Source: Arcobacter ellisii
GTDB taxonomy: Bacteria > Campylobacterota > Campylobacteria > Campylobacterales > Arcobacteraceae
DNA: 64,000 nucleotides
Assembly (NCBI RefSeq): GCF_003544915.1
Contig: NZ_CP032097.1
Span: forward strand, 558,001 to 622,000
Direction of reading: 5' to 3'
Shown here: piece after piece, positions 1-64,000 of the stretch
Numbering within the stretch: position 1 is the stretch's first letter
Layout of the letters: every line of letters starts with the position of its first letter
Translations under genes and position numbers: made by a program
The notes under the pieces: generated by a model
Seen by the model: only the letters and a program-made list of their open reading frames with translations
The model's database searches: none
Told to the model about the DNA's origin: nothing

Positions 1-479
1 ATATTTATGGAACATTACTTACTTCACTTACAATGGCATATAATCGCTCACGTCAAGTTTGTAAAATCTATCTAAATGAAAAACTTTTTGATATAGATTC
101 TTTAAACAAAAATGAATTTATTTTTTGTAGTAAAGTTCAAAAACAAAGAATCGAGCAAGTTTGGATTATAGTTATAAATAATGCTTTAGATGAATTAATA
201 AAAATTGATGATTATGAAAAAAGAGTTTTAAATATCTTTTTATTTGAAGAAAAAGATGAAATAGTTGTTAAATTTAAAGATAGTGCAGGTGGAATAAAAG
301 AAGATATTTTAGAAGATATTTTCGAGCCTTTTGTCTCTTCAAAAGAACACAGTGGTATGGGTGTTGGTTTAAATATTGCAAAAAAAATAGTTGATGAACA
401 AGATGGAAATATCAAAGCTTACAATGAAGATAATGGTGCTGTATTTGAAATAAGATTAAAAGCATGTGAAGAAGAATAA
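1..479 (+). CDS. Sensor histidine kinase, C-terminal part (5' end outside window)
   Basis: The frame is open from base 3, so the ATG at 33 is internal and the gene begins upstream of the window. What remains is the HATPase_c domain: an N box (INNALDE), a D-x-G box (DSAGG), an F box (IFEPF) and a G2 box (GMGVGLNIA). The family autophosphorylates a histidine in the missing part and passes phosphate to a response regulator. The sensor and partner cannot be seen. The fragment resembles the C-terminus of the Cache-type kinase at 48864-51440 in style. Confidence 0.85.
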   Translation, partial: IYGTLLTSLTMAYNRSRQVCKIYLNEKLFDIDSLNKNEFIFCSKVQKQRIEQVWIIVINNALDELIKIDDYEKRVLNIFLFEEKDEIVVKFKDSAGGIKEDILEDIFEPFVSSKEHSGMGVGLNIAKKIVDEQDGNIKAYNEDNGAVFEIRLKACEEE

Positions 480-524
480 AAGGTTTTTTTTATACAATTA
501 GAAAAATTTTTACAAAGTAGATAG

Positions 525-1349
525 ATGAGAATAGGATTTATAGGCGATATTGTAGGTCGTCCTGGGCGTAAAATTATAAAAGAAAATTTATCAAAAATCA
601 AAGAAGAATTTAACATAGATTTTGTAATTGCAAATGGTGAAAATGCAAGTCATGGTTTTGGTTTAACTGTTGAGAGTGCAAAAGAGCTTTTTAAATCAGG
701 AATAGGTTTAGTAACAGGTGGAAACCATAGTTTTGATAAGAAAAAAGATATGTTAGCTTTACTTGAAACTTCAAATGTTTTAAGACCAGATAATTATCCA
801 GAAGGATTAATTGGAAGTGGAGTTAAAATTTGTGAAATTGAAACTTCAAAAGGTATTGAAAAATTAGCAGTTATTAATCTTATGGGACAATATGGAATGC
901 CAATGGTTGAAAATCCATTTAATTGGGCAAAAAAATTAGTTTCAAGATTACATGAAGAAGAGATAAAAAATATATTTATAGATTTTCATGCAGAAGTTAC
1001 AAGTGAAAAAAGAATTATGTTAATGATGTTTAAAAATCAAGTAAGTGGAATTTGTGGAACTCATACTCACGTGGGAACTGATGATTTACAGATTTTTGAA
1101 AATACAGCTTATTTAACAGATATTGGTTTAACTGGATGTAGAGATAATGTAATAGGAATGGATGCTAAAATTCCAATTCAAAAGGTAACAACTGGAATTG
1201 GTGGTCATTTTGAGGTTCCAAATTCTTGTAAATCAATTTTACAAATGATGGTTATTGATATAGAAGATGGAAAAGCAATAAATACTTTTAAAATTAAAAA
1301 ATATTGTAATAATCCAAAATTATTTATCACAGAAGCTTATATTGATTGA
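525..1349 (+). CDS. YmdB-like metallophosphoesterase (TIGR00282 family)
   Basis: This 274-aa protein is a binuclear-metal phosphoesterase. The metal-site motifs are in order: GFIGDIVGRPGR at the N-terminus, NGEN near residue 38, GNHSFD near 66-71 and HTHVGTDD near 178-185. Bacillus YmdB of this family hydrolyses 2',3'-cyclic AMP and affects RNA turnover; that this copy does the same is inference. It starts 45 bp after the histidine kinase stop and stands apart from the following ParA-like gene. Full family length, no defects seen. Confidence 0.85.
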   Translation: MRIGFIGDIVGRPGRKIIKENLSKIKEEFNIDFVIANGENASHGFGLTVESAKELFKSGIGLVTGGNHSFDKKKDMLALLETSNVLRPDNYPEGLIGSGVKICEIETSKGIEKLAVINLMGQYGMPMVENPFNWAKKLVSRLHEEEIKNIFIDFHAEVTSEKRIMLMMFKNQVSGICGTHTHVGTDDLQIFENTAYLTDIGLTGCRDNVIGMDAKIPIQKVTTGIGGHFEVPNSCKSILQMMVIDIEDGKAINTFKIKKYCNNPKLFITEAYID

Positions 1350-1427
1350 CATTTAAACTATACGGAATTAATAAATATTACGATAAAATGAATGAACTAT
1401 ATAATTATAAATCCAAAGGTTTAATTG

Positions 1428-2219
1428 ATGATTATAATTCCGCAAACAAAAGGTGGAGTAGGTAAATCTACTGTTGCTATGCAAGTTATTGCTCCATATT
1501 TATATAAAAAACATGGAAAAAAAGTTACTTATATTGAAATTGATGATGAAAATAATGACTCAAGATCATTTACAAGAACTGAAATTGTTAATAAAAAAAT
1601 GTTAGGAACAAATAGGTTAAATGAACTTGATGAGTTGATTTTAATGGATGATAATCACGAAGTTATAGTTGATGTTGGTGGAAATAAAACATCATCTTTA
1701 GTTCTTGATGAAATAAAAAAAGTTGGTTCTTTTGGAAATGTAAAATGGATTATTCCTTTAGGTGATGGTGAACTTGATGGAAAAAATGCAATTGCAACTA
1801 TGAAAAAAATCAGAAAAATTGAAAAAAATCCTGAAGAAAATATAATTTTTGCTTTAAATAGAGCAATTTCAATGGATGAAGATTATTACAGTGAACAATT
1901 TATTAACTTTTTTGGACATAAATATCTTGATTCAAACTCTGTAATTTGCGATTTTGTAAAATCTCCAAAATATTTTCCTGTTAAAAATGATAAAGTAATA
2001 ACAATGAGTAGATATTTAGGTTCAACAGTTTGGGAAATGGCTTATAATAATACAGATTTTGCAGCAAAAGCTATCCAAGCAAAAGAGGTTGGAGATATTG
2101 AAAGTGCAAGAAAATATCTATTTTTTAGAAGAATTCAAACTGAAGCAAAAGATTATGTTTTAAATACTTTAAATAAAATCTTTTGTGATTTAGATAGATG
2201 GATTGAAATTAAAAAATGA
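1428..2219 (+). CDS. ParA/MinD-like P-loop ATPase
   Basis: The protein opens with a deviant Walker A motif, PQTKGGVGKST, as in the ParA/SIMIBI family, and has a switch region VDVGG near residue 85. I place the start at the ATG at 1428 rather than the TTG three bases earlier, because AAAGGT lies at a normal distance. The last four bases overlap the next ORF, so the two are probably co-translated. There is no ParB or parS beside it, so chromosome partition is not implied. It could instead position a protein or complex. The product is chromosomal and unrelated to the mobile element downstream. Confidence 0.75.
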   Translation: MIIIPQTKGGVGKSTVAMQVIAPYLYKKHGKKVTYIEIDDENNDSRSFTRTEIVNKKMLGTNRLNELDELILMDDNHEVIVDVGGNKTSSLVLDEIKKVGSFGNVKWIIPLGDGELDGKNAIATMKKIRKIEKNPEENIIFALNRAISMDEDYYSEQFINFFGHKYLDSNSVICDFVKSPKYFPVKNDKVITMSRYLGSTVWEMAYNNTDFAAKAIQAKEVGDIESARKYLFFRRIQTEAKDYVLNTLNKIFCDLDRWIEIKK

Positions 2220-2464
2220 GTGATATGAGTTTTAAACAAGCTAAAGAGCTTGTTGAAAAAATGGAATTTTCAGAAATTGCAATAAGAAAAGCAATTGATA
2301 ATTTGGAAAAATCATCACAAAATTTTGAAACAACATTAAAACACCAAGAAGATATTATAAATAAACTTCCATACGCTGATAAAAAACTTTCATATATGTA
2401 TATTGCAGTTGCGGCAAATATTGGATTGATAGTTGGTTTATTAATTGGAAAATATCTTTTATAG
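2216..2464 (+). CDS. Small protein with C-terminal membrane anchor
   Basis: An 82-aa protein whose start overlaps the end of the ParA-like gene by four bases (ATGA). The first two thirds are charged and probably helical. The last about 22 residues (YIAVAANIGLIVGLLIGKYLL) form one hydrophobic segment ending at the C-terminus, so it looks like a tail-anchored inner-membrane protein. I do not recognise a family. The tight coupling suggests it works with the ATPase, perhaps as its membrane partner. Confidence 0.6.
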   Translation: MSDMSFKQAKELVEKMEFSEIAIRKAIDNLEKSSQNFETTLKHQEDIINKLPYADKKLSYMYIAVAANIGLIVGLLIGKYLL

Positions 2465-2491
2465 AAAATAAAACTAGGAAAATAAGAAAAA

Positions 2492-3202
2492 ATGGGAAAA
2501 CAAGAAAAAATTGTATCAATGTTCAATGATATAGCAGGAACTTATGACATAGCAAATAGGGTTTTATCAATGGGAATTGATAAATCATGGAGAAATAAAG
2601 CTTGTAATAAAACTTTCGAACTTTATGGGCAAAAAGAGATTGAAAAGATTGTAGATGTTGCTTGTGGAACAGGGGATATGATTCTATTTTGGAAACAAGT
2701 TGCAAATGAAAATAAAATTGATTTAAAAAATATTATTGGAATTGACCCAAGTGTTGGGATGATGGAAGTTGGAAAGAAAAAACTTCCTGATGTTGAGTTT
2801 ATAGAAGCTTTTGCTACACAAATGCCTTTAGATGACCAAAGTGCAGATATTATTTCTATCTCTTATGGAATTAGAAATGTTGTTGAAAGACAAGAGGCTT
2901 TTCACGAGTTTGCAAGAGTTTTAAAAAAAGATGGTTTAGTTGTAATCAATGAATTTACAAAAAATAAAAAAGAGAAACTACTTGACCATGTTACAGATTT
3001 TTATATGAATAAAATTCTTCCAACTTTAGGAGGATTAATCTCTAAAAATAAAGAAGCATACACATATCTGCCAAACTCTATTGATGAGTTTTTAACAACT
3101 GAAAATTTATGTAAAGAGTTAAAAGTTGCTGGACTTGAGCCAATTCATGTAAAAGCTTTTTCTATGAATATTTCTACTTTAATAATCGCTAGAAAAATTT
3201 AA
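2492..3202 (+). CDS. ubiE: Demethylmenaquinone methyltransferase UbiE
   Basis: A 236-aa SAM-dependent methyltransferase. The SAM-binding motif I is VDVACGTGDM (about residues 53-62), followed by GIDPSVGMMEVGKKKL and the family block YGIRNV near residue 126. It performs the last C-methylation in menaquinone synthesis; Campylobacterota respire with menaquinone, so the ubiquinone reaction is unlikely here. The start is preceded by AAAACTAGGAAAATAAG. Normal length and complete. Confidence 0.92.
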   Translation: MGKQEKIVSMFNDIAGTYDIANRVLSMGIDKSWRNKACNKTFELYGQKEIEKIVDVACGTGDMILFWKQVANENKIDLKNIIGIDPSVGMMEVGKKKLPDVEFIEAFATQMPLDDQSADIISISYGIRNVVERQEAFHEFARVLKKDGLVVINEFTKNKKEKLLDHVTDFYMNKILPTLGGLISKNKEAYTYLPNSIDEFLTTENLCKELKVAGLEPIHVKAFSMNISTLIIARKI

Positions 3203-3221
3203 TTTTCTAGCTTTAAAAACA

Positions 3222-4475
3222 ATGAATTCACCAATTAGCGTATCAACTTTAAATGTTCAAATAAAATCTTTACTTGAAACTACATTTATTCAAATTTATG
3301 TAGAAGGAGAGATTTCTAATCTTACATATCATAATTCTGGACATATCTATTTTTCTATAAAAGATGAAAGTTCAACAATCTCTTGTGTAATGTTTAAAGG
3401 AAATACAAAATATCTAAAGTTCCAACTTGAAAATGGTTTAAAAATTGTAATAACTGGAAGTTTAACTGTTTATGCTCCAAGGGGAAATTACCAAATTTTA
3501 TGTAATAAAATTGAACCATCAGGAAAAGGTGCTTTAGCTTTTGCATTTGAGCAACTAAAAACAAAACTAGAAGCAAAAGGTTATTTTGACTCAGTTCATA
3601 AAAAAGTATTACCAAAGTATCCTAAAAAAATTGCACTTGTGACAAGTCCCACAGGAGCAGCAATTGAAGATATGAAAAAAGTTGCATCACATAGATGGCC
3701 TTTAACAAAATTCATTTTAGTTCCAACTTTAGTTCAAGGTGAGGGTGCTTCTTTTGATATAGTAAATTCAATCAAATTTGCTGATAAATTAGATTGTGAT
3801 ATTATGATTGTAGGACGAGGTGGTGGAAGTATTGAGGATTTGTGGGCTTTTAATGAAGAGATTGTTGCAAATGCGATTTATGAGGCAAAAACTCCAATTA
3901 TTTCTGCTGTTGGACATGAGATTGATTATATGATTTCTGATTTTGTGGCAGATGTAAGAGCCTCAACTCCATCAAATGCAATTGAAATAGCACTTCCAGA
4001 TATAAATGAACACAGAATTTATTTAGATTCTTTAGAAAATGAATATAATAATAGATTTAAAAATATACTTTTTAACAAACAACAAGAACTTTCTAATATG
4101 AAGAAGTTATTTGAACAAAATTCTATTGAGACAAAATTTAATTTTATTCAAACAGAAATCAATCTTTTAAAATCATCTTTTAAAACAGATTTATCTCAAA
4201 AAATTCTAAGTTCTCAAAATGAATTGAATTTATTTAAAAGTAGTATAAAAAATAGTTTCTCTGCATTTTTGTTAAAATCACAAAATCAAATAGATTTGTT
4301 AAAATCAAATTATGAACTAAATCATCCGGATAAAAAAGATAAAAACGGTTTTGTACAAATTTCTAAAGAGAATAAAATAATTTCTTTAGAAGATTTAAAA
4401 GTGGGTGATGAAGTAGAACTTCAAACACCTAGATATATAGCTAGCTGTACTTTAAATAGATTAACTAAACAATAG
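3222..4475 (+). CDS. xseA: Exodeoxyribonuclease VII large subunit
   Basis: A 417-aa protein with an N-terminal OB-fold (VSTLNVQIKSLLETTF... to about residue 100), the catalytic central domain with GRGGGSIEDLWAFNEE (about 199-214) and DVRASTPSNA, then a long helical part and a C-terminal region ending in a small beta segment. With XseB it degrades single-stranded DNA into oligonucleotides. No xseB is visible nearby. The gene starts 19 bp after ubiE, probably in one transcript. Confidence 0.93.
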   Translation: MNSPISVSTLNVQIKSLLETTFIQIYVEGEISNLTYHNSGHIYFSIKDESSTISCVMFKGNTKYLKFQLENGLKIVITGSLTVYAPRGNYQILCNKIEPSGKGALAFAFEQLKTKLEAKGYFDSVHKKVLPKYPKKIALVTSPTGAAIEDMKKVASHRWPLTKFILVPTLVQGEGASFDIVNSIKFADKLDCDIMIVGRGGGSIEDLWAFNEEIVANAIYEAKTPIISAVGHEIDYMISDFVADVRASTPSNAIEIALPDINEHRIYLDSLENEYNNRFKNILFNKQQELSNMKKLFEQNSIETKFNFIQTEINLLKSSFKTDLSQKILSSQNELNLFKSSIKNSFSAFLLKSQNQIDLLKSNYELNHPDKKDKNGFVQISKENKIISLEDLKVGDEVELQTPRYIASCTLNRLTKQ

Positions 4476-4548
4476 AATTTAAGTTTAGTGTAGGTAGAAT
4501 AATAAAAAACAAGTTTATAAGCTTGGCTTAAATTAAAAAGGAATAATT

Positions 4549-5028
4549 ATGGAAAGTAATGATAAAAAAGTTATAAATTACGCAAACACAAGTGAGTTTA
4601 TGACATTTGAATTGGGTGCGATGAAGTATGCTATTGAATTACCAAAAATTAGAGAAATTTTAACTTACCCTGATAATATTACTCCTTTACCAAACACTTC
4701 AAAATGGGTGAAAGGTTTGATTAATTTAAGAGGAGAAGTTGTTCCAATTTTAGATATTAGAATTAAATTTAACACTGGACCTGGAACATATGATGAAAAC
4801 ACTTCAGTTATTGCAGTAATCACTGAAGATAAAAGAATGATAGGAATTATTGTAGATTTAGTTGATGATGTTCAAAAACTTGATACAAGTATGTTAGCTC
4901 CAGTTTCTGAAATGGGTTCTGCAATTCCTTCAAAATATTTAAAAGGTTATGTAAGACTTGATAATAATCAAATGCTTGTAGTTATGGATATTGAAAAAGT
5001 AGTTGCAAAAGAAGAATTAAAAGACTAA
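4549..5028 (+). CDS. cheW: Chemotaxis coupling protein CheW
   Basis: A 159-aa single-domain CheW: FMTFELGAMKYAIELPKIREIL followed by WVKGLINLRGEVVPILDIR, the family's core, and a C-terminal segment LDNNQMLVVMDIEKVV. It links methyl-accepting receptors to CheA. A good AAAGGAATA ribosome site precedes the ATG. It is followed after 13 bp by a receiver-PAS protein, so the two may be co-transcribed. Confidence 0.92.
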   Translation: MESNDKKVINYANTSEFMTFELGAMKYAIELPKIREILTYPDNITPLPNTSKWVKGLINLRGEVVPILDIRIKFNTGPGTYDENTSVIAVITEDKRMIGIIVDLVDDVQKLDTSMLAPVSEMGSAIPSKYLKGYVRLDNNQMLVVMDIEKVVAKEELKD

Positions 5029-5041
5029 TAAAAGTTAAAAA

Positions 5042-6394
5042 ATGGGAATAGATAAAAACTTATTGAAAAGATTAACTTTATTATATGTTGAAGATGATGA
5101 CATAATAAGTTTAGAATTATCTCAACTTTTAGGTAATTTTTTCTCAAAAGTTTTTGTTGCAAAAGATGGAAAAGAAGGACTTCGAACTTTTCTTGAAAAT
5201 GAAGATGAAATAGATATCGTTTTATCTGATATTAATATGCCACTTTTAAATGGTATAGAGATGATAAAAAAGATTAGAAGTGTAAATAGCAATGTTCCTG
5301 TTATTTTAGCAACTGCTTATTCAGATAATGAGTTTTTAGCTGAAGCAATTAAACTAAGAGTTCAAGAATATATTGTAAAACCGATTGATGTAAGAAACTT
5401 ACTTGATTTGATGAATAATATAGCTTCAAATATTTATCAAGAATTTTTACTAAAACAACAACAAGAAGAACTAGCAAAGTACAAAGAAATCATTGATACA
5501 AATAATATTGTTATAAAAACTGATGTTCACTTAAATATTACCTACGTAAACGAACTATTTTGCCAAATTTCAGGATACAATGAAAATGAACTGATTGGTA
5601 AAGAGTTAAAATTTTTAAAATTTCCAGATGTATCAAATGAAGTTTATACAAATTTGTATGCAAGAGTTTTAAATAATAAACCTTGGCAAGGTAAGTTGAA
5701 AAATCTAAAAAAAGATGGAAGTTTTTATAATACAGATGCTTATGTAATTCCAACTCTTGATGATTCAGGAGAGATGGTAGGTGCAATTTCAATACAAAAA
5801 GATATAACAGAAGAATTAAATAAAAAAAGAGAAATCCAACTTGCACTTATGAGAGATAAAAGTGATATTTATATAAGAAGCAAAGAGGGAAATTTAGAAC
5901 AAAATAATATTATTAACGAACTAAAATATAAACTTGAATCAGTACAACTTGAATTAGAACATGCTTTAAAAAATGTAGATAAATATATTTATAGTAATGA
6001 AAAATATAGATTAGAAAATAAAAATCTTAAAACTGAAATAGCTTTATACAAAAAAAATTCAAATTCTCATCTAGCTTTTAAAATGACAAAAGAGAATAGT
6101 GATTTGAGACTTGAATTGAAAAAATTAAAAGATAAATTAGTTCAAGTTGAGCAAAATGATGAAAAAAAAGTTACCCAATTAAAAGTTAATTATGATGAAA
6201 AAATTGAAGAGTTAGAAGAAAAAATTGCACAATTAACTGAACAATTAGACTCTGTTCAATCTGATGAAGTATTATTACAGAAACTTGAATATTGGAAAGA
6301 AAAAGCTAAAATGGAAACTCAAAGAATTGAAAATTTAGAGAAACAAATTATAGCCCATGCAGATAAGAGTTTAATGAGTAAGATTTTTGGATAA
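5042..6394 (+). CDS. Response regulator with PAS domain and long coiled coil
   Basis: A 450-aa protein. Residues 1-125 form a receiver domain with acidic pocket E17-D20 and phospho-acceptor D63 (LSDINMP). Residues about 145-270 are a PAS domain with PAC region (ISGYNENELIGKELKF, WQGKLKNLKKDGSFY). Residues about 290-440 are a charged coiled coil. There is no kinase, GGDEF or HD output, so it probably signals by protein contact. The N-terminal two thirds closely resemble the receiver-PAS part of the HD-GYP protein at 47052-48851, so the two are paralogues. It directly follows cheW. Confidence 0.82.
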   Translation: MGIDKNLLKRLTLLYVEDDDIISLELSQLLGNFFSKVFVAKDGKEGLRTFLENEDEIDIVLSDINMPLLNGIEMIKKIRSVNSNVPVILATAYSDNEFLAEAIKLRVQEYIVKPIDVRNLLDLMNNIASNIYQEFLLKQQQEELAKYKEIIDTNNIVIKTDVHLNITYVNELFCQISGYNENELIGKELKFLKFPDVSNEVYTNLYARVLNNKPWQGKLKNLKKDGSFYNTDAYVIPTLDDSGEMVGAISIQKDITEELNKKREIQLALMRDKSDIYIRSKEGNLEQNNIINELKYKLESVQLELEHALKNVDKYIYSNEKYRLENKNLKTEIALYKKNSNSHLAFKMTKENSDLRLELKKLKDKLVQVEQNDEKKVTQLKVNYDEKIEELEEKIAQLTEQLDSVQSDEVLLQKLEYWKEKAKMETQRIENLEKQIIAHADKSLMSKIFG

Positions 6395-6420
6395 ATAAAT
6401 CAAGAAAATCTTGATTTATT
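6394..6420. terminator. Bidirectional hairpin between convergent genes
   Basis: Arms AATAAATCAAGA (6394-6405) and TCTTGATTTATT (6409-6420) pair over 12 bp with a 3-nt loop. It covers both stop codons, of the receiver-PAS gene (+) and the cyclophilin gene (-). AT-rich stems of this type are common terminators in this phylum, but no long U tract follows. Confidence 0.55.
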
Positions 6421-6946
6421 CTTTTATTGTAATTGAATTGATAGTTACATCTTCTAAAGGTTTATTACCTTCATATTTACCATTTGTTTGAACATTTTCA
6501 ATTTTTCTAACAACATCAAATCCATTTTTTACATAACCAAAAATTGTATGTCTTCCATTTAACCAATAAGTTGGAACAGTTGTAATAAAGAATTGACTTC
6601 CATTTGTATTTGGACCTTTGTTAGCCATTGCTAAAATACCTGCTTTATCAAAAACAGCATTTGGTGCAAATTCATCTTCAAATGGTTGATTCCAGATTGA
6701 TTCCCCACCAGTACCTGTTCCAGTTGGATCTCCACCTTGAATCATGAAGTTTTGAATTACTCTATGAAATATTTGACCATTATAATAACCTTTTTTAGCC
6801 AATGTTGTGAAATTTTCAACAGCTTTTGGTGCTAAATCTGGTCTTAATTCAATTTCTATATTACCTTTTGATGTTTCAAATAAAGCAATAGGATTTGCTT
6901 CTAAAAGTAACATAAAAGAACATAAAAAAAACAATATTTTCTTCAT
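6416..6946 (-). CDS. Periplasmic cyclophilin-type peptidyl-prolyl isomerase
   Basis: A 176-aa cyclophilin. The first about 18 residues (KKILFFLCSFMLLLEANP) form a signal peptide, so it acts in the periplasm on prolines in folding proteins. The catalytic core is visible: IFHRVIQNFMIQGGDPTGTG, NGSQFFIT and LNGRHTIFGYV, including the Arg of the FHR motif and the Gln-Gly-Gly-Asp stretch. Its 3' end converges on the receiver-PAS gene through a shared hairpin. Confidence 0.9.
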   Translation of the reverse strand: MKKILFFLCSFMLLLEANPIALFETSKGNIEIELRPDLAPKAVENFTTLAKKGYYNGQIFHRVIQNFMIQGGDPTGTGTGGESIWNQPFEDEFAPNAVFDKAGILAMANKGPNTNGSQFFITTVPTYWLNGRHTIFGYVKNGFDVVRKIENVQTNGKYEGNKPLEDVTINSITIKE

Positions 6947-7096
6947 ATAAATCCTTTATTTATAGTTTTTGGGAAATTAGTATATTATAATTAGTTTTAA
7001 AAAAAAGATATTAAGCTATTTTATAATACTTTAAAAAAAAAGTGTTAAAATTCTCGAAATTGTTATACTTGAGTTTTCGATTAGAAAGGAAAAATT

Positions 7097-7459
7097 ATGG
7101 AAATGCCATCTATCCCTCAACCAACGTTTTATATATTCAAATGTGAGCAAAGTTCACCTCCTGGAATGCCAAAACCATCGTGTGTGAATGAAAATACAAG
7201 AGATTTATTTAATCATACTGCTCAAAGTTTGATGAAAACTGGGGTAATGGGTCCGGTACAAATTGTAAGAACATCATGTCTTGGAAGATGTCAAATGGGT
7301 CCTTTAATGTTGGTTGAACCGGGGCATTTTATGTATTCTTCTTTAACTAAGGAAAAAATTGATAGAATAATTGATGAACACATATTAGGTGGGAAACCAG
7401 TTGAAGAGTATTTGATACCTTCTACATTTTGGGGTGACCCCATTAATTTAGTAAAATAA
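7097..7459 (+). CDS. Thioredoxin-fold [2Fe-2S] ferredoxin
   Basis: A 120-aa protein of the (2Fe-2S) ferredoxin domain family. Four cysteines sit where the cluster ligands are expected: C16, C29, C61 and C65 (TSCLGRCQMGP). There is no signal peptide, so it is cytoplasmic. It precedes panD by 12 bp and probably shares its transcript. The electron partner is unknown. A TTGTTATACTTG stretch upstream (about 7060) may supply the promoter -10 region. Confidence 0.8.
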   Translation: MEMPSIPQPTFYIFKCEQSSPPGMPKPSCVNENTRDLFNHTAQSLMKTGVMGPVQIVRTSCLGRCQMGPLMLVEPGHFMYSSLTKEKIDRIIDEHILGGKPVEEYLIPSTFWGDPINLVK

Positions 7460-7471
7460 AGGGATTGTTAT

Positions 7472-7855
7472 ATGACATTTGATATGCTATATAGTAAAAT
7501 TCATAGAGCAACTGTTACAGATGCTAACTTGAATTATGTTGGATCAATTACAATAGATGAAGAGTTGATGAATGCAGCTAATCTTAGAGTTGGTCAAAAA
7601 GTTGATATAGTAAATATTAATAATGGTGAAAGATTCCAAACATATGTAATAAAAGGTAAAGCTGGTTCTAAAGATATGTGTCTTAATGGAGCAGCAGCTA
7701 GAAAAGTAGAAATTGGAGATAAAATTATAGTTATCTCTTATGCTTCTTACAATGAATCTGAACTAGAAAATTATAAACCAACAGTTGTATTGGTTGATGA
7801 AAAAAATAATATAGAATTAATTACACATGAATTAGTAGGAAGTGACCATGTTTGA
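7472..7855 (+). CDS. panD: Aspartate 1-decarboxylase
   Basis: A 127-aa pyruvoyl enzyme that makes beta-alanine from aspartate for pantothenate and CoA. With the ATG at 7472, the self-cleavage pair falls exactly at G24-S25 (YVGSITID), which supports this start. NGAAAR near residue 71-76 is the conserved substrate-site block. The 3' end overlaps the ybaB start. Confidence 0.93.
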
Positions 7856-8168
7856 TGGAATTGATTTAAAAAACTTAAATTTAGGTGATATGTTAAATCA
7901 ATTTCAAGATATGGCAAAAAATGCTAAAGATGAGAATGCATCAAAAATTTTTACATCAAAAGCTGGTGGAGGAATGGTTGAAATTTCAATCAATGGAAAT
8001 TCAGAAGTTATTGATTTAAAAATTGATGACTCTTTACTTGAAGATAAAGATTCTTTACAAATTTTATTAATTTCATGTATGAATGATATAATTAAACAAA
8101 GTGATGAAAACAAAAAAATGATGGCTATGAACCTTATGGGTGGTCTTGGTTCTTTTGGACAAAAATAA
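7848..8168 (+). CDS. YbaB/EbfC nucleoid-associated protein
   Basis: A small protein of the YbaB/EbfC family, which binds DNA as a homodimer. The pattern [38 protein letters not shown] is typical. I choose ATG 7848, with TAGGA seven bases upstream, over the GTG at 7842. The gene overlaps the end of panD by eight bases and ends three bases before the prenyl-synthase start, so the three are one operon. Confidence 0.85.
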
Positions 8169-8171
8169 TTA

Positions 8172-9032
8172 ATGAAAAATCTATTGGACTCTTTTGAAGA
8201 GTATTTATTAAATAATCTTCCTAATTCTAAATCTTTCCATCCTTATTTTGAAGAGGCTTTATCAGAAATGTTAAAAGCTGGTGGAAAAAGATTTAGACCT
8301 ATGCTTTTATTATCTGTTGTAAAATCAAATAAATCTTTACTTCTTTCAAATTCAATGGCTGTAGCTTTAGGTTTAGAATTTTTACATACTTATTCTTTAA
8401 TTCATGATGACTTACCATCAATGGATAATGCAGATTTAAGACGAGGTTTTCAAACTCTGCATAAAAAATATGATGAAGTTACAGCTATTTTAGTTGGTGA
8501 TGCTTTAAACACAGAAGCTTTTAATTTAGTTGCAAATGCATCATTACATAATGATATAAAAGTTGAATTAATCAAATGTTTGGCAACAAATGGTGGAATT
8601 AATGGAATGATAATTGGTCAAGCGATAGATTGTTTTTTTGAAAATCAAAAACTTGAACTTAATCAATTAGAGTATTTACATATTCATAAAACAGCAAAAT
8701 TAATAGCTGCAAGTTTAAAAATGGGGGCAATTATTAGTGAATATGATATTTCAACTCAAAATAGATTATATGATTTTGGTATAGATTTAGGTTTGTTATT
8801 TCAAATTCAAGATGATATTATAGATGAAACTTGTACATCTTTAGAAGCTGGTAAAACAACTCAAAATGATGGTGCTAAAAACTCTTTTGTAAATCTTTTG
8901 GGATTAGAAGGAGCAAGAAAAAGTGCTGATGAATTATCTTTAAAATGTATCAATACTCTTAATACTTTTGAATCTAATTTAAAAAACTCTTTAGAAGAGT
9001 TACTTCTTAAATATATAAATAGACATAAATAA
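8172..9032 (+). CDS. ispA: Geranyl/farnesyl diphosphate synthase (polyprenyl synthetase)
   Basis: A 286-aa trans-prenyltransferase that condenses IPP with allylic diphosphates. The first aspartate-rich motif is DDLPSMD at 79-85, followed by the LRRG arginine pair. The second is QDDIID at 213-218. GGKRFRP near residue 37 binds IPP. The chain-length region before the first motif (LGLEFLHTYSLIHDD) fits a short-chain enzyme. It is the last gene of the panD operon and ends 33 bp before the groES promoter. Confidence 0.88.
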   Translation: MKNLLDSFEEYLLNNLPNSKSFHPYFEEALSEMLKAGGKRFRPMLLLSVVKSNKSLLLSNSMAVALGLEFLHTYSLIHDDLPSMDNADLRRGFQTLHKKYDEVTAILVGDALNTEAFNLVANASLHNDIKVELIKCLATNGGINGMIIGQAIDCFFENQKLELNQLEYLHIHKTAKLIAASLKMGAIISEYDISTQNRLYDFGIDLGLLFQIQDDIIDETCTSLEAGKTTQNDGAKNSFVNLLGLEGARKSADELSLKCINTLNTFESNLKNSLEELLLKYINRHK

Positions 9033-9064
9033 ATAAAACTATTAGTCAATTTAACTCAAATATA

Positions 9065-9120
9065 TTGACAAATTATCTAAAATCTATTAAAATTTAGCAC
9101 TTAGAAATTTAGAGTGCTAA
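9065..9120 (+). promoter_or_regulatory. groESL promoter with CIRCE operator
   Basis: A sigma-70-type promoter, TTGACA (9065-9070), 17-bp spacer, TAAAAT (9088-9093), runs straight into a CIRCE element: TTAGCACTT (9094-9102), 9 bases, GAGTGCTAA (9112-9120), one base off the consensus. CIRCE is bound by the HrcA repressor. Its position from +1 onward predicts HrcA repression of groES-groEL and heat induction. hrcA is not in this window. Confidence 0.93.
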
Positions 9121-9164
9121 ATACTAAGTTTTAAATGAAAATAAACATAATAAAAGGAAATAGT

Positions 9165-11056
<1,892 letters not shown>

Positions 11057-11301
11057 AAGATGGGTATGATGTAAGACAACTTACACATTTACTATCTATC
11101 TTAGTGAGAGAGAAAGTCGATTTTATCGACAATCTTTCTCATTCCTTACTAACAATTTACTTCACATAAATTTCAAAATTTCTAAGTTTTTTCAATGTTA
11201 AAACAAAAAAATTAAGTAAATTTATGTATCAACTTAGAAAAAATATTACAAAATCTTAGAAAACTTTTACCCGATGGAACTACGTTGTAATCGTCTCTGA
11301 A

Positions 11302-11326
11302 TAGAATTCCAAGAGTTGGAAATCTA
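11302..11326. promoter_or_regulatory. 25-bp palindrome, copy 1 (upstream of integrase)
   Basis: TAGAATTCCA-AGAGT-TGGAAATCTA; one base differs from the perfect palindrome TAGAATTCCA-N5-TGGAATTCTA. It lies 76 bp before the integrase start. Probably an operator for an element-encoded protein. Confidence 0.75.
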
Positions 11327-11401
11327 TTTTTTCTAAGTCATTATTTTTTTCTAAGTTTTTTTCTAAGTACACATCATAAATTTACTCTTTAGGAGTAAGA
11401 A

Positions 11402-12493
11402 ATGATTAAATCAAAAAAGTTTACAGGTATCTATTATAGAAAGAAAAAGAATGGTGATATCACATATTATTTTACATATCAGGATGAGGGTAAAACTAAA
11501 TATCAAAAAGTAGGTGATAAGTCACAAGGTATAGATGAACAATATGTTAATGATATTAGAATTACAACTATTACAAATATAAAGAATGATGAATTACCTC
11601 CAAAAATTGTTAGAAAAAATAACAATAAATATAATATTACAGTAGATGATATTTCAATATTTTATTTTCAATATCATCAAACTAAATCTAGTAAAAAAAG
11701 ACAACGACAATATAACTATCGTTTAAAAGATTTCTTCGGTAAAATGAGTATCTATAATGTGACAGAAAAACATATAGAACAATTTAAAGAAAAAACACTA
11801 CAAGAAGTCTCAGAACAAACAACTTTAATTTATTTAGAGTTACTATCAACTTTATTTAATTATTATAGTAGAAAAAATCATATCAAACTCATCAACCCAG
11901 TTATGTTAGTTGATAAACCTAGAGTAGATAATATACGTCAGAGATTTTTATCAAAAAAAGAAATTGATATATTATTTGATGAAATAAAAGAAAATTTTAC
12001 AATGACTATTTTTTTATCATTGTGTTTGTGTACAGGAGCTAGGAAGAGTACAATATTGAATTATAAAGTTAAAGATGTAGACTTTGAACATAAAATGATT
12101 AATTCATATGATTTCAAAAATAGTAGTTCCTATAAAAGTTTTTTAGATGATAGAACTATAGAATTAATTAAAGTTAGAATGGAACAAACTGATAATCTTA
12201 ATGATAATTTAGTTTATATGTATGAGATTCACGATTTAGAAAGATGGATTTCTAGAATGTTTAAAATTGTATTAGATAATTTATTTAATAAGGGTTTAGA
12301 TAAAAATGATACAAAGAATAGAGTTGTGATACACACTTTTAGACATACTGTACTTTCTCATCTTGGAATTAAAGGAAACAATGAATTTTTAATAAAAAAA
12401 ATATCAAATCATAAATCAACTGAGATTGTAAGTCGTTATGTAAAATTAAATGATGAATCAGGAAAAAAAGAAATTGAAGAATTATGGAAGTAA
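11402..12493 (+). CDS. Tyrosine recombinase (integrase)
   Basis: A 363-aa integrase. An N-terminal arm-binding-like segment (GIYYRKKKNGDITYYFTY) is followed by a SAM-like core-binding domain (about 85-165) and the catalytic domain with R214 (CTGARKST), H311-x-x-R314 (HTFRH), H337 and nucleophile Y346 (SRYVKL). It starts after a good TAGGAGTAAGAA site. It presumably joins ATGATGTA at the groEL end with the same core in the circle. Two inverted core sites, one in each long repeat, would also let it flip one half of the circle, as Flp does. Intact. Confidence 0.92.
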   Translation: MIKSKKFTGIYYRKKKNGDITYYFTYQDEGKTKYQKVGDKSQGIDEQYVNDIRITTITNIKNDELPPKIVRKNNNKYNITVDDISIFYFQYHQTKSSKKRQRQYNYRLKDFFGKMSIYNVTEKHIEQFKEKTLQEVSEQTTLIYLELLSTLFNYYSRKNHIKLINPVMLVDKPRVDNIRQRFLSKKEIDILFDEIKENFTMTIFLSLCLCTGARKSTILNYKVKDVDFEHKMINSYDFKNSSSYKSFLDDRTIELIKVRMEQTDNLNDNLVYMYEIHDLERWISRMFKIVLDNLFNKGLDKNDTKNRVVIHTFRHTVLSHLGIKGNNEFLIKKISNHKSTEIVSRYVKLNDESGKKEIEELWK

Positions 12494-12507
12494 TGACTTA
12501 GAAAAAA

Positions 12508-12532
12508 TAGATTTCCAACTCTTGGAATTCTA
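12508..12532. promoter_or_regulatory. 25-bp palindrome, copy 2 (mirror of copy 1)
   Basis: TAGATTTCCA-ACTCT-TGGAATTCTA, the A' mirror of copy 1. It lies just after the integrase stop, so the integrase is bracketed by two copies. Confidence 0.75.
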
Positions 12533-12778
12533 TTCAGAGACGATTACAACGTAGTTCCATCGGGTAAAAGTTTTCTAAGATTTTGTAATATTTTTTCTAA
12601 GTTGATACATAAATTTACTTAATTTTTTTGTTTTAACATTGAAAAAACTTAGAAATTTTGAAATTTATGTGAAGTAAATTGTTAGTAAGGAATGAGAAAG
12701 ATTGTCGATAAAATCGACTTTCTCTCTCACTAAGATAGATAGTAAATGTGTAAGTTGTCTTACATCATACCCATCTTC

Positions 12779-12786
12779 TACATCAT
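12779..12786 (-). other. Internal uncut recombination site (attP-like)
   Basis: Reverse-strand ATGATGTA at the A'/B' boundary. Read on the minus strand the junction is TCTAGTATGATGTAGAAG. Joining the right edge of the element (TCTAGT-core) to the left edge (core-GAAG) gives the same sequence, so this is what an unrecombined site of the circle should look like. Confidence 0.7.
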
Positions 12787-12961
12787 ACTAGACATAAAAA
12801 AAACAACAATTTCTTTGAGTAAGTATAACTCCAAAATACTTATATGTAATCTATTTCTTAGAAGTTAAACAGTTATTATTAAAAATAAAAAACTACACAC
12901 TATATAGTATTTGTATATTCATTTAGAACATCATTAAATATTAAATTAAATTGATATGAAC

Positions 12962-13007
12962 TCCGTAAACACGAAGTGTTTATGGAGGACATTCACACGA
13001 AGTGTGA
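12962..13007. terminator. Two adjacent hairpins 3' of the B' recombinase copy
   Basis: TCCGTAAACAC-GAA-GTGTTTATGGA (12962-12986) and TCACAC-GAA-GTGTGA (12993-13007), both with a GAA loop on this strand (TTC on the other). They are the mirror of 24156-24201 and lie downstream of the serine recombinase gene. Either terminators or protein-binding sites. Confidence 0.5.
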
Positions 13008-13389
13008 TTTGTAATCTTGTTGTTTGTACTTAAATAATATATACATCTTTATAGTAATATTTACTCTTAATCTAATTTATGTATCAAATTTCTCTTCTTA
13101 ACATAAGTGTGTAATGAACTAACTTCACCATATCCTAGATGATTTATTACTTTTCTAAAACTAAGTCCTAGTGTTAGTAATTCAACTATTCTATCTTTAT
13201 CTATATCGTACTTTGATGTTTGTATAGTACCAGTCTTCTTACCTAATTTGATTCCTCTATCTTTTGAATTTTTTGACTGAAAATTGACCCACTATTTTGA
13301 AAACTTTTGACCCACCTGTAAACTAAAAAAACATACTCTTTTCTCATAAAAATAATAATTATGAAGAAAGGTAAAAGGAGATGATTAGT

Positions 13390-14892
13390 ATGGAGGATTG
13401 GGTAACTATTCGTAATCTAAAAAAGAAAGATCCAAACTTAGGGACAAGAACCATTGCTTTAATGTTAGGTATTAGTAGAAATACTGTAAAAAAAGCATTA
13501 GCAAGTGATGAATTACCTTTATATAACAGAGGTGAGAAAAAGATAAATGAAGCAGTTGAACCATTTATTGATTTTATCAAAGAGTCATTTTTAAAGAAAA
13601 ATTTAAAAGCTAGTAGAATTTTAAAAGATATAAAATCAAAAGGATATAGAGGAAGTCAATATGCTTTATATGCTTACATAAGAGAAATTTTAAAACCAAT
13701 AGCAAACGATGTAAGTAAAAATTCACCTCATGCTTACATGAGATATGAAACAAAACCAGCTGAACAGATGCAATATGATTGGAGTCCATATACAGTTACT
13801 ATTGGGGAAAATCTTGTAAAAATAAATATACATCAAACAATCTTAGGATTTAGTAGATATAAATTTTATGATGTAAGTTTAAATGTATCAGGAAGTGATG
13901 TATATACAGCATTAGAAGAGAGTTTTATCTTCTTTGGTGGAGTTTGTGAGAGAATACAAGTTGATAATGCAACAGTATTTATAACAAATGCTTCTAAAGA
14001 TAATCTAATTTGGAATCCAAGATTCTTGTCATTGTGTGGATTATATGGAATAAAACCAACACGAAGTATGCCATCACATCCATGGAGTAAAGGTAAAGTT
14101 GAATCACCTTTTAGTTATCTTGAAACACATTTTATATCTGGAAATGAGTTTAAAAGCTTTGAAGATCTAAGAGAACGATTAAAACAATTCCAAGATGAGC
14201 ATAATCTTGAAATTCATGGAACAACTAAACAAATTTCAAAAATACTCTTTGAAAAAGAGGAACAAAGTTTTTTAAAACCACTACCAATAAATCCAATAAC
14301 TGGGGAATTAAAACGATATGTTGGATTTAAAGAAGAGTTTAGAAAGGCAAATTCTGAATGTTTAGTCTCTTACAAAGGTAATAAATATTCAGTTCCACAT
14401 TACTTTGCAAGTAAAGAGGTGTGGTTAAGAGTATTATATGGAACAACTTTGCAAATATACTCAAGTAAAAATAAACTAATAGCAACTCATACAATTAGCC
14501 TTAAAAAAGGTGAAGTCCTTGTTAATAAAGAGCATTTCTTTGGATATAGAAAAGAGAGTCAGTTTGATTCAATAGCCATTTCAATATCAAGACTTATAAA
14601 AAGATTTGCTAACTACATAAATATTCATAAATTCATTGAAAATATCAAAGTTCAAAAAAGAATTAGCCCAGCTTATCACCTTTATAAAATAGCAAACTTG
14701 TTTGAATACTATGATGAAGCTGATTGTATTATGGCAATGGAAGAAGCAATTAGTTTAAATATTTATAGCTTCTCCTTTATCAAAGGAACAATTACACATC
14801 AAACTAAGCCAAAAAATGAACAGTTAAATCTGTTTAATATCAAATTACCCCAAGCAAATATAAAAAGAGATTTAGGAGATTACAAATTATGA
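13390..14892 (+). CDS. istA: IS21-family transposase IstA
   Basis: About 500 aa. N-terminal helix-turn-helix (NLGTRTIALMLGISRNTVKKAL), then a DDE integrase core: D in MQYDWSPYTV, D in IQVDNATVFIT and E in SKGKVESPF. AAAGGAG lies at 13374-13380; the ATG at 13390 has better spacing than the one at 13381. The stop overlaps istB by 4 bp (ATGA), as usual in IS21 elements. Intact, so the IS may still be active. Confidence 0.95.
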   Translation: MEDWVTIRNLKKKDPNLGTRTIALMLGISRNTVKKALASDELPLYNRGEKKINEAVEPFIDFIKESFLKKNLKASRILKDIKSKGYRGSQYALYAYIREILKPIANDVSKNSPHAYMRYETKPAEQMQYDWSPYTVTIGENLVKINIHQTILGFSRYKFYDVSLNVSGSDVYTALEESFIFFGGVCERIQVDNATVFITNASKDNLIWNPRFLSLCGLYGIKPTRSMPSHPWSKGKVESPFSYLETHFISGNEFKSFEDLRERLKQFQDEHNLEIHGTTKQISKILFEKEEQSFLKPLPINPITGELKRYVGFKEEFRKANSECLVSYKGNKYSVPHYFASKEVWLRVLYGTTLQIYSSKNKLIATHTISLKKGEVLVNKEHFFGYRKESQFDSIAISISRLIKRFANYINIHKFIENIKVQKRISPAYHLYKIANLFEYYDEADCIMAMEEAISLNIYSFSFIKGTITHQTKPKNEQLNLFNIKLPQANIKRDLGDYKL

Positions 14893-15728
14893 GAACTAAA
14901 AATACAACAAACTTACGTAATTCTGGACCAGTTAATTTAGAAAATGGTTCACTAAAAGCAAATATAGAGAGTTATTGCAAACTTTTATCTCTTTCATCAG
15001 TAGCAGATAATTATGAAAGTGCAGCACTCGATGCTGCTAAAGCAAAACTATCATATCAAGATTATCTGTATAAACTATTGCAACAACAAATTGTTGATAG
15101 AGTTGATAGAAGTGTAAATGCTAGAATTAAAAAAGCAGGATTCAAATATATGGCAACTTTAGATGAGTTTGATTTTAGCTTTCAACCACAAATAGATGAA
15201 AAATTAATAAGAGAATTAGCAACTCTAAGCTTTTTAGATAGTGCTACAAATGTACTTTTAGTTGGAGCACCAGGAGTTGGAAAAACTCATCTTTCAATTG
15301 CATTAGGACTTGAAGCCACCAAACAAAGAAGAAGAGTAAAATTTATAAGTGCTGAAGATTTAACCAATGAACTAATAGCTGCAAATCACTCTAATACTAT
15401 AACAGATTATCTTGAAAGTATGAGTAGAATAGAGTTACTAATAATTGATGAAATTGGATACTTAGACCTTTCAAGAGAAGTAGCATCACTTTTTTTTAGA
15501 CTTATTTCAAAGAGATATGAAAAATCTTCAACAATAATTACATCAAATAAAGAATTTCAAGAATGGGGACAGATATTTAATGATGATGTGATAGCAACAG
15601 CAATACTAGATAGACTTTTACATCATTCACATCCATTTTTAATAAATGGTCCAAGTTATAGAATGAAAGATTTATTGCCAAAAAGTAAAAAGAAACAAAA
15701 TTTAGAGAATAAAAATAACGAAATTTAA
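14889..15728 (+). CDS. istB: IS21-family helper ATPase IstB
   Basis: A 279-aa AAA+ protein related to DnaC: Walker A GAPGVGKTH, Walker B LLIIDEIGYLD and sensor-like TIITSNKEFQEWG. IstB supports IstA in target choice and strand transfer. Overlaps istA and is complete. Confidence 0.95.
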   Translation: MRTKNTTNLRNSGPVNLENGSLKANIESYCKLLSLSSVADNYESAALDAAKAKLSYQDYLYKLLQQQIVDRVDRSVNARIKKAGFKYMATLDEFDFSFQPQIDEKLIRELATLSFLDSATNVLLVGAPGVGKTHLSIALGLEATKQRRRVKFISAEDLTNELIAANHSNTITDYLESMSRIELLIIDEIGYLDLSREVASLFFRLISKRYEKSSTIITSNKEFQEWGQIFNDDVIATAILDRLLHHSHPFLINGPSYRMKDLLPKSKKKQNLENKNNEI

Positions 15729-16376
15729 TGTTATAATTTCAATCTGCAGGTGGGTCATTTTTAATCAAAAAAGTGGGTCAAATTTCAATCAAAATTTTCA
15801 ATCTTTTAAGTTCTGTAGACTCTCTTTAGTTCTTTGACTTATAATGTCTCTTTCAAATTCACTAAACATTGATAAGATTGTAATTAACATCTTGTTCATC
15901 GGGTCTTTTGATTTTATAAACAAGTTCTGTTTCAATATTCTTACTTCAACATTCATTTTAATTAGAGTATCAATGAGAGTTATTACTTCACCAGTGTTTC
16001 TACCTAGTCTAGAAAGTTCTGTTACAATTAAAATATCACCATCTTTTACTTTAGATAGTAATTCATCAATCTTTCTTTCTCTTAAATCTTTTCTTGAACT
16101 AATTTCAACTTTTATAGACTCATCAATACTTAGGTGATTTAAGTCACAGTATCTTTGAATTTCATCTAATTGAACTTTTACTGATTGTTGATTTGTACTA
16201 ACTCTAATATAAGAATAAATCATTTGTTTTTTACCTTGTTTATATGTGTTCTGTATTAATATAATTATAGTAATAAAACAGAACAAGGTCAAGGCATCTT
16301 GTGAGAGAGTTATTTAGAATAAAATGTTCTCTTTTATCGTTCGTTAAAATATGATGAATTTATCTGAATAATGATA

Positions 16377-16401
16377 TAGAATTCCATTAATTGGAATTCT
16401 A
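16377..16401. promoter_or_regulatory. 25-bp palindrome, copy 3 (in B')
   Basis: Perfect: TAGAATTCCA-TTAAT-TGGAATTCTA. It lies upstream of the split serine recombinase copy and 31 bp past the HsdS remnant stop; it is the mirror of copy 6. The rest of 16224-16683 holds the recombinase promoter, the HsdS remnant and a palindrome ACCAATT-N7-AATTGGT (16620-16640) ahead of the diguanylate cyclase. Confidence 0.8.
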
Positions 16402-16432
16402 CTTAGGTGAATAAAGAATACTATTTACTTAA

Positions 16433-16575
16433 TTACTCTGATAATAATGAATCTACACTAATAGAAACTACAGAGTTAAAGTCATTGATTGCATCTTCAA
16501 TCCTTCTTAGTAAACTGTCTAAATTATTAGAGTCATTAGAATAAATTACATCACCAAGTTTTTGATGTAAAGATA
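16433..16575 (-). pseudogene. 3' remnant of the HsdS-like gene in B'
   Basis: The last about 48 codons of the gene at 22598-23272 are duplicated here because repeat B begins inside that gene. Beyond 16575 the frame continues for a few codons into unrelated sequence with no ATG start in view. Probably non-functional, but recombination between B and B' would exchange what lies upstream of this 3' end. Confidence 0.75.
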
Positions 16576-16683
16576 GTAAAAATAAAACACTAATCCTTTA
16601 AAATTAATTAAAATCTATGACCAATTTAGTTATAATTGGTATTTCACTTTATTATAAAAAATTAAATCATAGCAGGAATCATA

Positions 16684-18591
16684 ATGTCTCAAAGAAGTTT
16701 TCAAAAATATTTTATGTTATATTTTATAATTTTTGGAATAATTATCTCTACTTTGGGAACAAGTATTAACTATTTATTTCAAATAAACGAAATTAATCTT
16801 GATACAGTTAAAAAAGCAAAAGATATATATGACATAAAAATTGATACTATTTTAAAACCTGCTATTAAAGATATTGATAAAACTGTTAAATCTTTAGCTA
16901 CAAATAAAACAGTTATAGAATATATAACTACTCATAATTCACATTCACAAGAAGAACTTGAACAGATATTTTTAGCAGTAGTTGGCTCTCAAAATGAAAT
17001 TATGCAAGCAAGACTAATTTCAAAAGATGGAAAAGAGATAATTAGAGTTGATAAAAATAAAAATAGTGATGATGCTTTTGTTACTCCAAAAGATAAACTT
17101 CAAGATAAAAGTGATAGGGATTATTTTAAAATGGTCTCTTTTATGAACGAACAATCAATTTGGCATTCTAAAATGGATTTAAATATAGAAAATGGAAAAA
17201 TTGAAATACCATATAATCCTACATTTAGAACAGCTATGCCACTTTTTGATAAGGAAAATAAGTTTGCTGGTATGGTAATAGTAAATATGCATTTAACAGC
17301 TCTTTTTAATGCTATTGGTAAATCTTCTACTTTTGAACACTATATTCTTGATAAAGACAATAACTTTATACTACATCCAAATGATGAATTTTCATTTAAT
17401 AAATATACAAATGTAAAAAGAAATATAAATGATGATTTCCCAAATGGATTAAATGATAAAGAAATATTTGTATTTCCAATTGATAATATTTTAAAAAATG
17501 ACGATAAAGCGACATTAGTTTTAAAACCAAAGAATATATATAAATCAACACTCCTTCAAAGTAAAATATATACAGCATTTTGGGTAGCATTAATTACGAT
17601 AATACTAAGTTTAATACTTTCAATTTATGCAGCAAAAAATCCAGTTAAATTACAAATGGCTCTTTTAAAAGCTCACGAAAAATTAAATGAATTTACATTA
17701 ATTATAGATAAATATATTATCACAGCAACTACAAAAAAAGATAGTACAATAGTTGATGTTAGTAGTGCTTTTATAAAGTCTTCTGGTTACTCAAAAGAAG
17801 AATTAGTTGGTCAAAAAATGCATATTATAAGACATCCAAATGAAGATGAAAAGAAATTTAAAGAGTTATGGAATACTGTAAGTTCAGGTAATGCTTGGGA
17901 TGGTGAAATCAGAAATAAAAATAAAGATGGTGAAGATTATTGGCTTCATCAACATATAATTCCAACTTTTGATAAAGAGAATAATATTGAAACTTTTGTT
18001 TCTTTAGGAACTGATATAACAGCTAAAAAAGAACTTGAAAAAATGGCATCAATAGATAAACTAACAAATATCTATAATAGAAGAATGATTGATGAATTTT
18101 TAAGAAAAGAGATAGCAATAGAAAAAAGACATTCAAATGGATTATCACTGATTTTGATAGATATTGATTACTTTAAAAAAGTAAATGATACTTATGGGCA
18201 TCAAATGGGAGATTTAGTTTTATCACAAATTGCAAAAATTATCACTAAAAATAGCAGAAAATCAGATATTCAAGGAAGATATGGAGGAGAAGAGTTTATA
18301 GTTATTTGTCCACAAACTACTTGTAAACAAGCACTTGTGTTGGCTGAAAAAATAAGAACTGCAGTTGAAAATTTCAACTTTGACCAAATAGGAACAAAAA
18401 CAATAAGTTTAGGTATCTCTACATATGAAGAAAATGACACAGAAGAAAGTTTAGTTAAAAAAGCAGATATTGCTTTATATCAAGCAAAAAACAGTGGTAG
18501 AAATAAAGTTATTTTATTTGAGGGAATTGATTTAGAAGAACGAGAACTTGAAAGTTTTAATACTTATGATTATCAATCTTATGTGATTTAG
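16684..18591 (+). CDS. Membrane diguanylate cyclase (Cache-PAS-GGDEF), element cargo
   Basis: A 635-aa protein. Membrane segments at about 10-32 and 300-318 bracket a periplasmic Cache-like sensor (DRDYFKMVSF, GMVIVNMHLTALF). A PAS domain follows (about 345-450: SSGYSKEELVGQKMHIIRHPNED, NKDGEDYWLHQHIIP), then a GGDEF domain with G534-G-E-E-F538, so the active site for making cyclic di-GMP is intact. Ligand unknown. It lies in the large single-copy part of the element, 108 bp inside the B' boundary, and reads toward the small ORF. It is carried by the element rather than needed for its transfer. Confidence 0.92.
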   Translation: MSQRSFQKYFMLYFIIFGIIISTLGTSINYLFQINEINLDTVKKAKDIYDIKIDTILKPAIKDIDKTVKSLATNKTVIEYITTHNSHSQEELEQIFLAVVGSQNEIMQARLISKDGKEIIRVDKNKNSDDAFVTPKDKLQDKSDRDYFKMVSFMNEQSIWHSKMDLNIENGKIEIPYNPTFRTAMPLFDKENKFAGMVIVNMHLTALFNAIGKSSTFEHYILDKDNNFILHPNDEFSFNKYTNVKRNINDDFPNGLNDKEIFVFPIDNILKNDDKATLVLKPKNIYKSTLLQSKIYTAFWVALITIILSLILSIYAAKNPVKLQMALLKAHEKLNEFTLIIDKYIITATTKKDSTIVDVSSAFIKSSGYSKEELVGQKMHIIRHPNEDEKKFKELWNTVSSGNAWDGEIRNKNKDGEDYWLHQHIIPTFDKENNIETFVSLGTDITAKKELEKMASIDKLTNIYNRRMIDEFLRKEIAIEKRHSNGLSLILIDIDYFKKVNDTYGHQMGDLVLSQIAKIITKNSRKSDIQGRYGGEEFIVICPQTTCKQALVLAEKIRTAVENFNFDQIGTKTISLGISTYEENDTEESLVKKADIALYQAKNSGRNKVILFEGIDLEERELESFNTYDYQSYVI

Positions 18592-18596
18592 ACAAG

Positions 18597-18633
18597 TTTA
18601 CTTAAGTAATGTAAGACATCTTACTTAAGTAAA
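18597..18633. terminator. 13-bp stem hairpin between convergent genes
   Basis: TTTACTTAAGTAA (18597-18609) pairs perfectly with TTACTTAAGTAAA (18621-18633) around an 11-base loop. It separates the diguanylate cyclase (+) from the small ORF (-) and probably terminates both. Confidence 0.6.
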
Positions 18634-18842
18634 TCCCTAAAACTTTTAACTTTTGGGTTTTCTAGTGCTTGTTGAAATACTTTAATATCATATTTTTCAA
18701 ATACTCTGTCAAATTCATATACAATACTATTAAAGAGAATAAGAAAGTCATCGATTGAACAATTCTCTAGCTTACTAATAAGTGCAACAATATCATCTTC
18801 TATTTCTCTCCAATCAAGTGTTTTATTTATTTCATTTTTCAT
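18621..18842 (-). CDS. Small acidic protein downstream of the polymerase gene
   Basis: A 73-aa, probably all-helical protein with AAAAAGGATAC before its ATG. It begins 52 bp after the polymerase-like gene on the same strand, so the two are likely co-transcribed. No family is recognised. The position suggests an accessory replication or copy-control protein, which is a guess. Confidence 0.55.
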   Translation of the reverse strand: MKNEINKTLDWREIEDDIVALISKLENCSIDDFLILFNSIVYEFDRVFEKYDIKVFQQALENPKVKSFRDLLK

Positions 18843-18894
18843 TTTAGTATCCTTTTTTAGAGTATTTATACTTAGTTATTAAAAGAATAGAATT

Positions 18895-20292
18895 TTAAAT
18901 ATTCATCATTTTATACAATTCTTCATCAGAAAATTGTTTTGAAATTGGCTCTTTAAATAAAGTATTTATCTGAGTTTCTTTTTTTATAAAATGATATAAC
19001 TCAGATTCATCAATTTCTTTTTTTGTATAAAGACAGTCGTGAACTCTTACATAATTAAAATCATTTGTTGTACTTGTATAAAACTTTATCATTGAATCTA
19101 AAACTACACTTTCAAGTGATTGATACAGGTGAGCAACTACTGTTGATTTTTTCCACTTTCTCAATTCTAAAGTATGATTATTAAAACCAATAACTTTTCT
19201 ATTATCTTTTTCTTTATAATGATTACTTATAACATCAAAAAGTTTTTTTATATCTTTATATAATTGGTATTCATAAGTTGTTTTATCAGATAGAATTAAA
19301 TTAACTATATCTATACCTAGACTTTTAGTTACTGCTGAATTATATTTAAAATCATTAGACAATAATTTACTTCCAAAAAATAAAGATGTGAAAAACTCTT
19401 TACTTTTATCTAAAGAGATATTGTATTTTTCAGCAAAAATTTCTCTAATTCTTTTTTTATTGATTATGAAATATTTTATTGTTGAAGGTATATTTTCATT
19501 AGTAATACTTTTGTAAATTTGACTCAACAATAGAGGTGCTGATACAGAAATATCATATTCATTGTAATCATTTAAGATAATATTCCTAACTTCTTTTTTT
19601 AAAGACTGAATAGAATATTCTCCAATACTATAATATCTACCAGAATGTGATTGTCTGTAATAAATTTTAAGTTTATTATTATTTTCTGAAATATAATAGT
19701 ACATTTTTCTAAGTGGCTCAATTTTATATTTAATAAATTTAAATAATTCTGCATCAGCTTCGACTGTTTCTTTATCAAGATATTTCTGTACAGGTTCCCA
19801 ATATTCAATTAATTTTTTTTTTATATATTCAATGTTAATTTCTACTTCTTCATAAAAATTACTTTTTGTTTCATCAACTTCTTCATCTATTTGAATATCT
19901 TTAATTCTTACTTGTTTTTTATTGACTTCAATAAGTTCATAAGTTGGATTATAAGATAACCATTTACAATATGAATCAATTAATAATTTTGTAATTTGAT
20001 ATCCATTTGTTGCTTGATTTAAATTGTTCCCATAAAATCTTAATTGAAATAATTTGTGAAAAACGTGTTCAGGTTTTTTATCAATTATTTGACGCCATCT
20101 ATTTTGACTAAATAAATCATATTTCATATCTTTACTTATTGATAAACAATTGTTATCAAACTTATGTTCAAGAAATCTATTTGATAAATTTGAAATTAAA
20201 TACATAATTCCATTAATGTCTTCTTTTTCAATTTCTGGTAGATAATTTGTAATTGGATTATCACCATATAATAAATTTTTTTTAATTTTCAT
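18895..20292 (-). CDS. Compact family-A-like polymerase (putative replication protein)
   Basis: A 465-aa protein without an assigned name. The C-terminal half shows single-subunit polymerase motifs in order: HSGRYYSIGEYS (216-227; compare DFRGRVYAVS of T7 RNA polymerase), motif A YDISVSAP with D247, motif B K298-x7-F306-G307-S308 (compare KRSVMTLAYGS of T7), and motif C YVRVHDCLY with H418-D419. No exonuclease domain is visible, and the N-terminal 200 residues are unassigned. Family-A enzymes use the two aspartates for metal-dependent nucleotide addition. I infer a primase, polymerase or replication initiator for the circular element. Preceded by CAAGG and, 54 bp upstream, an operator palindrome. 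Confidence 0.65.
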   Translation of the reverse strand: MKIKKNLLYGDNPITNYLPEIEKEDINGIMYLISNLSNRFLEHKFDNNCLSISKDMKYDLFSQNRWRQIIDKKPEHVFHKLFQLRFYGNNLNQATNGYQITKLLIDSYCKWLSYNPTYELIEVNKKQVRIKDIQIDEEVDETKSNFYEEVEINIEYIKKKLIEYWEPVQKYLDKETVEADAELFKFIKYKIEPLRKMYYYISENNNKLKIYYRQSHSGRYYSIGEYSIQSLKKEVRNIILNDYNEYDISVSAPLLLSQIYKSITNENIPSTIKYFIINKKRIREIFAEKYNISLDKSKEFFTSLFFGSKLLSNDFKYNSAVTKSLGIDIVNLILSDKTTYEYQLYKDIKKLFDVISNHYKEKDNRKVIGFNNHTLELRKWKKSTVVAHLYQSLESVVLDSMIKFYTSTTNDFNYVRVHDCLYTKKEIDESELYHFIKKETQINTLFKEPISKQFSDEELYKMMNI

Positions 20293-20345
20293 AATTGAAC
20301 CTTGTGATAATTTGTGTATCTTATTTTTATTAATTGTATAAAAAA

Positions 20346-20370
20346 TAGAATTCCAATAATTGGAATTCTA
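20346..20370. promoter_or_regulatory. 25-bp palindrome, copy 4 (upstream of polymerase)
   Basis: Perfect: TAGAATTCCA-ATAAT-TGGAATTCTA. It abuts the stop codon of the ParB-like gene and lies 54 bp before the polymerase-like start on the minus strand. Confidence 0.8.
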
Positions 20371-20740
20371 TTACTCTATTAATTCTCTAAATGCTACTTG
20401 TAAATTTTTAATTGATTTTGAATTTCCAAGATAATAATTGTATTTTTCACTACTAGATAGTTGATATATATCAAATAACTTAGTATCAATATTTTTTGAT
20501 GAATATTCAATTATGTTTTTTTCAGAAATATCACTATTAAAATAATTAAAATACTCCTCTATACCTTGCTTTTTTAACTCATCATCATAATTATTTTTTA
20601 GGAAATCTATTTTTTTATCATTGATATATTTAATATCATTATGATAAGCCTGGAATGACCCCAAAAATATAGACATAAAATAATTCAGTTAATTAATATA
20701 ACAATTTAGAGAAAATTGTAAATAATTGAAGGAATTAAAA

Positions 20741-21025
20741 ATGGGAAGAAGAGAATATAGTGAAGAGTTTAGAAGGGATGCTGTAAAACAAGTTGTTGAG
20801 AATGGATATGGGATTGTTGAAACAGCTGAGAGATTAGGTGTACATCATGATTCTTTGAGAAATTGGATAAGAAAGTACCAATCACCTGAAGCAGAAGTAG
20901 AAACAAAAAAGTTTCAAGATACACAAGCTGAAATAAAAAGATTACAAAAAGAGCTAAAAAGAGTTACAGAAGAACGAGATATATTAAAAAAGGCCGCAGC
21001 GTACTTTGCAAGCAACCCAAATTAA
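20741..21025 (+). CDS. IS3 OrfA (helix-turn-helix transposase subunit)
   Basis: About 94 aa from ATG 20741 (GAAGGAATT just upstream); an in-frame ATG at 20726 is less well placed. HTH_Tnp_1-type domain (RREYSEEFRRDAVKQVVE ... HHDSLRNWI) followed by a leucine-zipper-like segment. The heptamer A-AAA-AAG at 20986-20992 in this frame is a classical -1 frameshift site leading into the OrfB frame. Confidence 0.93.
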   Translation: MGRREYSEEFRRDAVKQVVENGYGIVETAERLGVHHDSLRNWIRKYQSPEAEVETKKFQDTQAEIKRLQKELKRVTEERDILKKAAAYFASNPN

Positions 21026-21909
21026 AGTACGCATTTATTAAAGTGCATGAAATACAGTACACAATAAGAAGAATGTGTACTGTGTTAAAAGTTCATCCAA
21101 GTGGGTATTATAAATGGTTAAAACAACCTATTTCAAATCTTGAAAAAGAGAATCAAGAACTTCTTATTGAAATAAAAAAAGCATATAAAGAATCAAATGG
21201 AATTTATGGTTATAGAAATATTCATAAGGATTTGAAAGCTTCAAATATTCATGTAAATAAAAAAAGAGTTGCAAGATTAATGAAAGAAGCAAAACTTTGT
21301 GGAATAGGAAATTATAAAAGAAGACCTAAGTATAAAGCAGGTTCAATTCATAAAGCTCATCCAAATCATTTAAAACAATGTTTTATATCACAAACTCCAA
21401 ATGAATCATGGGTAAGTGATATAACTTATATAAGAACTCATGAAGGATGGATATATCTTGCAATTATCTTAGATTTATTTTCAAGGAAAATTATAGGATG
21501 GGCAACAAGTCATAGAATTACAACAGATTTAATAATTCAAGCATTAAAAAATACTAAATATAGAATTCCAAAAGATGGAGTAATTTTACATTCAGATCAA
21601 GGGAGTCAATATAGCTCATATGAATATAAAACTTTTTTAAAACATCATAACATCACACCAAGTATGAGTAGAAGAGGAAATTGTTATGATAATGCAGTTG
21701 CAGAAAGTTTTTTTAAAACATTAAAAAAAGAGTTAGTAAGAAAAACCATTTTTAGAACAAGAGAAGAAGCAAGAGATAAAATATTTGAATATATTGAGAT
21801 GTTTTATAATTCAAAAAGAAGACATAGTTATTTAGGTTTTATAAGTCCAAATGAATTTGAGAAAAGGTACAATGAAAATGTTACTCAACCTGAGGTGTTA
21901 ACTGATTAA
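20992..21909 (+). CDS. IS3 OrfB (DDE transposase)
   Basis: The OrfB frame is open from the slippery site at 20986-20992; an independent GTG start lies at 21043 (288 aa). The catalytic triad is visible: D in WVSDITYI, D in LHSDQGSQYSS and E in NAVAESFFKTLKKE. It probably acts as an OrfAB fusion made by -1 frameshifting. Intact. Confidence 0.94.
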   Translation, partial: GRSVLCKQPKLKYAFIKVHEIQYTIRRMCTVLKVHPSGYYKWLKQPISNLEKENQELLIEIKKAYKESNGIYGYRNIHKDLKASNIHVNKKRVARLMKEAKLCGIGNYKRRPKYKAGSIHKAHPNHLKQCFISQTPNESWVSDITYIRTHEGWIYLAIILDLFSRKIIGWATSHRITTDLIIQALKNTKYRIPKDGVILHSDQGSQYSSYEYKTFLKHHNITPSMSRRGNCYDNAVAESFFKTLKKELVRKTIFRTREEARDKIFEYIEMFYNSKRRHSYLGFISPNEFEKRYNENVTQPEVLTD

Positions 21910-22271
21910 AAAAGTGTCTACTACTTCGGGGTCATTCCAGTTCAGCTCTTATAAGATTTTCATCAATTTCTATTAATTTCATTTTATCTTCATCTTCTGT
22001 ATTAACTATATTACATAATATTGTTTCAAAATTTAATTCTTTACAAGCAGTATATCTATGATAACCACTAATTAGAATATTATTTTGATTGATTGTAATT
22101 GGGTTTAGTAAACCATTTCTTTGAATTGAATCTGATAATGGGCTAATCATATCTGTATTAATACTTCTTAATCTATCTAAGATAATAATTTCATCTAATT
22201 TCATTTCTTTTATATTTAAATCTTTAATGTCTTCAACTTTATTCATTTCTATTTCTCACTTTCTATTTTAT

Positions 22272-22296
22272 TAGAATTCCAGTTCTTGGAATTCTA
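22272..22296. promoter_or_regulatory. 25-bp palindrome, copy 5 (upstream of ParB-like gene)
   Basis: Perfect: TAGAATTCCA-GTTCT-TGGAATTCTA, 26 bp before the ParB-like ATG on the minus strand. This spacing fits autorepression or a ParB loading site. Confidence 0.8.
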
Positions 22297-22597
22297 TTTC
22301 AAATTTGGCATCACTCAACTAAGTTTTTTTTATCGATGCAACTTTTTTCTAAACTAATGTTTAGATCTGACTTTATAACTTTTTAAATAAAACTGTTTTA
22401 TTAATATAATTAACATAACGATTAATTTTATAGGTTAAAAAATAAGAGCACTTAAAATGCTCTATTAATCGTTTTGTTAATCAAATAATTCCATATGTTA
22501 ACTTAATTAATTCTTAAAATTATCATAATGATTTAAAAAATTAACAATAAGATTAATTTAAGCTGTTTATCTTTATAATTTTCAAAAGGATTTAAAA
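22297..22597. other. AT-rich intergenic region, possible replication origin
   Basis: About 300 bp with no ORF, between the divergent ParB-like and HsdS-like genes. It holds a nested inverted structure: TAACATAACGATTAAT (22411-22426) against ATTAATCGTTTTGTTA (22464-22479), 15 of 16 matching, around a hairpin AGAGCA-N7-TGCTCT (22445-22463). Further TTAAT/ATTAA runs follow to 22560. This is what an origin or a strong regulatory site could look like; there is no direct proof. Confidence 0.4.
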
Positions 22598-23272
22598 ATG
22601 TATGAAACAAAATTAGCTAAATGTTCATTTATTACTAGAGGTGTTAAGGTTAAAGAAGAGACTAATTATGGAATAGATTATTATGAAATCAATATGAAAG
22701 ATTTTGATGGTAATTCTTTAAATATGCCGACTGAGCTAAAACATAATGGTAGTGATGATCAAATAAAACTAAAAAGATTAGAAAAAGGTGATATTGTTAT
22801 TCCAGTAAGAGGTTCATCTATAACAAATAAAATTGCAATATTTGAATTAGAATCAGAAATACCTTGTATTGTTAATCATCAATATTGGATTATTAGACCT
22901 GACAAAAATGTATTAAATAGTTATTACTTATTGTTTTTTTTATTAAATAAAGATACAAAGAAACTATTAAATAGTGATGAAAGAAATATGTCTGATACAA
23001 ATATGAAAAGTATCAGTAAAGAACCACTAAAAGATTTAATTATAGAACTACCCCCATTAGACATACAAGATGATGCTAAAAAAATCTTTCTTCAATATCA
23101 AGAGCTTCACAAACATATAAATTATTGTATATCTTTACATCAAAAACTTGGTGATGTAATTTATTCTAATGACTCTAATAATTTAGACAGTTTACTAAGA
23201 AGGATTGAAGATGCAATCAATGACTTTAACTCTGTAGTTTCTATTAGTGTAGATTCATTATTATCAGAGTAA
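22598..23272 (+). CDS. Half-length HsdS-like DNA-specificity protein
   Basis: A 224-aa protein resembling one target-recognition half of a type I restriction S subunit: ARCSFITRG-type start (KCSFITRGVKV), LKRLEKGDIVIPVRGSSITNKIAIF, NHQYWIIRP, SYYLLFFLLN and the closing KEPLKDLIIELPPLDIQ with a helical tail. Full S subunits have two such halves, so this one would need to dimerise. No hsdM or hsdR is in the window. It might redirect a host type I system, or act as a stand-alone DNA binder. Its last 48 codons lie inside repeat B, so its 3' end is duplicated at 16433-16575. Confidence 0.65.
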   Translation: MYETKLAKCSFITRGVKVKEETNYGIDYYEINMKDFDGNSLNMPTELKHNGSDDQIKLKRLEKGDIVIPVRGSSITNKIAIFELESEIPCIVNHQYWIIRPDKNVLNSYYLLFFLLNKDTKKLLNSDERNMSDTNMKSISKEPLKDLIIELPPLDIQDDAKKIFLQYQELHKHINYCISLHQKLGDVIYSNDSNNLDSLLRRIEDAINDFNSVVSISVDSLLSE

Positions 23273-23303
23273 TTAAGTAAATAGTATTCTTTATTCACCT
23301 AAG

Positions 23304-23328
23304 TAGAATTCCAATTAATGGAATTCTA
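23304..23328. promoter_or_regulatory. 25-bp palindrome, copy 6 (in B)
   Basis: Perfect: TAGAATTCCA-ATTAA-TGGAATTCTA. It lies between the HsdS-like stop and the serine recombinase promoter, 85 bp before the -35 box. Mirror of copy 3. Confidence 0.8.
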
Positions 23329-23412
23329 TATCATTATTCAGATAAATTCATCATATTTTAACGAACGATAAAAGAGAACATTTTATTCTAAATAACTCTC
23401 TCACAAGATGCC

Positions 23413-23472
23413 TTGACCTTGTTCTGTTTTATTACTATAATTATATTAATACAGAACACATATAAACAAGGT
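23413..23472 (+). promoter_or_regulatory. Serine recombinase promoter inside nested inverted repeats
   Basis: TTGACC (23413-23418), 17-bp spacer, TATAAT (23436-23441). An outer inverted pair ACCTTGTT (23416-23423) / AACAAGGT (23465-23472) and an inner pair GTTCTGT (23421-23427) / ACAGAAC (23451-23457) enclose the -10 box and the start region. It could be a recombinase binding or crossover site, giving autorepression. The same array is mirrored in B'. Confidence 0.65.
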
Positions 23473-23481
23473 AAAAAACAA

Positions 23482-24096
23482 ATGATTTATTCTTATATTA
23501 GAGTTAGTACAAATCAACAATCAGTAAAAGTTCAATTAGATGAAATTCAAAGATACTGTGACTTAAATCACCTAAGTATTGATGAGTCTATAAAAGTTGA
23601 AATTAGTTCAAGAAAAGATTTAAGAGAAAGAAAGATTGATGAATTACTATCTAAAGTAAAAGATGGTGATATTTTAATTGTAACAGAACTTTCTAGACTA
23701 GGTAGAAACACTGGTGAAGTAATAACTCTCATTGATACTCTAATTAAAATGAATGTTGAAGTAAGAATATTGAAACAGAACTTGTTTATAAAATCAAAAG
23801 ACCCGATGAACAAGATGTTAATTACAATCTTATCAATGTTTAGTGAATTTGAAAGAGACATTATAAGTCAAAGAACTAAAGAGAGTCTACAGAACTTAAA
23901 AGATAGAGGAATCAAATTAGGTAAGAAGACTGGTACTATACAAACATCAAAGTACGATATAGATAAAGATAGAATAGTTGAATTACTAACACTAGGACTT
24001 AGTTTTAGAAAAGTAATAAATCATCTAGGATATGGTGAAGTTAGTTCATTACACACTTATGTTAAGAAGAGAAATTTGATACATAAATTAGATTAA
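23482..24096 (+). CDS. Serine recombinase / resolvase (intact copy)
   Basis: A 204-aa small serine recombinase of the Tn3 resolvase/invertase type. The nucleophile is S9 (YIRVSTNQQS). The ELSRLGRNTGEV and MFSEFERDIISQRTKE blocks follow, and a C-terminal helix-turn-helix covers about residues 150-195 (DRIVELLTLGLSFRKVINHLG). I choose the ATG at 23482, with AAGGT upstream; the longer frame from 23413 runs through the promoter. It may resolve multimers of the circle or invert DNA between its sites in B and B'. Confidence 0.9.
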   Translation: MIYSYIRVSTNQQSVKVQLDEIQRYCDLNHLSIDESIKVEISSRKDLRERKIDELLSKVKDGDILIVTELSRLGRNTGEVITLIDTLIKMNVEVRILKQNLFIKSKDPMNKMLITILSMFSEFERDIISQRTKESLQNLKDRGIKLGKKTGTIQTSKYDIDKDRIVELLTLGLSFRKVINHLGYGEVSSLHTYVKKRNLIHKLD

Positions 24097-24155
24097 GAGT
24101 AAATATTACTATAAAGATGTATATATTATTTAAGTACAAACAACAAGATTACAAA

Positions 24156-24201
24156 TCACACTTCGTGTGAATGTCCTCCATAAACACTTCGTGTTTACGG
24201 A
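24156..24201. terminator. Two adjacent hairpins 3' of the serine recombinase
   Basis: TCACAC-TTC-GTGTGA (24156-24170) and TCCATAAACAC-TTC-GTGTTTACGGA (24177-24201, one mismatch). They share the CACTTCGTG core. No U tract follows, so a binding site is as likely as a terminator. Confidence 0.5.
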
Positions 24202-24376
24202 GTTCATATCAATTTAATTTAATATTTAATGATGTTCTAAATGAATATACAAATACTATATAGTGTGTAGTTTTTTATTTTTAATAATAACTGTTTAACT
24301 TCTAAGAAATAGATTACATATAAGTATTTTGGAGTTATACTTACTCAAAGAAATTGTTGTTTTTTTTATGTCTAGT

Positions 24377-24384
24377 ATGATGTA
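24377..24384 (+). other. attR core (ATGATGTA)
   Basis: Right edge of the element: the preceding TCTAGT belongs to repeat B and the following AAATCATTTTTTGATTT is chromosomal sequence that would follow groEL directly if the element were absent. Confidence 0.75.
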
Positions 24385-24410
24385 AAATCATTTTTTGATT
24401 TTTCTTTTTA

Positions 24411-24440
24411 AACCGTACTCTTTTGGGGTACGGTTTTTTT
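24411..24440 (+). terminator. Rho-independent terminator, probably the original groESL one
   Basis: AACCGTAC (24411-24418) pairs with GTACGGTT (24428-24435) and a T run follows to 24440. In the element-free arrangement it would sit about 27 bp after the groEL stop codon. The rest of 24441-24520 is AT-rich upstream sequence of the HD-GYP gene. Confidence 0.85.
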
Positions 24441-24520
24441 ATATCTAATAAACAAAATAATTTTCAAAATTAGTATTTTTTTTGTTATAATGAAAGAACT
24501 TTTAAACAGGAATTTCTTCA

Positions 24521-25738
24521 ATGACTTTAAGCCTTAATAAATTTCTATTTTCTATATCATTTGCATTGGATTTAGCAGAGAGTGAAATAAAATGCACATC
24601 TTCAAAACATAGTAAAAGAGTTGCTTATATTTGTTTAAAAATGGCAGAAATTTTAGGCTTAAGTGCCAAAGAAAAATTTGATTTATGCTCATACTCTTTA
24701 TTACATGATAATGGTTTAATTGAAAGTTTTTGTAACTTTACAAGTGAATATAAATCAAATAGAAGTCAAGACTATTTTGAGTTAATAAATTTTGCTGAAC
24801 ATTGTGTTATTGGAGAAAATAATACTAAAGAATTTCCTTTTTTAACAAAACAAGAAAATGTGATTTTATATCATCATGAAAATTTTGATGGGTCAGGTTT
24901 ATTTGGAAAAAAAGCAGATGAAATTCCTTTATTTGCTCAATTAATCTCTTTTGCTGATACTTTAGATACAAATTTTGATTTATTAAAAATCAGTTTTGAT
25001 AAAAAAGAGTTGATTTTAAATTATGTGATAGAAAATGAAAATATTTTGTTTTCAAAAAAGATTGTAGAAACATTTAAAATTTTGTCTGAGTCTTTTTTAT
25101 TTTGGGGAGATTTAGAGTATTTTGATGAAGTAAATCCTTTAGAAAAAATTTTACCAAATTTTTCTATTGAGGTAAGTCTTGAAAAGTTTTTATCTATTAC
25201 AAAAATATTTTCAAAAATCATAGATGGAAAATCAAAATTTACTGCAAAACATTCTGTTGACTTAGAAGAAAAATCTTTAAAACTTGTAGAATATTTTAAT
25301 TTAGATGAAGAAACAAAACTAAAAATACAAATAGCTTCAAATTTACATGATATAGGAAAATTAGGAACTCCAAATGCTATTTTAGATAAAGAAGGAAGTC
25401 TTACAAATCAAGAACTTTTTGAGATAAAAAAACATGCATATTTAACCCATTCTATTTTAAGTAAGTTAGAAAATTTTAATGACATAACAAAATGGGCATC
25501 AGCTCACCATGAAAAACTTGATGGTTCAGGTTATCCTTTTGGTTTAACATCAAATGAATTGGGATTGGAAGAAAGAATAGTTTCTTGTTTAGATTTTTAT
25601 CAAGCTTTAGTTGAAGATAGACCCTATAGAAATTCAATGTCTCACAATGATGCAATATCAATATTAAGAAAAAATTTAAGTGATTATAAAATAGATATAG
25701 ATATTGTAAATGCAATAGATATAGTTTTTAATGACTAA
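24521..25738 (+). CDS. HD-GYP-type cyclic di-GMP phosphodiesterase (tandem HD)
   Basis: A 405-aa protein with two HD-type halves. The N-terminal half has SKHSKRVAYICLKMAEIL, LLHDNGL and YHHENFDGSGLFGKKADEIP, which is degenerate. The C-terminal half is a full HD-GYP: KHSVDLEEKSLKL, NLHDIGKLGTP (near 272) and AHHEKLDGSGYPFGL (near 325). No membrane segment, so it is cytoplasmic. HD-GYP proteins degrade cyclic di-GMP; the first half may be regulatory. It is chromosomal, just outside the element. Confidence 0.85.
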   Translation: MTLSLNKFLFSISFALDLAESEIKCTSSKHSKRVAYICLKMAEILGLSAKEKFDLCSYSLLHDNGLIESFCNFTSEYKSNRSQDYFELINFAEHCVIGENNTKEFPFLTKQENVILYHHENFDGSGLFGKKADEIPLFAQLISFADTLDTNFDLLKISFDKKELILNYVIENENILFSKKIVETFKILSESFLFWGDLEYFDEVNPLEKILPNFSIEVSLEKFLSITKIFSKIIDGKSKFTAKHSVDLEEKSLKLVEYFNLDEETKLKIQIASNLHDIGKLGTPNAILDKEGSLTNQELFEIKKHAYLTHSILSKLENFNDITKWASAHHEKLDGSGYPFGLTSNELGLEERIVSCLDFYQALVEDRPYRNSMSHNDAISILRKNLSDYKIDIDIVNAIDIVFND

Positions 25739-25740
25739 TA

Positions 25741-25900
25741 AAAAAGGGCTCGTTTATTGAGCCCTTTAAAAAATTATTTATTTGGTAAATAATACTTTTA
25801 TTTACCAAGTTTACTTGAAAATAAACTTATCGTAAAGTTAATTTTTAACAACCATAAAAAGTGAAATTCTCGCCATTCAACCTCCTAAATTGTTTAAGAT
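25741..25900 (-). ncRNA. Candidate small transcript with 12-codon ORF
   Basis: On the minus strand a TATAAT box (25907-25912) is followed by a perfect AGGAGG (25881-25886) and, four bases later, an ATG. The ORF 25876-25838 reads M-A-R-I-S-L-F-M-V-V-K-N-stop. Downstream are two hairpins (about 25806-25830 and 25780-25806) and the terminator at 25743-25767 with T tail. The -35 region (TTTCTT) is weak. It lies 3' of the two-component operon on the same strand. It could be a small-protein mRNA, a small RNA or a 3' UTR product. Not a recognised family. Confidence 0.4.
25743..25767. terminator. Bidirectional terminator
   Basis: AAAGGGCTC (25743-25751) and GAGCCCTTT (25759-25767) form a GC-rich 9-bp stem with a 7-base loop and A/T runs on both sides. 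It can end the HD-GYP gene (+) and the minus-strand short transcript or operon from the right. A second inverted pair, TTGGTAAATAA / TTATTTACCAA-like, is at about 25780-25806. Confidence 0.85.
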
Positions 25901-25951
25901 AATGTAATTATAACATCTTTTTGTATTAAAAGAAACTGAAACATAAAAAAG

Positions 25952-27328
25952 TTATTTTATATGAAAAGAGAAGCTTATAGTTGTACCTTGATTTTCTATA
26001 CTTTTTATATTTATTTCTGCTTTGTGAATGTCAATAATCTTTTTTAAAATTGACATTCCAAGTCCTGTTCCACCAGAGTTTTTATTTCTACTTTTATCTG
26101 TTCTATAAAATTTTTCAAAGATTTTATTTTGTTCTTCTTTTGCTATTCCAATTCCAAAATCTTGAATAGAAATATTTAGAAAATCATCTTTCTTAAATAT
26201 TTTTATAATAACTTTTGAATTTTCATTACTAAATTGAATTGCATTTTTTAAAGCATTTTTAATTGCAATTTTTAGAAGATTTGGAAAACCAAGAAGTTCT
26301 AAACTATCTTTTACTTCCAAAGTAACTCCAACTTTATGGAGTTTTGCAAAATTTTTAAGTTCATTTATTGATTCATCTGTTAATTCATCTAAATAAAACT
26401 CTTCTTGTTTATCAATAATTAAATCTTTCTCATTTTTAGCTAAAAATAGTAAGTCATTTATTGTTTGTTCAATTACACAAATTTCATTTAGGGAAGTTGT
26501 TAATGTCTCTTTGTATTCATTTACACTTCTTTCTTTTCTTAAAGCTACTTCAATTTCACCTTTTATTATTGTAAGCGGAGTTTTTAATTCATGTGAAGCA
26601 TCTGAACTAAATTGTGAGATTCTTTCAAAAGAGTTTTCAAGTCTTGAAAGAAGATTGTTTACTTCATTAATTAATTGATAAATTTCATCTTTTGTGTTAG
26701 TTGTTTTTAATCTTGCTGATAAATCATTTGCATTTATCTGTTTTAGCTCATCTAAGATATTTTCAATAGGTAAAAATGATTTATAAATTATAAAATTTCC
26801 ACCAATTACAGCAAAAATAAGAATTATTGGAAGAATGAAACTAAGAATATAAAGTAAATTTTCTAAAGTTGAAGTTAAAATCTCTTTTGTTGTAACAACT
26901 TCGATAATCACAACTTTTTCACCATGAAAGTCTATTTTTATTCTACTTACTAAATAATTGTTTTGTTTTTCAAAAGTAACAATATCTTCTTTTAGGTTAT
27001 TCAAATATTTATCATCATGTTCAATATTATTTGGGAAATTTTCTGTTTGAATTATTTTTTCGTGAGTTTTGTTATCTAAAATTCTAATATAAAGTGGTTC
27101 AAATTTATACTCTTTTTCTTCATTTAGTAAAGTTTGACTTATTTGTTTATTTTCTAATAAATCATCAGTTACATCAAGAATTATAACTTTTAAAGTTGCT
27201 TCAAGTTTATCAGTTGTTGAGATTTCTAATGCTTTATATAATGAGAATGAAAAAATTAAAAGAATTATTGTTTGTATTAAAAAACTATGAATTAAAAGTT
27301 TTTTTTTGATTGATAAATTAATCTTCAC
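25952..27328 (-). CDS. OmpR-type sensor histidine kinase
   Basis: A 458-aa inner-membrane kinase with membrane segments at about 10-30 and 155-180 bracketing a periplasmic sensor. A HAMP domain follows (about 185-235), then HisKA with H246 (DASHELKTPLT) and HATPase_c with N box, DFGIGI and GGTGLGMSI. It overlaps its response regulator by 11 bp. It is the last gene of a nine-gene minus-strand run that includes an ABC exporter and a YceI protein, which suggests an envelope or respiratory signal. The ligand is unknown. Confidence 0.92.
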   Translation of the reverse strand: MKINLSIKKKLLIHSFLIQTIILLIFSFSLYKALEISTTDKLEATLKVIILDVTDDLLENKQISQTLLNEEKEYKFEPLYIRILDNKTHEKIIQTENFPNNIEHDDKYLNNLKEDIVTFEKQNNYLVSRIKIDFHGEKVVIIEVVTTKEILTSTLENLLYILSFILPIILIFAVIGGNFIIYKSFLPIENILDELKQINANDLSARLKTTNTKDEIYQLINEVNNLLSRLENSFERISQFSSDASHELKTPLTIIKGEIEVALRKERSVNEYKETLTTSLNEICVIEQTINDLLFLAKNEKDLIIDKQEEFYLDELTDESINELKNFAKLHKVGVTLEVKDSLELLGFPNLLKIAIKNALKNAIQFSNENSKVIIKIFKKDDFLNISIQDFGIGIAKEEQNKIFEKFYRTDKSRNKNSGGTGLGMSILKKIIDIHKAEINIKSIENQGTTISFSFHIK

Positions 27329-27986
27329 TGATTTTAAATCCTATTCCTCTGATTGTTTTGATTAATTTTTTTTCAAAATTTTTATCAATTTTATTTCTTA
27401 ATCTATAAATATAAACATTTACAATATTGCTTATATTTGAATCTTCAAATGATGAAAGTGCTTCATTTATTGTTGTTTCACTCAAAACTCTATTTCTGTT
27501 TTTTATTAAATATTCCAAAAGTGCAAACTCTTTTGCTGTTAAAGTTATATTTTGATTTGCTCTAGTTGCTGTTTTATTAAGTAAATCAAGTTCTAAATCT
27601 GCAATAGTTAATTTTGTTTGGCTTGCTACACTAACTCTTAATTGAACTCTAATTCTTGCAAGTAATTCTGCAAATGAAAAAGGTTTTGCTAAATAATCAT
27701 TTGCTCCAATATCCAATCCTTTGATTTTGTCTTCAATGGAATCTTTAGCAGTTAGCATGATAATTGGAGTTTGAATATTTGAACTTCTTAAACTTTTACA
27801 CACTTCAATTCCATCTTTTATTGGAAGCATAATATCAAGTAAAATTAAATCATATTCATTTATGCTAGCAAGATATAAACCTTCATCACCATTTGTAGAA
27901 AAATCTACTACATAACACTCTTCTTCTAAACCCTTTTTTAAAAAGTTTATGATTTTTAAATCATCTTCAATTATTAATATTTTCAT
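27318..27986 (-). CDS. OmpR/PhoB-family response regulator
   Basis: A 222-aa regulator. The receiver domain has acidic residues E7-D8-D9, phospho-acceptor D50 (LILLDIMLP) and the switch Lys in AKPFSFAEL. The winged-helix DNA-binding domain covers about 125-220 (LTAKEFALLEYLIKNRNRVLS, VNVYIYRLRNKID, IRGIGFKI). Partner of the overlapping kinase. Its targets probably include this operon. Confidence 0.93.
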   Translation of the reverse strand: MKILIIEDDLKIINFLKKGLEEECYVVDFSTNGDEGLYLASINEYDLILLDIMLPIKDGIEVCKSLRSSNIQTPIIMLTAKDSIEDKIKGLDIGANDYLAKPFSFAELLARIRVQLRVSVASQTKLTIADLELDLLNKTATRANQNITLTAKEFALLEYLIKNRNRVLSETTINEALSSFEDSNISNIVNVYIYRLRNKIDKNFEKKLIKTIRGIGFKISED

Positions 27987-27991
27987 AAAAA

Positions 27992-28717
27992 TTATTCTAC
28001 ACTTTTTGTTATTAATTTCAATAAACTTATCTCTGCATTGGCTTTAAATCTAAAATCAACACCCCAAGTTCCAAAGCCTTTATTTACATAAATTGCTGTT
28101 TTATTTTTATAAAAAAGACCAGCTAAAAAAGGTTGAACTAATCTTACAAGATAATGAAAAGGATAAATTTGTCCACCGTGTGTATGTCCACACAAAAATA
28201 GATTTGAATTTAATGCAATTTTATAATCTTTTGGTTGGTGAGAAATAAAAATAGATGGAGAGTTTTGCAAAAACTCTTTTATTTTTTTTTCTTCCCTTTT
28301 TATTTTAAAAAATTTTGAAAATCTATCAGGTAATCCTGCTAGATGAATAATCTCATTTTTATAGTTAATTTTTAAAGTTTTATTATCCATAAAAATAAAA
28401 TTTGTTAGCTCTTTTTTTAAATCTTCTAAACCATAAAATAAATCGTGATTTCCACTTATATAAAAAACCTCTTTTTTTAAGAAGTTTAAAATTTCAAGTT
28501 GTTTTTTTATAAATTTTACTTTTGTATCAATTATATCGCCAGTTATAACACAAAAATCAAACTCTAAATTATTACAAAAATCTACAAGTTCTAAAATCTT
28601 TTTTTCAGAAGTTTTTTTATTTATATGTAAATCACTTAAATGAAGAATTTTTAAATTCTCTAATTTTTTATCTTCTATTTCTATATTTACAACTTGAAAA
28701 TAATTATCTAAACTCAT
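27992..28717 (-). CDS. Calcineurin-like metallophosphoesterase (YkuE-like)
   Basis: A 241-aa phosphoesterase with all metal motifs: HLSDLHINK, TGDIID, SGNHDLFYG, ISHQPKD and CGHTHGGQ. YkuE-type enzymes of this family are often membrane-linked; no export signal is obvious here. Substrate unknown. It overlaps the upstream gene by 4 bp and precedes the response regulator by 5 bp. Confidence 0.85.
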   Translation of the reverse strand: MSLDNYFQVVNIEIEDKKLENLKILHLSDLHINKKTSEKKILELVDFCNNLEFDFCVITGDIIDTKVKFIKKQLEILNFLKKEVFYISGNHDLFYGLEDLKKELTNFIFMDNKTLKINYKNEIIHLAGLPDRFSKFFKIKREEKKIKEFLQNSPSIFISHQPKDYKIALNSNLFLCGHTHGGQIYPFHYLVRLVQPFLAGLFYKNKTAIYVNKGFGTWGVDFRFKANAEISLLKLITKSVE

Positions 28718-29169
28718 TTTAAAACTCTCTCTAATTCATCTACTGAAGAGATGAAATTTATATTTTTTATAAACCCATTTTCCAAAGAGTATGTTGTAAT
28801 TTTATTATTTTGTTTTTCAAATTTTGTGTTACTTTCATCATAAATAAGTAGTATTGTGTATTTATAATCTCTTAATTTTGGTAAAGTAAACATTTTTGTA
28901 ATTATAGTTGGACTTGAAGAGATATTATTTATAAAAATTGCATGATGTTCTTCTAAAAAGTTTTCACTCTTTGATGATAAATACTCATTTACCATCATAA
29001 GAGTCTCTTTTTGAAAAGTTACAATTATAGTTGAGACATTACTTGAAATTGTATGTATTTTATCAAATTGGTCAGTTAATGAAAAATTACCTATCTTATC
29101 ATCTATTCTAAGAGTTGAAGCAAACATAAAATTTGCAAATATTATCGATAATATAAGTTGTTTCATCAT
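28714..29169 (-). CDS. Exported protein, thioredoxin-fold-like, no active cysteines
   Basis: A 151-aa protein with a signal peptide (KQLILSIIFANFMFAST) followed by IDDKIGNFSLTDQFDKIHTI, which looks like the start of a peroxiredoxin/thioredoxin-like fold. The CxxC is missing; the protein has no cysteines. It is probably periplasmic. Function unknown. Position between YceI and the phosphoesterase in a tightly packed operon suggests a shared envelope role. Confidence 0.55.
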   Translation of the reverse strand: MMKQLILSIIFANFMFASTLRIDDKIGNFSLTDQFDKIHTISSNVSTIIVTFQKETLMMVNEYLSSKSENFLEEHHAIFINNISSSPTIITKMFTLPKLRDYKYTILLIYDESNTKFEKQNNKITTYSLENGFIKNINFISSVDELERVLK

Positions 29170-29172
29170 TTT

Positions 29173-29709
29173 TTATCTTTTAAATTCAATTTTATAACTA
29201 ATATCAATTTGATTTCTAACTGTTAAAAATAGAAGAGTCGGCGGTTCTAAATTAAAATCAGTTAGATTAAATAAAAATCCTCCATCAAATAAAATTTGAT
29301 TATTTTGTTCATTTATATTACTTTTCAGTGTGATATTTTTTGTTACACCATTTAGAGATAAAACACCATTAATATCATAGTTAGTCTCATTTTTTACAAT
29401 ATTTTTTATATCAAAAGAGATAGTTTTATATTTTTGAATATTTAGTAATTCATACATATTTTCATCTCTATCTTTTTTGTCACTTATTAAAGTTATAGTT
29501 TCAAAAAAGATTTGACCTTTTATTGAGTCTAAACCATTTTCAATTGTTAAATTTGCTTTTACATCTTTAGTTGTTGGATTGATTTCGCTGTCCCCAAAAA
29601 CTTCCGTATGAGCTTTAATTTCTCCACTAGTCACTGATAAATTGTTCGCATAATTGTCAGCACATAGGCCAAGACTTAGAATTATTAGGAAAACTATTTT
29701 TTTAAACAT
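29173..29709 (-). CDS. YceI-family periplasmic protein
   Basis: A 178-aa protein: signal peptide (KKIVFLIILSLGLCADN), then the YceI-type beta-barrel pattern (SGEIKAHTEVFG, DVKANLTIEN, YKTISFDI, GVLSLNGVTKNITL, TDFNL). YceI proteins bind isoprenoid or amide lipids in a lipocalin-like barrel; in Campylobacterota they are often exported virulence or stress factors. It overlaps the upstream membrane protein gene by 8 bp. Confidence 0.8.
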   Translation of the reverse strand: MFKKIVFLIILSLGLCADNYANNLSVTSGEIKAHTEVFGDSEINPTTKDVKANLTIENGLDSIKGQIFFETITLISDKKDRDENMYELLNIQKYKTISFDIKNIVKNETNYDINGVLSLNGVTKNITLKSNINEQNNQILFDGGFLFNLTDFNLEPPTLLFLTVRNQIDISYKIEFKR

Positions 29710-30667
29710 ATTTAATCTCCTTATTATTTGGTAAATACTCTTTACTCATTACTCTAAAAATCGCAAATAAAAGAGTAATTGGAACAAAAAGTATTAAGTT
29801 TGCTAAAGCTATAAAAAGCCCAGCACCAGAAGCCATCCAACCTATAAATATCATATAAAATGAGATTGTTTTAAAATCTAATTTTCTTATAGATTGAAGA
29901 ATTACCACGTTGTAATATGAAATTACAAATGGATAAACCATTGATAAAATAGAACCCTCCCTTAAAAAATAAAATAAGTATGAAAGTGCAAAAAGTGTTA
30001 ATATTAATAACTCTTTTTGATTTTTTTCAATTTTGAAATATAAAGCACAAAATAGACCAACTACATGAAATAAGGCAATTTCAAAAGTAAATCCATCTCT
30101 CCAAATAGAAACAGTTACATCTCTTGAAAGAGATTCAAATAGTGCTGAATCCAAAAACACCCATAAAACCATCATCAACAAAGAGTGACTTGTTGTATTT
30201 ACTTCTTTTTCCTCTTTTATATAATTTAAAAATAAAGAACAAAATAGAGTAATAGTTGTAAGAGTTACTGCAATAATCTCTCTTTGAGAAACTTCATAAT
30301 TAAAAAGTATTGTTCCTGTTACATAAGATAAACTAAGTGCAAGACCAAGTTCTAAAAATGTAGTTTTTTTCACTTCATTTATAATAAGTGGAGCCATACT
30401 TCCAACAACAAAACCTAAAAGAAAAAGAGTCAAAAAGTTGTAATTTGGATATAAAAAACTTAAAATTAGTTGTGCAACTAAAAATAGTGAAATTTTATTT
30501 TTAATTTTTATATATGAAATTAACAATGAACCAATAACTCCACCAACTGGAAGGGGTGCTATTAAAAATATATTTGATGAAAAATACTCAACAATTCCAG
30601 TTTGTGCAATAAGTAAGTAATAACATAACTCACTTGCAATAAAAAATATTAAAATTAATCTTTGCAT
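29702..30667 (-). CDS. Polytopic membrane protein, unknown
   Basis: A 321-aa protein of almost continuous hydrophobic segments, about 10 membrane helices. It resembles transporters in general shape (VGGVIGSLLISYIK, FLLGFVVGSMAPLIINEV) but I recognise no family. It sits between the heme-copper-oxidase-like gene (13-bp overlap) and yceI, so it may be an assembly or transport partner of one of them. Confidence 0.6.
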   Translation of the reverse strand: MQRLILIFFIASELCYYLLIAQTGIVEYFSSNIFLIAPLPVGGVIGSLLISYIKIKNKISLFLVAQLILSFLYPNYNFLTLFLLGFVVGSMAPLIINEVKKTTFLELGLALSLSYVTGTILFNYEVSQREIIAVTLTTITLFCSLFLNYIKEEKEVNTTSHSLLMMVLWVFLDSALFESLSRDVTVSIWRDGFTFEIALFHVVGLFCALYFKIEKNQKELLILTLFALSYLFYFLREGSILSMVYPFVISYYNVVILQSIRKLDFKTISFYMIFIGWMASGAGLFIALANLILFVPITLLFAIFRVMSKEYLPNNKEIKYV

Positions 30668-32238
30668 AAAAACTCCTTTTTCTCAAAAAAGATTAAATAA
30701 ACGAAAATAAAAGTCAAATCAAAAAGGCAAATAACTAAAGCTTCAATTCCTAATTTTCCACTTGAATATAAAGCAAAAAACATTGAACTTGCAAATACTC
30801 TAATAATCACTGATAATTTAGTTAAAATCATTTGATAAGCTTCATTTTTTAAAGCTAAATAGTGAATAATCCCCGTCATACTAACAAAAGTAAAAACAAC
30901 ATATTCATAAACTCCACTAAAACTAAATCTTAAAATAGGATATAAAAAACTTGCAAGTAAAATTAAAAAAACTCCACCTAATCCATCACTTAAAACTCCA
31001 ATTAGATTATAAAAACCTAGTTTTGAATAAGAAGTTTTTATTTTTATAAAAGCAAATATAAAAGTAAAAGCAACAACTCCAAATAGAGTTCTAAATATCC
31101 ATAAAGTATAAGTTTCAACCAAACTAAATCCAGCTTGTGTAAATCCTGAAATACTTAAAGCTGTAAAAATTCCTAATATTCCAACTAAATATATTTTTAA
31201 AAATATTTCTTTGTGTAGTTCTTTAATATGATTTATAAACATTGAAATAACCATAAAAAATACTCCAATTCCCATAGCAACATGAGCGTGAGCAACTATT
31301 AAATCATTTCTATGAAATAGCCATCTAATTTCTGGAATAAATAAAATATTCCCTTCAACATCAACAAATAAAAAAGCTAATATAGAAACTAAAAGAGCTT
31401 TTTTAGCTATATCGCTAATTTGGCTATCTTTGTACCATCTATATAAAAGTGGAACATATAAAAGAGTTAGATATTGTAAAAACCACTCTTGGTTATAAGA
31501 TAGATGACCAATAAAAATTCTATATAAAACTGAACCAAAATAAAAAACTGTTGGAATAATCCATAAGATATTCCATCTAGCTTTGAATTGACCCTCATTT
31601 AATAGTTTGATAATTAGATAATAAATAGGAATTAAAGCCAAACTCATTCCAAGTGTATTATCTCCATGAGGACCACTAACTGTACTTTCAACTTGTCCAA
31701 TAATCGGATTCATTAAAATCAAAAGTGTAATTGGAGCAATAATTACAACTCTTAAACACACTTTTATCCATAAAGAAAGAACAGCATAAAGTTTGATAAA
31801 TTTGTATAAAGCTAAGATATAAAATAAACCAGCAAATGCTAATAAGAAATTTAATTCATAAGCAAAATCATAAAAAGCTAAACCTCGATTTTTCCCTAAA
31901 AGTAAAGACATAACCATAAATACTAAAAATATATACCAAATAAGAGTATAAAGATTTAAGTATCTAAGTCCTTCACGTGAATTTCCAACTTCTTTATTTA
32001 TAAGCAAAAAAGGAAGATATGAAAGCATTAAAGGAACAAAACCATAAAGCATAAGACTTATATGAATTGCTCTCATATTTACTGGATTTAAAGTTTGTGA
32101 ATCAATATTAAATCCTAATAAATTTAGTGAATAAATTATCCCAAAAAATAGTCCTATTGCAAAAAAAGCAATAGAAATTTTGAAATGTTTATTTATAAAT
32201 TGTTCAAAATTATTTGATGTATTAATTAATTTTTCCAT
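30655..32238 (-). CDS. Heme-copper oxidase subunit I-like membrane protein
   Basis: A 527-aa protein with about 12 membrane helices. Histidines in the right sort of context are H59 (MRAIHISLMLYGF), H191 (SGPHGDNTLGM), H309 and the pair H317/H319 (AHAHVAMGIG), similar to the heme ligands of oxidase or nitric-oxide-reductase subunit I. The usual adjacent CuB histidine pair and cross-linked tyrosine are not evident, and no subunit II or cytochrome c partner gene is adjacent. It may be a divergent NorB-like enzyme or a heme-binding relative with another role. Confidence 0.55.
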   Translation of the reverse strand: MEKLINTSNNFEQFINKHFKISIAFFAIGLFFGIIYSLNLLGFNIDSQTLNPVNMRAIHISLMLYGFVPLMLSYLPFLLINKEVGNSREGLRYLNLYTLIWYIFLVFMVMSLLLGKNRGLAFYDFAYELNFLLAFAGLFYILALYKFIKLYAVLSLWIKVCLRVVIIAPITLLILMNPIIGQVESTVSGPHGDNTLGMSLALIPIYYLIIKLLNEGQFKARWNILWIIPTVFYFGSVLYRIFIGHLSYNQEWFLQYLTLLYVPLLYRWYKDSQISDIAKKALLVSILAFLFVDVEGNILFIPEIRWLFHRNDLIVAHAHVAMGIGVFFMVISMFINHIKELHKEIFLKIYLVGILGIFTALSISGFTQAGFSLVETYTLWIFRTLFGVVAFTFIFAFIKIKTSYSKLGFYNLIGVLSDGLGGVFLILLASFLYPILRFSFSGVYEYVVFTFVSMTGIIHYLALKNEAYQMILTKLSVIIRVFASSMFFALYSSGKLGIEALVICLFDLTFIFVYLIFFEKKEFLCKD

Positions 32239-32845
32239 CTTTTACCTCATAAATTTTATTTGCAAATTTTGCAAGTTCTTTGTCGTGAGTTGCAACTATT
32301 ATTGTTGTTCCACTTTCACTTAATTTTTTTAGGATTTCAAAAACATTTAAAGAGTTTTTTGAATCTAAATTTCCTGTTGGTTCATCTGCAATAATTACTT
32401 TTGGTTTGTTTATCAAAGCTCTTGCAATTGCAACTCTTTGTTTTTGACCACCTGAAATTTCATTTGGATATTTATCTAATAAATTTTCAATTTTTAGAAT
32501 TTTTAATAGATTGTAAATCTCATCATTTGTTGCTTTTTCATTTGCAAGTTTTATATTTTCTTTAACAGTTAAATAGTTGATTAAATAATGAAACTGAAAA
32601 ATAAAACCAACATTTGTTTTTCTAAAATTATCAATATCTTTTATATCTTTGTAATTTGTATTTTCAAAAAATATTTCACCACTTGTAGGTTTTAAAAGTG
32701 TTGATAAAAGTGATAAAAGTGTAGATTTTCCACTTCCACTTTCTCCAATTAAACAAATAAATTCACCTTTATTTATTTCTAAATTGATATTTTCTAAAGC
32801 TAAATCTTTGTTGTAATAATGTGTTAAATTTAAAGCTTTTATCAT
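32222..32845 (-). CDS. ABC transporter ATPase (LolD/MacB type)
   Basis: A 207-aa ATPase: Walker A GESGSGKST, Q loop FIFQFHYLI, signature SGGQKQRVAIARAL, Walker B VIIADEPTGNLD and switch His ATHDKEL. This variant powers MacB/LolCDE/FtsEX-type exporters that work on periplasmic substrates. It overlaps its permease by 4 bp and the next gene by 17 bp. Confidence 0.92.
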   Translation of the reverse strand: MIKALNLTHYYNKDLALENINLEINKGEFICLIGESGSGKSTLLSLLSTLLKPTSGEIFFENTNYKDIKDIDNFRKTNVGFIFQFHYLINYLTVKENIKLANEKATNDEIYNLLKILKIENLLDKYPNEISGGQKQRVAIARALINKPKVIIADEPTGNLDSKNSLNVFEILKKLSESGTTIIVATHDKELAKFANKIYEVKDGKIN

Positions 32846-33924
32846 ATTTTATTTCCTTGAATAAGTTCAACTGGGTCAGTTTTTGCAGCATTTAAAGCTG
32901 GAATTATTGAACCAATAATCGCCATTAAAATAGAAGTAACAAAGATATAAAAAGCTAGTTCAACAGATATTTCACCATTTACATAACCTTGTAGAGTTTT
33001 TGCATTTTTTACAAAATATAGAGTTACATTTGAAATAATTAAAGCACTAATGAAACTAAAAACACCAAGTAAAAAGCTCTCAACCATTATTGAATAAACA
33101 ATTTTTGATGTTTTTATTCCTAATGCTCTTTTAATACCAAATTCAGCTTTTCTTTGATTTATTGTAATACTCATAAGACTTACAATTCCAAGAAGACCCA
33201 TAGAAAATGCGATAAATGAAATAACATTTGATGAGGTTTTTATGATTTTAAATTGATTATAGTTATCTACAAAATTTTGTGTTGATTTAACATCAATTTC
33301 ATCTGATAAATTTTTTATATCTTTAATAATATTTTCAACATTAGAATTTAAAGTTGTATTTACCAAAATCATTGAAGCAGATTTATTAAAAATCTCTCCT
33401 GCTTCATCTATATTTAAAACAACTCCACCATTTTCAAAACCAATTTCACTTTTAAAAACTCCAGAAATTTTGAAACTTTTATTTGCAATTTGAATTTCAT
33501 TTTTATTAAAAAGTTGTTCTAAAATAGATTTTCCAATAATTACTTCATTTTTTGAAGGATAATTACCTGCAATTAAGGTATAATTTTTAAATCTATTTTT
33601 TGTTACTCCATAAACTGCAACAATTGGAAGTTTTTCAACAGGACTAGCTCCTACAATCATCGCTGATGTATCTTTTATATCTTTTAAGTTATTTATTTTT
33701 TCAACTAAATTAATATTTACATTTGAAAAAAATGTATCAGAGATTTTTGCTTGAGTAACGATAATATCTCCATCACTTTTTATAAGCGTTGAATACATAG
33801 AAATAACTCCATTTGAAATAGAACTAATCAAAAAAATAGAAACTATTGAAAAAATCAGACTTAAAATGATTAAAAAAGTTTTTAGTTTATTTGCAAATAG
33901 TGCTTTAAACGCGTATGAAATCAA
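32842..33924 (-). CDS. ABC transporter permease (FtsX/MacB type)
   Basis: A 360-aa permease with one N-terminal helix (about 15-37), a periplasmic MacB-type domain (about 45-225) and three C-terminal helices (about 232-255, 280-305, 320-345) ending PALNAAKTDPVELIQG, the standard FtsX-domain end. First gene of the nine-gene minus-strand operon; its promoter must lie in 33925-34039. Confidence 0.9.
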   Translation of the reverse strand: MISYAFKALFANKLKTFLIILSLIFSIVSIFLISSISNGVISMYSTLIKSDGDIIVTQAKISDTFFSNVNINLVEKINNLKDIKDTSAMIVGASPVEKLPIVAVYGVTKNRFKNYTLIAGNYPSKNEVIIGKSILEQLFNKNEIQIANKSFKISGVFKSEIGFENGGVVLNIDEAGEIFNKSASMILVNTTLNSNVENIIKDIKNLSDEIDVKSTQNFVDNYNQFKIIKTSSNVISFIAFSMGLLGIVSLMSITINQRKAEFGIKRALGIKTSKIVYSIMVESFLLGVFSFISALIISNVTLYFVKNAKTLQGYVNGEISVELAFYIFVTSILMAIIGSIIPALNAAKTDPVELIQGNKI

Positions 33925-34039
33925 GATTGTCCTTTTTTATTTTTTGAAAGTTTAGATAATGAATATGAATATAGAATGAATTAAATATGAATTTTTGTTC
34001 ATAATTTAGATAAAATACAAAAAAATTTAGGAAAAAATA

Positions 34040-34813
34040 ATGAAAAAAGAGTTGATAAAAATAATAAAAAAAGCAGGAAAGATTTTAAAAAAAGGTTATT
34101 ACTCAAATAAAGATGTAACTTTTAAAGCAAAAAAAGATTTAGTAACAAAATATGACGTTGCAGTTGAAAACTATTTAAAAGCAAAATTTACAAAAAAATT
34201 TAAAGAGTTTAATATAATTGCTGAAGAGTCTGATAATGCAAATATTGAATTTAATGATTCAATTATAATTGACCCAATTGATGGAACAACAAACTTTGTA
34301 AATGGAGTTCCTCATACTGCTATTTCAGTTGGAGTTTATAAAGATAAAAAGCCATATTTAGCAATAGTTTATAATCCAATATTAGATGAATTGTATGAAG
34401 CAAAGATTGGAAAAGGTGCTTTTTTAAATGGTAAACAATTAAAAGTTAGTGATGAAACAGAGTTACAAAAAGCACTTCTTGCTACTGGATTTCCATACAC
34501 AAGTGGTTCAAATGAAGATGATTTGAATGATGTTGTAAAAAAAATAAAAGATATTTTACCTCTTTGTCAAGATTTAAGAAGATTAGGAAGTGCTTCGATT
34601 GATTTATGTTTAGTTGCAAGAGGAACTTTTGAAGGATATTATGAAATGAATTTAAAACCTTGGGATGTAAGTGCTGGAGTTTTAATTTTAAGTGAAGCAG
34701 GTGGAAAAATAACAAATATAAATGGAGATGAATATAATCTATTTGAAGACAAATATATTGTTGCAACAAATGGAAAAATTCATGATGAGTTAATTAAGAA
34801 TTTAAATTTATAA
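34040..34813 (+). CDS. suhB: Inositol monophosphatase family protein (SuhB-like)
   Basis: A 257-aa Mg-dependent phosphatase. Metal ligands are in IAEESDN, in D78-P-I-D81-G-T-T-N-F and in the late motif KPWDVSAGVLILSEAGG. It dephosphorylates inositol phosphates or related sugar phosphates; SuhB also binds RNA polymerase in other bacteria. Transcribed divergently from the ABC permease. Normal length. Confidence 0.88.
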   Translation: MKKELIKIIKKAGKILKKGYYSNKDVTFKAKKDLVTKYDVAVENYLKAKFTKKFKEFNIIAEESDNANIEFNDSIIIDPIDGTTNFVNGVPHTAISVGVYKDKKPYLAIVYNPILDELYEAKIGKGAFLNGKQLKVSDETELQKALLATGFPYTSGSNEDDLNDVVKKIKDILPLCQDLRRLGSASIDLCLVARGTFEGYYEMNLKPWDVSAGVLILSEAGGKITNINGDEYNLFEDKYIVATNGKIHDELIKNLNL

Positions 34814-34897
34814 TAATTAAAAAAAGTTCTCAAAAGGGCTTATTTAGAGATTATTAAATATAATAAATACTTTAAAATTTGAATAAAGGTTTTTTAA

Positions 34898-36700
34898 ATG
34901 TGTGGAATTGTTGGATATATAGGTAAAAAAGATACAACTAAAATATTATTAGATGGTTTAAAAGAGTTAGAGTATAGAGGTTATGATAGTGCTGGAATTG
35001 CAGTACTTAAAGATAATAAAATTGATGTTTTTAAAGCTTTAGGAAAACTAATTAACCTTGAAGAAAAAGTAAATAGTTCAGCATCTAATGATTATCATCT
35101 AGGAATAGGTCATACAAGATGGGCGACTCATGGAAAACCAACAGAATTAAATGCTCATCCACATTTGGGTGAATACTCTTATGTAGTTCATAATGGAATT
35201 ATTGAAAATTATAAAGAGTTAAAAGATGAATTGATTGAAAAAGGACATAAATTTGTATCTCAAACTGATACAGAAGTTATTGTTCATCTTTTTGAAAATT
35301 TTTATAACCAATTAAATGACACAACAAAAGCTTTTAAAAATACTATTTCAAGACTTGAGGGTGCTTTTTCTATTTTATTAATTACAAAAGCAGACCCAAC
35401 AAAAATCTTTTTCTTTAAAAATGGAAGCCCTTTAATAGTAGCAAAGGGAAATGAAAAAGAAGAAGTTTTATTTGCTTCAAGTGATGCTCCATTAATCGGA
35501 TTAGCATCAGATGTTGTTTATTTAGAAGATGGAGTTGGTGGAGTTGTAAGTGCTAATTCAATAGAGTTTTTTAATGATAATTATAGTTGGTCAACACTTC
35601 CAAGTTCAAAACAATTTGCTCAAAAAGATGGATATAGATTTTTTATGGAAAAAGAGATTTATGAGCAAAGTACTGTTGTAAGTGATTGTATGATTGGACG
35701 TGTAAAAGATAATGAAATTTTATTTGATGAAATAGATTCTTCAATACTTGATGGAATAAATGAGATAAAAATTTGTGCTTGTGGAACTTCTTATCATGCA
35801 GGACTTACATCTTCATATCTTTTTGAAAGACTTTCAAAAATAAAATGTAATATCGAAGTTGCCAGTGAATTTAGATATAAAGAACCACTTTTAACAAAAG
35901 ATACTTTATTTGTAGTAATCTCTCAAAGTGGGGAAACAGCAGATACTTTAGAAGCTTTAAAAATGGCAAAAAATGCTGGACTTAAAACTTTAGTTATTTG
36001 TAATGTTGATAACTCTTCTATGACTAGAACTGCTGATTATACAATTTTAACAAGAGCTGGAATAGAAAAAGGTGTTGCTTCAACAAAAGCCTTCTCGACT
36101 CAAACAGTTGTGCTTTGGATGTTATCATTATATTTTGCAAAAATAAAAAATCTAATTTCATCGGAAGTTTTAGCAAATGAAATTCATACTTTAAGAGAAG
36201 TTCCTAAAACTTTATGTATAAGTGATAGAATTCATGAAAAAACAAAAAGATTATCAAAAAGATATCTGCATGGTCATGGATTCTTTTTTATAGGAAGAGA
36301 TGTATTTTATCCATTAGCTTTAGAGGGTGCTTTAAAATTAAAAGAGATTTCATATTTACACGCAGAAGGTTATCCATCTGGTGAAATGAAACATGGACCA
36401 ATTGCATTAGCAGACCCAGAATTATTCACAATTGCATTAATGCCACAAAATTTATTATATGATAAAATCAAATCAAATGTTGAAGAGTTAAGTGCACGTG
36501 ATAGTACAATTTGTGCTATTTCACCACTTGATTTTGATTTAGCAGATGATTTTATAAAAATAAACTCTTGTGACCACTATATGTTGGAATTTTTTGAAAT
36601 GTTAGTTGTTTTACAACTTTTATCAATGGAAATTTCAATAAGACTTGGAAATGATGTTGATATGCCAAGAAACTTGGCTAAATCTGTTACTGTAGAATAA
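34898..36700 (+). CDS. glmS: Glucosamine-6-phosphate synthase (isomerizing)
   Basis: A 600-aa enzyme making glucosamine-6-P from fructose-6-P and glutamine for cell-wall and LPS sugars. The nucleophile C2 starts the class II glutaminase domain (CGIVGYIGKK, ELEYRGYDSAGIAV, GHTRWATHG). Two SIS domains follow (CGTSYHAGL, SQSGETADTL, EGALKLKEISYLHAEGYPSGEMKHGPIAL), ending DMPRNLAKSVTVE. No glmS ribozyme is evident in the 84 bp upstream, as expected for this phylum. Confidence 0.97.
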   Translation: MCGIVGYIGKKDTTKILLDGLKELEYRGYDSAGIAVLKDNKIDVFKALGKLINLEEKVNSSASNDYHLGIGHTRWATHGKPTELNAHPHLGEYSYVVHNGIIENYKELKDELIEKGHKFVSQTDTEVIVHLFENFYNQLNDTTKAFKNTISRLEGAFSILLITKADPTKIFFFKNGSPLIVAKGNEKEEVLFASSDAPLIGLASDVVYLEDGVGGVVSANSIEFFNDNYSWSTLPSSKQFAQKDGYRFFMEKEIYEQSTVVSDCMIGRVKDNEILFDEIDSSILDGINEIKICACGTSYHAGLTSSYLFERLSKIKCNIEVASEFRYKEPLLTKDTLFVVISQSGETADTLEALKMAKNAGLKTLVICNVDNSSMTRTADYTILTRAGIEKGVASTKAFSTQTVVLWMLSLYFAKIKNLISSEVLANEIHTLREVPKTLCISDRIHEKTKRLSKRYLHGHGFFFIGRDVFYPLALEGALKLKEISYLHAEGYPSGEMKHGPIALADPELFTIALMPQNLLYDKIKSNVEELSARDSTICAISPLDFDLADDFIKINSCDHYMLEFFEMLVVLQLLSMEISIRLGNDVDMPRNLAKSVTVE

Positions 36701-36704
36701 TATA

Positions 36705-38477
36705 ATGAAAAAATACCTATCGTATATTTTATTAGCACTTCTTTGCTATTTACTTTATGAAAATGCAGATTCTAAATTTATAGTAGCTGGTGTTGGAATA
36801 TTTATAATAGGTATGCATTTTATGGAAGATGGTTTTAAACTTTTTAGTGGAGGAACACTAGAAAAGATTATTACTAAAAGTACAGATACAACTTTTAAAT
36901 CAATAAGTTTAGGGGTTGTTTCAACAGCAATTTTACAAAGTTCTTCTTTGATTTCTATTATTGTAATCTCTTTTTTATCTGCAAAACTTATTACTCTTTC
37001 TGGTGCTATTGGAGTTGTTTTTGGCTCAAACGTTGGAACAACTGCAACAGCATGGATTGTTTCATATTTTGGTATGAAAATAAATATTGAAGCTTTAGCT
37101 TTACCTATGATTATTTTCGGTGTGATTTTTAGATTTTATAAAAGTAAATCAGTTCAAGGGATAGGAAATGTTCTTTTAGGTTTAGGATTTGTTTTTCTTG
37201 GTATTGGATATATGAAAGACGGATTTGAAGATTTAAAACAAGGGATAGATTTATCTCAATATGCAGTTGAAGGGTATAAAGGAATTTTTATTTATATTCT
37301 TGTTGGAATTGTAGCAACTGTTATAATTCAATCAAGTAGTGCAACTTTGGCTTTAACAATTACAGCATTAGCAACGGGACAAATTATTTACTTAAATGCG
37401 ATTGCAATTGCAATTGGAGCAAATATAGGTACTACAATTACTGCTTTAATGGGAGCTGCTGTTTCAAATTCAAATAGTAAAAGAATGGCATTAGCTTTAT
37501 TGATTTTTAATAGTATAACAGCTGTTGTTGTTACAGTTTTTTTATACTATTTGGTTGATATAGTTGATTATCTTGCTGTTCATGTGGGAATTAATGAAGA
37601 TGATTTTGCAATGAAATTATCACTATTTCATACAGTATTTAATATTTTTGGATTGTTAATTTTCTCATTTTTTATTCCAAAATTAGTAAATTTCTTAAAA
37701 AAACTTTTTGTAGAGGAAAAAGAAGCTTATATTCAAAAAACAAAATATTTAGATATGGAAGTTGTTGCTGTTCCTTTTGCAGCACTAAAAGCAACTAGAA
37801 AAGAGATAATTCATTTATATGATAATGCAAGTGAAGTTTTAAGCCATGCAATTATGCTTCATAGACATAGATATTTAGGAAAAACTGATATATCAACTGC
37901 TGTAAAAGAGTCAACAGATATTATTGAATTGAACATTGAAGATTTTTATCAAACAAGAATTAAATCACTTTATAGTGATATTATAGATTATTCTACATAT
38001 TTCATAAATGATTTAGAAGGTGAAGATAGAAACTATTTGTATGATTTAAGAAGTGCGTGTAGAGATATCGCTGAAGCTGTAAAAAATACAGAAGAGTTGC
38101 AAGAAAATATTTCAAAATATCTGTTAAGTAATAATGATTATATAAAAGATGAATATAATTATATTAGAGAAGCAATTGCAAAAACAATAAATACAATAAA
38201 TGAGATAAAAAATAGTAAAGATGAGATAGATGTTCTTTCAAAATCAGAATTATTAAAAGATTATTTAAAAAGTTTAGATGTTATTGCAACCGGTAGAATT
38301 GATATATTAATTAGAGAGAAAAGAATTGATAAAAAAATGGCAACAACTTTATTAAATGATAGTTCTCATGCTTATAATATTATTAATAAATTAATAAATG
38401 TGGCTAAAATATTATGGATAGAAGATTCAACTGTTAAACAACTAGGAGAAGACTATGAAGCTGGTAAAAATTTATGA
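36705..38477 (+). CDS. Na/Pi cotransporter family protein with PhoU-like domain
   Basis: A 590-aa protein. Residues about 1-330 contain two inverted repeats of the NptA/PNaS family with the marker QSSS in each half (LQSSSLISII and IQSSSATLALT) and GSNVGTTATAW / GANIGTTITAL. The rest (about 360-580) is a helical PhoU-like domain. It probably imports phosphate or exports it under regulation. It starts 4 bp after glmS and overlaps the next small ORF by 23 bp. Confidence 0.9.
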   Translation: MKKYLSYILLALLCYLLYENADSKFIVAGVGIFIIGMHFMEDGFKLFSGGTLEKIITKSTDTTFKSISLGVVSTAILQSSSLISIIVISFLSAKLITLSGAIGVVFGSNVGTTATAWIVSYFGMKINIEALALPMIIFGVIFRFYKSKSVQGIGNVLLGLGFVFLGIGYMKDGFEDLKQGIDLSQYAVEGYKGIFIYILVGIVATVIIQSSSATLALTITALATGQIIYLNAIAIAIGANIGTTITALMGAAVSNSNSKRMALALLIFNSITAVVVTVFLYYLVDIVDYLAVHVGINEDDFAMKLSLFHTVFNIFGLLIFSFFIPKLVNFLKKLFVEEKEAYIQKTKYLDMEVVAVPFAALKATRKEIIHLYDNASEVLSHAIMLHRHRYLGKTDISTAVKESTDIIELNIEDFYQTRIKSLYSDIIDYSTYFINDLEGEDRNYLYDLRSACRDIAEAVKNTEELQENISKYLLSNNDYIKDEYNYIREAIAKTINTINEIKNSKDEIDVLSKSELLKDYLKSLDVIATGRIDILIREKRIDKKMATTLLNDSSHAYNIINKLINVAKILWIEDSTVKQLGEDYEAGKNL

Positions 38478-38685
38478 AAAAGTTAAAAAATATCTGTCAT
38501 TAATTGAAGATAAACAAGAAATTGAAAAGAAAAAAATAAAAAAACTTCAAGAAAAAATCGAAGATAAAATCTCTAAAATAGAACAAAAAATCAAAGAACT
38601 TAATAATATAGAAGAAAAAGAAAGATTAAAAAAAGAGATAATAATTCTTAAAGAATTTAAAAAACAGTTAAAAAATAAAAAGTAA
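38455..38685 (+). CDS. Small coiled-coil protein
   Basis: A 76-aa, very lysine/glutamate-rich helix (IEKKKIKKLQEKIEDKISKIEQKIKE). It overlaps the transporter gene by 23 bp, so co-translation is likely. No family recognised. The composition fits a soluble coiled coil, possibly a partner of the PhoU-like domain. Low-complexity composition makes homology hard to judge. Confidence 0.5.
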   Translation: MKLVKIYEKVKKYLSLIEDKQEIEKKKIKKLQEKIEDKISKIEQKIKELNNIEEKERLKKEIIILKEFKKQLKNKK

Positions 38686-38793
38686 ATGACAGCAATTTTT
38701 AGCTAATATTACAAACTTTTTGTCTTTATGGCAAATTGAATTCTTTAAATTTTTATTTTAACTTTCTTAAGACATATTTTAGAAAACAAAAAA

Positions 38794-38862
38794 ATGGAAA
38801 ACAAAAGATGGAAAACAACTCAAGCAAGGCTTGTGGAAAACAAAGGATGGAAAACAAAATGA
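38794..38862 (+). other. Upstream ORF overlapping the metK start
   Basis: ATG 38794 opens a 22-codon ORF whose TGA (38860-38862) overlaps the metK ATG as ATGA. Its DNA consists of repeats of GGAAAACAAA at 38795, 38809 (one mismatch), 38835 and 38849, with an AGAAAACAAA at 38781; spacing within each cluster is 14 bp. Between them is a CAAGC-AAG-GCTTG hairpin (38821-38833). The peptide contains ENK-x-WKT twice. No strong ribosome site precedes the ATG, so translation is uncertain. Confidence 0.35.
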
Positions 38863-40073
38863 AAAAACAAACTCAATATTTATTTACAAGTGAAGTAGTA
38901 AGCCCAGGACACCCTGACAAATGTGCAGATATTATAGCCGACTCAATAGTTGATAGATTAATTATAGAAGATAAAGATAGTCGTGTAGCATCTGAAGTAT
39001 TTGTTGCTGGAAAACATGTGGTAATTGGTGGAGAAGTAAAATCAAAAGCACAATTATCTTTTGAAGATTATGAAAAATTAGTAAAAGATGCATTGGCAAA
39101 AATTGGATATGATGGAAAATCAGCATTCACAAAAGAACAATGTTTACACCCTGATGAAGTAAAAGTTCAAGTTTTACTAAATCAACAAAGCCCAGATATT
39201 TCTCAAGGAGTTGACCAAACAACTGGAGAAATTGGAGCAGGTGACCAAGGAATTATGTTTGGTTTTGCTTCAAGTGAAACAGCAGATTATATGCCAGCAG
39301 CTATTACATATGCTAGAATGTTATGTGATAAAGTTTATAATTATGCTTTACATCATAATCAAAAACTAGGAGTTGATATTAAAACTCAAGTTACAGTTGA
39401 TTATGGTACAAAAGAGAATTTTGAAAATTGTAAACCACAAAAAATTCATACAATAGTTGTAAGTGCACCTTCTGTTGAGGGAATGCCAATTGAAGAAGTA
39501 AGAGCATTAATTCAAGGTTTAATTGATGATGCTGGACTTCCTACAAATATGTATGATAAAAAATCAACAATTATTCATATTAATCCAACAGGAAGATATG
39601 TAAATCACTCTTCTTTACACGATAGTGGATTAACAGGAAGAAAATTAATCGTTGATTCATTTGGTGGATATGCACCAATTGGTGGTGGAGCACAAAGTTC
39701 AAAAGATTATACAAAAGTTGATAGAAGTGGACTTTATGCTGCACGTTGGATAGCAAAACATATTGTTGCTTCTGGACTTGCAAAAAAAGCAATAGTTCAA
39801 ATTTCATATGCAATTGGTGTTGCACGTCCAACTTCAGTTGCAGTTGATACAATGGGAACATTTACAAAATTTGATGATGATACTTTATCACAATTTGTAA
39901 TGGACACTTTTCCATTAACACCAAGATGGATTACAGAAAAATTTGCCTTAGATAAACCAAGCGAAAAAACTTTCCTTTATGCAGATGTTGCTGCACGTGG
40001 GCAAGTTGGTCAAAGCGATTATCCTTGGGAAAAATTAGACGAATTAGATAAATTTGAAAACATTCAAAAATAA
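38859..40073 (+). CDS. metK: S-adenosylmethionine synthetase
   Basis: About 404 aa from ATG 38859 (MKKQTQYLFTSEVVSPGHPDKCADIIADSIVD), the family's usual beginning. An in-frame ATG at 38736 would add 41 residues of repeat-encoded sequence and is rejected. Motifs: GAGDQGIMFGFA and GGGAQSSKDYTKVDRS. It makes SAM from methionine and ATP. AAAGGATGG lies at 38842-38850, within the repeat leader. Confidence 0.96.
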   Translation: MKKQTQYLFTSEVVSPGHPDKCADIIADSIVDRLIIEDKDSRVASEVFVAGKHVVIGGEVKSKAQLSFEDYEKLVKDALAKIGYDGKSAFTKEQCLHPDEVKVQVLLNQQSPDISQGVDQTTGEIGAGDQGIMFGFASSETADYMPAAITYARMLCDKVYNYALHHNQKLGVDIKTQVTVDYGTKENFENCKPQKIHTIVVSAPSVEGMPIEEVRALIQGLIDDAGLPTNMYDKKSTIIHINPTGRYVNHSSLHDSGLTGRKLIVDSFGGYAPIGGGAQSSKDYTKVDRSGLYAARWIAKHIVASGLAKKAIVQISYAIGVARPTSVAVDTMGTFTKFDDDTLSQFVMDTFPLTPRWITEKFALDKPSEKTFLYADVAARGQVGQSDYPWEKLDELDKFENIQK

Positions 40074-40085
40074 TAAAGGATTATT

Positions 40086-40952
40086 ATGGATTTAAGAAAC
40101 TTATTTAGCAAAATATCTTTTGATACAAAATCAAAAGAACAGCCAACAAAAAAAGATGCACCAAGTCACTGGGTAAAATGTCCAGAATGTAGTGCATTGA
40201 TGTTTTTTAAAGAGGTAGAAAATCAAGATAACATTTGCCCAAAATGTAATTTTCATATGAGAATTGGTGCAAAAAGAAGAATTGAGATTTTAACAGATAA
40301 AGATAGTTTTGTTGAATATGATGCAAATCTAAAGCCAAATGATCCATTAAAATTTGTTGATAAAACTTCTTACAAAAAAAGAGTTGATGAAGCTTTAAAA
40401 AATACAGGAAGAACATCATCTGTTGTTAGTGGTGAATGTACAATAAATGGTATTCCTGTACAAATGGTTGTTTTTGACTTTGCTTTTATGGGTGGAAGTT
40501 TAGGTTCTGTTGAAGGTGAAAAAATAGTACGAGCTGTAAATAGAGCCATTGAAAAACATCAAGGTTTAATTATTATCTCTGCTTCAGGAGGTGCAAGAAT
40601 GCAAGAGTCAACTTTTGCATTAATGCAAATGGCAAAAACTTCTGCAGCTCTTAAAAAATTAGATCATGCAAAACTTCCATATATTTCAATATTAACTGAC
40701 CCAACAATGGGTGGAGTTTCTGCATCATTTGCTTTTTTAGGTGATATTATTATGGCAGAACCAGGTGCGTTAATTGGATTTGCAGGTCAAAGAGTTATTA
40801 AACAAACAATAGGAGCTGATTTACCAGCAGGTTTCCAAAGAGCAGAGTTCTTACTAGAAAAAGGTTCTATTGATATGGTTGTTAATAGATCAAAAATGAA
40901 ACAAACTTTAACAGACCTTTTAAGTATGTTTCAAAAAGAAAAAATTAGCTAA
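40086..40952 (+). CDS. accD: Acetyl-CoA carboxylase carboxyltransferase subunit beta
   Basis: A 288-aa protein with a zinc ribbon (C32, C35, C51, C54) and a crotonase-like carboxyltransferase fold ([33 protein letters not shown]). With AccA it forms malonyl-CoA for fatty-acid synthesis. It starts 12 bp after metK with AAAGGATTATT upstream and precedes the thiE-like gene by 3 bp. Confidence 0.96.
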
Positions 40953-40955
40953 TAA

Positions 40956-41567
40956 ATGATTTCAAATTTAGAAAAGGCTTTAGGTTTTGAACTTAAAGCC
41001 TTTAATTACTTATATATCTTATGTGATTATGAAACACTACTTAAAAAAAATATCTCTTTAAAAAAATTTGTTGATTTATGTAAAAAAAATGATGTGAAAT
41101 TAGTTCAATATAGAGATAAAATTTCATCAATTGAAGAACAAAAAACAAATCTTTTATATTTAAAATCAAATCTGAATATTCCAATAATCATAAATGACAA
41201 AATTGAATTAATAGAATATGCTGATGGATTACATTTAGGTCAAGAAGATTTTTCTAAAATACATAATGATAAAAAAATAGCTATAAAATTAATAAAAGCA
41301 AAAATAAAAGATAAATTACTTGGTCTTTCAACTCACAATGAAATAGAGATTTTAGAGGCTAATGAATTGCCTTTAGATATGATAGGTTTAGGAGCTTACA
41401 GAAATACAAATACAAAAGATGTAAGTTCAATAATAGGTTCTAAAATTTCATATTTAGCAAAAATTTCAAAACATCCAGTTTGTGCTATTGGTGGAGTTAA
41501 AATGGATGATATTATAGAAAATGTTAGATTTAATGTTATAGGAAGTGGTTTTTTTAATGAAAATTAA
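40956..41567 (+). CDS. Thiamine phosphate synthase-like protein
   Basis: A 203-aa TIM-barrel protein of the ThiE/TenI family: LVQYRDKISS near 49, IIINDKIELIEYADGLHLGQEDF near 76-98, GLSTHNEIEI, GLGAYRNTNTKDV and CAIGGVK near the C-terminus. ThiE joins the pyrimidine and thiazole parts of thiamine. An extra about 25 residues precede the barrel. ThiE or TenI cannot be separated with certainty. It overlaps rlmH by 11 bp. Confidence 0.75.
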   Translation: MISNLEKALGFELKAFNYLYILCDYETLLKKNISLKKFVDLCKKNDVKLVQYRDKISSIEEQKTNLLYLKSNLNIPIIINDKIELIEYADGLHLGQEDFSKIHNDKKIAIKLIKAKIKDKLLGLSTHNEIEILEANELPLDMIGLGAYRNTNTKDVSSIIGSKISYLAKISKHPVCAIGGVKMDDIIENVRFNVIGSGFFNEN

Positions 41568-42012
41568 TATTTATTCTATATTAAAACCATCAAAAGATAA
41601 TTTTGATTCGATTATACAAGAATTTGTAAAAATGTCTTCAAAATATGCAAAAGTTGAAGTTTTATATATTTTTAATAAAAATATAGCAAAAGCCCAAACT
41701 ATTGGTGAAAAAGAGGCTCAACAATCATATAGTGAAACTTATGAACCATTACTAAAAGGCTACAATATTGCACTTGATGTTTTAGGCAAAAAAGTTGATA
41801 CATATGCTTTTTCAAATTTAATTGAAAATAAAAATGAAGTTAATTTTTTTATTGGTGGAGCATATGGATTTCAAAGAGAATTTTTACAAAAATGTGATAG
41901 TGTGATTTCACTTAGTGATTTAACTATGGCTCATAAAGTTGCAAATGTTGTTTTAACAGAACAGATATTTAGAAGCTTATGTATTCAAAACAATCATCCA
42001 TATCATAAGTAA
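41557..42012 (+). CDS. rlmH: 23S rRNA pseudouridine-1915 N3-methyltransferase
   Basis: A 151-aa SPOUT methyltransferase when started at ATG 41557 (MKINIYSILKP), with TAGGAAG upstream; the longer frame from 41545 is unlikely. The knot region is visible: NFFIGGAYGFQREFL and ISLSDLTMAHKVANVVLTEQIFRSLCIQNNHPYHK. It methylates a pseudouridine of helix 69 in the large ribosomal subunit. Confidence 0.93.
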   Translation: MKINIYSILKPSKDNFDSIIQEFVKMSSKYAKVEVLYIFNKNIAKAQTIGEKEAQQSYSETYEPLLKGYNIALDVLGKKVDTYAFSNLIENKNEVNFFIGGAYGFQREFLQKCDSVISLSDLTMAHKVANVVLTEQIFRSLCIQNNHPYHK

Positions 42013-42073
42013 TTTATAAACATTTTTGTATAATGAAAAATAGTAAAAGAAAGTCTTATAAAAAGGAAAGAAG

Positions 42074-43087
42074 ATGGGTCTTAAAAAATATATCATCTCT
42101 TCAATAATATTTATTATTGCAGTATTTGGATATGCATATAGCTTAGAGTTAGGTGAATATGAAATTTCACTACTTGGATATTCTTTAAATTTACCTGTAT
42201 CAGTTTGGATTATATTTCCAGTTGTAGTTTTAACATTAGTTACATACTTACATATAATTTTTTATGGATTAATTAACTATTTCAAACAAAGAGCAGTAAA
42301 TAAAGATCATGAAGCAATGATAGAGTTTGTTAAATCACAATTGTTAGAAAAAACTAATGTAGTTAAGTTTAGAACAAAAGATTTTAGAAATTTATCTTCA
42401 ATCCTATCTCAATTTAAAATAACACCAAAAGATGAAAGATTTACATCTTCAAATGAAGAGTTAAATAAAATTGTTGGAAATATCCAAGATATTAATGATG
42501 GGAAATATGTAAGTGACAAATCTTTCAAAATAAATGAAACATCAAAATTAGCAAATCTAAATCTTTTAAATAAAGTTAATGAGCAAATTGATTTTGCAGT
42601 TGATGTATTAAAAAAATCTGAAAACTATTCTTCAAATGTAGTTAGACAATCATTTGAAAATGTATTGGCAGAAAAAACTATGACAACAGTTAAAAAAGTT
42701 TATAAAAATATTAAACTTGATAAAGAGTTGGCATTTAAACTTTTTGAAAAAGATGCAGCAAATAATGAGTTTGGATTTACGGCTGAAGAGATTTTAGCAA
42801 TTGTTAAAGATATAGATTTTACAAAAGATGATTATTTAGCATTAGCAAAAAATTATGAAAAAATATTAAAACCTGATCAAATAATTGCTATTTTTGAAAA
42901 ATTATCAAATGAAGTTGAAGAAGCAACAACTGCATATTTACATGTATTATGTGAATATGAAATGATTGATAAAGTTAAAGAGATAGTTTCTTTAACTCCT
43001 GATAATAAATTTACTGCATTTAAAGCACTTCTGGATTTAAAAGAGTCTGGAAAACACTATAACTTAGAAACGATATCTTATAAATAA
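42074..43087 (+). CDS. Membrane protein of unknown function
   Basis: A 337-aa protein with two N-terminal membrane helices (about 5-25 and 43-70) and a long cytoplasmic part of about 265 residues that looks all-helical (FGFTAEEILAIVKDIDFTKDDYLALAKNYEKIL). No catalytic motif seen. AAAGGAAAGAAG precedes the ATG. Its stop overlaps the dus start by one base (TAATG). I do not recognise a function. Confidence 0.75.
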   Translation: MGLKKYIISSIIFIIAVFGYAYSLELGEYEISLLGYSLNLPVSVWIIFPVVVLTLVTYLHIIFYGLINYFKQRAVNKDHEAMIEFVKSQLLEKTNVVKFRTKDFRNLSSILSQFKITPKDERFTSSNEELNKIVGNIQDINDGKYVSDKSFKINETSKLANLNLLNKVNEQIDFAVDVLKKSENYSSNVVRQSFENVLAEKTMTTVKKVYKNIKLDKELAFKLFEKDAANNEFGFTAEEILAIVKDIDFTKDDYLALAKNYEKILKPDQIIAIFEKLSNEVEEATTAYLHVLCEYEMIDKVKEIVSLTPDNKFTAFKALLDLKESGKHYNLETISYK

Positions 43088-44019
43088 TGAATAATAAACT
43101 TGATTTTAGCAAACCTCTAGTGGTTTTAGCACCACTAGCAGGTTATACAGATTTACCTTTTAGGTCGGTTGTAAAAAAATTTGGTGCTGATTTAACTATC
43201 TCTGAAATGATTTCTTCAAATGCCTTAGTTTATAAATCTGCAAGAACACTCAAAATGATAGAAAAATCTCCAACAGAAGATCCATATTTCGTTCAAATTG
43301 CTGGGAATAGCGTAGATTTAGTAAAAGCTGCTGTTGAAATTTTGAATGATGTTGAAGGGATTGATGGAATTGATTTAAACTGCGGATGTCCTGCTCCAAA
43401 GGTTTTTAATCATGGTTCAGGTTCAAATCTTTTAGGAGATTTAAAAAAACTTGAAGAGATTTTATCTACAGTTAAAAAATACTCTAAAAAACAATATACA
43501 AGTGCAAAAGTAAGACTTGGTGTAAATGAAAAAATTCCAGTTGAAATAGGAAAAGCAGTTGAAGCTTGTGGAGTTGATTTTGTATCAGTTCATGGAAGAA
43601 CAAGAGCTGGGAAATATAAAGCTCCAGTTGATTATGATGCAATTAAAATGATGAAAGAAGCTGTATCTATTCCTGTTATTGCAAATGGTGATATAAAAGA
43701 TTACGAAAAAGCAAAAGAAGTATTAGAATATACAAAAGCAAATGGAGTTATGATAGGTCGAGGTGCGATTGGAAAACCTTGGGTATTTTATCAGTTAAAA
43801 CATGGAATAGAAAATATTTCAAATGAAAAGAAAAAAGAGATAATTTTAGAACATTATGATGCTATGTTAAAGTTTCATGGACCACATGGTGCAATAATGT
43901 TTAGAAAATTATTACACGCTTACTCTAAAGGTTACACAGGTGCCAATGAATTTAGAGATATTGTAAATAAAATCTCTGATGTAGATGTCATGAGAGATAT
44001 GATAGAAAACTTTTTTTAA
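43087..44019 (+). CDS. tRNA-dihydrouridine synthase
   Basis: A 310-aa FMN-dependent TIM barrel: APLAGYTDLPFRSVVKKFGA, SEMISSNALVY, DLNCGCPAPKV with catalytic C101, VHGRTRAGKY, VIANGDI and VMIGRGAIGKPW. DusB is the closest match by pattern. It reduces uridines in the D loop of tRNA. Confidence 0.9.
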   Translation: MNNKLDFSKPLVVLAPLAGYTDLPFRSVVKKFGADLTISEMISSNALVYKSARTLKMIEKSPTEDPYFVQIAGNSVDLVKAAVEILNDVEGIDGIDLNCGCPAPKVFNHGSGSNLLGDLKKLEEILSTVKKYSKKQYTSAKVRLGVNEKIPVEIGKAVEACGVDFVSVHGRTRAGKYKAPVDYDAIKMMKEAVSIPVIANGDIKDYEKAKEVLEYTKANGVMIGRGAIGKPWVFYQLKHGIENISNEKKKEIILEHYDAMLKFHGPHGAIMFRKLLHAYSKGYTGANEFRDIVNKISDVDVMRDMIENFF

Positions 44020-44112
44020 ACCTTTTTAATTAGATTCAAAAGTTATTTAGATAGAATATTACACTTTTTATAAGTAAAGAAATTATAAACAATTTTTTAA
44101 TAAAGGAAATAT

Positions 44113-44931
44113 TTGTCTAAATACTATTTTGAATTAGCTTTAAAACCAGATAATCATTATGAACTTTTTTTAGATTTATTAGAATCACTAACAACAGATG
44201 CAATCGAAGAAAATGAAGGTACTTTAATTGTTCGAAGTGAAGAAGAACTTGAAGATATAAAATTTGGAATCGAAGAGTTCTCTAAAGCATTAAATACAAA
44301 CTGTAATATTTCATATGATAAAAAAGAGAATATAGATTGGATAAAAGAATATCAAAAATCTGTGAAATCAGTTGAAGTTGGAAACTTTTTTATTAGACCA
44401 TCATGGGAAGAAGAAAAAGAGAATAAAATAGATATTATAATTGACCCAGCTTTATCTTTTGGTTCAGGACACCATGAAACAACATCTTCTTGTATAGAAG
44501 CAATTGATGAATTTGTAAAAGAAAAACAAACTGTTTTAGATGTGGGAACAGGAAGTGGTATTTTAGCAATTGCAGCAGCTAAAAAAGGGTGTGTAGTTGA
44601 TATATGTGATACAGATGAAGTTTGTATAGTTGATACAAAATCAAATTTTGAATTAAATGGTGTTACATTTAATGATTCTTGGGTTGGTTCAACAAATAAA
44701 ACAACTAAAAAATATGATGTAGTTATTGCAAATATAGTAGCTGATGTATTAGTTATGATTGCAAATGATTTAAAAAAATGTCTAAATGAAAATGGATTAT
44801 TAATAATTTCAGGTATTTTAGATAAACATATAAATAGAGTATTAAGTAAATTTAAAGATTTAGAACAAGTGAAACTTATTCATAAAAATGAATGGGTTAC
44901 AGTTGTATTTAAGAATAATAAGGAGTTTTAG
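44113..44931 (+). CDS. prmA: Ribosomal protein L11 methyltransferase
   Basis: A 272-aa methyltransferase starting at TTG 44113 with AAAGGAAATAT upstream (no nearer ATG fits). The N-terminal substrate domain is followed by DPALSFGSGHHETT and the SAM site VLDVGTGSGILAIAAAKKG, then VVIANIVADVL. It trimethylates L11. It ends 2 bp before ftsH and is probably co-transcribed. Confidence 0.93.
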   Translation: MSKYYFELALKPDNHYELFLDLLESLTTDAIEENEGTLIVRSEEELEDIKFGIEEFSKALNTNCNISYDKKENIDWIKEYQKSVKSVEVGNFFIRPSWEEEKENKIDIIIDPALSFGSGHHETTSSCIEAIDEFVKEKQTVLDVGTGSGILAIAAAKKGCVVDICDTDEVCIVDTKSNFELNGVTFNDSWVGSTNKTTKKYDVVIANIVADVLVMIANDLKKCLNENGLLIISGILDKHINRVLSKFKDLEQVKLIHKNEWVTVVFKNNKEF

Positions 44932-44933
44932 TT

Positions 44934-46913
44934 ATGGCTAAAAAACAACAAAATAATAACAATAACAATGCAAATAATGGAAATAATAATAACTTTTTTA
45001 ATAATAACCCATTATTAATATTTGTAATTTTTTCAATTGTAACTATATTTGCATTTAAAGCAATTTTTCCAGAAGACCAAGTAGGAAGTTCAAATTCAAA
45101 TATCCAAGCATTTGGACAAACAGCAAATAAAACAATTGCATATTCTGATTTAAAGAAATTAATTAGTTCAGGAAAAATCGAATATGTAGGAATAGGAAAC
45201 ACACAAATTAGAGCTATCTCTAAAGGTGATGGTGGACAAGTTATAACATATACTGCAAGAAGAGTTGTTCCTGATGAAACACTAATCCCTGAACTAGAAA
45301 AAAATGCAATAGGATATGGTGGAATCAATGAAGAAAATATTTTAGCTGATATTTTATTTGGTTGGGTTTTACCAATATTTATTTTCTTTGCTATTTGGAT
45401 GTTTATTGCTAAAAGAATGCAAAAATCAATGGGTGGTGGTTCAGGAGGAATTCTCGGAATAGGTTCATCTAAAAAGATGATTAATTCTGAAAAACCAAAT
45501 GTAAAATTTGATGACATGGCTGGGAATAAAGAGGCAAAAGAGGAAGTTCAAGAAGTTGTTGATTTCTTAAAATCACCAGATAGATATGTAAGACTTGGTG
45601 CTCAAATTCCAAAAGGTGTTTTATTAGTAGGACCTCCAGGTACAGGTAAAACACTTTTAGCAAAAGCAGTTGCTGGAGAGGCTGATGTTGAGTTTTTATC
45701 AGTTTCAGGTTCTGCATTTATTGAAATGTTCGTAGGAGTTGGTGCTTCAAGAGTTAGAGATTTGTTTGAACAAGCAAAAAAAGTTGCTCCTGCAATTATT
45801 TTTATTGACGAGATTGATGCTATTGGTAAAAGTAGAGCAAGTGGCGGTCCAATGGGTGGAAATGATGAAAGAGAACAAACATTAAATCAGCTTTTAGCTG
45901 AAATGGATGGATTCTCAACAGAACATGCACCTGTTATTGTATTAGCAGCAACTAATAGACCAGAAGTTCTTGACCCAGCGTTACTAAGACCAGGAAGATT
46001 TGATAGACAAGTTTTAGTTGATAAACCTGATTATGAGGGAAGAATTGAAATTTTAAATGTACATATTAAAGATGTTAAATTAGCAAAAAATGTGGATTTA
46101 AAAGAAATTGCAAAAATGACAGCAGGACTTGCGGGTGCTGATTTAGCAAATATTATAAATGAAGCAGCCCTTCTTGCAGGTAGAGCAAACAAAGATGAAG
46201 TTGAGCCAAGTGATTTTAAAGAAGCAGTTGAGAGACAAATTGCTGGACTTGAAAAGAAATCAAGAAGAATTTCTCCTAAAGAGAGAAAAATTGTTGCTTA
46301 TCACGAATCTGGACATGCATTAATTGCAGAGATTACAAAAGGTGCAAATAAAGTAAATAAAGTATCTATTGTTCCAAGAGGTTTAGCTGCGCTTGGATAT
46401 ACTTTAAATACTCCAGAAGAAAATAAATATTTAATGCAAAAACATGAGTTACTAGCTGAAGTTGATGTTCTTCTTGGAGGAAGAGCAGCAGAACAAGTAT
46501 TTATTGGAGAAATTTCTACAGGTGCTGGAAATGACCTTGAAAGAGCAACTGGAATTATCAAATCAATGGCTACTATTTATGGTATGAGTGATATTGCTGG
46601 ATTAATGGTACTTGAAAGAAGAACGAATCAATTCTTAGGTGGACAAACACAAAAAGATTTTTCTGATGCAATGGCAAAAGATTTAGATGACCATGTAAAA
46701 AAAGTATTAAATGAAAGATATGAAATAGTTTTACAAGCATTAAGAGATAATAGTGCTGCAATTGAACAAATGACATCAGAATTATTAGATGTAGAAGTAA
46801 TAACTGGTGAAAGAGTAAGAGAAATCATTAAAGAAAATGGTGGAAAAGTTTTCGAAGAAGAAGATTTACATTCAGAAGCAATTGTAAATAATGTTGAATC
46901 TAAAGAAGAGTAA
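44934..46913 (+). CDS. ftsH: ATP-dependent zinc metalloprotease FtsH
   Basis: A 659-aa membrane AAA protease. An Asn-rich start (about residues 5-23) is unusual but seen in relatives. Membrane helices at about 28-45 and 139-160 bracket a periplasmic domain. Walker A GPPGTGKT is 233-240, then the SRH region (ATNRPEVLDPALLRPGRFDRQ) and the zinc motif H457-E-S-G-H461. It degrades damaged membrane proteins and regulators. Confidence 0.97.
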   Translation: MAKKQQNNNNNNANNGNNNNFFNNNPLLIFVIFSIVTIFAFKAIFPEDQVGSSNSNIQAFGQTANKTIAYSDLKKLISSGKIEYVGIGNTQIRAISKGDGGQVITYTARRVVPDETLIPELEKNAIGYGGINEENILADILFGWVLPIFIFFAIWMFIAKRMQKSMGGGSGGILGIGSSKKMINSEKPNVKFDDMAGNKEAKEEVQEVVDFLKSPDRYVRLGAQIPKGVLLVGPPGTGKTLLAKAVAGEADVEFLSVSGSAFIEMFVGVGASRVRDLFEQAKKVAPAIIFIDEIDAIGKSRASGGPMGGNDEREQTLNQLLAEMDGFSTEHAPVIVLAATNRPEVLDPALLRPGRFDRQVLVDKPDYEGRIEILNVHIKDVKLAKNVDLKEIAKMTAGLAGADLANIINEAALLAGRANKDEVEPSDFKEAVERQIAGLEKKSRRISPKERKIVAYHESGHALIAEITKGANKVNKVSIVPRGLAALGYTLNTPEENKYLMQKHELLAEVDVLLGGRAAEQVFIGEISTGAGNDLERATGIIKSMATIYGMSDIAGLMVLERRTNQFLGGQTQKDFSDAMAKDLDDHVKKVLNERYEIVLQALRDNSAAIEQMTSELLDVEVITGERVREIIKENGGKVFEEEDLHSEAIVNNVESKEE

Positions 46914-46938
46914 TTTAGAAAAATAATTTAATAAAAAT

Positions 46939-46962
46939 AGATTAGATAAATTTATCTAATCT
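46939..46962. terminator. 24-bp perfect palindrome after ftsH
   Basis: AGATTAGATAAA directly followed by TTTATCTAATCT, 26 bp after the ftsH stop. It forms a hairpin with a tight loop; likely a terminator although there is no long U tract. Confidence 0.5.
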
Positions 46963-47051
46963 ATTTAAAGAATGATTTATAGATACTATCTTGATACTAT
47001 TGTTTTGTATAATATAATTTAAGAAAGACTCCTTAATTTAAAGGAAAAATT

Positions 47052-48851
47052 ATGAATAAAGAACAAGATTTCTTTTATTATTTAAAAAAAACAACTCTAT
47101 TATATGTAGAAGATGATGATAGTACAAGAGAAGAATTAGAATTTTTTTTACAAAACAAAGTTAATAAACTTTTTGTTGCTAAAAATGGACAAGAGGGTTT
47201 AGATACTTTTGAAAAAAATAGACCTGACTTAATAATAACTGATATTCAAATGCCTATTATGAATGGCATTCAAATGATTAAAAAAATCAAAGAAATTGAC
47301 CCCAATGTTCCAATTGTAATAATTACTGCTTTTAATGATACTGATTATTTATTTGAAGCTATAAAATTAAAAGTAACAAATTATCTTACAAAACCTCTTA
47401 ATCTATTTTCTCTTAGTGAAACTTTGGCAACTATTGCAAAAAATGTAAATCTAGAAAAAGAGAATAAAGAGATTTATAATACGCTAAAACAGTATAAAGA
47501 TATAGTTGATGAACGTTCAATTATTTCAAAAGCTACAAAAGATGGAATAATAACTTATGTAAATGAACCTTTTGAAAAAATTTCTGGATATAAAAAAGAG
47601 GAAATTTTAGGAAAATCTCATAATATAGTTAGCCATCCTAATATGGATAAAACTATATTTATAGATATGTGGAAAAAAATCAAAATAGAAAAAAAATCTT
47701 GGCAAGGTCGTGTAAAAAATCTTTCAAAAAATGGTAATGAATATTTCGTTGATTTAATTATAAAACCAATTTTAGATTTAGATGGGAATATTCAAGAATT
47801 TATCTCTTTGGCAAATGATATTACGGATTTAGAATTATCAAAAAATTATTTTGAAAATATGACACAAAAAAGTGAACTTAACTTAAATGAAACTATTAGG
47901 GTTGTAAATGCTTATAAAGAGGCAATTGATGAAAGTAATATAATTTTAAGAGTAGATTTAGACAAAAATATTATTTATGCAAATGAAGCATTTTACAATA
48001 TAAGTTTATATTCAAAAAATGAATTATTAAATAAACCTTATTCAATGTTTGGAGATTATAAACAAATAGATGAGATGTTTAATGGAAAAATTTGGAAAGG
48101 AAAACTCTCTTATCAAAATAAAAATAATCAAGAATTTACTCTTAATGTGACTATTTTCCCTTTAAAAAATGATGAAGGAAAAGTTATTGAATATATGCAA
48201 ATAAGCCATGATATAACAGAAATTAAAAATTTGTATGAAGAGTTAGAAGAGACACAAAGAGAGATTATATATAAACTTGGGGAAATAGGAGAAACAAGAA
48301 GTTCAGAAACAGGAAATCACGTAAAAAGAGTTGCTGAATATTCAAAATTATTTGCACAAAAAATAAATCTAAATAATGATGATATTAATAGACTTTTTAT
48401 GGCTTCTCCAATGCATGATATTGGTAAAATTGGGATTCCTGATGCAATATTGAACAAAGCTGGAAAATTAACTCAAGAAGAGTGGGAAATTATGAAAACA
48501 CACACTCAAATCGGTTATGAAATATTAAAAAATTCAAAAAGAGAGACTTTAAAAACTGCTGGAATTGTCTCTTATACTCATCATGAAAAATGGGATGGAA
48601 CAGGTTATCCTTTAGGCTTAAAAGAAAAAGAGATTCATATTTTTGGAAGAATAACTGCAATTGCAGATGTTTTTGATGCTTTAAGTAGTGAAAGAGTTTA
48701 CAAAAAAGCTTGGAGTTTAGAAAAAATATACGAATATTTTAATGACGAAAAAGGGAAATATTTTGATCCAGAATTAATAGATGTTTTTTTTAACAATTTA
48801 GATGAATTCTTGGCTATAAGAGATAAATATAAGGATATATATGAAATTTAA
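47052..48851 (+). CDS. Receiver-PAS-PAS-HD-GYP response regulator
   Basis: A 599-aa protein. The receiver has D64 (IITDIQMP) and residues E20-D23. Two PAS/PAC domains are at about 150-275 (ISGYKKEEILGKSHNIVSHPNMD) and 290-395 (NISLYSKNELLNKPYSMF). The C-terminal HD-GYP (about 410-590) has MHDIGKIGIP and HHEKWDGTGYPLGL, so a cyclic di-GMP phosphodiesterase active site is present. It starts 12 bp upstream of a Cache-type kinase (after its own stop), a likely partner. Paralogue of the protein at 5042-6394. Confidence 0.92.
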   Translation: MNKEQDFFYYLKKTTLLYVEDDDSTREELEFFLQNKVNKLFVAKNGQEGLDTFEKNRPDLIITDIQMPIMNGIQMIKKIKEIDPNVPIVIITAFNDTDYLFEAIKLKVTNYLTKPLNLFSLSETLATIAKNVNLEKENKEIYNTLKQYKDIVDERSIISKATKDGIITYVNEPFEKISGYKKEEILGKSHNIVSHPNMDKTIFIDMWKKIKIEKKSWQGRVKNLSKNGNEYFVDLIIKPILDLDGNIQEFISLANDITDLELSKNYFENMTQKSELNLNETIRVVNAYKEAIDESNIILRVDLDKNIIYANEAFYNISLYSKNELLNKPYSMFGDYKQIDEMFNGKIWKGKLSYQNKNNQEFTLNVTIFPLKNDEGKVIEYMQISHDITEIKNLYEELEETQREIIYKLGEIGETRSSETGNHVKRVAEYSKLFAQKINLNNDDINRLFMASPMHDIGKIGIPDAILNKAGKLTQEEWEIMKTHTQIGYEILKNSKRETLKTAGIVSYTHHEKWDGTGYPLGLKEKEIHIFGRITAIADVFDALSSERVYKKAWSLEKIYEYFNDEKGKYFDPELIDVFFNNLDEFLAIRDKYKDIYEI

Positions 48852-48863
48852 AAAGGAAACAGT

Positions 48864-51440
48864 ATGAAGAATTTAAGTATTAGGATTAAATTAATTATAA
48901 TTTTTATTTTAATAAAAATTCTTCCTTTATTATTTATTGCTTATATTGCTTATGAAGGAGTATTGAAATTAGATACTTACTTAAATAAAAGTACAACTTT
49001 TTTATATAATCAAAGTAAAGAGATAATTATAAATACAGCAAATGCTTCAATTGAAGATAGTATTAAGAATTTAGATAAAAAATCTCAAGATTCTTTAGAA
49101 AAAATCTCTTATCAAATAGCAAATCAAGTTGCTGAGTTTTTATATGAAAGAGATAAAGATTTGATTTTTTTATCAAAATTGGATTTAAACCAAAAAATTT
49201 TAGATAGTTTTTATGAATCAAAAAATAAAGATATTACTATTCATTCAGAATATTATTATGATGATGAAACAAATACATATAAATCTAAAGAAGAGTTTAA
49301 AAGTATTGAAAGAGATAAAAAAACAGCAACTTTAAAAGATAATGAAAAAGAGTTTAATTATATTGATCCTATAAATTACAAAACGAAAAATATTCCAATT
49401 TATAAAGAGATATCATTTTTTGATCTAAATGGTGTTGAAAAATACAAAGTTTCATCACTTAATAAAGAAAAAGTTGATGTATCAAATAGCAAAAATACAT
49501 ATGTAAAAGCTGAAAAATATTTTGAAGAAATAAAAAAATTAAAACAGAATGAAATTTATGTTTCAGATGTTATAGGTGAATATGTAGGAACAAAAGTTAT
49601 TGGGACATTTACTAAAGAAAAAGCAAAAAAAGCTGGAATTGAATTTGAACCAAATAATTATGGATATGCAGGAGTTGAAAATCCTTTAGGAAAAAGATTT
49701 GAAGGTATAGTTAGATTTATTACACCGGTTTATAAAAATGGTGAAAAAATAGGTTATGTTTCACTAGCTTTAGACCACAGACATATACAAGAATATACAA
49801 ATACAGTTAATCCAACTAATACAAGTTTAAAACAAAATATTTCAGATGCTACTTTAGGTAATTATGCATTTATGTGGGATTATGAAGGGAAAAGTATTGC
49901 TCATCCAAGAGATTATTCGATTCTTGGATATGATAAAAATACAGGTGAAAGAGTTATGCCTTGGTTAAGTGCTGATTTGGCTGAGAAATATTATCAATCT
50001 AATAAAAATATAAATGAGTTTTTAAAAGATTATCCAAAATTTGAAGAACAAAGTTTAAATAAAAAACCAAATTTAAAACAGCTAAAAGAGGATGGAAATG
50101 TTGGTCTTGATTGTAGATATCTAAATTTTGCACCTCAATGTGAAGGTTGGATGCAATTAACAGAAAATGGAGGTTATGGGTCATTTATTATTAATTGGAG
50201 TAATGTTTGGAAACTAACAACTGCTGCTGCTATTCCATATTATACAGGTAAATATGCAAATTCTAAACGAGGATTTGGATTTGTAACTATTGGAGCTAGT
50301 GTTGATGATTTTCATGCAGCTGCTAATAAAACTAAAAGTGATGTTTTGGATATATTAAAAAATCAAACTGAAAATATGTCAGAAATAATGACAGAAAATC
50401 AATTTGAGATAAAAAGTTTTATAAAAGCTTTAATAAATGAATTGACAATAATTACCTTTGCAATGGTTATATTAATTATTATAATTGCCTTACTAATGTC
50501 TGGATATTTAAGTAAAAAAATTGACCATATATTAATTGGAACGAAAAAATTTGCTAATAATGAATTAGATTATAGAATAAAAGTAACTTCAAAAGATGAA
50601 ATAGGTCAATTAGAAAATTCATTTAATGAAATGGCAACAAAAATAGAGAAACTAATAATTGAAGAGAAAAAATTAAATAGTAATTTAGAACAAAAAGTAA
50701 TTTTAGAAACTTCAAAACAAAAAGAACAAGAACAACTTTTAATCCAACAAACAAGACTAGCAGCAATGGGTGAAATGATTGGAAATATTGCTCATCAATG
50801 GAGACAACCTTTAAATGCATTAGGCTTAGTTTTACAAAATCTGAAATTTTCTTATGATATAGGAGAATTAAATGAAAATATGATGAGTAAATCAATAAAT
50901 AAAGCAACAATGCTTACAAATAGTATGTCTAAAACAATAGATGATTTTAGAAATTTTTTCAAACCAAATAAAGCAAAAGAAGAGTTTAGTATAAATGAAA
51001 ATGTATTTAAAGCAATAGAGTTAGTTGAATCAACATTTGAACATCATCATATAAAATTAGAAAAATATTTTTCTTTAGAAGAACCAAAGTTTTATGGTTT
51101 CCCAAATGAATTTTCACAAGTAATATTAAATATTCTTACAAATGCAAAAGATGCAATTTTTGAAAATAAAATAGAGAATCCTCTTGTAATAGTTCAAACA
51201 AAAATTGAAGATAGTAATATTCTTATTTCAATAAAAGATAATGGAAAAGGAATAAGTGAAGAGATAATAAACAAAATATTTGAACCATATTTTACAACTA
51301 AAGATGAAAGTAAGGGTACAGGAATTGGTCTTTATATGTCAAAATTGATTATTGAAAATAATATGGGTGGAAAAATAGAAGTTAAAAATGATGATGAAGG
51401 TGCAATTTTCACTATAAAATTGCCAATTAATAATAACTAA
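48864..51440 (+). CDS. Cache-domain sensor histidine kinase
   Basis: An 858-aa kinase. Membrane helices at about 10-30 and 530-553 enclose a very large (about 500-residue) periplasmic sensor of the double-Cache type (VRFITPVYKNGEKIGYVSLALDH, MWDYEGKSIAHPRDY). A HAMP domain follows, then HisKA with H644 (IGNIAHQWRQPLNALG) and HATPase_c with NILTNAKDAI, DNGKGI and GTGIGLYMSK. The HQWRQPLN form of the H box is common in this phylum. It follows the HD-GYP regulator and probably controls it. Confidence 0.93.
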   Translation: MKNLSIRIKLIIIFILIKILPLLFIAYIAYEGVLKLDTYLNKSTTFLYNQSKEIIINTANASIEDSIKNLDKKSQDSLEKISYQIANQVAEFLYERDKDLIFLSKLDLNQKILDSFYESKNKDITIHSEYYYDDETNTYKSKEEFKSIERDKKTATLKDNEKEFNYIDPINYKTKNIPIYKEISFFDLNGVEKYKVSSLNKEKVDVSNSKNTYVKAEKYFEEIKKLKQNEIYVSDVIGEYVGTKVIGTFTKEKAKKAGIEFEPNNYGYAGVENPLGKRFEGIVRFITPVYKNGEKIGYVSLALDHRHIQEYTNTVNPTNTSLKQNISDATLGNYAFMWDYEGKSIAHPRDYSILGYDKNTGERVMPWLSADLAEKYYQSNKNINEFLKDYPKFEEQSLNKKPNLKQLKEDGNVGLDCRYLNFAPQCEGWMQLTENGGYGSFIINWSNVWKLTTAAAIPYYTGKYANSKRGFGFVTIGASVDDFHAAANKTKSDVLDILKNQTENMSEIMTENQFEIKSFIKALINELTIITFAMVILIIIIALLMSGYLSKKIDHILIGTKKFANNELDYRIKVTSKDEIGQLENSFNEMATKIEKLIIEEKKLNSNLEQKVILETSKQKEQEQLLIQQTRLAAMGEMIGNIAHQWRQPLNALGLVLQNLKFSYDIGELNENMMSKSINKATMLTNSMSKTIDDFRNFFKPNKAKEEFSINENVFKAIELVESTFEHHHIKLEKYFSLEEPKFYGFPNEFSQVILNILTNAKDAIFENKIENPLVIVQTKIEDSNILISIKDNGKGISEEIINKIFEPYFTTKDESKGTGIGLYMSKLIIENNMGGKIEVKNDDEGAIFTIKLPINNN

Positions 51441-51444
51441 TTAA

Positions 51445-51476
51445 TTTGGATTAAATTTTAGAAAATTTAATCCAAA
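51445..51476 (+). terminator. Terminator-like hairpin after the kinase gene
   Basis: TTTGGATTAAATTTT (51445-51459) and AAAATTTAATCCAAA (51462-51476) form a 15-bp stem with a 2-base loop right after the kinase stop. Confidence 0.7.
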
Positions 51477-51490
51477 AAGTAAATAAACTA

Positions 51491-51519
51491 TTGACAAACA
51501 AAGATTTATTAATTATACT
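51491..51519 (+). promoter_or_regulatory. leuA promoter
   Basis: TTGACA (51491-51496), 17-bp spacer, TATACT (51514-51519): close to the sigma-70 consensus. A transcript from here would start near 51526 and carry a leader of about 210 nt before leuA, including the leucine-rich peptide. Confidence 0.85.
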
Positions 51520-51554
51520 TAAGCACTTTAAAAAACAAAAAAGGAGAGATTGAT

Positions 51555-51632
51555 ATGAAAATATTTGATTTTTATAATAACCATTTCATTAAAAGTGTAA
51601 ACTCTCTTCTGCTTCTTTCTTTTTCCCTCTAA
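51555..51632 (+). CDS. Leucine-rich leader peptide of leuA (putative attenuator)
   Basis: A 25-codon ORF with a strong AAGGAG site 8 bases before its ATG. It encodes ...S-L-L-L-L-S-F-S-L near the end, with codons CTT CTG CTT CTT and a final CTC, unlike the TTA that dominates this genome. After it comes an AT-rich segment with a TCTTTTTTT-ATTT-AAAAAAAGA-type hairpin (about 51682-51708) before leuA. Ribosome stalling on these codons when leucyl-tRNA is low would fit classical attenuation. The rest of 51633-51735 has no gene. Confidence 0.7.
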   Translation: MKIFDFYNNHFIKSVNSLLLLSFSL

Positions 51633-51735
51633 TTATAATATTTTATAATAATTTACAACAAAATAATCAAAATAGCGTTTTTCTTTTTTTATTTAAAAAA
51701 AGATATAATTAATAACATTTTAAAAGGTTAATACA

Positions 51736-53289
51736 ATGGATAAAAATAAAATTATAGTATTTGATACAACATTAAGAGATGGTGAACAAAGTCCTGGTTG
51801 TTCTATGAACACTGAGGAAAAATTAAAAGTTGCATTACAATTAGAAAAATTAGGTGTTGATGTAATAGAAGCTGGATTTGCAGCAGCAAGTCCTGGAGAT
51901 TTTGATGCAGTAAGTAGAATTGCAGAGATTGTAAAAAATTCAAGTATCTGTTCTTTAGCAAGAGCAGTTGAGAATGATATTAAACAAGCTGGATTAGCAG
52001 TATCAAAAGCCCCAAAACATAGAATTCATACATTTATAGCAACAAGCCCAATTCATATGCAATATAAATTAAAAATGGCTCCAGATGAAGTAATAAAAAG
52101 AGCAATCCATGCAGTAGAGTATGCAAAAACTTTTGTTGATGATGTTGAGTTTTCTTTAGAAGATGCAGGAAGAAGTGAAATCTCTTTTATGAAAGAAGTT
52201 ATGGATGCAGTTATAAGTGCAGGTGCAAGAACTATTAACTTACCAGATACTGTTGGATATAGATTACCAACTGAATTAGGTGCAATGGTTAAAGAATTAA
52301 GTGCTTATGCAGGGGATAGAGCAATTATTTCAGTTCACAATCACAATGACTTAGGATTAGCAACAGCTAACACTTTAGCAGCTGTTTTAAATGGAGCTAG
52401 ACAAATTGAAGTAACAATAAATGGATTAGGTGAAAGAGCTGGAAATTCAGCTTTAGAAGAAGCTGTTATGGCTATTAAAACAAGAAAAGATGCTTTTGGT
52501 GACTTATATACTACGATTAATACTCCTGAAATTTATGCTACTTCAAGATTAGTTGCAACAATAACTGGTGTTGAGCCTCAACAAAATAAAGCAATTGTTG
52601 GTAAAAATGCTTTTGCACATGAAAGTGGAATTCATCAAGATGGTGTATTAAAACATCAAGAAACTTATGAAATTATGAGACCTGAAGATGTTGGAGTTAT
52701 TAAAGACTCTACTTTAATTTTAGGAAAACATAGTGGACGTGCAGCATTTAAAGATAAAATTGCTCAATTAGGATTTGATAAAGTTAGTGATGAAGAATTA
52801 AATGCAGCATTTGAAAGATTTAAAGTTTTAGCTGATAAGAAAAAAGAGATTACAGATGATGATGTAAGAATGTTAATTACTGATGAAGCTTTAAATCATG
52901 ACAAAACATATGATTTAATAGGATTACAAATTAGTGATTGTACAACAGGAGTTCCAACTGCTGCTGTTGCTATTAAATACAAAGATGAAATTATTAAAGA
53001 TGCAGCTATTGGTGATGGAACTATGGATGCAATATTTAAAACAATTGATAGAATTACAGGTTATAACGGAGAATTAAAAGATTATAAAGTAATCTCTGTA
53101 ACAGAAGGAAAAGATGCTTTAGCAAAAGTTACAACAAGAGTATCTTTTGATTCAACAAGCCCAGCTTTTGTAGGTCATGGATTAAGTATTGATACAATGT
53201 TAGCAACTGCGAAAGCTTACATTGGTGCATTAAATTCATATCTTTCTCAAAAAGAGAGACTTTCAAAAACTTGCGAACATCAAGTTTGA
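51736..53289 (+). CDS. leuA: 2-isopropylmalate synthase
   Basis: A 517-aa enzyme for the first step of leucine synthesis, joining acetyl-CoA and 2-oxoisovalerate. Motifs: [46 protein letters not shown] and [13 protein letters not shown], with a C-terminal regulatory domain (about 390-510) that binds leucine in relatives. It is preceded by a leader peptide with a run of leucine codons. A hairpin AAAGAGGATAAC-TTTTA-GTTATCCTCTTT (53290-53318) follows the stop. Confidence 0.95.
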
Positions 53290-53341
53290 AAAGAGGATAA
53301 CTTTTAGTTATCCTCTTTAAAAATTCATAAGGAATCTACTC

Positions 53342-55312
53342 GTGTTACAACTCTATTTTTTTCTTAGACTTCTTAGAGAATCTTTTCGTGATTTAATACC
53401 AATTATTTTGGTAATTTTATTTTTTCAGTTAGCAATTATTCAAAGTGTTCCTGATGGTTGGGTTAATACGGCTCTTGGTTTAGGAATTGTAGCAATAGGT
53501 TTAGCAATATTTTTACAAGGTTTAGAAATTGGAATATTTCCAGTTGGTGAATCATTAGCTAAAGATTTTGCTAAGTCAGGTCATGTAATTTGGATATTGA
53601 TTTTTGGATTTCTTATAGGATTTGGTACAACAATAGCCGAACCTGCACTTGCAGTTATTGCTGATAAAGCAGCATCAATATCAAGTGGAAGAATAGATTC
53701 TAATATATTAAGATTAGTTGTAGCCTTATCTGTAGGTTTTGCAATATTATTAGGTGTTTACAGAATCATAAAAGGTCATCCAATCCACTACTATATCATC
53801 ATAGGATATATCTTAGTTGTTGGAGTTACTTTTTTTGCTCCAAGTGAGATAATTGGTTTAGCTTATGATTTAGGAGGAGTTACAACTTCAACAGTTACTG
53901 TTCCTTTAGTTGCTGCACTTGGGATTGGTCTTGCTTCATCAATTAAAGGAAGAAATCCTGTTATTGATGGTTTTGGTCTTATTGCTTTTGCTTCATTAAC
54001 TCCAATGATATTTGTTCAGATTTATGGAGTTTATGTTTATAATTTTGGAGAGGTAAAAGAAGTTACTCAAGTTGTTATACAAGCAACAGTTAGTACATCA
54101 ACTACAATTAGTATTAGTTCAATTTTAAGTGGATTTTTTGCAGTAATAAGAGATGTTCTTCCTATTTTATTAATTATTTTATTTTTCCAATACATTATTT
54201 TAAAGAAAAGTATAGAAAAACCAAAAACTGTATTTTTAGGGTTTGCTTTAGTTATTGTTGGATTATATACATTTATTTTAGGATTAGAATTAGGATTGTT
54301 TTCACTTGGTGAAACAATGGCTTATCAATTAACAAAAGGTAATTCTGTATTTATAATTTATGCTTTTGCATTTGCAATTGGATTTTCAACAACTATGGCA
54401 GAACCAGCTCTTATGGCAATTGCAAAAAAAGCAAAAGAGATAAGTGATGGAAAAGTTAATGATTTTGTTCTAAGACTATTTGTTGCTTTTGGTGTTGCAA
54501 TTGGTATTGCATTAGGGGCATTTAGAATAGTTGATGGTGGACATATTCACTACTACATAATTGTTGGATATATTGTTGTAATAATTCTTACTTTTATTGC
54601 ACCAAAATATATAATTCCAATAGCTTATGATAGTGGAGGGGTTACAACTTCAACAGTTACTGTTCCTTTAGTTGCAGCTTTAGGAATTGGGCTTGCTTCA
54701 AATATTGAAGGAAGAAGTTCTTTAATTGATGGATTTGGACTTATCGCTTTTGCTTCATTATTTCCAATGATAACAGTTATGCTTTGTGGTGTAATTATTG
54801 AAAAAATGGGAGTTAAATCAGATACCCAAATTGAACATGAAGAGTTATTAAGAGATGCTTTAGTTGATGCAGATAATATGGAATTATCAACTGTAAATAT
54901 AGATGGTTCAAAAATTAGACACTCTTTAGTATTACAATTTAGTGCAGTTGTGATAATAATTCCAGAAGACAAAAAAGATGATGCAATTATGGCAGCACAA
55001 AAAGCAGGAGCATCAGGTGTTACACTTTTAAATGCACAAGGAATAGGTCTAGAAGGAATGGCAAATTTCTATAGAACTTCTTTTGAAGCAAAAGATGTGT
55101 TACTATTATTTTTATTACCACAGCATTTAGTAAATGAGGTTATAAAATCTATTATTCATTCATTACATATTACAACAACAGGAAAAGGAGTTGCTTTTGC
55201 TTTCCCTTTATCTCATATGAAAGGTATCTCTTTAACAAAAGAGGATATTTTTAAAGAAAAAGCTTATCAAGTTAATATAAATAAAGATGAAGAGTTAGGA
55301 GAAATTAGGTGA
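53342..55312 (+). CDS. DUF1538 tandem membrane protein with P-II-like domain
   Basis: A 656-aa protein with GTG start (53342; AAGGAATC upstream). Two similar membrane halves, about 1-235 and 255-495, each with the block GVTTSTVTVPLVAALGIGLAS and a preceding TTIAEPALAVIADKA / TTMAEPALMAIAKKA. Residues about 525-640 look like a P-II/GlnB-type domain (VVIIIPEDKKDDAIMAAQKAGASGVTLLNAQG). It is probably a transporter with built-in nucleotide-sensing control. The substrate is unknown. The stop overlaps the next gene (GTGA). Confidence 0.78.
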   Translation: MLQLYFFLRLLRESFRDLIPIILVILFFQLAIIQSVPDGWVNTALGLGIVAIGLAIFLQGLEIGIFPVGESLAKDFAKSGHVIWILIFGFLIGFGTTIAEPALAVIADKAASISSGRIDSNILRLVVALSVGFAILLGVYRIIKGHPIHYYIIIGYILVVGVTFFAPSEIIGLAYDLGGVTTSTVTVPLVAALGIGLASSIKGRNPVIDGFGLIAFASLTPMIFVQIYGVYVYNFGEVKEVTQVVIQATVSTSTTISISSILSGFFAVIRDVLPILLIILFFQYIILKKSIEKPKTVFLGFALVIVGLYTFILGLELGLFSLGETMAYQLTKGNSVFIIYAFAFAIGFSTTMAEPALMAIAKKAKEISDGKVNDFVLRLFVAFGVAIGIALGAFRIVDGGHIHYYIIVGYIVVIILTFIAPKYIIPIAYDSGGVTTSTVTVPLVAALGIGLASNIEGRSSLIDGFGLIAFASLFPMITVMLCGVIIEKMGVKSDTQIEHEELLRDALVDADNMELSTVNIDGSKIRHSLVLQFSAVVIIIPEDKKDDAIMAAQKAGASGVTLLNAQGIGLEGMANFYRTSFEAKDVLLLFLLPQHLVNEVIKSIIHSLHITTTGKGVAFAFPLSHMKGISLTKEDIFKEKAYQVNINKDEELGEIR

Positions 55313-55638
55313 TTCAACTAGAAAATTTCCAACAAGTAGAAGAAGCTATTAATAATAATGATGCAGTATTAATATATTTTAGTGGAGAGAATTGTTCAGT
55401 TTGTAAAGTTTTAAAACCAAAAATTGAAGAAGAAGTAATTAAAAATTTCCCAAATTTTAGACTTTATGAGATAAAAACGGATATTTATAAAGAACTTACA
55501 AGTCAATTTACTGTATTTTCTATTCCAACTACAATCATATTTTTTGATAAAAAAGAGTTCAAAAGATATGGAAGAAATATGAGTATTCCTCTATTTTTAG
55601 AAGAAATACAACGACCTTATAATTTAATGTGTGAGTAA
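55309..55638 (+). CDS. Thioredoxin-like protein
   Basis: A 109-aa thioredoxin fold with active site C29-S-V-C32 (FSGENCSVCK) and the cis-Pro loop FSIPTTIIFF. No signal peptide. GTG start overlapping the previous stop, so it is translationally coupled to the DUF1538 gene. Probably a cytoplasmic disulfide reductase; partner unknown. Confidence 0.85.
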   Translation: MIQLENFQQVEEAINNNDAVLIYFSGENCSVCKVLKPKIEEEVIKNFPNFRLYEIKTDIYKELTSQFTVFSIPTTIIFFDKKEFKRYGRNMSIPLFLEEIQRPYNLMCE

Positions 55639-55639
55639 T

Positions 55640-56062
55640 ATGAAAAGAACTTTATTAATTTTTTTAATTATTTTTATTGTTATGCAGTTTATTCAAACTG
55701 ATAAAACAAATCCAAAAGTAGATAAAAATATTGAGATAAAAGCAAGTGAAGAGGTAATGAAAATTTTTAAAACAGCTTGTTATGATTGTCACTCAAATGA
55801 GACAGTTTATCCTTGGTATTCAAATATTGCTCCTTTTTCTTGGGTTGTTTCAAATCATATAAATGAAGGTAGAAAAGCATTGAATTTTTCTACTTGGGAA
55901 AATTATAGTGATGAAGAGAAAAAAGAGCATTTAAAAGATATTTATAGAACAGTTTATGCTTCAATGCCATTACAAAGTTATCTTTGGATTCATGATGATG
56001 CAATTTTAACTAAAGAGCAAAGAACTTTGATTAGAGATTGGACAGGGGTTAGACCTAAGTGA
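55640..56062 (+). CDS. Haem-binding domain (c-type) protein
   Basis: About 140 aa from ATG 55640. An N-terminal membrane anchor (LLIFLIIFIVMQFI) is followed by one c-heme motif C47-Y-D-C50-H51 in ACYDCHSNETVYPWYSNIAPFSW, the signature of the Haem_bd family, and by YRTVYASMPLQSYLWIHDDAILT, where a Met may be the second ligand. It is probably periplasmic and tethered to the inner membrane. The role in electron transfer is not known. Its stop overlaps the mutS start (GTGA). Confidence 0.82.
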   Translation: MKRTLLIFLIIFIVMQFIQTDKTNPKVDKNIEIKASEEVMKIFKTACYDCHSNETVYPWYSNIAPFSWVVSNHINEGRKALNFSTWENYSDEEKKEHLKDIYRTVYASMPLQSYLWIHDDAILTKEQRTLIRDWTGVRPK

Positions 56063-59013
56063 GAGAAGAAGTAGCAGAACTTTTAGCTAATAAAAAAGAG
56101 TTATTAACAATTACTTATTTTAAACTTCAAAAATTATTTGAAAAAAAATATGGAAAAAATACTGTAGTTCTTATGGAAATAGGAACTTTTTTTGAAGTTT
56201 ATGAAGTAAATAATGATGAAGAACATATTGGAAAAGCAAAAGAGATAGCTGAACTTTTAAATATTCAGTTAACAAGAAAAAATAAAGCTATTTTAGAAAA
56301 CTCAAAAGAAAATCCAATAATGGCTGGAGTTCCAGCAATTTCACTTGAAAAACATCTTGCAAGAATTATTGCTGAGCAAAAATACACAGTTGTTTTAATC
56401 AAACAAAAGGGAATTCCACCAAATGTTACTAGATATTTAGACACAGTTGTAAGTCCAGGGACAAACTTTGATTTTGTAATTTCACAAGATGAAAACAATA
56501 TAACTTCGCTTTTAATTGACCAAATTAGAGGTATTTATTTAGTTGGTTATAGTGCTATTGATGTAACAACTGGAAAGTGTTATTACAACGAAGTTCATGG
56601 AACAAGTGAAGATAAATTTTTTGCTTTAGATGAAGTATTTAATTATATGAATATGCACAAAACAAATGAAATAATTATTAGTTTTGCAGATAAAAATATA
56701 AATCAAAAAGAGGTTATTGATTATTTAGAACTCTCTTTAAAAACTTTTCATATTGGAAGTTTTAGACCAAAAATCTCTTATCAAAATGAACTTTTTAAAA
56801 ATGTATTTAATATAGAATCTTTATTAACTTCTATTGAACATCTTGATATGGAAAGAGTTCCTTTAAGTACTGAATCACTGGCAGTTTTAATTGATTTTGT
56901 AATTGGACATGATTCAAATATTATTCAAAAACTCTCACACCCTGTAAAACTTGATGTTAGTAGATATATTTATCTTGGGAATAACGCCCTTGAACAATTA
57001 AATGTAATAGAAACAACACACAATCCAAGTTTAATAAAACTAATAAACAATACTTCAACAGCAATGGGAAAAAGACTTTTAAAAGAGAGACTTACCCATC
57101 CAGTTAAAGATAGTAAAGAGATTTTACGAAGACTTGCTCTTTCAAAAGAGCTTTATGATTATCATGCTCCAATAGAAAATGAGTTAGCAAATATTTATGA
57201 TATTGAAAGATTAACAAGAAGAATTAAACTTAATCGTCTTCATCCTTTTGAGTTAAATTATTTGTATGATTCACTTTTAAGTATCAAAGAAGTTGTAACT
57301 TTTATGGAGAATTATAAGTTTATAACTCCACCTTGTAGTAGTGCTGATTTGGCTTTGTTTATTCAATCAATTGATTCAACTTTTGACTTAAATATTAGTG
57401 GAAAATATATGCTAAAAGATGTAGATACAAATATGATAAGTTCAGGGATAAACACTCAAATAGATGAATTAAATGTTCAAAATGAGGTTTTATATTCAAA
57501 ATTAGAGCTTTTACAAAAACATATTTTATTCTTTATAAAATCTGATGATTCAAATTTTGTAGGAATAAATAGACTTGATAAAGAGGGATTTTTTATCACT
57601 TTAACTAAAAATAGATTTAATTCAATCAAAGAAGAGTTGATGAATTCTCATTTGATTGTGGATGATGAATTGTATTTGTTTAAAGATTTTACAATAAGAA
57701 TTCAAACAAACTCTGTGAAAATATTTTGTAAATTAACAGAAGATGTTTCAGATAAATATGTACATAATTTACGAAAAATAATAGAGTTAAATAAACTTGT
57801 ATTTAAAGAAAAAATTCTTGAATTTGAGAAAAAATTTGCTACTTTACTTCAAGAATTAGTACAGTTTATAGCAGAAGTTGATTTAACAGTTTCAAATATA
57901 AAAACAGCAAAAAAATATAATTATACTTGTCCAAAAATTGTAAAAACAAAAGATAATGAAAACTTTTTAGAGTTGATTGATTTGCGACATCCAATAATTG
58001 AAGCAAATGAAGAGCAGGGAATTTATGTACCAAATGACATTATTTTGGGAGAATTATCACTTGCTTCAAAAGAGTATAATGATAATGTAATTATCAAAAA
58101 CTCAAATCCTGTAAATATGTATAACAATAAAATGCATGGAGTTTTACTTTATGGAATAAACTCTTCAGGAAAATCTTCACTTATGAAAGCTATTGGAATC
58201 TCTGTAATCATGGCACAAGCTGGATTTTATGTACCTTGTAAGTCTATGAGATTTTCTATATTTGATGCTGTATATACTAGAATTAGTGGAGCTGATAATA
58301 TTGCAAAAGGTTTATCTTCATTTGCAGTTGAGATGTTGGAGTTAAAAAATATTTTTAATAGAGCAACTAAAAATTCTTTGATTTTAGGTGATGAAATTTC
58401 ACATAGCACTGAAACAATGAGTGGATTAAGTATTGTTGCAAGTTCTATTTTAAAATTAGCAAAACTAGAAGCTATTTTTGTTTTTGCAACTCACTTACAT
58501 CAACTTCCTGAAATTGAGGAGATACAAAAACTAAAAAATATAATTGCACTTCACTTATCAGTTATGTATAAAGATGAGGAAGATAAGTTGATTTTTGATA
58601 GAAAATTAGCCTATGGAAGTGGCTCATCAATGTATGGTTTAGAGTATGCAAAATCACTTCATATGGATAAAGAATTCTTATCTGTGGCAAATGAAATAAG
58701 AAAAAAATTAACTGATGATTATAGTGCAATAGAGAGATTAACTCAAAGAAAAACTTCTAAATACAATAACAATGTTTTTGCATCATCTTGCGTTATATGT
58801 GGACGAGCTTGTGATGATGTTCATCATATTAAAGAGCAAGCAAGGGCAAATAAAGATGGCTTTATTGGACACATAAATGCAAACCATAAATATAATCTTA
58901 TTCCATTATGTAAAGAACACCATAAAATGGTACATGATGGAACAATTAATATAAATGGTTTTATTGCAACTTCTAAAGGTTTAGAATTACATTATACAAT
59001 GGTTGAGAATTAA
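56059..59013 (+). CDS. MutS-family mismatch protein with C-terminal HNH nuclease (MutS7-like)
   Basis: A 984-aa MutS. The mismatch-binding domain I keeps the Phe-x-Glu motif (GTFFEVYEV, 42-50). The ATPase has Walker A GINSSGKSS (699-707), ILGDEISHSTE and FATHLHQLPE. Residues 911-962 form an HNH domain with C911/C914 (CVICG), VHHIKEQA and LIPLCKEHHKMVHDG. MutS proteins with this fusion (MutS7) are known from Campylobacterota, octocoral mitochondria and giant viruses, and are proposed to recognise and cut in one chain, without MutL. GTG start coupled to the gene before. Confidence 0.92.
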   Translation: MREEVAELLANKKELLTITYFKLQKLFEKKYGKNTVVLMEIGTFFEVYEVNNDEEHIGKAKEIAELLNIQLTRKNKAILENSKENPIMAGVPAISLEKHLARIIAEQKYTVVLIKQKGIPPNVTRYLDTVVSPGTNFDFVISQDENNITSLLIDQIRGIYLVGYSAIDVTTGKCYYNEVHGTSEDKFFALDEVFNYMNMHKTNEIIISFADKNINQKEVIDYLELSLKTFHIGSFRPKISYQNELFKNVFNIESLLTSIEHLDMERVPLSTESLAVLIDFVIGHDSNIIQKLSHPVKLDVSRYIYLGNNALEQLNVIETTHNPSLIKLINNTSTAMGKRLLKERLTHPVKDSKEILRRLALSKELYDYHAPIENELANIYDIERLTRRIKLNRLHPFELNYLYDSLLSIKEVVTFMENYKFITPPCSSADLALFIQSIDSTFDLNISGKYMLKDVDTNMISSGINTQIDELNVQNEVLYSKLELLQKHILFFIKSDDSNFVGINRLDKEGFFITLTKNRFNSIKEELMNSHLIVDDELYLFKDFTIRIQTNSVKIFCKLTEDVSDKYVHNLRKIIELNKLVFKEKILEFEKKFATLLQELVQFIAEVDLTVSNIKTAKKYNYTCPKIVKTKDNENFLELIDLRHPIIEANEEQGIYVPNDIILGELSLASKEYNDNVIIKNSNPVNMYNNKMHGVLLYGINSSGKSSLMKAIGISVIMAQAGFYVPCKSMRFSIFDAVYTRISGADNIAKGLSSFAVEMLELKNIFNRATKNSLILGDEISHSTETMSGLSIVASSILKLAKLEAIFVFATHLHQLPEIEEIQKLKNIIALHLSVMYKDEEDKLIFDRKLAYGSGSSMYGLEYAKSLHMDKEFLSVANEIRKKLTDDYSAIERLTQRKTSKYNNNVFASSCVICGRACDDVHHIKEQARANKDGFIGHINANHKYNLIPLCKEHHKMVHDGTININGFIATSKGLELHYTMVEN

Positions 59014-59021
59014 CAAAATAG

Positions 59022-59855
59022 TTAATTAGTGATTTTAGTTATATTACATAGGCCTTTAAATTGGGGAAAGTCATTTATCTCTTTGATAAAACTTTTTGGA
59101 GTGGTTTTAGTAAAATGTTTAAATTCTTTAATAAAATGAGATTGATCAGAAAATTTGTATTCTAAAGCTAATTCACTGTATTCAATATTAAATTGTCTAA
59201 ATTTCATATATTCTAAAACAGAGTAAAATCTTCCTAATCTACTTATATTTTGAGGAGTTAATCCTGTAAAATTTTTAACTTTTCTTTCAATTTGTCTAGT
59301 AGATAAATTTTGAGAATTGAAAAATTCATCTAGATTTCCATTTTTATAAAGTTGATTTATATTTATAATTATCTGTTCAGAACAAAAATTTGATTTATCA
59401 AATAGATTTATAAAAAAATCATTTAATAATGAATATATAATATTTTTATTATTTTTAACTTCATAAATTTTTTCTAGAATTGATTTATCAAAATTTAATG
59501 ATAACTCATCAAATGTATAAATTCTATTTTCCAGTTGATTAACTGGGAGATTAAAAAGTTTGTAAAAAATACTTGGATTTAATTGAATATCAATTAGAAA
59601 TATATCATCACTAATTAAATCATAATGGGCATTTACAACGGGAGGAATAATATATATTCCTCTTTTTATTTTTCCATTTTTATATATTGTCAAATCCATA
59701 TTACCTTGAATAACAAAAGTAATTGTTGCACAACCATCAGGTAAAATATTTCTGGTATATGTTAATCCTTGATTACTATTACCTTCTAAAAACCAAAAAA
59801 CTTTTATCCAATCTTTTAATTTTTCATTAGGTATGTACATTTTAGATGAGAACAT
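59022..59855 (-). CDS. AraC-family transcription regulator
   Basis: A 277-aa regulator: an N-terminal effector or oligomerisation part (about 1-165) and a C-terminal double helix-turn-helix (NLSTRQIERKVKNFTGLTPQNISRLGRFYSVL ... EYKFSDQSHFIKEFKHFTKTTPKSF). Its place next to the qhp genes matches the known pattern of an AraC-type activator (QhpR) of amine dehydrogenase synthesis in Paracoccus; that role here is inferred. Confidence 0.85.
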   Translation of the reverse strand: MFSSKMYIPNEKLKDWIKVFWFLEGNSNQGLTYTRNILPDGCATITFVIQGNMDLTIYKNGKIKRGIYIIPPVVNAHYDLISDDIFLIDIQLNPSIFYKLFNLPVNQLENRIYTFDELSLNFDKSILEKIYEVKNNKNIIYSLLNDFFINLFDKSNFCSEQIIININQLYKNGNLDEFFNSQNLSTRQIERKVKNFTGLTPQNISRLGRFYSVLEYMKFRQFNIEYSELALEYKFSDQSHFIKEFKHFTKTTPKSFIKEINDFPQFKGLCNITKITN

Positions 59856-59867
59856 TAAAAATCCTAA

Positions 59868-60542
59868 TTAAAACGAATAAGTTATTTTAGCATAAAGATT
59901 GTCTTGGTCTTCACTTGAACTGTTATCTGAATAGAATTCATTATAAAGTAACTCTAATTTTAAAGAACCTTTTTGTAAATCAAAAACTTTTGATACACTA
60001 ATTTCAAAGTTGTCTCCTATATCCTCAAATGAACCTGCACTTCCATTCAATTTTAAAATATCAAAATCATAAGATGCAAATCCTTCATAATAATCAAGTT
60101 TTTCTCCATCATTTTCCACATAAACTCCAAAAATATATTTTCCTCCAAGAGAAAATTTATCTATTGGATAAACAACTTTTATTTCAGTTTCATCTAAATT
60201 TGCAATATCTTTTGAATCAGGATATAAAAATTTTGTATATGTTAATGTTGTTTCAAATCCAAAAATTTCTTTTGAATAACCAGCATACAAATCTATTTCT
60301 CTATTTCCATCTAATCCTTCAAACTCAATATTTGAAGTCCAAGCTCCTGTGAAAAAACCATTATAAAGTAGAGTTCCTTCTAAAAATAGTGCAGCTTTAT
60401 CATTAGTTTGAGTTATTCCTCTTACTAAATAGTTACTTGCTCCTGTGATATTAAAAGCTGTATCTATATCATTTGCATTCATAGATGAGATTGTTGAGAC
60501 TAATAGTGCAGAACTTGCAACCAGTGATTTTAATTTTTTCAT
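59868..60542 (-). CDS. Outer-membrane beta-barrel protein (TorF/TIGR02001-like)
   Basis: A 224-aa protein with a signal peptide (KKLKSLVASSALLVSTISSMNA) and alternating beta strands ending in an aromatic residue (LYAKITYSF), typical of outer-membrane barrels. The block FNITGASNYLVRGITQTNDKAALFLEGTL is characteristic of this putative porin family. It lies divergently from qhpA and upstream of the AraC gene, so it may pass amines into the periplasm. Confidence 0.75.
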   Translation of the reverse strand: MKKLKSLVASSALLVSTISSMNANDIDTAFNITGASNYLVRGITQTNDKAALFLEGTLLYNGFFTGAWTSNIEFEGLDGNREIDLYAGYSKEIFGFETTLTYTKFLYPDSKDIANLDETEIKVVYPIDKFSLGGKYIFGVYVENDGEKLDYYEGFASYDFDILKLNGSAGSFEDIGDNFEISVSKVFDLQKGSLKLELLYNEFYSDNSSSEDQDNLYAKITYSF

Positions 60543-60844
60543 TTTTTTCCTTTTTTTGATATGAGGAAAGTATAACTAGGCAAAAAAATATTTTAAAGAT
60601 GTCTAATGTTTAAAAAAAACTCAAAAATTCTTTAAAAAATTGAATAATTTGTTTAAATTGTCGTTTTTTTACAAAAAACAAATAAAAAAGTTCAAAATAT
60701 ATTTTGAAAATTTATTTAAAATGTATATATATTTAATGTATAAAAAATATACAAAAATGTCGCTTTTTTTCTATACTTTAATTTTTCAAATTTTTATAAT
60801 TCGCTTATCAATTTGAGTTGATAAAAAGAAAAAAAGGAGATAAA
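60543..60844. promoter_or_regulatory. Divergent control region of the qhp locus
   Basis: About 300 bp with no gene. It holds two direct copies of TGTCG(T/C)TTTTTT exactly 100 bp apart (60659-60670 and 60759-60770), an 18-bp perfect palindrome TTCAAAATATATTTTGAA (60691-60708) and a TATAAT box at 60795-60800. The direct repeats are candidate AraC-type binding sites. AAAAAGGAGATAAA (60831-60844) is the qhpA ribosome site. Confidence 0.5.
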
Positions 60845-62425
60845 TTGAAGACTAAAAGTTTAAATTCAATGCTAAGAGTTAGTGTTGGTCTTTTGGTAGG
60901 AACAGTTGGTTTAAATGCAGCAAATATTGATGGAAAAACAATAATAGAAACAAAATGTGTTGCATGTCATACACCGACTTCTCAAGGATTCAGTAGAATT
61001 TCAGACCAAAGAAAAACACCTGAAGCTTGGTTTATGACGGTTGATAGAATGCAAAAAGACCATGGTTTAGTAATAACAAAAGAACAAGAACAAAGTGTTG
61101 TTAAATATTTATCTGATACTCAAGGTTTAAATTATGAAGAGAGTAAAGATTTTAGATATATATTAGAAAAAACACCTAATTATCAAGAAAAATTTGATGA
61201 TACACTATTTGTAGAAATGTGTGCAAGATGTCATAGTGGAGCAAGGGTTGGTTTACAAAGAAGAACTCAAGGAGAGTGGGATAATTTAGTTAATTTCCAT
61301 TTAGGAAAATTCCCAACATTAGAGTATCAAGCACTTGCAAGAGATAGGGATTGGTTGGATATCGCTCAAAAACAAATTGTTCCTTATTTAAAAAATACTT
61401 ATGGAAATGAGAAAAAGTTTGAATTAAAAGCAATTGATTTTGAGGGTAGTTGGACTCTATTTGGGCATAAACTTGGTGATGGTGATTTTAGTGCAACATT
61501 AAAACTTACAAAAACTTCAAAAGATAATTACAATTTAACTTTAAATGGAAAGTTTATTGATGGAAGAGAATTAAATGCAACAGGAAGTGCGATTGTTTAT
61601 AGTGGTTATGAATTTAGAGCAAAATTAGATGTAAATGGTGTCTCTTATAATCAAATATTTGCAGTTAATCCAGAAACTTTACAATTATCTGGAAGTATGT
61701 TTGAAACATTACATCCTGAAGAATACTCTTATGTAAAAGGTTTAAAATCAACAAATAAAGATACATCAATCTTAGGAATTTATCCAACTTCTTTAAAAGC
61801 TGGAGAAACAACAACTCTAACAATAATAGGAAATAATTTAGATAAAAATATCAAATTATCACAAGGATTAAAATTAAATAAAATTTTAGAAGCTGCATCA
61901 AATAAATTAGTTTTAGATGTAACTGCAAGTTCAAAATATGATGTAAAAGAGATTGATTTTACAATCAATTCTAAAAAATTTGAAAAAGAGTTTGTAGTTT
62001 ATAAAAAACTTGATGGTTTAACAATTACTCCAAATTATGCAATTTCAAGAATTGGTGATGGTGGTGGAGCTATGCCAAAACAACATGCAATTTTTGAAGC
62101 TTATGGAGTAATTGCAGGAAGTGATGGAAAAGTTGGAACTGCTGATGATATAAATATTGGAAAAGTAGATGCAAAATGGAATATAGAGGCTTTTGACGAA
62201 AGAGCTATTGAAGATGAAGATGTTAAATATGTTGGAACAATTGATTCATTTAGTGGAAGATTTACACCATCGTTTGCAGGACCAAATCCAAAAAGAAAAT
62301 TTAGCACTAATAATGCTGGAAATATAAAAGTAGTAGCAACTTATAAAGATGGTATTGAAACATATAAAGCAGATTCTCATATGATGGTTACAGTTCAAAA
62401 ATGGGTAAATCCTCCAATTAATTAG
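60845..62425 (+). CDS. qhpA: Quinohemoprotein amine dehydrogenase, alpha subunit
   Basis: About 526 aa from TTG 60845, which follows AAAAAGGAG at normal distance; a start at 60818 lies upstream of that site. A signal peptide (about 1-26) leads to a di-heme cytochrome c domain with C38-V-A-C41-H42 and C126-A-R-C129-H130 and then three beta domains (FEGSWTLFGHKLGDGDFSATLKL, TSILGIYPTSLKAGETTTLTIIGNNL). It passes electrons from amine oxidation in the periplasm to the respiratory chain. Confidence 0.9.
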   Translation: MKTKSLNSMLRVSVGLLVGTVGLNAANIDGKTIIETKCVACHTPTSQGFSRISDQRKTPEAWFMTVDRMQKDHGLVITKEQEQSVVKYLSDTQGLNYEESKDFRYILEKTPNYQEKFDDTLFVEMCARCHSGARVGLQRRTQGEWDNLVNFHLGKFPTLEYQALARDRDWLDIAQKQIVPYLKNTYGNEKKFELKAIDFEGSWTLFGHKLGDGDFSATLKLTKTSKDNYNLTLNGKFIDGRELNATGSAIVYSGYEFRAKLDVNGVSYNQIFAVNPETLQLSGSMFETLHPEEYSYVKGLKSTNKDTSILGIYPTSLKAGETTTLTIIGNNLDKNIKLSQGLKLNKILEAASNKLVLDVTASSKYDVKEIDFTINSKKFEKEFVVYKKLDGLTITPNYAISRIGDGGGAMPKQHAIFEAYGVIAGSDGKVGTADDINIGKVDAKWNIEAFDERAIEDEDVKYVGTIDSFSGRFTPSFAGPNPKRKFSTNNAGNIKVVATYKDGIETYKADSHMMVTVQKWVNPPIN

Positions 62426-62434
62426 GAGTTAATT

Positions 62435-63835
62435 ATGAGTAATAATGAATTTAAAGTAAATAGACAAAATTTTAGAATTGTTAAAAAAGATAATGAAAAT
62501 TTACTTTTTCATGTACCTACAACTTCTTTATTTGAAATAGATGAAACAAATGAAAAATTGTTAAATAGATTAAATAATAAAGAATTAAAAATAACTGATT
62601 TTTCCAAAGAAGAATTAGTTGAGTTAGAAAAACTAAATATTATTGGAAATATTGAAAAACAAGAGTACATAGAAGTTAAAAACTTTCCTGCAACTACACT
62701 TATTTTAAATGTAGCAACAGGTTGTAATCTTAGTTGTACTTATTGTTATAAAGCAGATTTAACAACTTTGAAAAATAGTGGAAATATGAGTTTTGAAACT
62801 GCAACTGCTGCAATTGAACAACTTTATGCAGGTGCTCCTAATCAAAAAGTTTACAATGTAACTTTTTTTGGTGGCGAGCCTTTGAGTAATTTTACTTTGA
62901 TTAAAGAGGTTACAACTTTTGCAGTTAAATTTTTTAAAGAGAAAAATGCACTTGTTGATTTTACAATGACAACAAATGCAACACTTTTAACAAAAGAGAT
63001 AATAGAGTTTTTAAAAGCTTATAAGTTTGGAATTACAATTAGTATTGATGGACCAAAAGCAATACATAATAAAACTAGACTTACAAATGCTGGAACTGGA
63101 AGTTATGACGCAGTTAGAAAAAAAGTAGAGATGCTTTTAAGTTTATATAATGATAGACCAATAGGTGCAAGAGTGACTCTTACGCGCGGAGTTACTCAAA
63201 TTGAAGAGATTTGGGACCATTTATATAATGAACTAAAATTTACAGAAGTTGGATTTGCACCAGCAACTGCAAGTGATAACGCTATGTTTAATCTAAGTGA
63301 ATTTGAACTTTTAAAAGTATTTGAAGGTTTTAAAGAGATGGGAGAAAAATATATATATTCAGCTTTAAAAGATGAATTTAATGGTTTTTCAAATCTACAT
63401 AGATTACTTGGCGACATTCACGCAGGAAGAAAGAAAAAACTTCCTTGTGGTGCAGGTGTTGGGTTATTATCAGTTAGTTATGATGGAAATTTTGATTTAT
63501 GCCATAGATTTACTGGAAGTGATTTTGGTAATTTTGGAAATATTAAAACAGGTCTTGATAAACCAAGACTATCAAACTTTATTGAAAAAAGATTAAATAA
63601 AAATGATGGAGATTGTTCAACTTGTCATATTAGAAATCTGTGTGCAGGAGGTTGTTATCACGAAAGTTATATTAGATACAACGACCCTACAAAAGCGGTG
63701 CTTCATTACTGCGATATTATGAGAGACTGGATAGATTTTGGATTATATGCTTATTCAAAAATAAGAAATAATAATCCTAAGTTTTTTGACTTATATTTTA
63801 AAGAAGAAAAAGGAGATGTAAATGGGCTTATTTAA
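62435..63835 (+). CDS. qhpD: Radical SAM maturase of amine dehydrogenase gamma subunit
   Basis: A 466-aa radical SAM/SPASM protein. The 4Fe-4S SAM cluster is bound by C97, C101 and C104 ([13 protein letters not shown]). The SPASM-type cysteines are in [33 protein letters not shown] and LHYCDIM. QhpD makes the intramolecular Cys-to-Asp/Glu thioether bonds in the small gamma subunit, which is encoded directly after it with overlap. Starts 9 bp after qhpA. Confidence 0.92.
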
Positions 63836-64000
63836 ACCTTTAAATCCAAAAGCAGATTTATTAAATAAATCTATAAAAGAGGGACGAGAAAAAGAAGTTG
63901 TTGCAATGCAAAGTATTGTTGGGTGTACAAGTACATTTGACCCAGGTTGGGAAGTTGATGCTTTTGGTGGAGTAGCAGGACTTTGTCAACCAATGGAATC
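63822..64000 (+). CDS. qhpC: Amine dehydrogenase gamma subunit (3' end outside window)
   Basis: The first 59 codons are visible, with AAAGGAGATGTAA before ATG 63822, inside the end of qhp[30 protein letters not shown] matches the start of the QHNDH gamma subunit, whose cysteines and acids are cross-linked by QhpD and which carries the cysteine tryptophylquinone cofactor. The Trp-containing cofactor site lies beyond the window. Confidence 0.88.

Follow-up and report, generated by a model that had tools for sequence, protein, structure and literature searches.

The window analyzed here is a 64,000-nt stretch of the Arcobacter ellisii genome (G000:C1:558001-622000) that contains an intact 465-aa open reading frame (ORF) on the minus strand (18895..20292). 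Low G+C and the character of the genes are suggestive of an Arcobacter-like host within Campylobacterota. The ORF list, the predicted fold and the conserved motifs identify the encoded protein as a TV-Pol-type family-A polymerase, which is the sole match of its kind in this genome of 2,799,949 bases. The gene is located in a 13.3-kb integrated element (about 11056-24384) between groEL and the groEL terminator. At the left boundary, the 3' end of groEL, whose stop codon ends at 11056, contains an attL-like core, ATGATGTA (11048..11055, plus strand). The core recurs in direct orientation at 24377-24384 and in inverted orientation at 12779-12786. Further copies are found at 11066 and 12761 within inverted repeat C and at 13868, 15619 and 20841, the last three presumably by chance. 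Beyond the right boundary, a terminator-like hairpin (24410..24436, plus strand) is probably the terminator of groEL itself, displaced by the insert, as judged from uninterrupted relatives.

The element contains two inverted repeats, C and R. The left copy of repeat C (11048..11346, plus strand) is identical to the right copy (12488..12786, minus strand) at 298 of 299 positions, with the mismatch at the edge, and the gene of a 363-aa tyrosine recombinase (11402..12493, plus strand; PF00589) follows the left copy. The left copy of repeat R (12776..16575, minus strand) holds a broken resolvase gene and is split at about 13266-15797 by an IS21-like insertion (13266..15797, plus strand) with ORFs of 503 and 279 aa, which was recognized by eye. 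Its two pieces, 12776-13265 and 15798-16575, match the right copy (23130..24387, plus strand) at 489/490 and 777/778 positions, again with the mismatches at the edges. The right copy includes the attR-like core at 24377-24384 and a serine resolvase ORF (23413..24096, plus strand; PF00239) that is open; translation probably begins at an ATG further on, given that the listed TTG overlaps a promoter-like site. The inverted core (12779..12786, minus strand) sits within an internal attP-like junction: on the minus strand, R runs out into this core and C begins directly after it, as an attP site should read. In a circle formed by excision, C and R would thus make up a pair of inverted repeats, each about 1.55 kb long, with the IS interrupting one of the pair.

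The remaining genes of the element are diverse. A sensor diguanylate cyclase with PAS and GGDEF domains according to Pfam (16684..18591, plus strand) represents cargo. Directly downstream of the polymerase gene, a 73-aa ORF (18621..18842, minus strand) shows no convincing family in Pfam, PHROG or NCBIfam. An IS3-like insertion with two ORFs (20726..21909, plus strand), also recognized by eye, apparently interrupts a ParB_N-domain ORF (21932..22246, minus strand; PF02195, E 2.5e-6). On the opposite side of this IS, the ORF list contains a 101-aa ORF (20371..20676, minus strand) that is perhaps the remainder of the interrupted ParB_N gene. An HsdS-like specificity ORF (22598..23272, plus strand; PF01420) precedes the open resolvase. 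At the gathering threshold, Rfam matched nothing in the element. In plasmid records, the resolvase has 298 relatives, of which 208 are from Campylobacter; the highest identities, however, are to Legionella and others. The tyrosine recombinase has 1 such relative.

Sequence motifs and conservation of the polymerase

The original prediction described a 465-aa protein with an ordered series of polymerase motifs. Every motif lies at the predicted residues and is conserved across the family. In the window protein, HSGRYYS starts at residue 216, DIS at 247, KEFFTSLFFGS at 298 and HDC at 418, and the KEFFTSLFFGS block provides K298, F306, G307 and S308. An alignment of the window protein with 15 relatives (A7, 16 rows) reveals a conserved catalytic set of invariant residues, R219, D247, R283, K298, G307, E394, H418 and D419 (16/16 each), and at least 90% conservation of Y212, G218, Y221 and Q391. 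The relatives on genome contigs were retrieved by pattern, either [DE]YD..N.H around motif A or VL.QHDGF at motif C, and D247, His252, H418 and D419 were partly selected for in these pattern-fetched rows. The invariance of R219, R283, K298, G307 and E394 is independent of the retrieval patterns. Rows P0001, L003, L004 and L007 were obtained by tblastn or whole-profile search. Absent from A7 are L020 (broken), L023 (a 45-residue match), L008 and L026 (fragment), L010 (partial), L009 and L011 (on the same contig as L005) and G522 (found later).

Which residues occupy the positions that govern sugar choice in related enzymes? We used the residue numbers of Pol I (Glu710, Phe762) and T7 RNA polymerase (Tyr639) for position matching, and by a spacing rule we take position 252, five residues after the motif A Asp, to be equivalent to Glu710 and position 302 to Phe762. 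Position 252 is occupied by His in 13 rows, Ala in 2 (the window protein among them), Val in 1 and Glu in none of the 16; in the pattern-free rows P0002, P0001, L003, L004 and L007, it is Ala, His, Val, His and Ala, respectively. Position 302 is Leu, Thr, Ile or Val and never Phe (0/16), with T302 in the window protein. The original prediction placed Phe at the position of T7 Tyr639, and F306 is indeed found there, a position that is Tyr in 14/16 rows and Phe in 2/16 (the window protein and L005). It also suggested that this Phe may influence sugar choice. The residue itself is confirmed, and the question of sugar choice lies more in the missing equivalents of Glu710 and Phe762. An Arg four residues before K298 occurs in none of the 16 rows.

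Sequence libraries contribute little to the identification. The window protein has one match only in Pfam (E 5.3), none in NCBIfam, a best match of E 0.041 in PHROG and none by sequence among PDB chains. Across the 16 members, the Pfam Pol I model gave no match, and other weak matches are scattered, the best being Clp_N for one member (E 8e-4); PHROG matches are likewise scattered, the best being phrog_34692, of unknown function, for one member (E 1.1e-5). Since neither Pfam nor NCBIfam provides a worthwhile match to the window protein, genes of this kind will probably stay unannotated.

Predicted fold of the polymerase

The AlphaFold2 model, calculated from the window protein and ten relatives, has a mean pLDDT of 76.2 and a pTM of 0.72. 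Averages over ten-residue blocks range from 63 to 93 (mostly >78) over residues 141-440 and from 41 to 79 over residues 1-140. A fold without a palm would have spoken against the polymerase assignment; the model contains a palm, in which D247 ends strand 244-247 and D419 sits between strands 414-417 and 420-423. Helices 154-173 and 181-203 come before the hairpin in the model, and the TV-Pol thumb consists of two antiparallel helices. As had been predicted, no exonuclease is visible by sequence; a degenerate one is possible in residues 1-140, which are modeled at low confidence.

In a Foldseek search of the PDB, 24 matches were obtained at E <=0.001, which by title are Pol I from the apicoplast, Bacillus or Aquifex, or T7 DNA polymerase. 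The best match has an E value of 1.1e-5, and T7 RNA polymerase first appears at E 3.2e-3. VIA-align 2 superimposes the window model on T7 DNA polymerase with a Z score of 15.2 (rmsd 3.8, 285 aligned residues) and on Klenow with a Z score of 14.4 (rmsd 4.0, 284 aligned). The model of the relative L012 is better than the window model (pTM 0.81) and matches Pol theta (Z 16.6, 304 aligned, rmsd 4.3) and Klenow (Z 16.5, 305 aligned, rmsd 4.6). T7 RNA polymerase as the closest relative was rejected on the Foldseek scores. A search of viral models returned uncharacterized phage proteins of 547 and 509 aa in the top rows, and many rows were nameless. A Zamilon virophage DNA replication protein was matched by the window model (E 1.8e-7) and by a second model (E 8.6e-8), and the second model also matched a Qinghai Lake virophage helicase/primase/polymerase (E 7.1e-8). 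For the window model, Zamilon ranks 7th, above all rows named DNA polymerase among the viral matches listed; for the second model, Qinghai Lake and Zamilon rank 11th and 12th, with one named DNA polymerase higher among the matches listed.

HMM-HMM comparison, suggested originally as a check, was too weak to be informative. The alignment with Pol I (from 12 genomes) and T7 DNA polymerase covers 25 columns at a probability of 2.5%, with the family stretch SGRLY..nLQ...R on tGrls..pnl.niP.r of the Pol I profile, and that with T7 RNA polymerase covers 33 columns around motif C at a probability of 0.7%. The family profile matched no polymerase in the PDB. Because these sequence and profile comparisons to Pol I are weak, the link to family A rests on the fold and the motifs. 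On its model, the window protein has a family-A polymerase-type fold of the T7-RNA-polymerase/Pol I superfamily. The original description as T7-RNA-polymerase/PolA-like thus holds at the superfamily level, and the predicted fold is closer to family-A DNA polymerases than to T7 RNA polymerase. In its polymerase domain, the predicted fold is that of Pol I and T7 DNA polymerase. The window protein differs from both in having no recognized exonuclease, no Pfam Pol I match, no Glu at the E710 position and no Phe at the F762 position.

Integration site and its recurrence

Among 29 groEL loci of other species, four (L034, L035, L036 and L041) are uninterrupted and carry the right flank of the window 47-104 nt past groEL; one locus (L037) stops at groEL. 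The uninterrupted groEL 3' region in these 4/29 loci therefore counts in favor of the 13.3-kb stretch being an insert. The layout recurs in G022 (L065 748-2697), which contains groEL, a 321-nt arm, a tyrosine recombinase, the inverted arm and part of an inverted resolvase before the contig ends. The G022 recombinase is 53% identical to that of the window. The G022 arms are 99.7% identical to each other and show no alignment to the C arms of the window beyond about 40 nt of the groEL end. Arms that are identical within a genome and unlike between genomes form the pattern expected of ongoing recombination. Profile searches detected no TV-Pol in G022, whose other half lies beyond the contig end.

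Of 104 genomes in the family, 63 contain a relative of the tyrosine recombinase, which is thus not specific to TV-Pol elements. Long inverted arms were considered as a general trait of this integrase family and rejected, as they occur in only 2 of 20 loci, both at groEL (contig ends truncate three of the 20). Our literature search found no Arcobacter genomic island reported with groEL as its integration site, and for a groEL attachment site combined with a tyrosine recombinase and a genomic island, it led only to a paper on mecD in Macrococcus.

Relatives of the polymerase and their gene context

The family is rare within the lineage of the window. With the single protein as query, one of the 31 genomes from the genus and one of the 104 from the family gave a match, and profile searches matched 3/397 in a phylum draw, 3/228 in the family of G425 and 3/398 in an order draw. 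Members in this lineage are G000, G425, G522 and a fragment in G414, and the G522 protein is the nearest (E 5e-74, 31% identity in an alignment of 466 columns). Elsewhere, the window protein had a single match among 72,556 plasmid records, on Polaromonas pW9NP1 (E 7e-9, 22% identity), and two among 50,697 phage records (E 4e-11). The two phage entries are equal in length and position and apparently represent one Desulfovibrio phage. The pW9NP1 protein as a query retrieved one further Polaromonas plasmid. Viral contigs scanned with the window protein and with the G425 protein gave no match; a four-row profile found one viral contig, and other viral scans returned one contig repeatedly (L005, L009 and L011) and one partial match (L010). 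A three-row betaproteobacterial-type profile detected 12 loci in 71 candidate genome-contig stretches, one of them only a 45-residue match; all 12 are titled betaproteobacteria, a range that partly mirrors the query. The Desulfovibrio phage relative (L003 7290-9593) has 767 aa and contains a long C-terminal extension past the polymerase core.

The gene context was compared with reference proteins in 17 loci with a polymerase ORF, many of which end at contig edges, so that the counts are lower bounds. A serine recombinase is present in at least five loci (three are the references themselves), a tyrosine recombinase in at least four (two are references and one is weak) and RepA in at least three (two are references). 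On the Polaromonas plasmids, the relatives occur alongside RepA, ParA and a resolvase; the available text of Ciok 2018 on Polaromonas plasmids treats RepA_C replication and does not mention a polymerase of this kind. Directly upstream of the polymerase, L002 (6828-7205), L004 (5669-6049) and L012 (1384-1755) carry DUF669-like ORFs, for which the Pfam match is weak and under the cut-off (E 0.013 and 0.029). A profile built from L004 and L012 matched the L002 ORF (E 1.6e-13), which adjoins its polymerase gene when the circular pW9NP1 record is read through the origin, and nothing further in the sources scanned, the window included. The accessible text of PMC5928155 describes one DUF669 protein, from phage HK620, as an SSB.

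In the locus of the nearest relative, G522, a clamp-loader-like ATPase (L030 8357-9154; E 5e-24 to T4 gp44) is located 0.2-0.3 kb upstream of the polymerase, and a tyrosine integrase lies near this pair of TV-Pol and T4 gp44/RFC-like clamp loader. Close to the same TV-Pol gene, a 706-aa ORF with a YADD motif (L030 2210-4330) is reverse-transcriptase-like by eye and possibly a defence gene. In G425 (L029 6680-11271), a putative mini-element of 4.5 kb is bounded by tRNA-Ser copies that have 81 identical nt in common; it contains a TV-Pol, an integrase and one unknown gene.

Discussion

TV-Pols are minimal family-A polymerases of mobile elements with predicted primase and polymerase activity, and examples from the Microcystis phage Ma-LMM01 and from Thauera have been listed (Iyer, Abhiman, Aravind 2008, PMC2579912). 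The window protein, for which no named family had originally been recognized, is placed with TV-Pol through its virophage fold matches, a profile match in Ma-LMM01 and its gene context. In Ma-LMM01, the family profile produced one significant match (E 2.4e-8), located beside a transposase, among 504 ORFs from 150 of 162 kb, and the best E value against shuffled Ma-LMM01 ORFs was 0.18. This match would correspond to the listed Ma-LMM01 TV-Pol. Similar to TV-Pols, the window protein is a minimal family-A core without a recognized nuclease, has an extra N-terminal region, falls in the range of 400-600 aa and occurs in a mobile element with a gamma-delta resolvase or integrase. It also has the TV-Pol arginine hairpin, with an invariant R219 (16/16) and model strands 207-214 and 220-223, and the palm with two Asp residues, D247 and D419, which are present in 16/16 rows and partly selected for in the pattern-fetched ones. 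Thauera provides one relative of our family and one TV-Pol of the published list, matched by genus name only.

The window protein differs from described TV-Pols in several respects. The RxxxK motif of the fingers is missing in 16/16 rows, in which R283 is invariant instead, and RxxxK is also missing from the Ma-LMM01 protein as aligned. TV-Pols are described with a D5 helicase as neighbor or fusion partner, or with an N-terminal TV-PolN domain. The D5 helicase that is typical of many TV-Pols was not recognized near the window gene, and a Pfam scan of nine element ORFs found no helicase; the N-terminal region of the window protein received no assignment in the fold search. The window element integrates at groEL and has a double inverted attP-like region. 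The species list in the legend of Iyer 2008 contains no Campylobacterota, and no TV-Pol from this phylum was seen in the available text of PMC2579912, PMC7581432, PMC10061031 and PMC11348598. The window protein is therefore placed with TV-Pol as a variant and not as a textbook member. The TV-Pol group has been known since 2008; in the libraries searched, none of the polymerase models matches the window branch.

Two primase systems are close to this branch. According to the accessible text of Bebel 2020 (PMC7581432), CCPol was then the only characterized TV-Pol to those authors' knowledge, requires the MP subunit for priming, and prefers dNTPs while keeping E710 and F762, which discriminate against ribonucleotides. 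CCPol-MP of SCCmec, as described in the portion available, resembles the window protein as a family-A core with no recognized exonuclease, encoded by an integrative element that also carries a site-specific recombinase. Unlike CCPol in that description, all 16 rows lack the equivalents of both E710 and F762, and the window protein has A252 and T302 instead. The PolA-SSB primases (Rice 2023, PMC10061031) consist of a polymerase gene paired with an SSB-like gene, as do L002, L004 and L012; in the text seen, the published examples are all from Bacillota, whereas these three loci are betaproteobacterial. One profile of two SSB-like ORFs detected no SSB-like partner in the window element; OB proteins diverge so far that one may have escaped this profile. 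TV-Pols have been proposed to resemble the ancestor of DNA polymerase I and T7-like RNA polymerases (Iyer 2008, PMC2579912), and a branch that lacks both ribonucleotide-rejecting residues provides direct assay material for this ancestral primase/polymerase claim. With its doubled, inverted attP-like region, the element at groEL also lends itself to testing in bacteria how replication is linked to recombination.

What is the function of the polymerase in the element? We propose that it is likely a family-A TV-Pol polymerase of a groEL-inserting 13.3-kb element that primes and/or extends DNA to copy the excised circle. The element would insert at the groEL 3' end, most likely through its own tyrosine recombinase, and the same enzyme would excise it as a circle. 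On this circle, the polymerase most likely primes and/or extends DNA, presumably with a host helicase and SSB; the resolvase would resolve multimers, and the ParB-like function would partition the copies. The original prediction had invoked autonomous replication of a circle. A probable replication enzyme is retained; the circle is a predicted form, and the gene lies inside an integrated element in a chromosome-sized contig. G022 counts against our proposal, since it has the same integration layout and no TV-Pol match.

The IS insertions, one of them within a resolvase copy and the other at the ParB_N ORF, suggest that the element may be decaying. Could the polymerase then be an inactive or decaying remnant, carried passively after the two insertions? 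The IS21-like insertion in the left resolvase copy and the IS3-like insertion by the ParB_N ORF are consistent with this reading, as is the finding that 30 other species of this genus gave no match. However, the polymerase ORF is intact and keeps every invariant residue, the protein is 31% identical over residues 1-440 to the intact G522 relative, and open reading frames persist for the tyrosine recombinase and for the resolvase in its right copy. A remnant is unlikely, although it is the most probable of the alternatives.

A still less probable and speculative reading sees in the element a bacterial equivalent of the 2-micron circle, with inversion-redirected replication and a polymerase that, for want of the Pol I ribonucleotide gates, starts DNA chains with ribonucleotides as an RNA-priming family-A primase. 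The yeast 2-micron circle contains two near-identical inverted repeats, each with a tyrosine-recombinase site, and two unique halves. The near-identical inverted repeats C and R with their recombinase-like site resemble this organization. On the excised circle, each ~1.55-kb repeat would have a site of the tyrosine recombinase, for which the ATGATGTA core is the candidate, and a resolvase gene, and recombination would keep the repeats identical. Unlike the yeast circle, the window element is bacterial, integrated in the chromosome and known here from sequence, and its inversion and amplification are hypothetical. No bacterial 2-micron-like element was found in our literature search.

More doubtful again is a gap-filling or repair polymerase that acts at recombination or excision and not in replication. 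The two recombinases of the element and the fact that no helicase was recognized there fit such a role, but some related genes adjoin replication initiators, clamp-loader or SSB-like genes. The least probable proposal, a single-subunit RNA polymerase that transcribes element genes from dedicated sites in the manner of T7 RNA polymerase, accounts for the GRxY block, the K-x7-[YF]-G-[SA] and HD[GC] (motif C) signatures, the absence of Glu at the E710 position (0/16), T7 RNA polymerase among the fold matches and a common palindrome near element genes, but is opposed by the far better fold scores of DNA polymerases, by the RepA, SSB-like or clamp-loader genes that adjoin some relatives and by a length of 465 aa, which leaves little room for a T7 promoter-binding domain.

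The palindrome is specific to the element. It consists of 25 bp, TAGAATTCCA-N5-TGGAATTCTA, and is located at 20346..20370 and at 11302, 12508, 16377, 22272 and 23304. These six window sites, of which four are independent because the repeat arms mirror each other, compare with none in 100 shuffles. The rest of the genome has no site with <=1 mismatch and two with 3 mismatches, and other genomes of the genus contain 3-mismatch matches only. An operator, a terminator and a replication site are candidates for its role. The palindrome lies 26-85 nt ahead of the positions at which the ORFs of the polymerase, the ParB-like protein, the recombinase and the resolvase are listed to start; it also lies directly after several stop codons, and three copies score as terminator-like.
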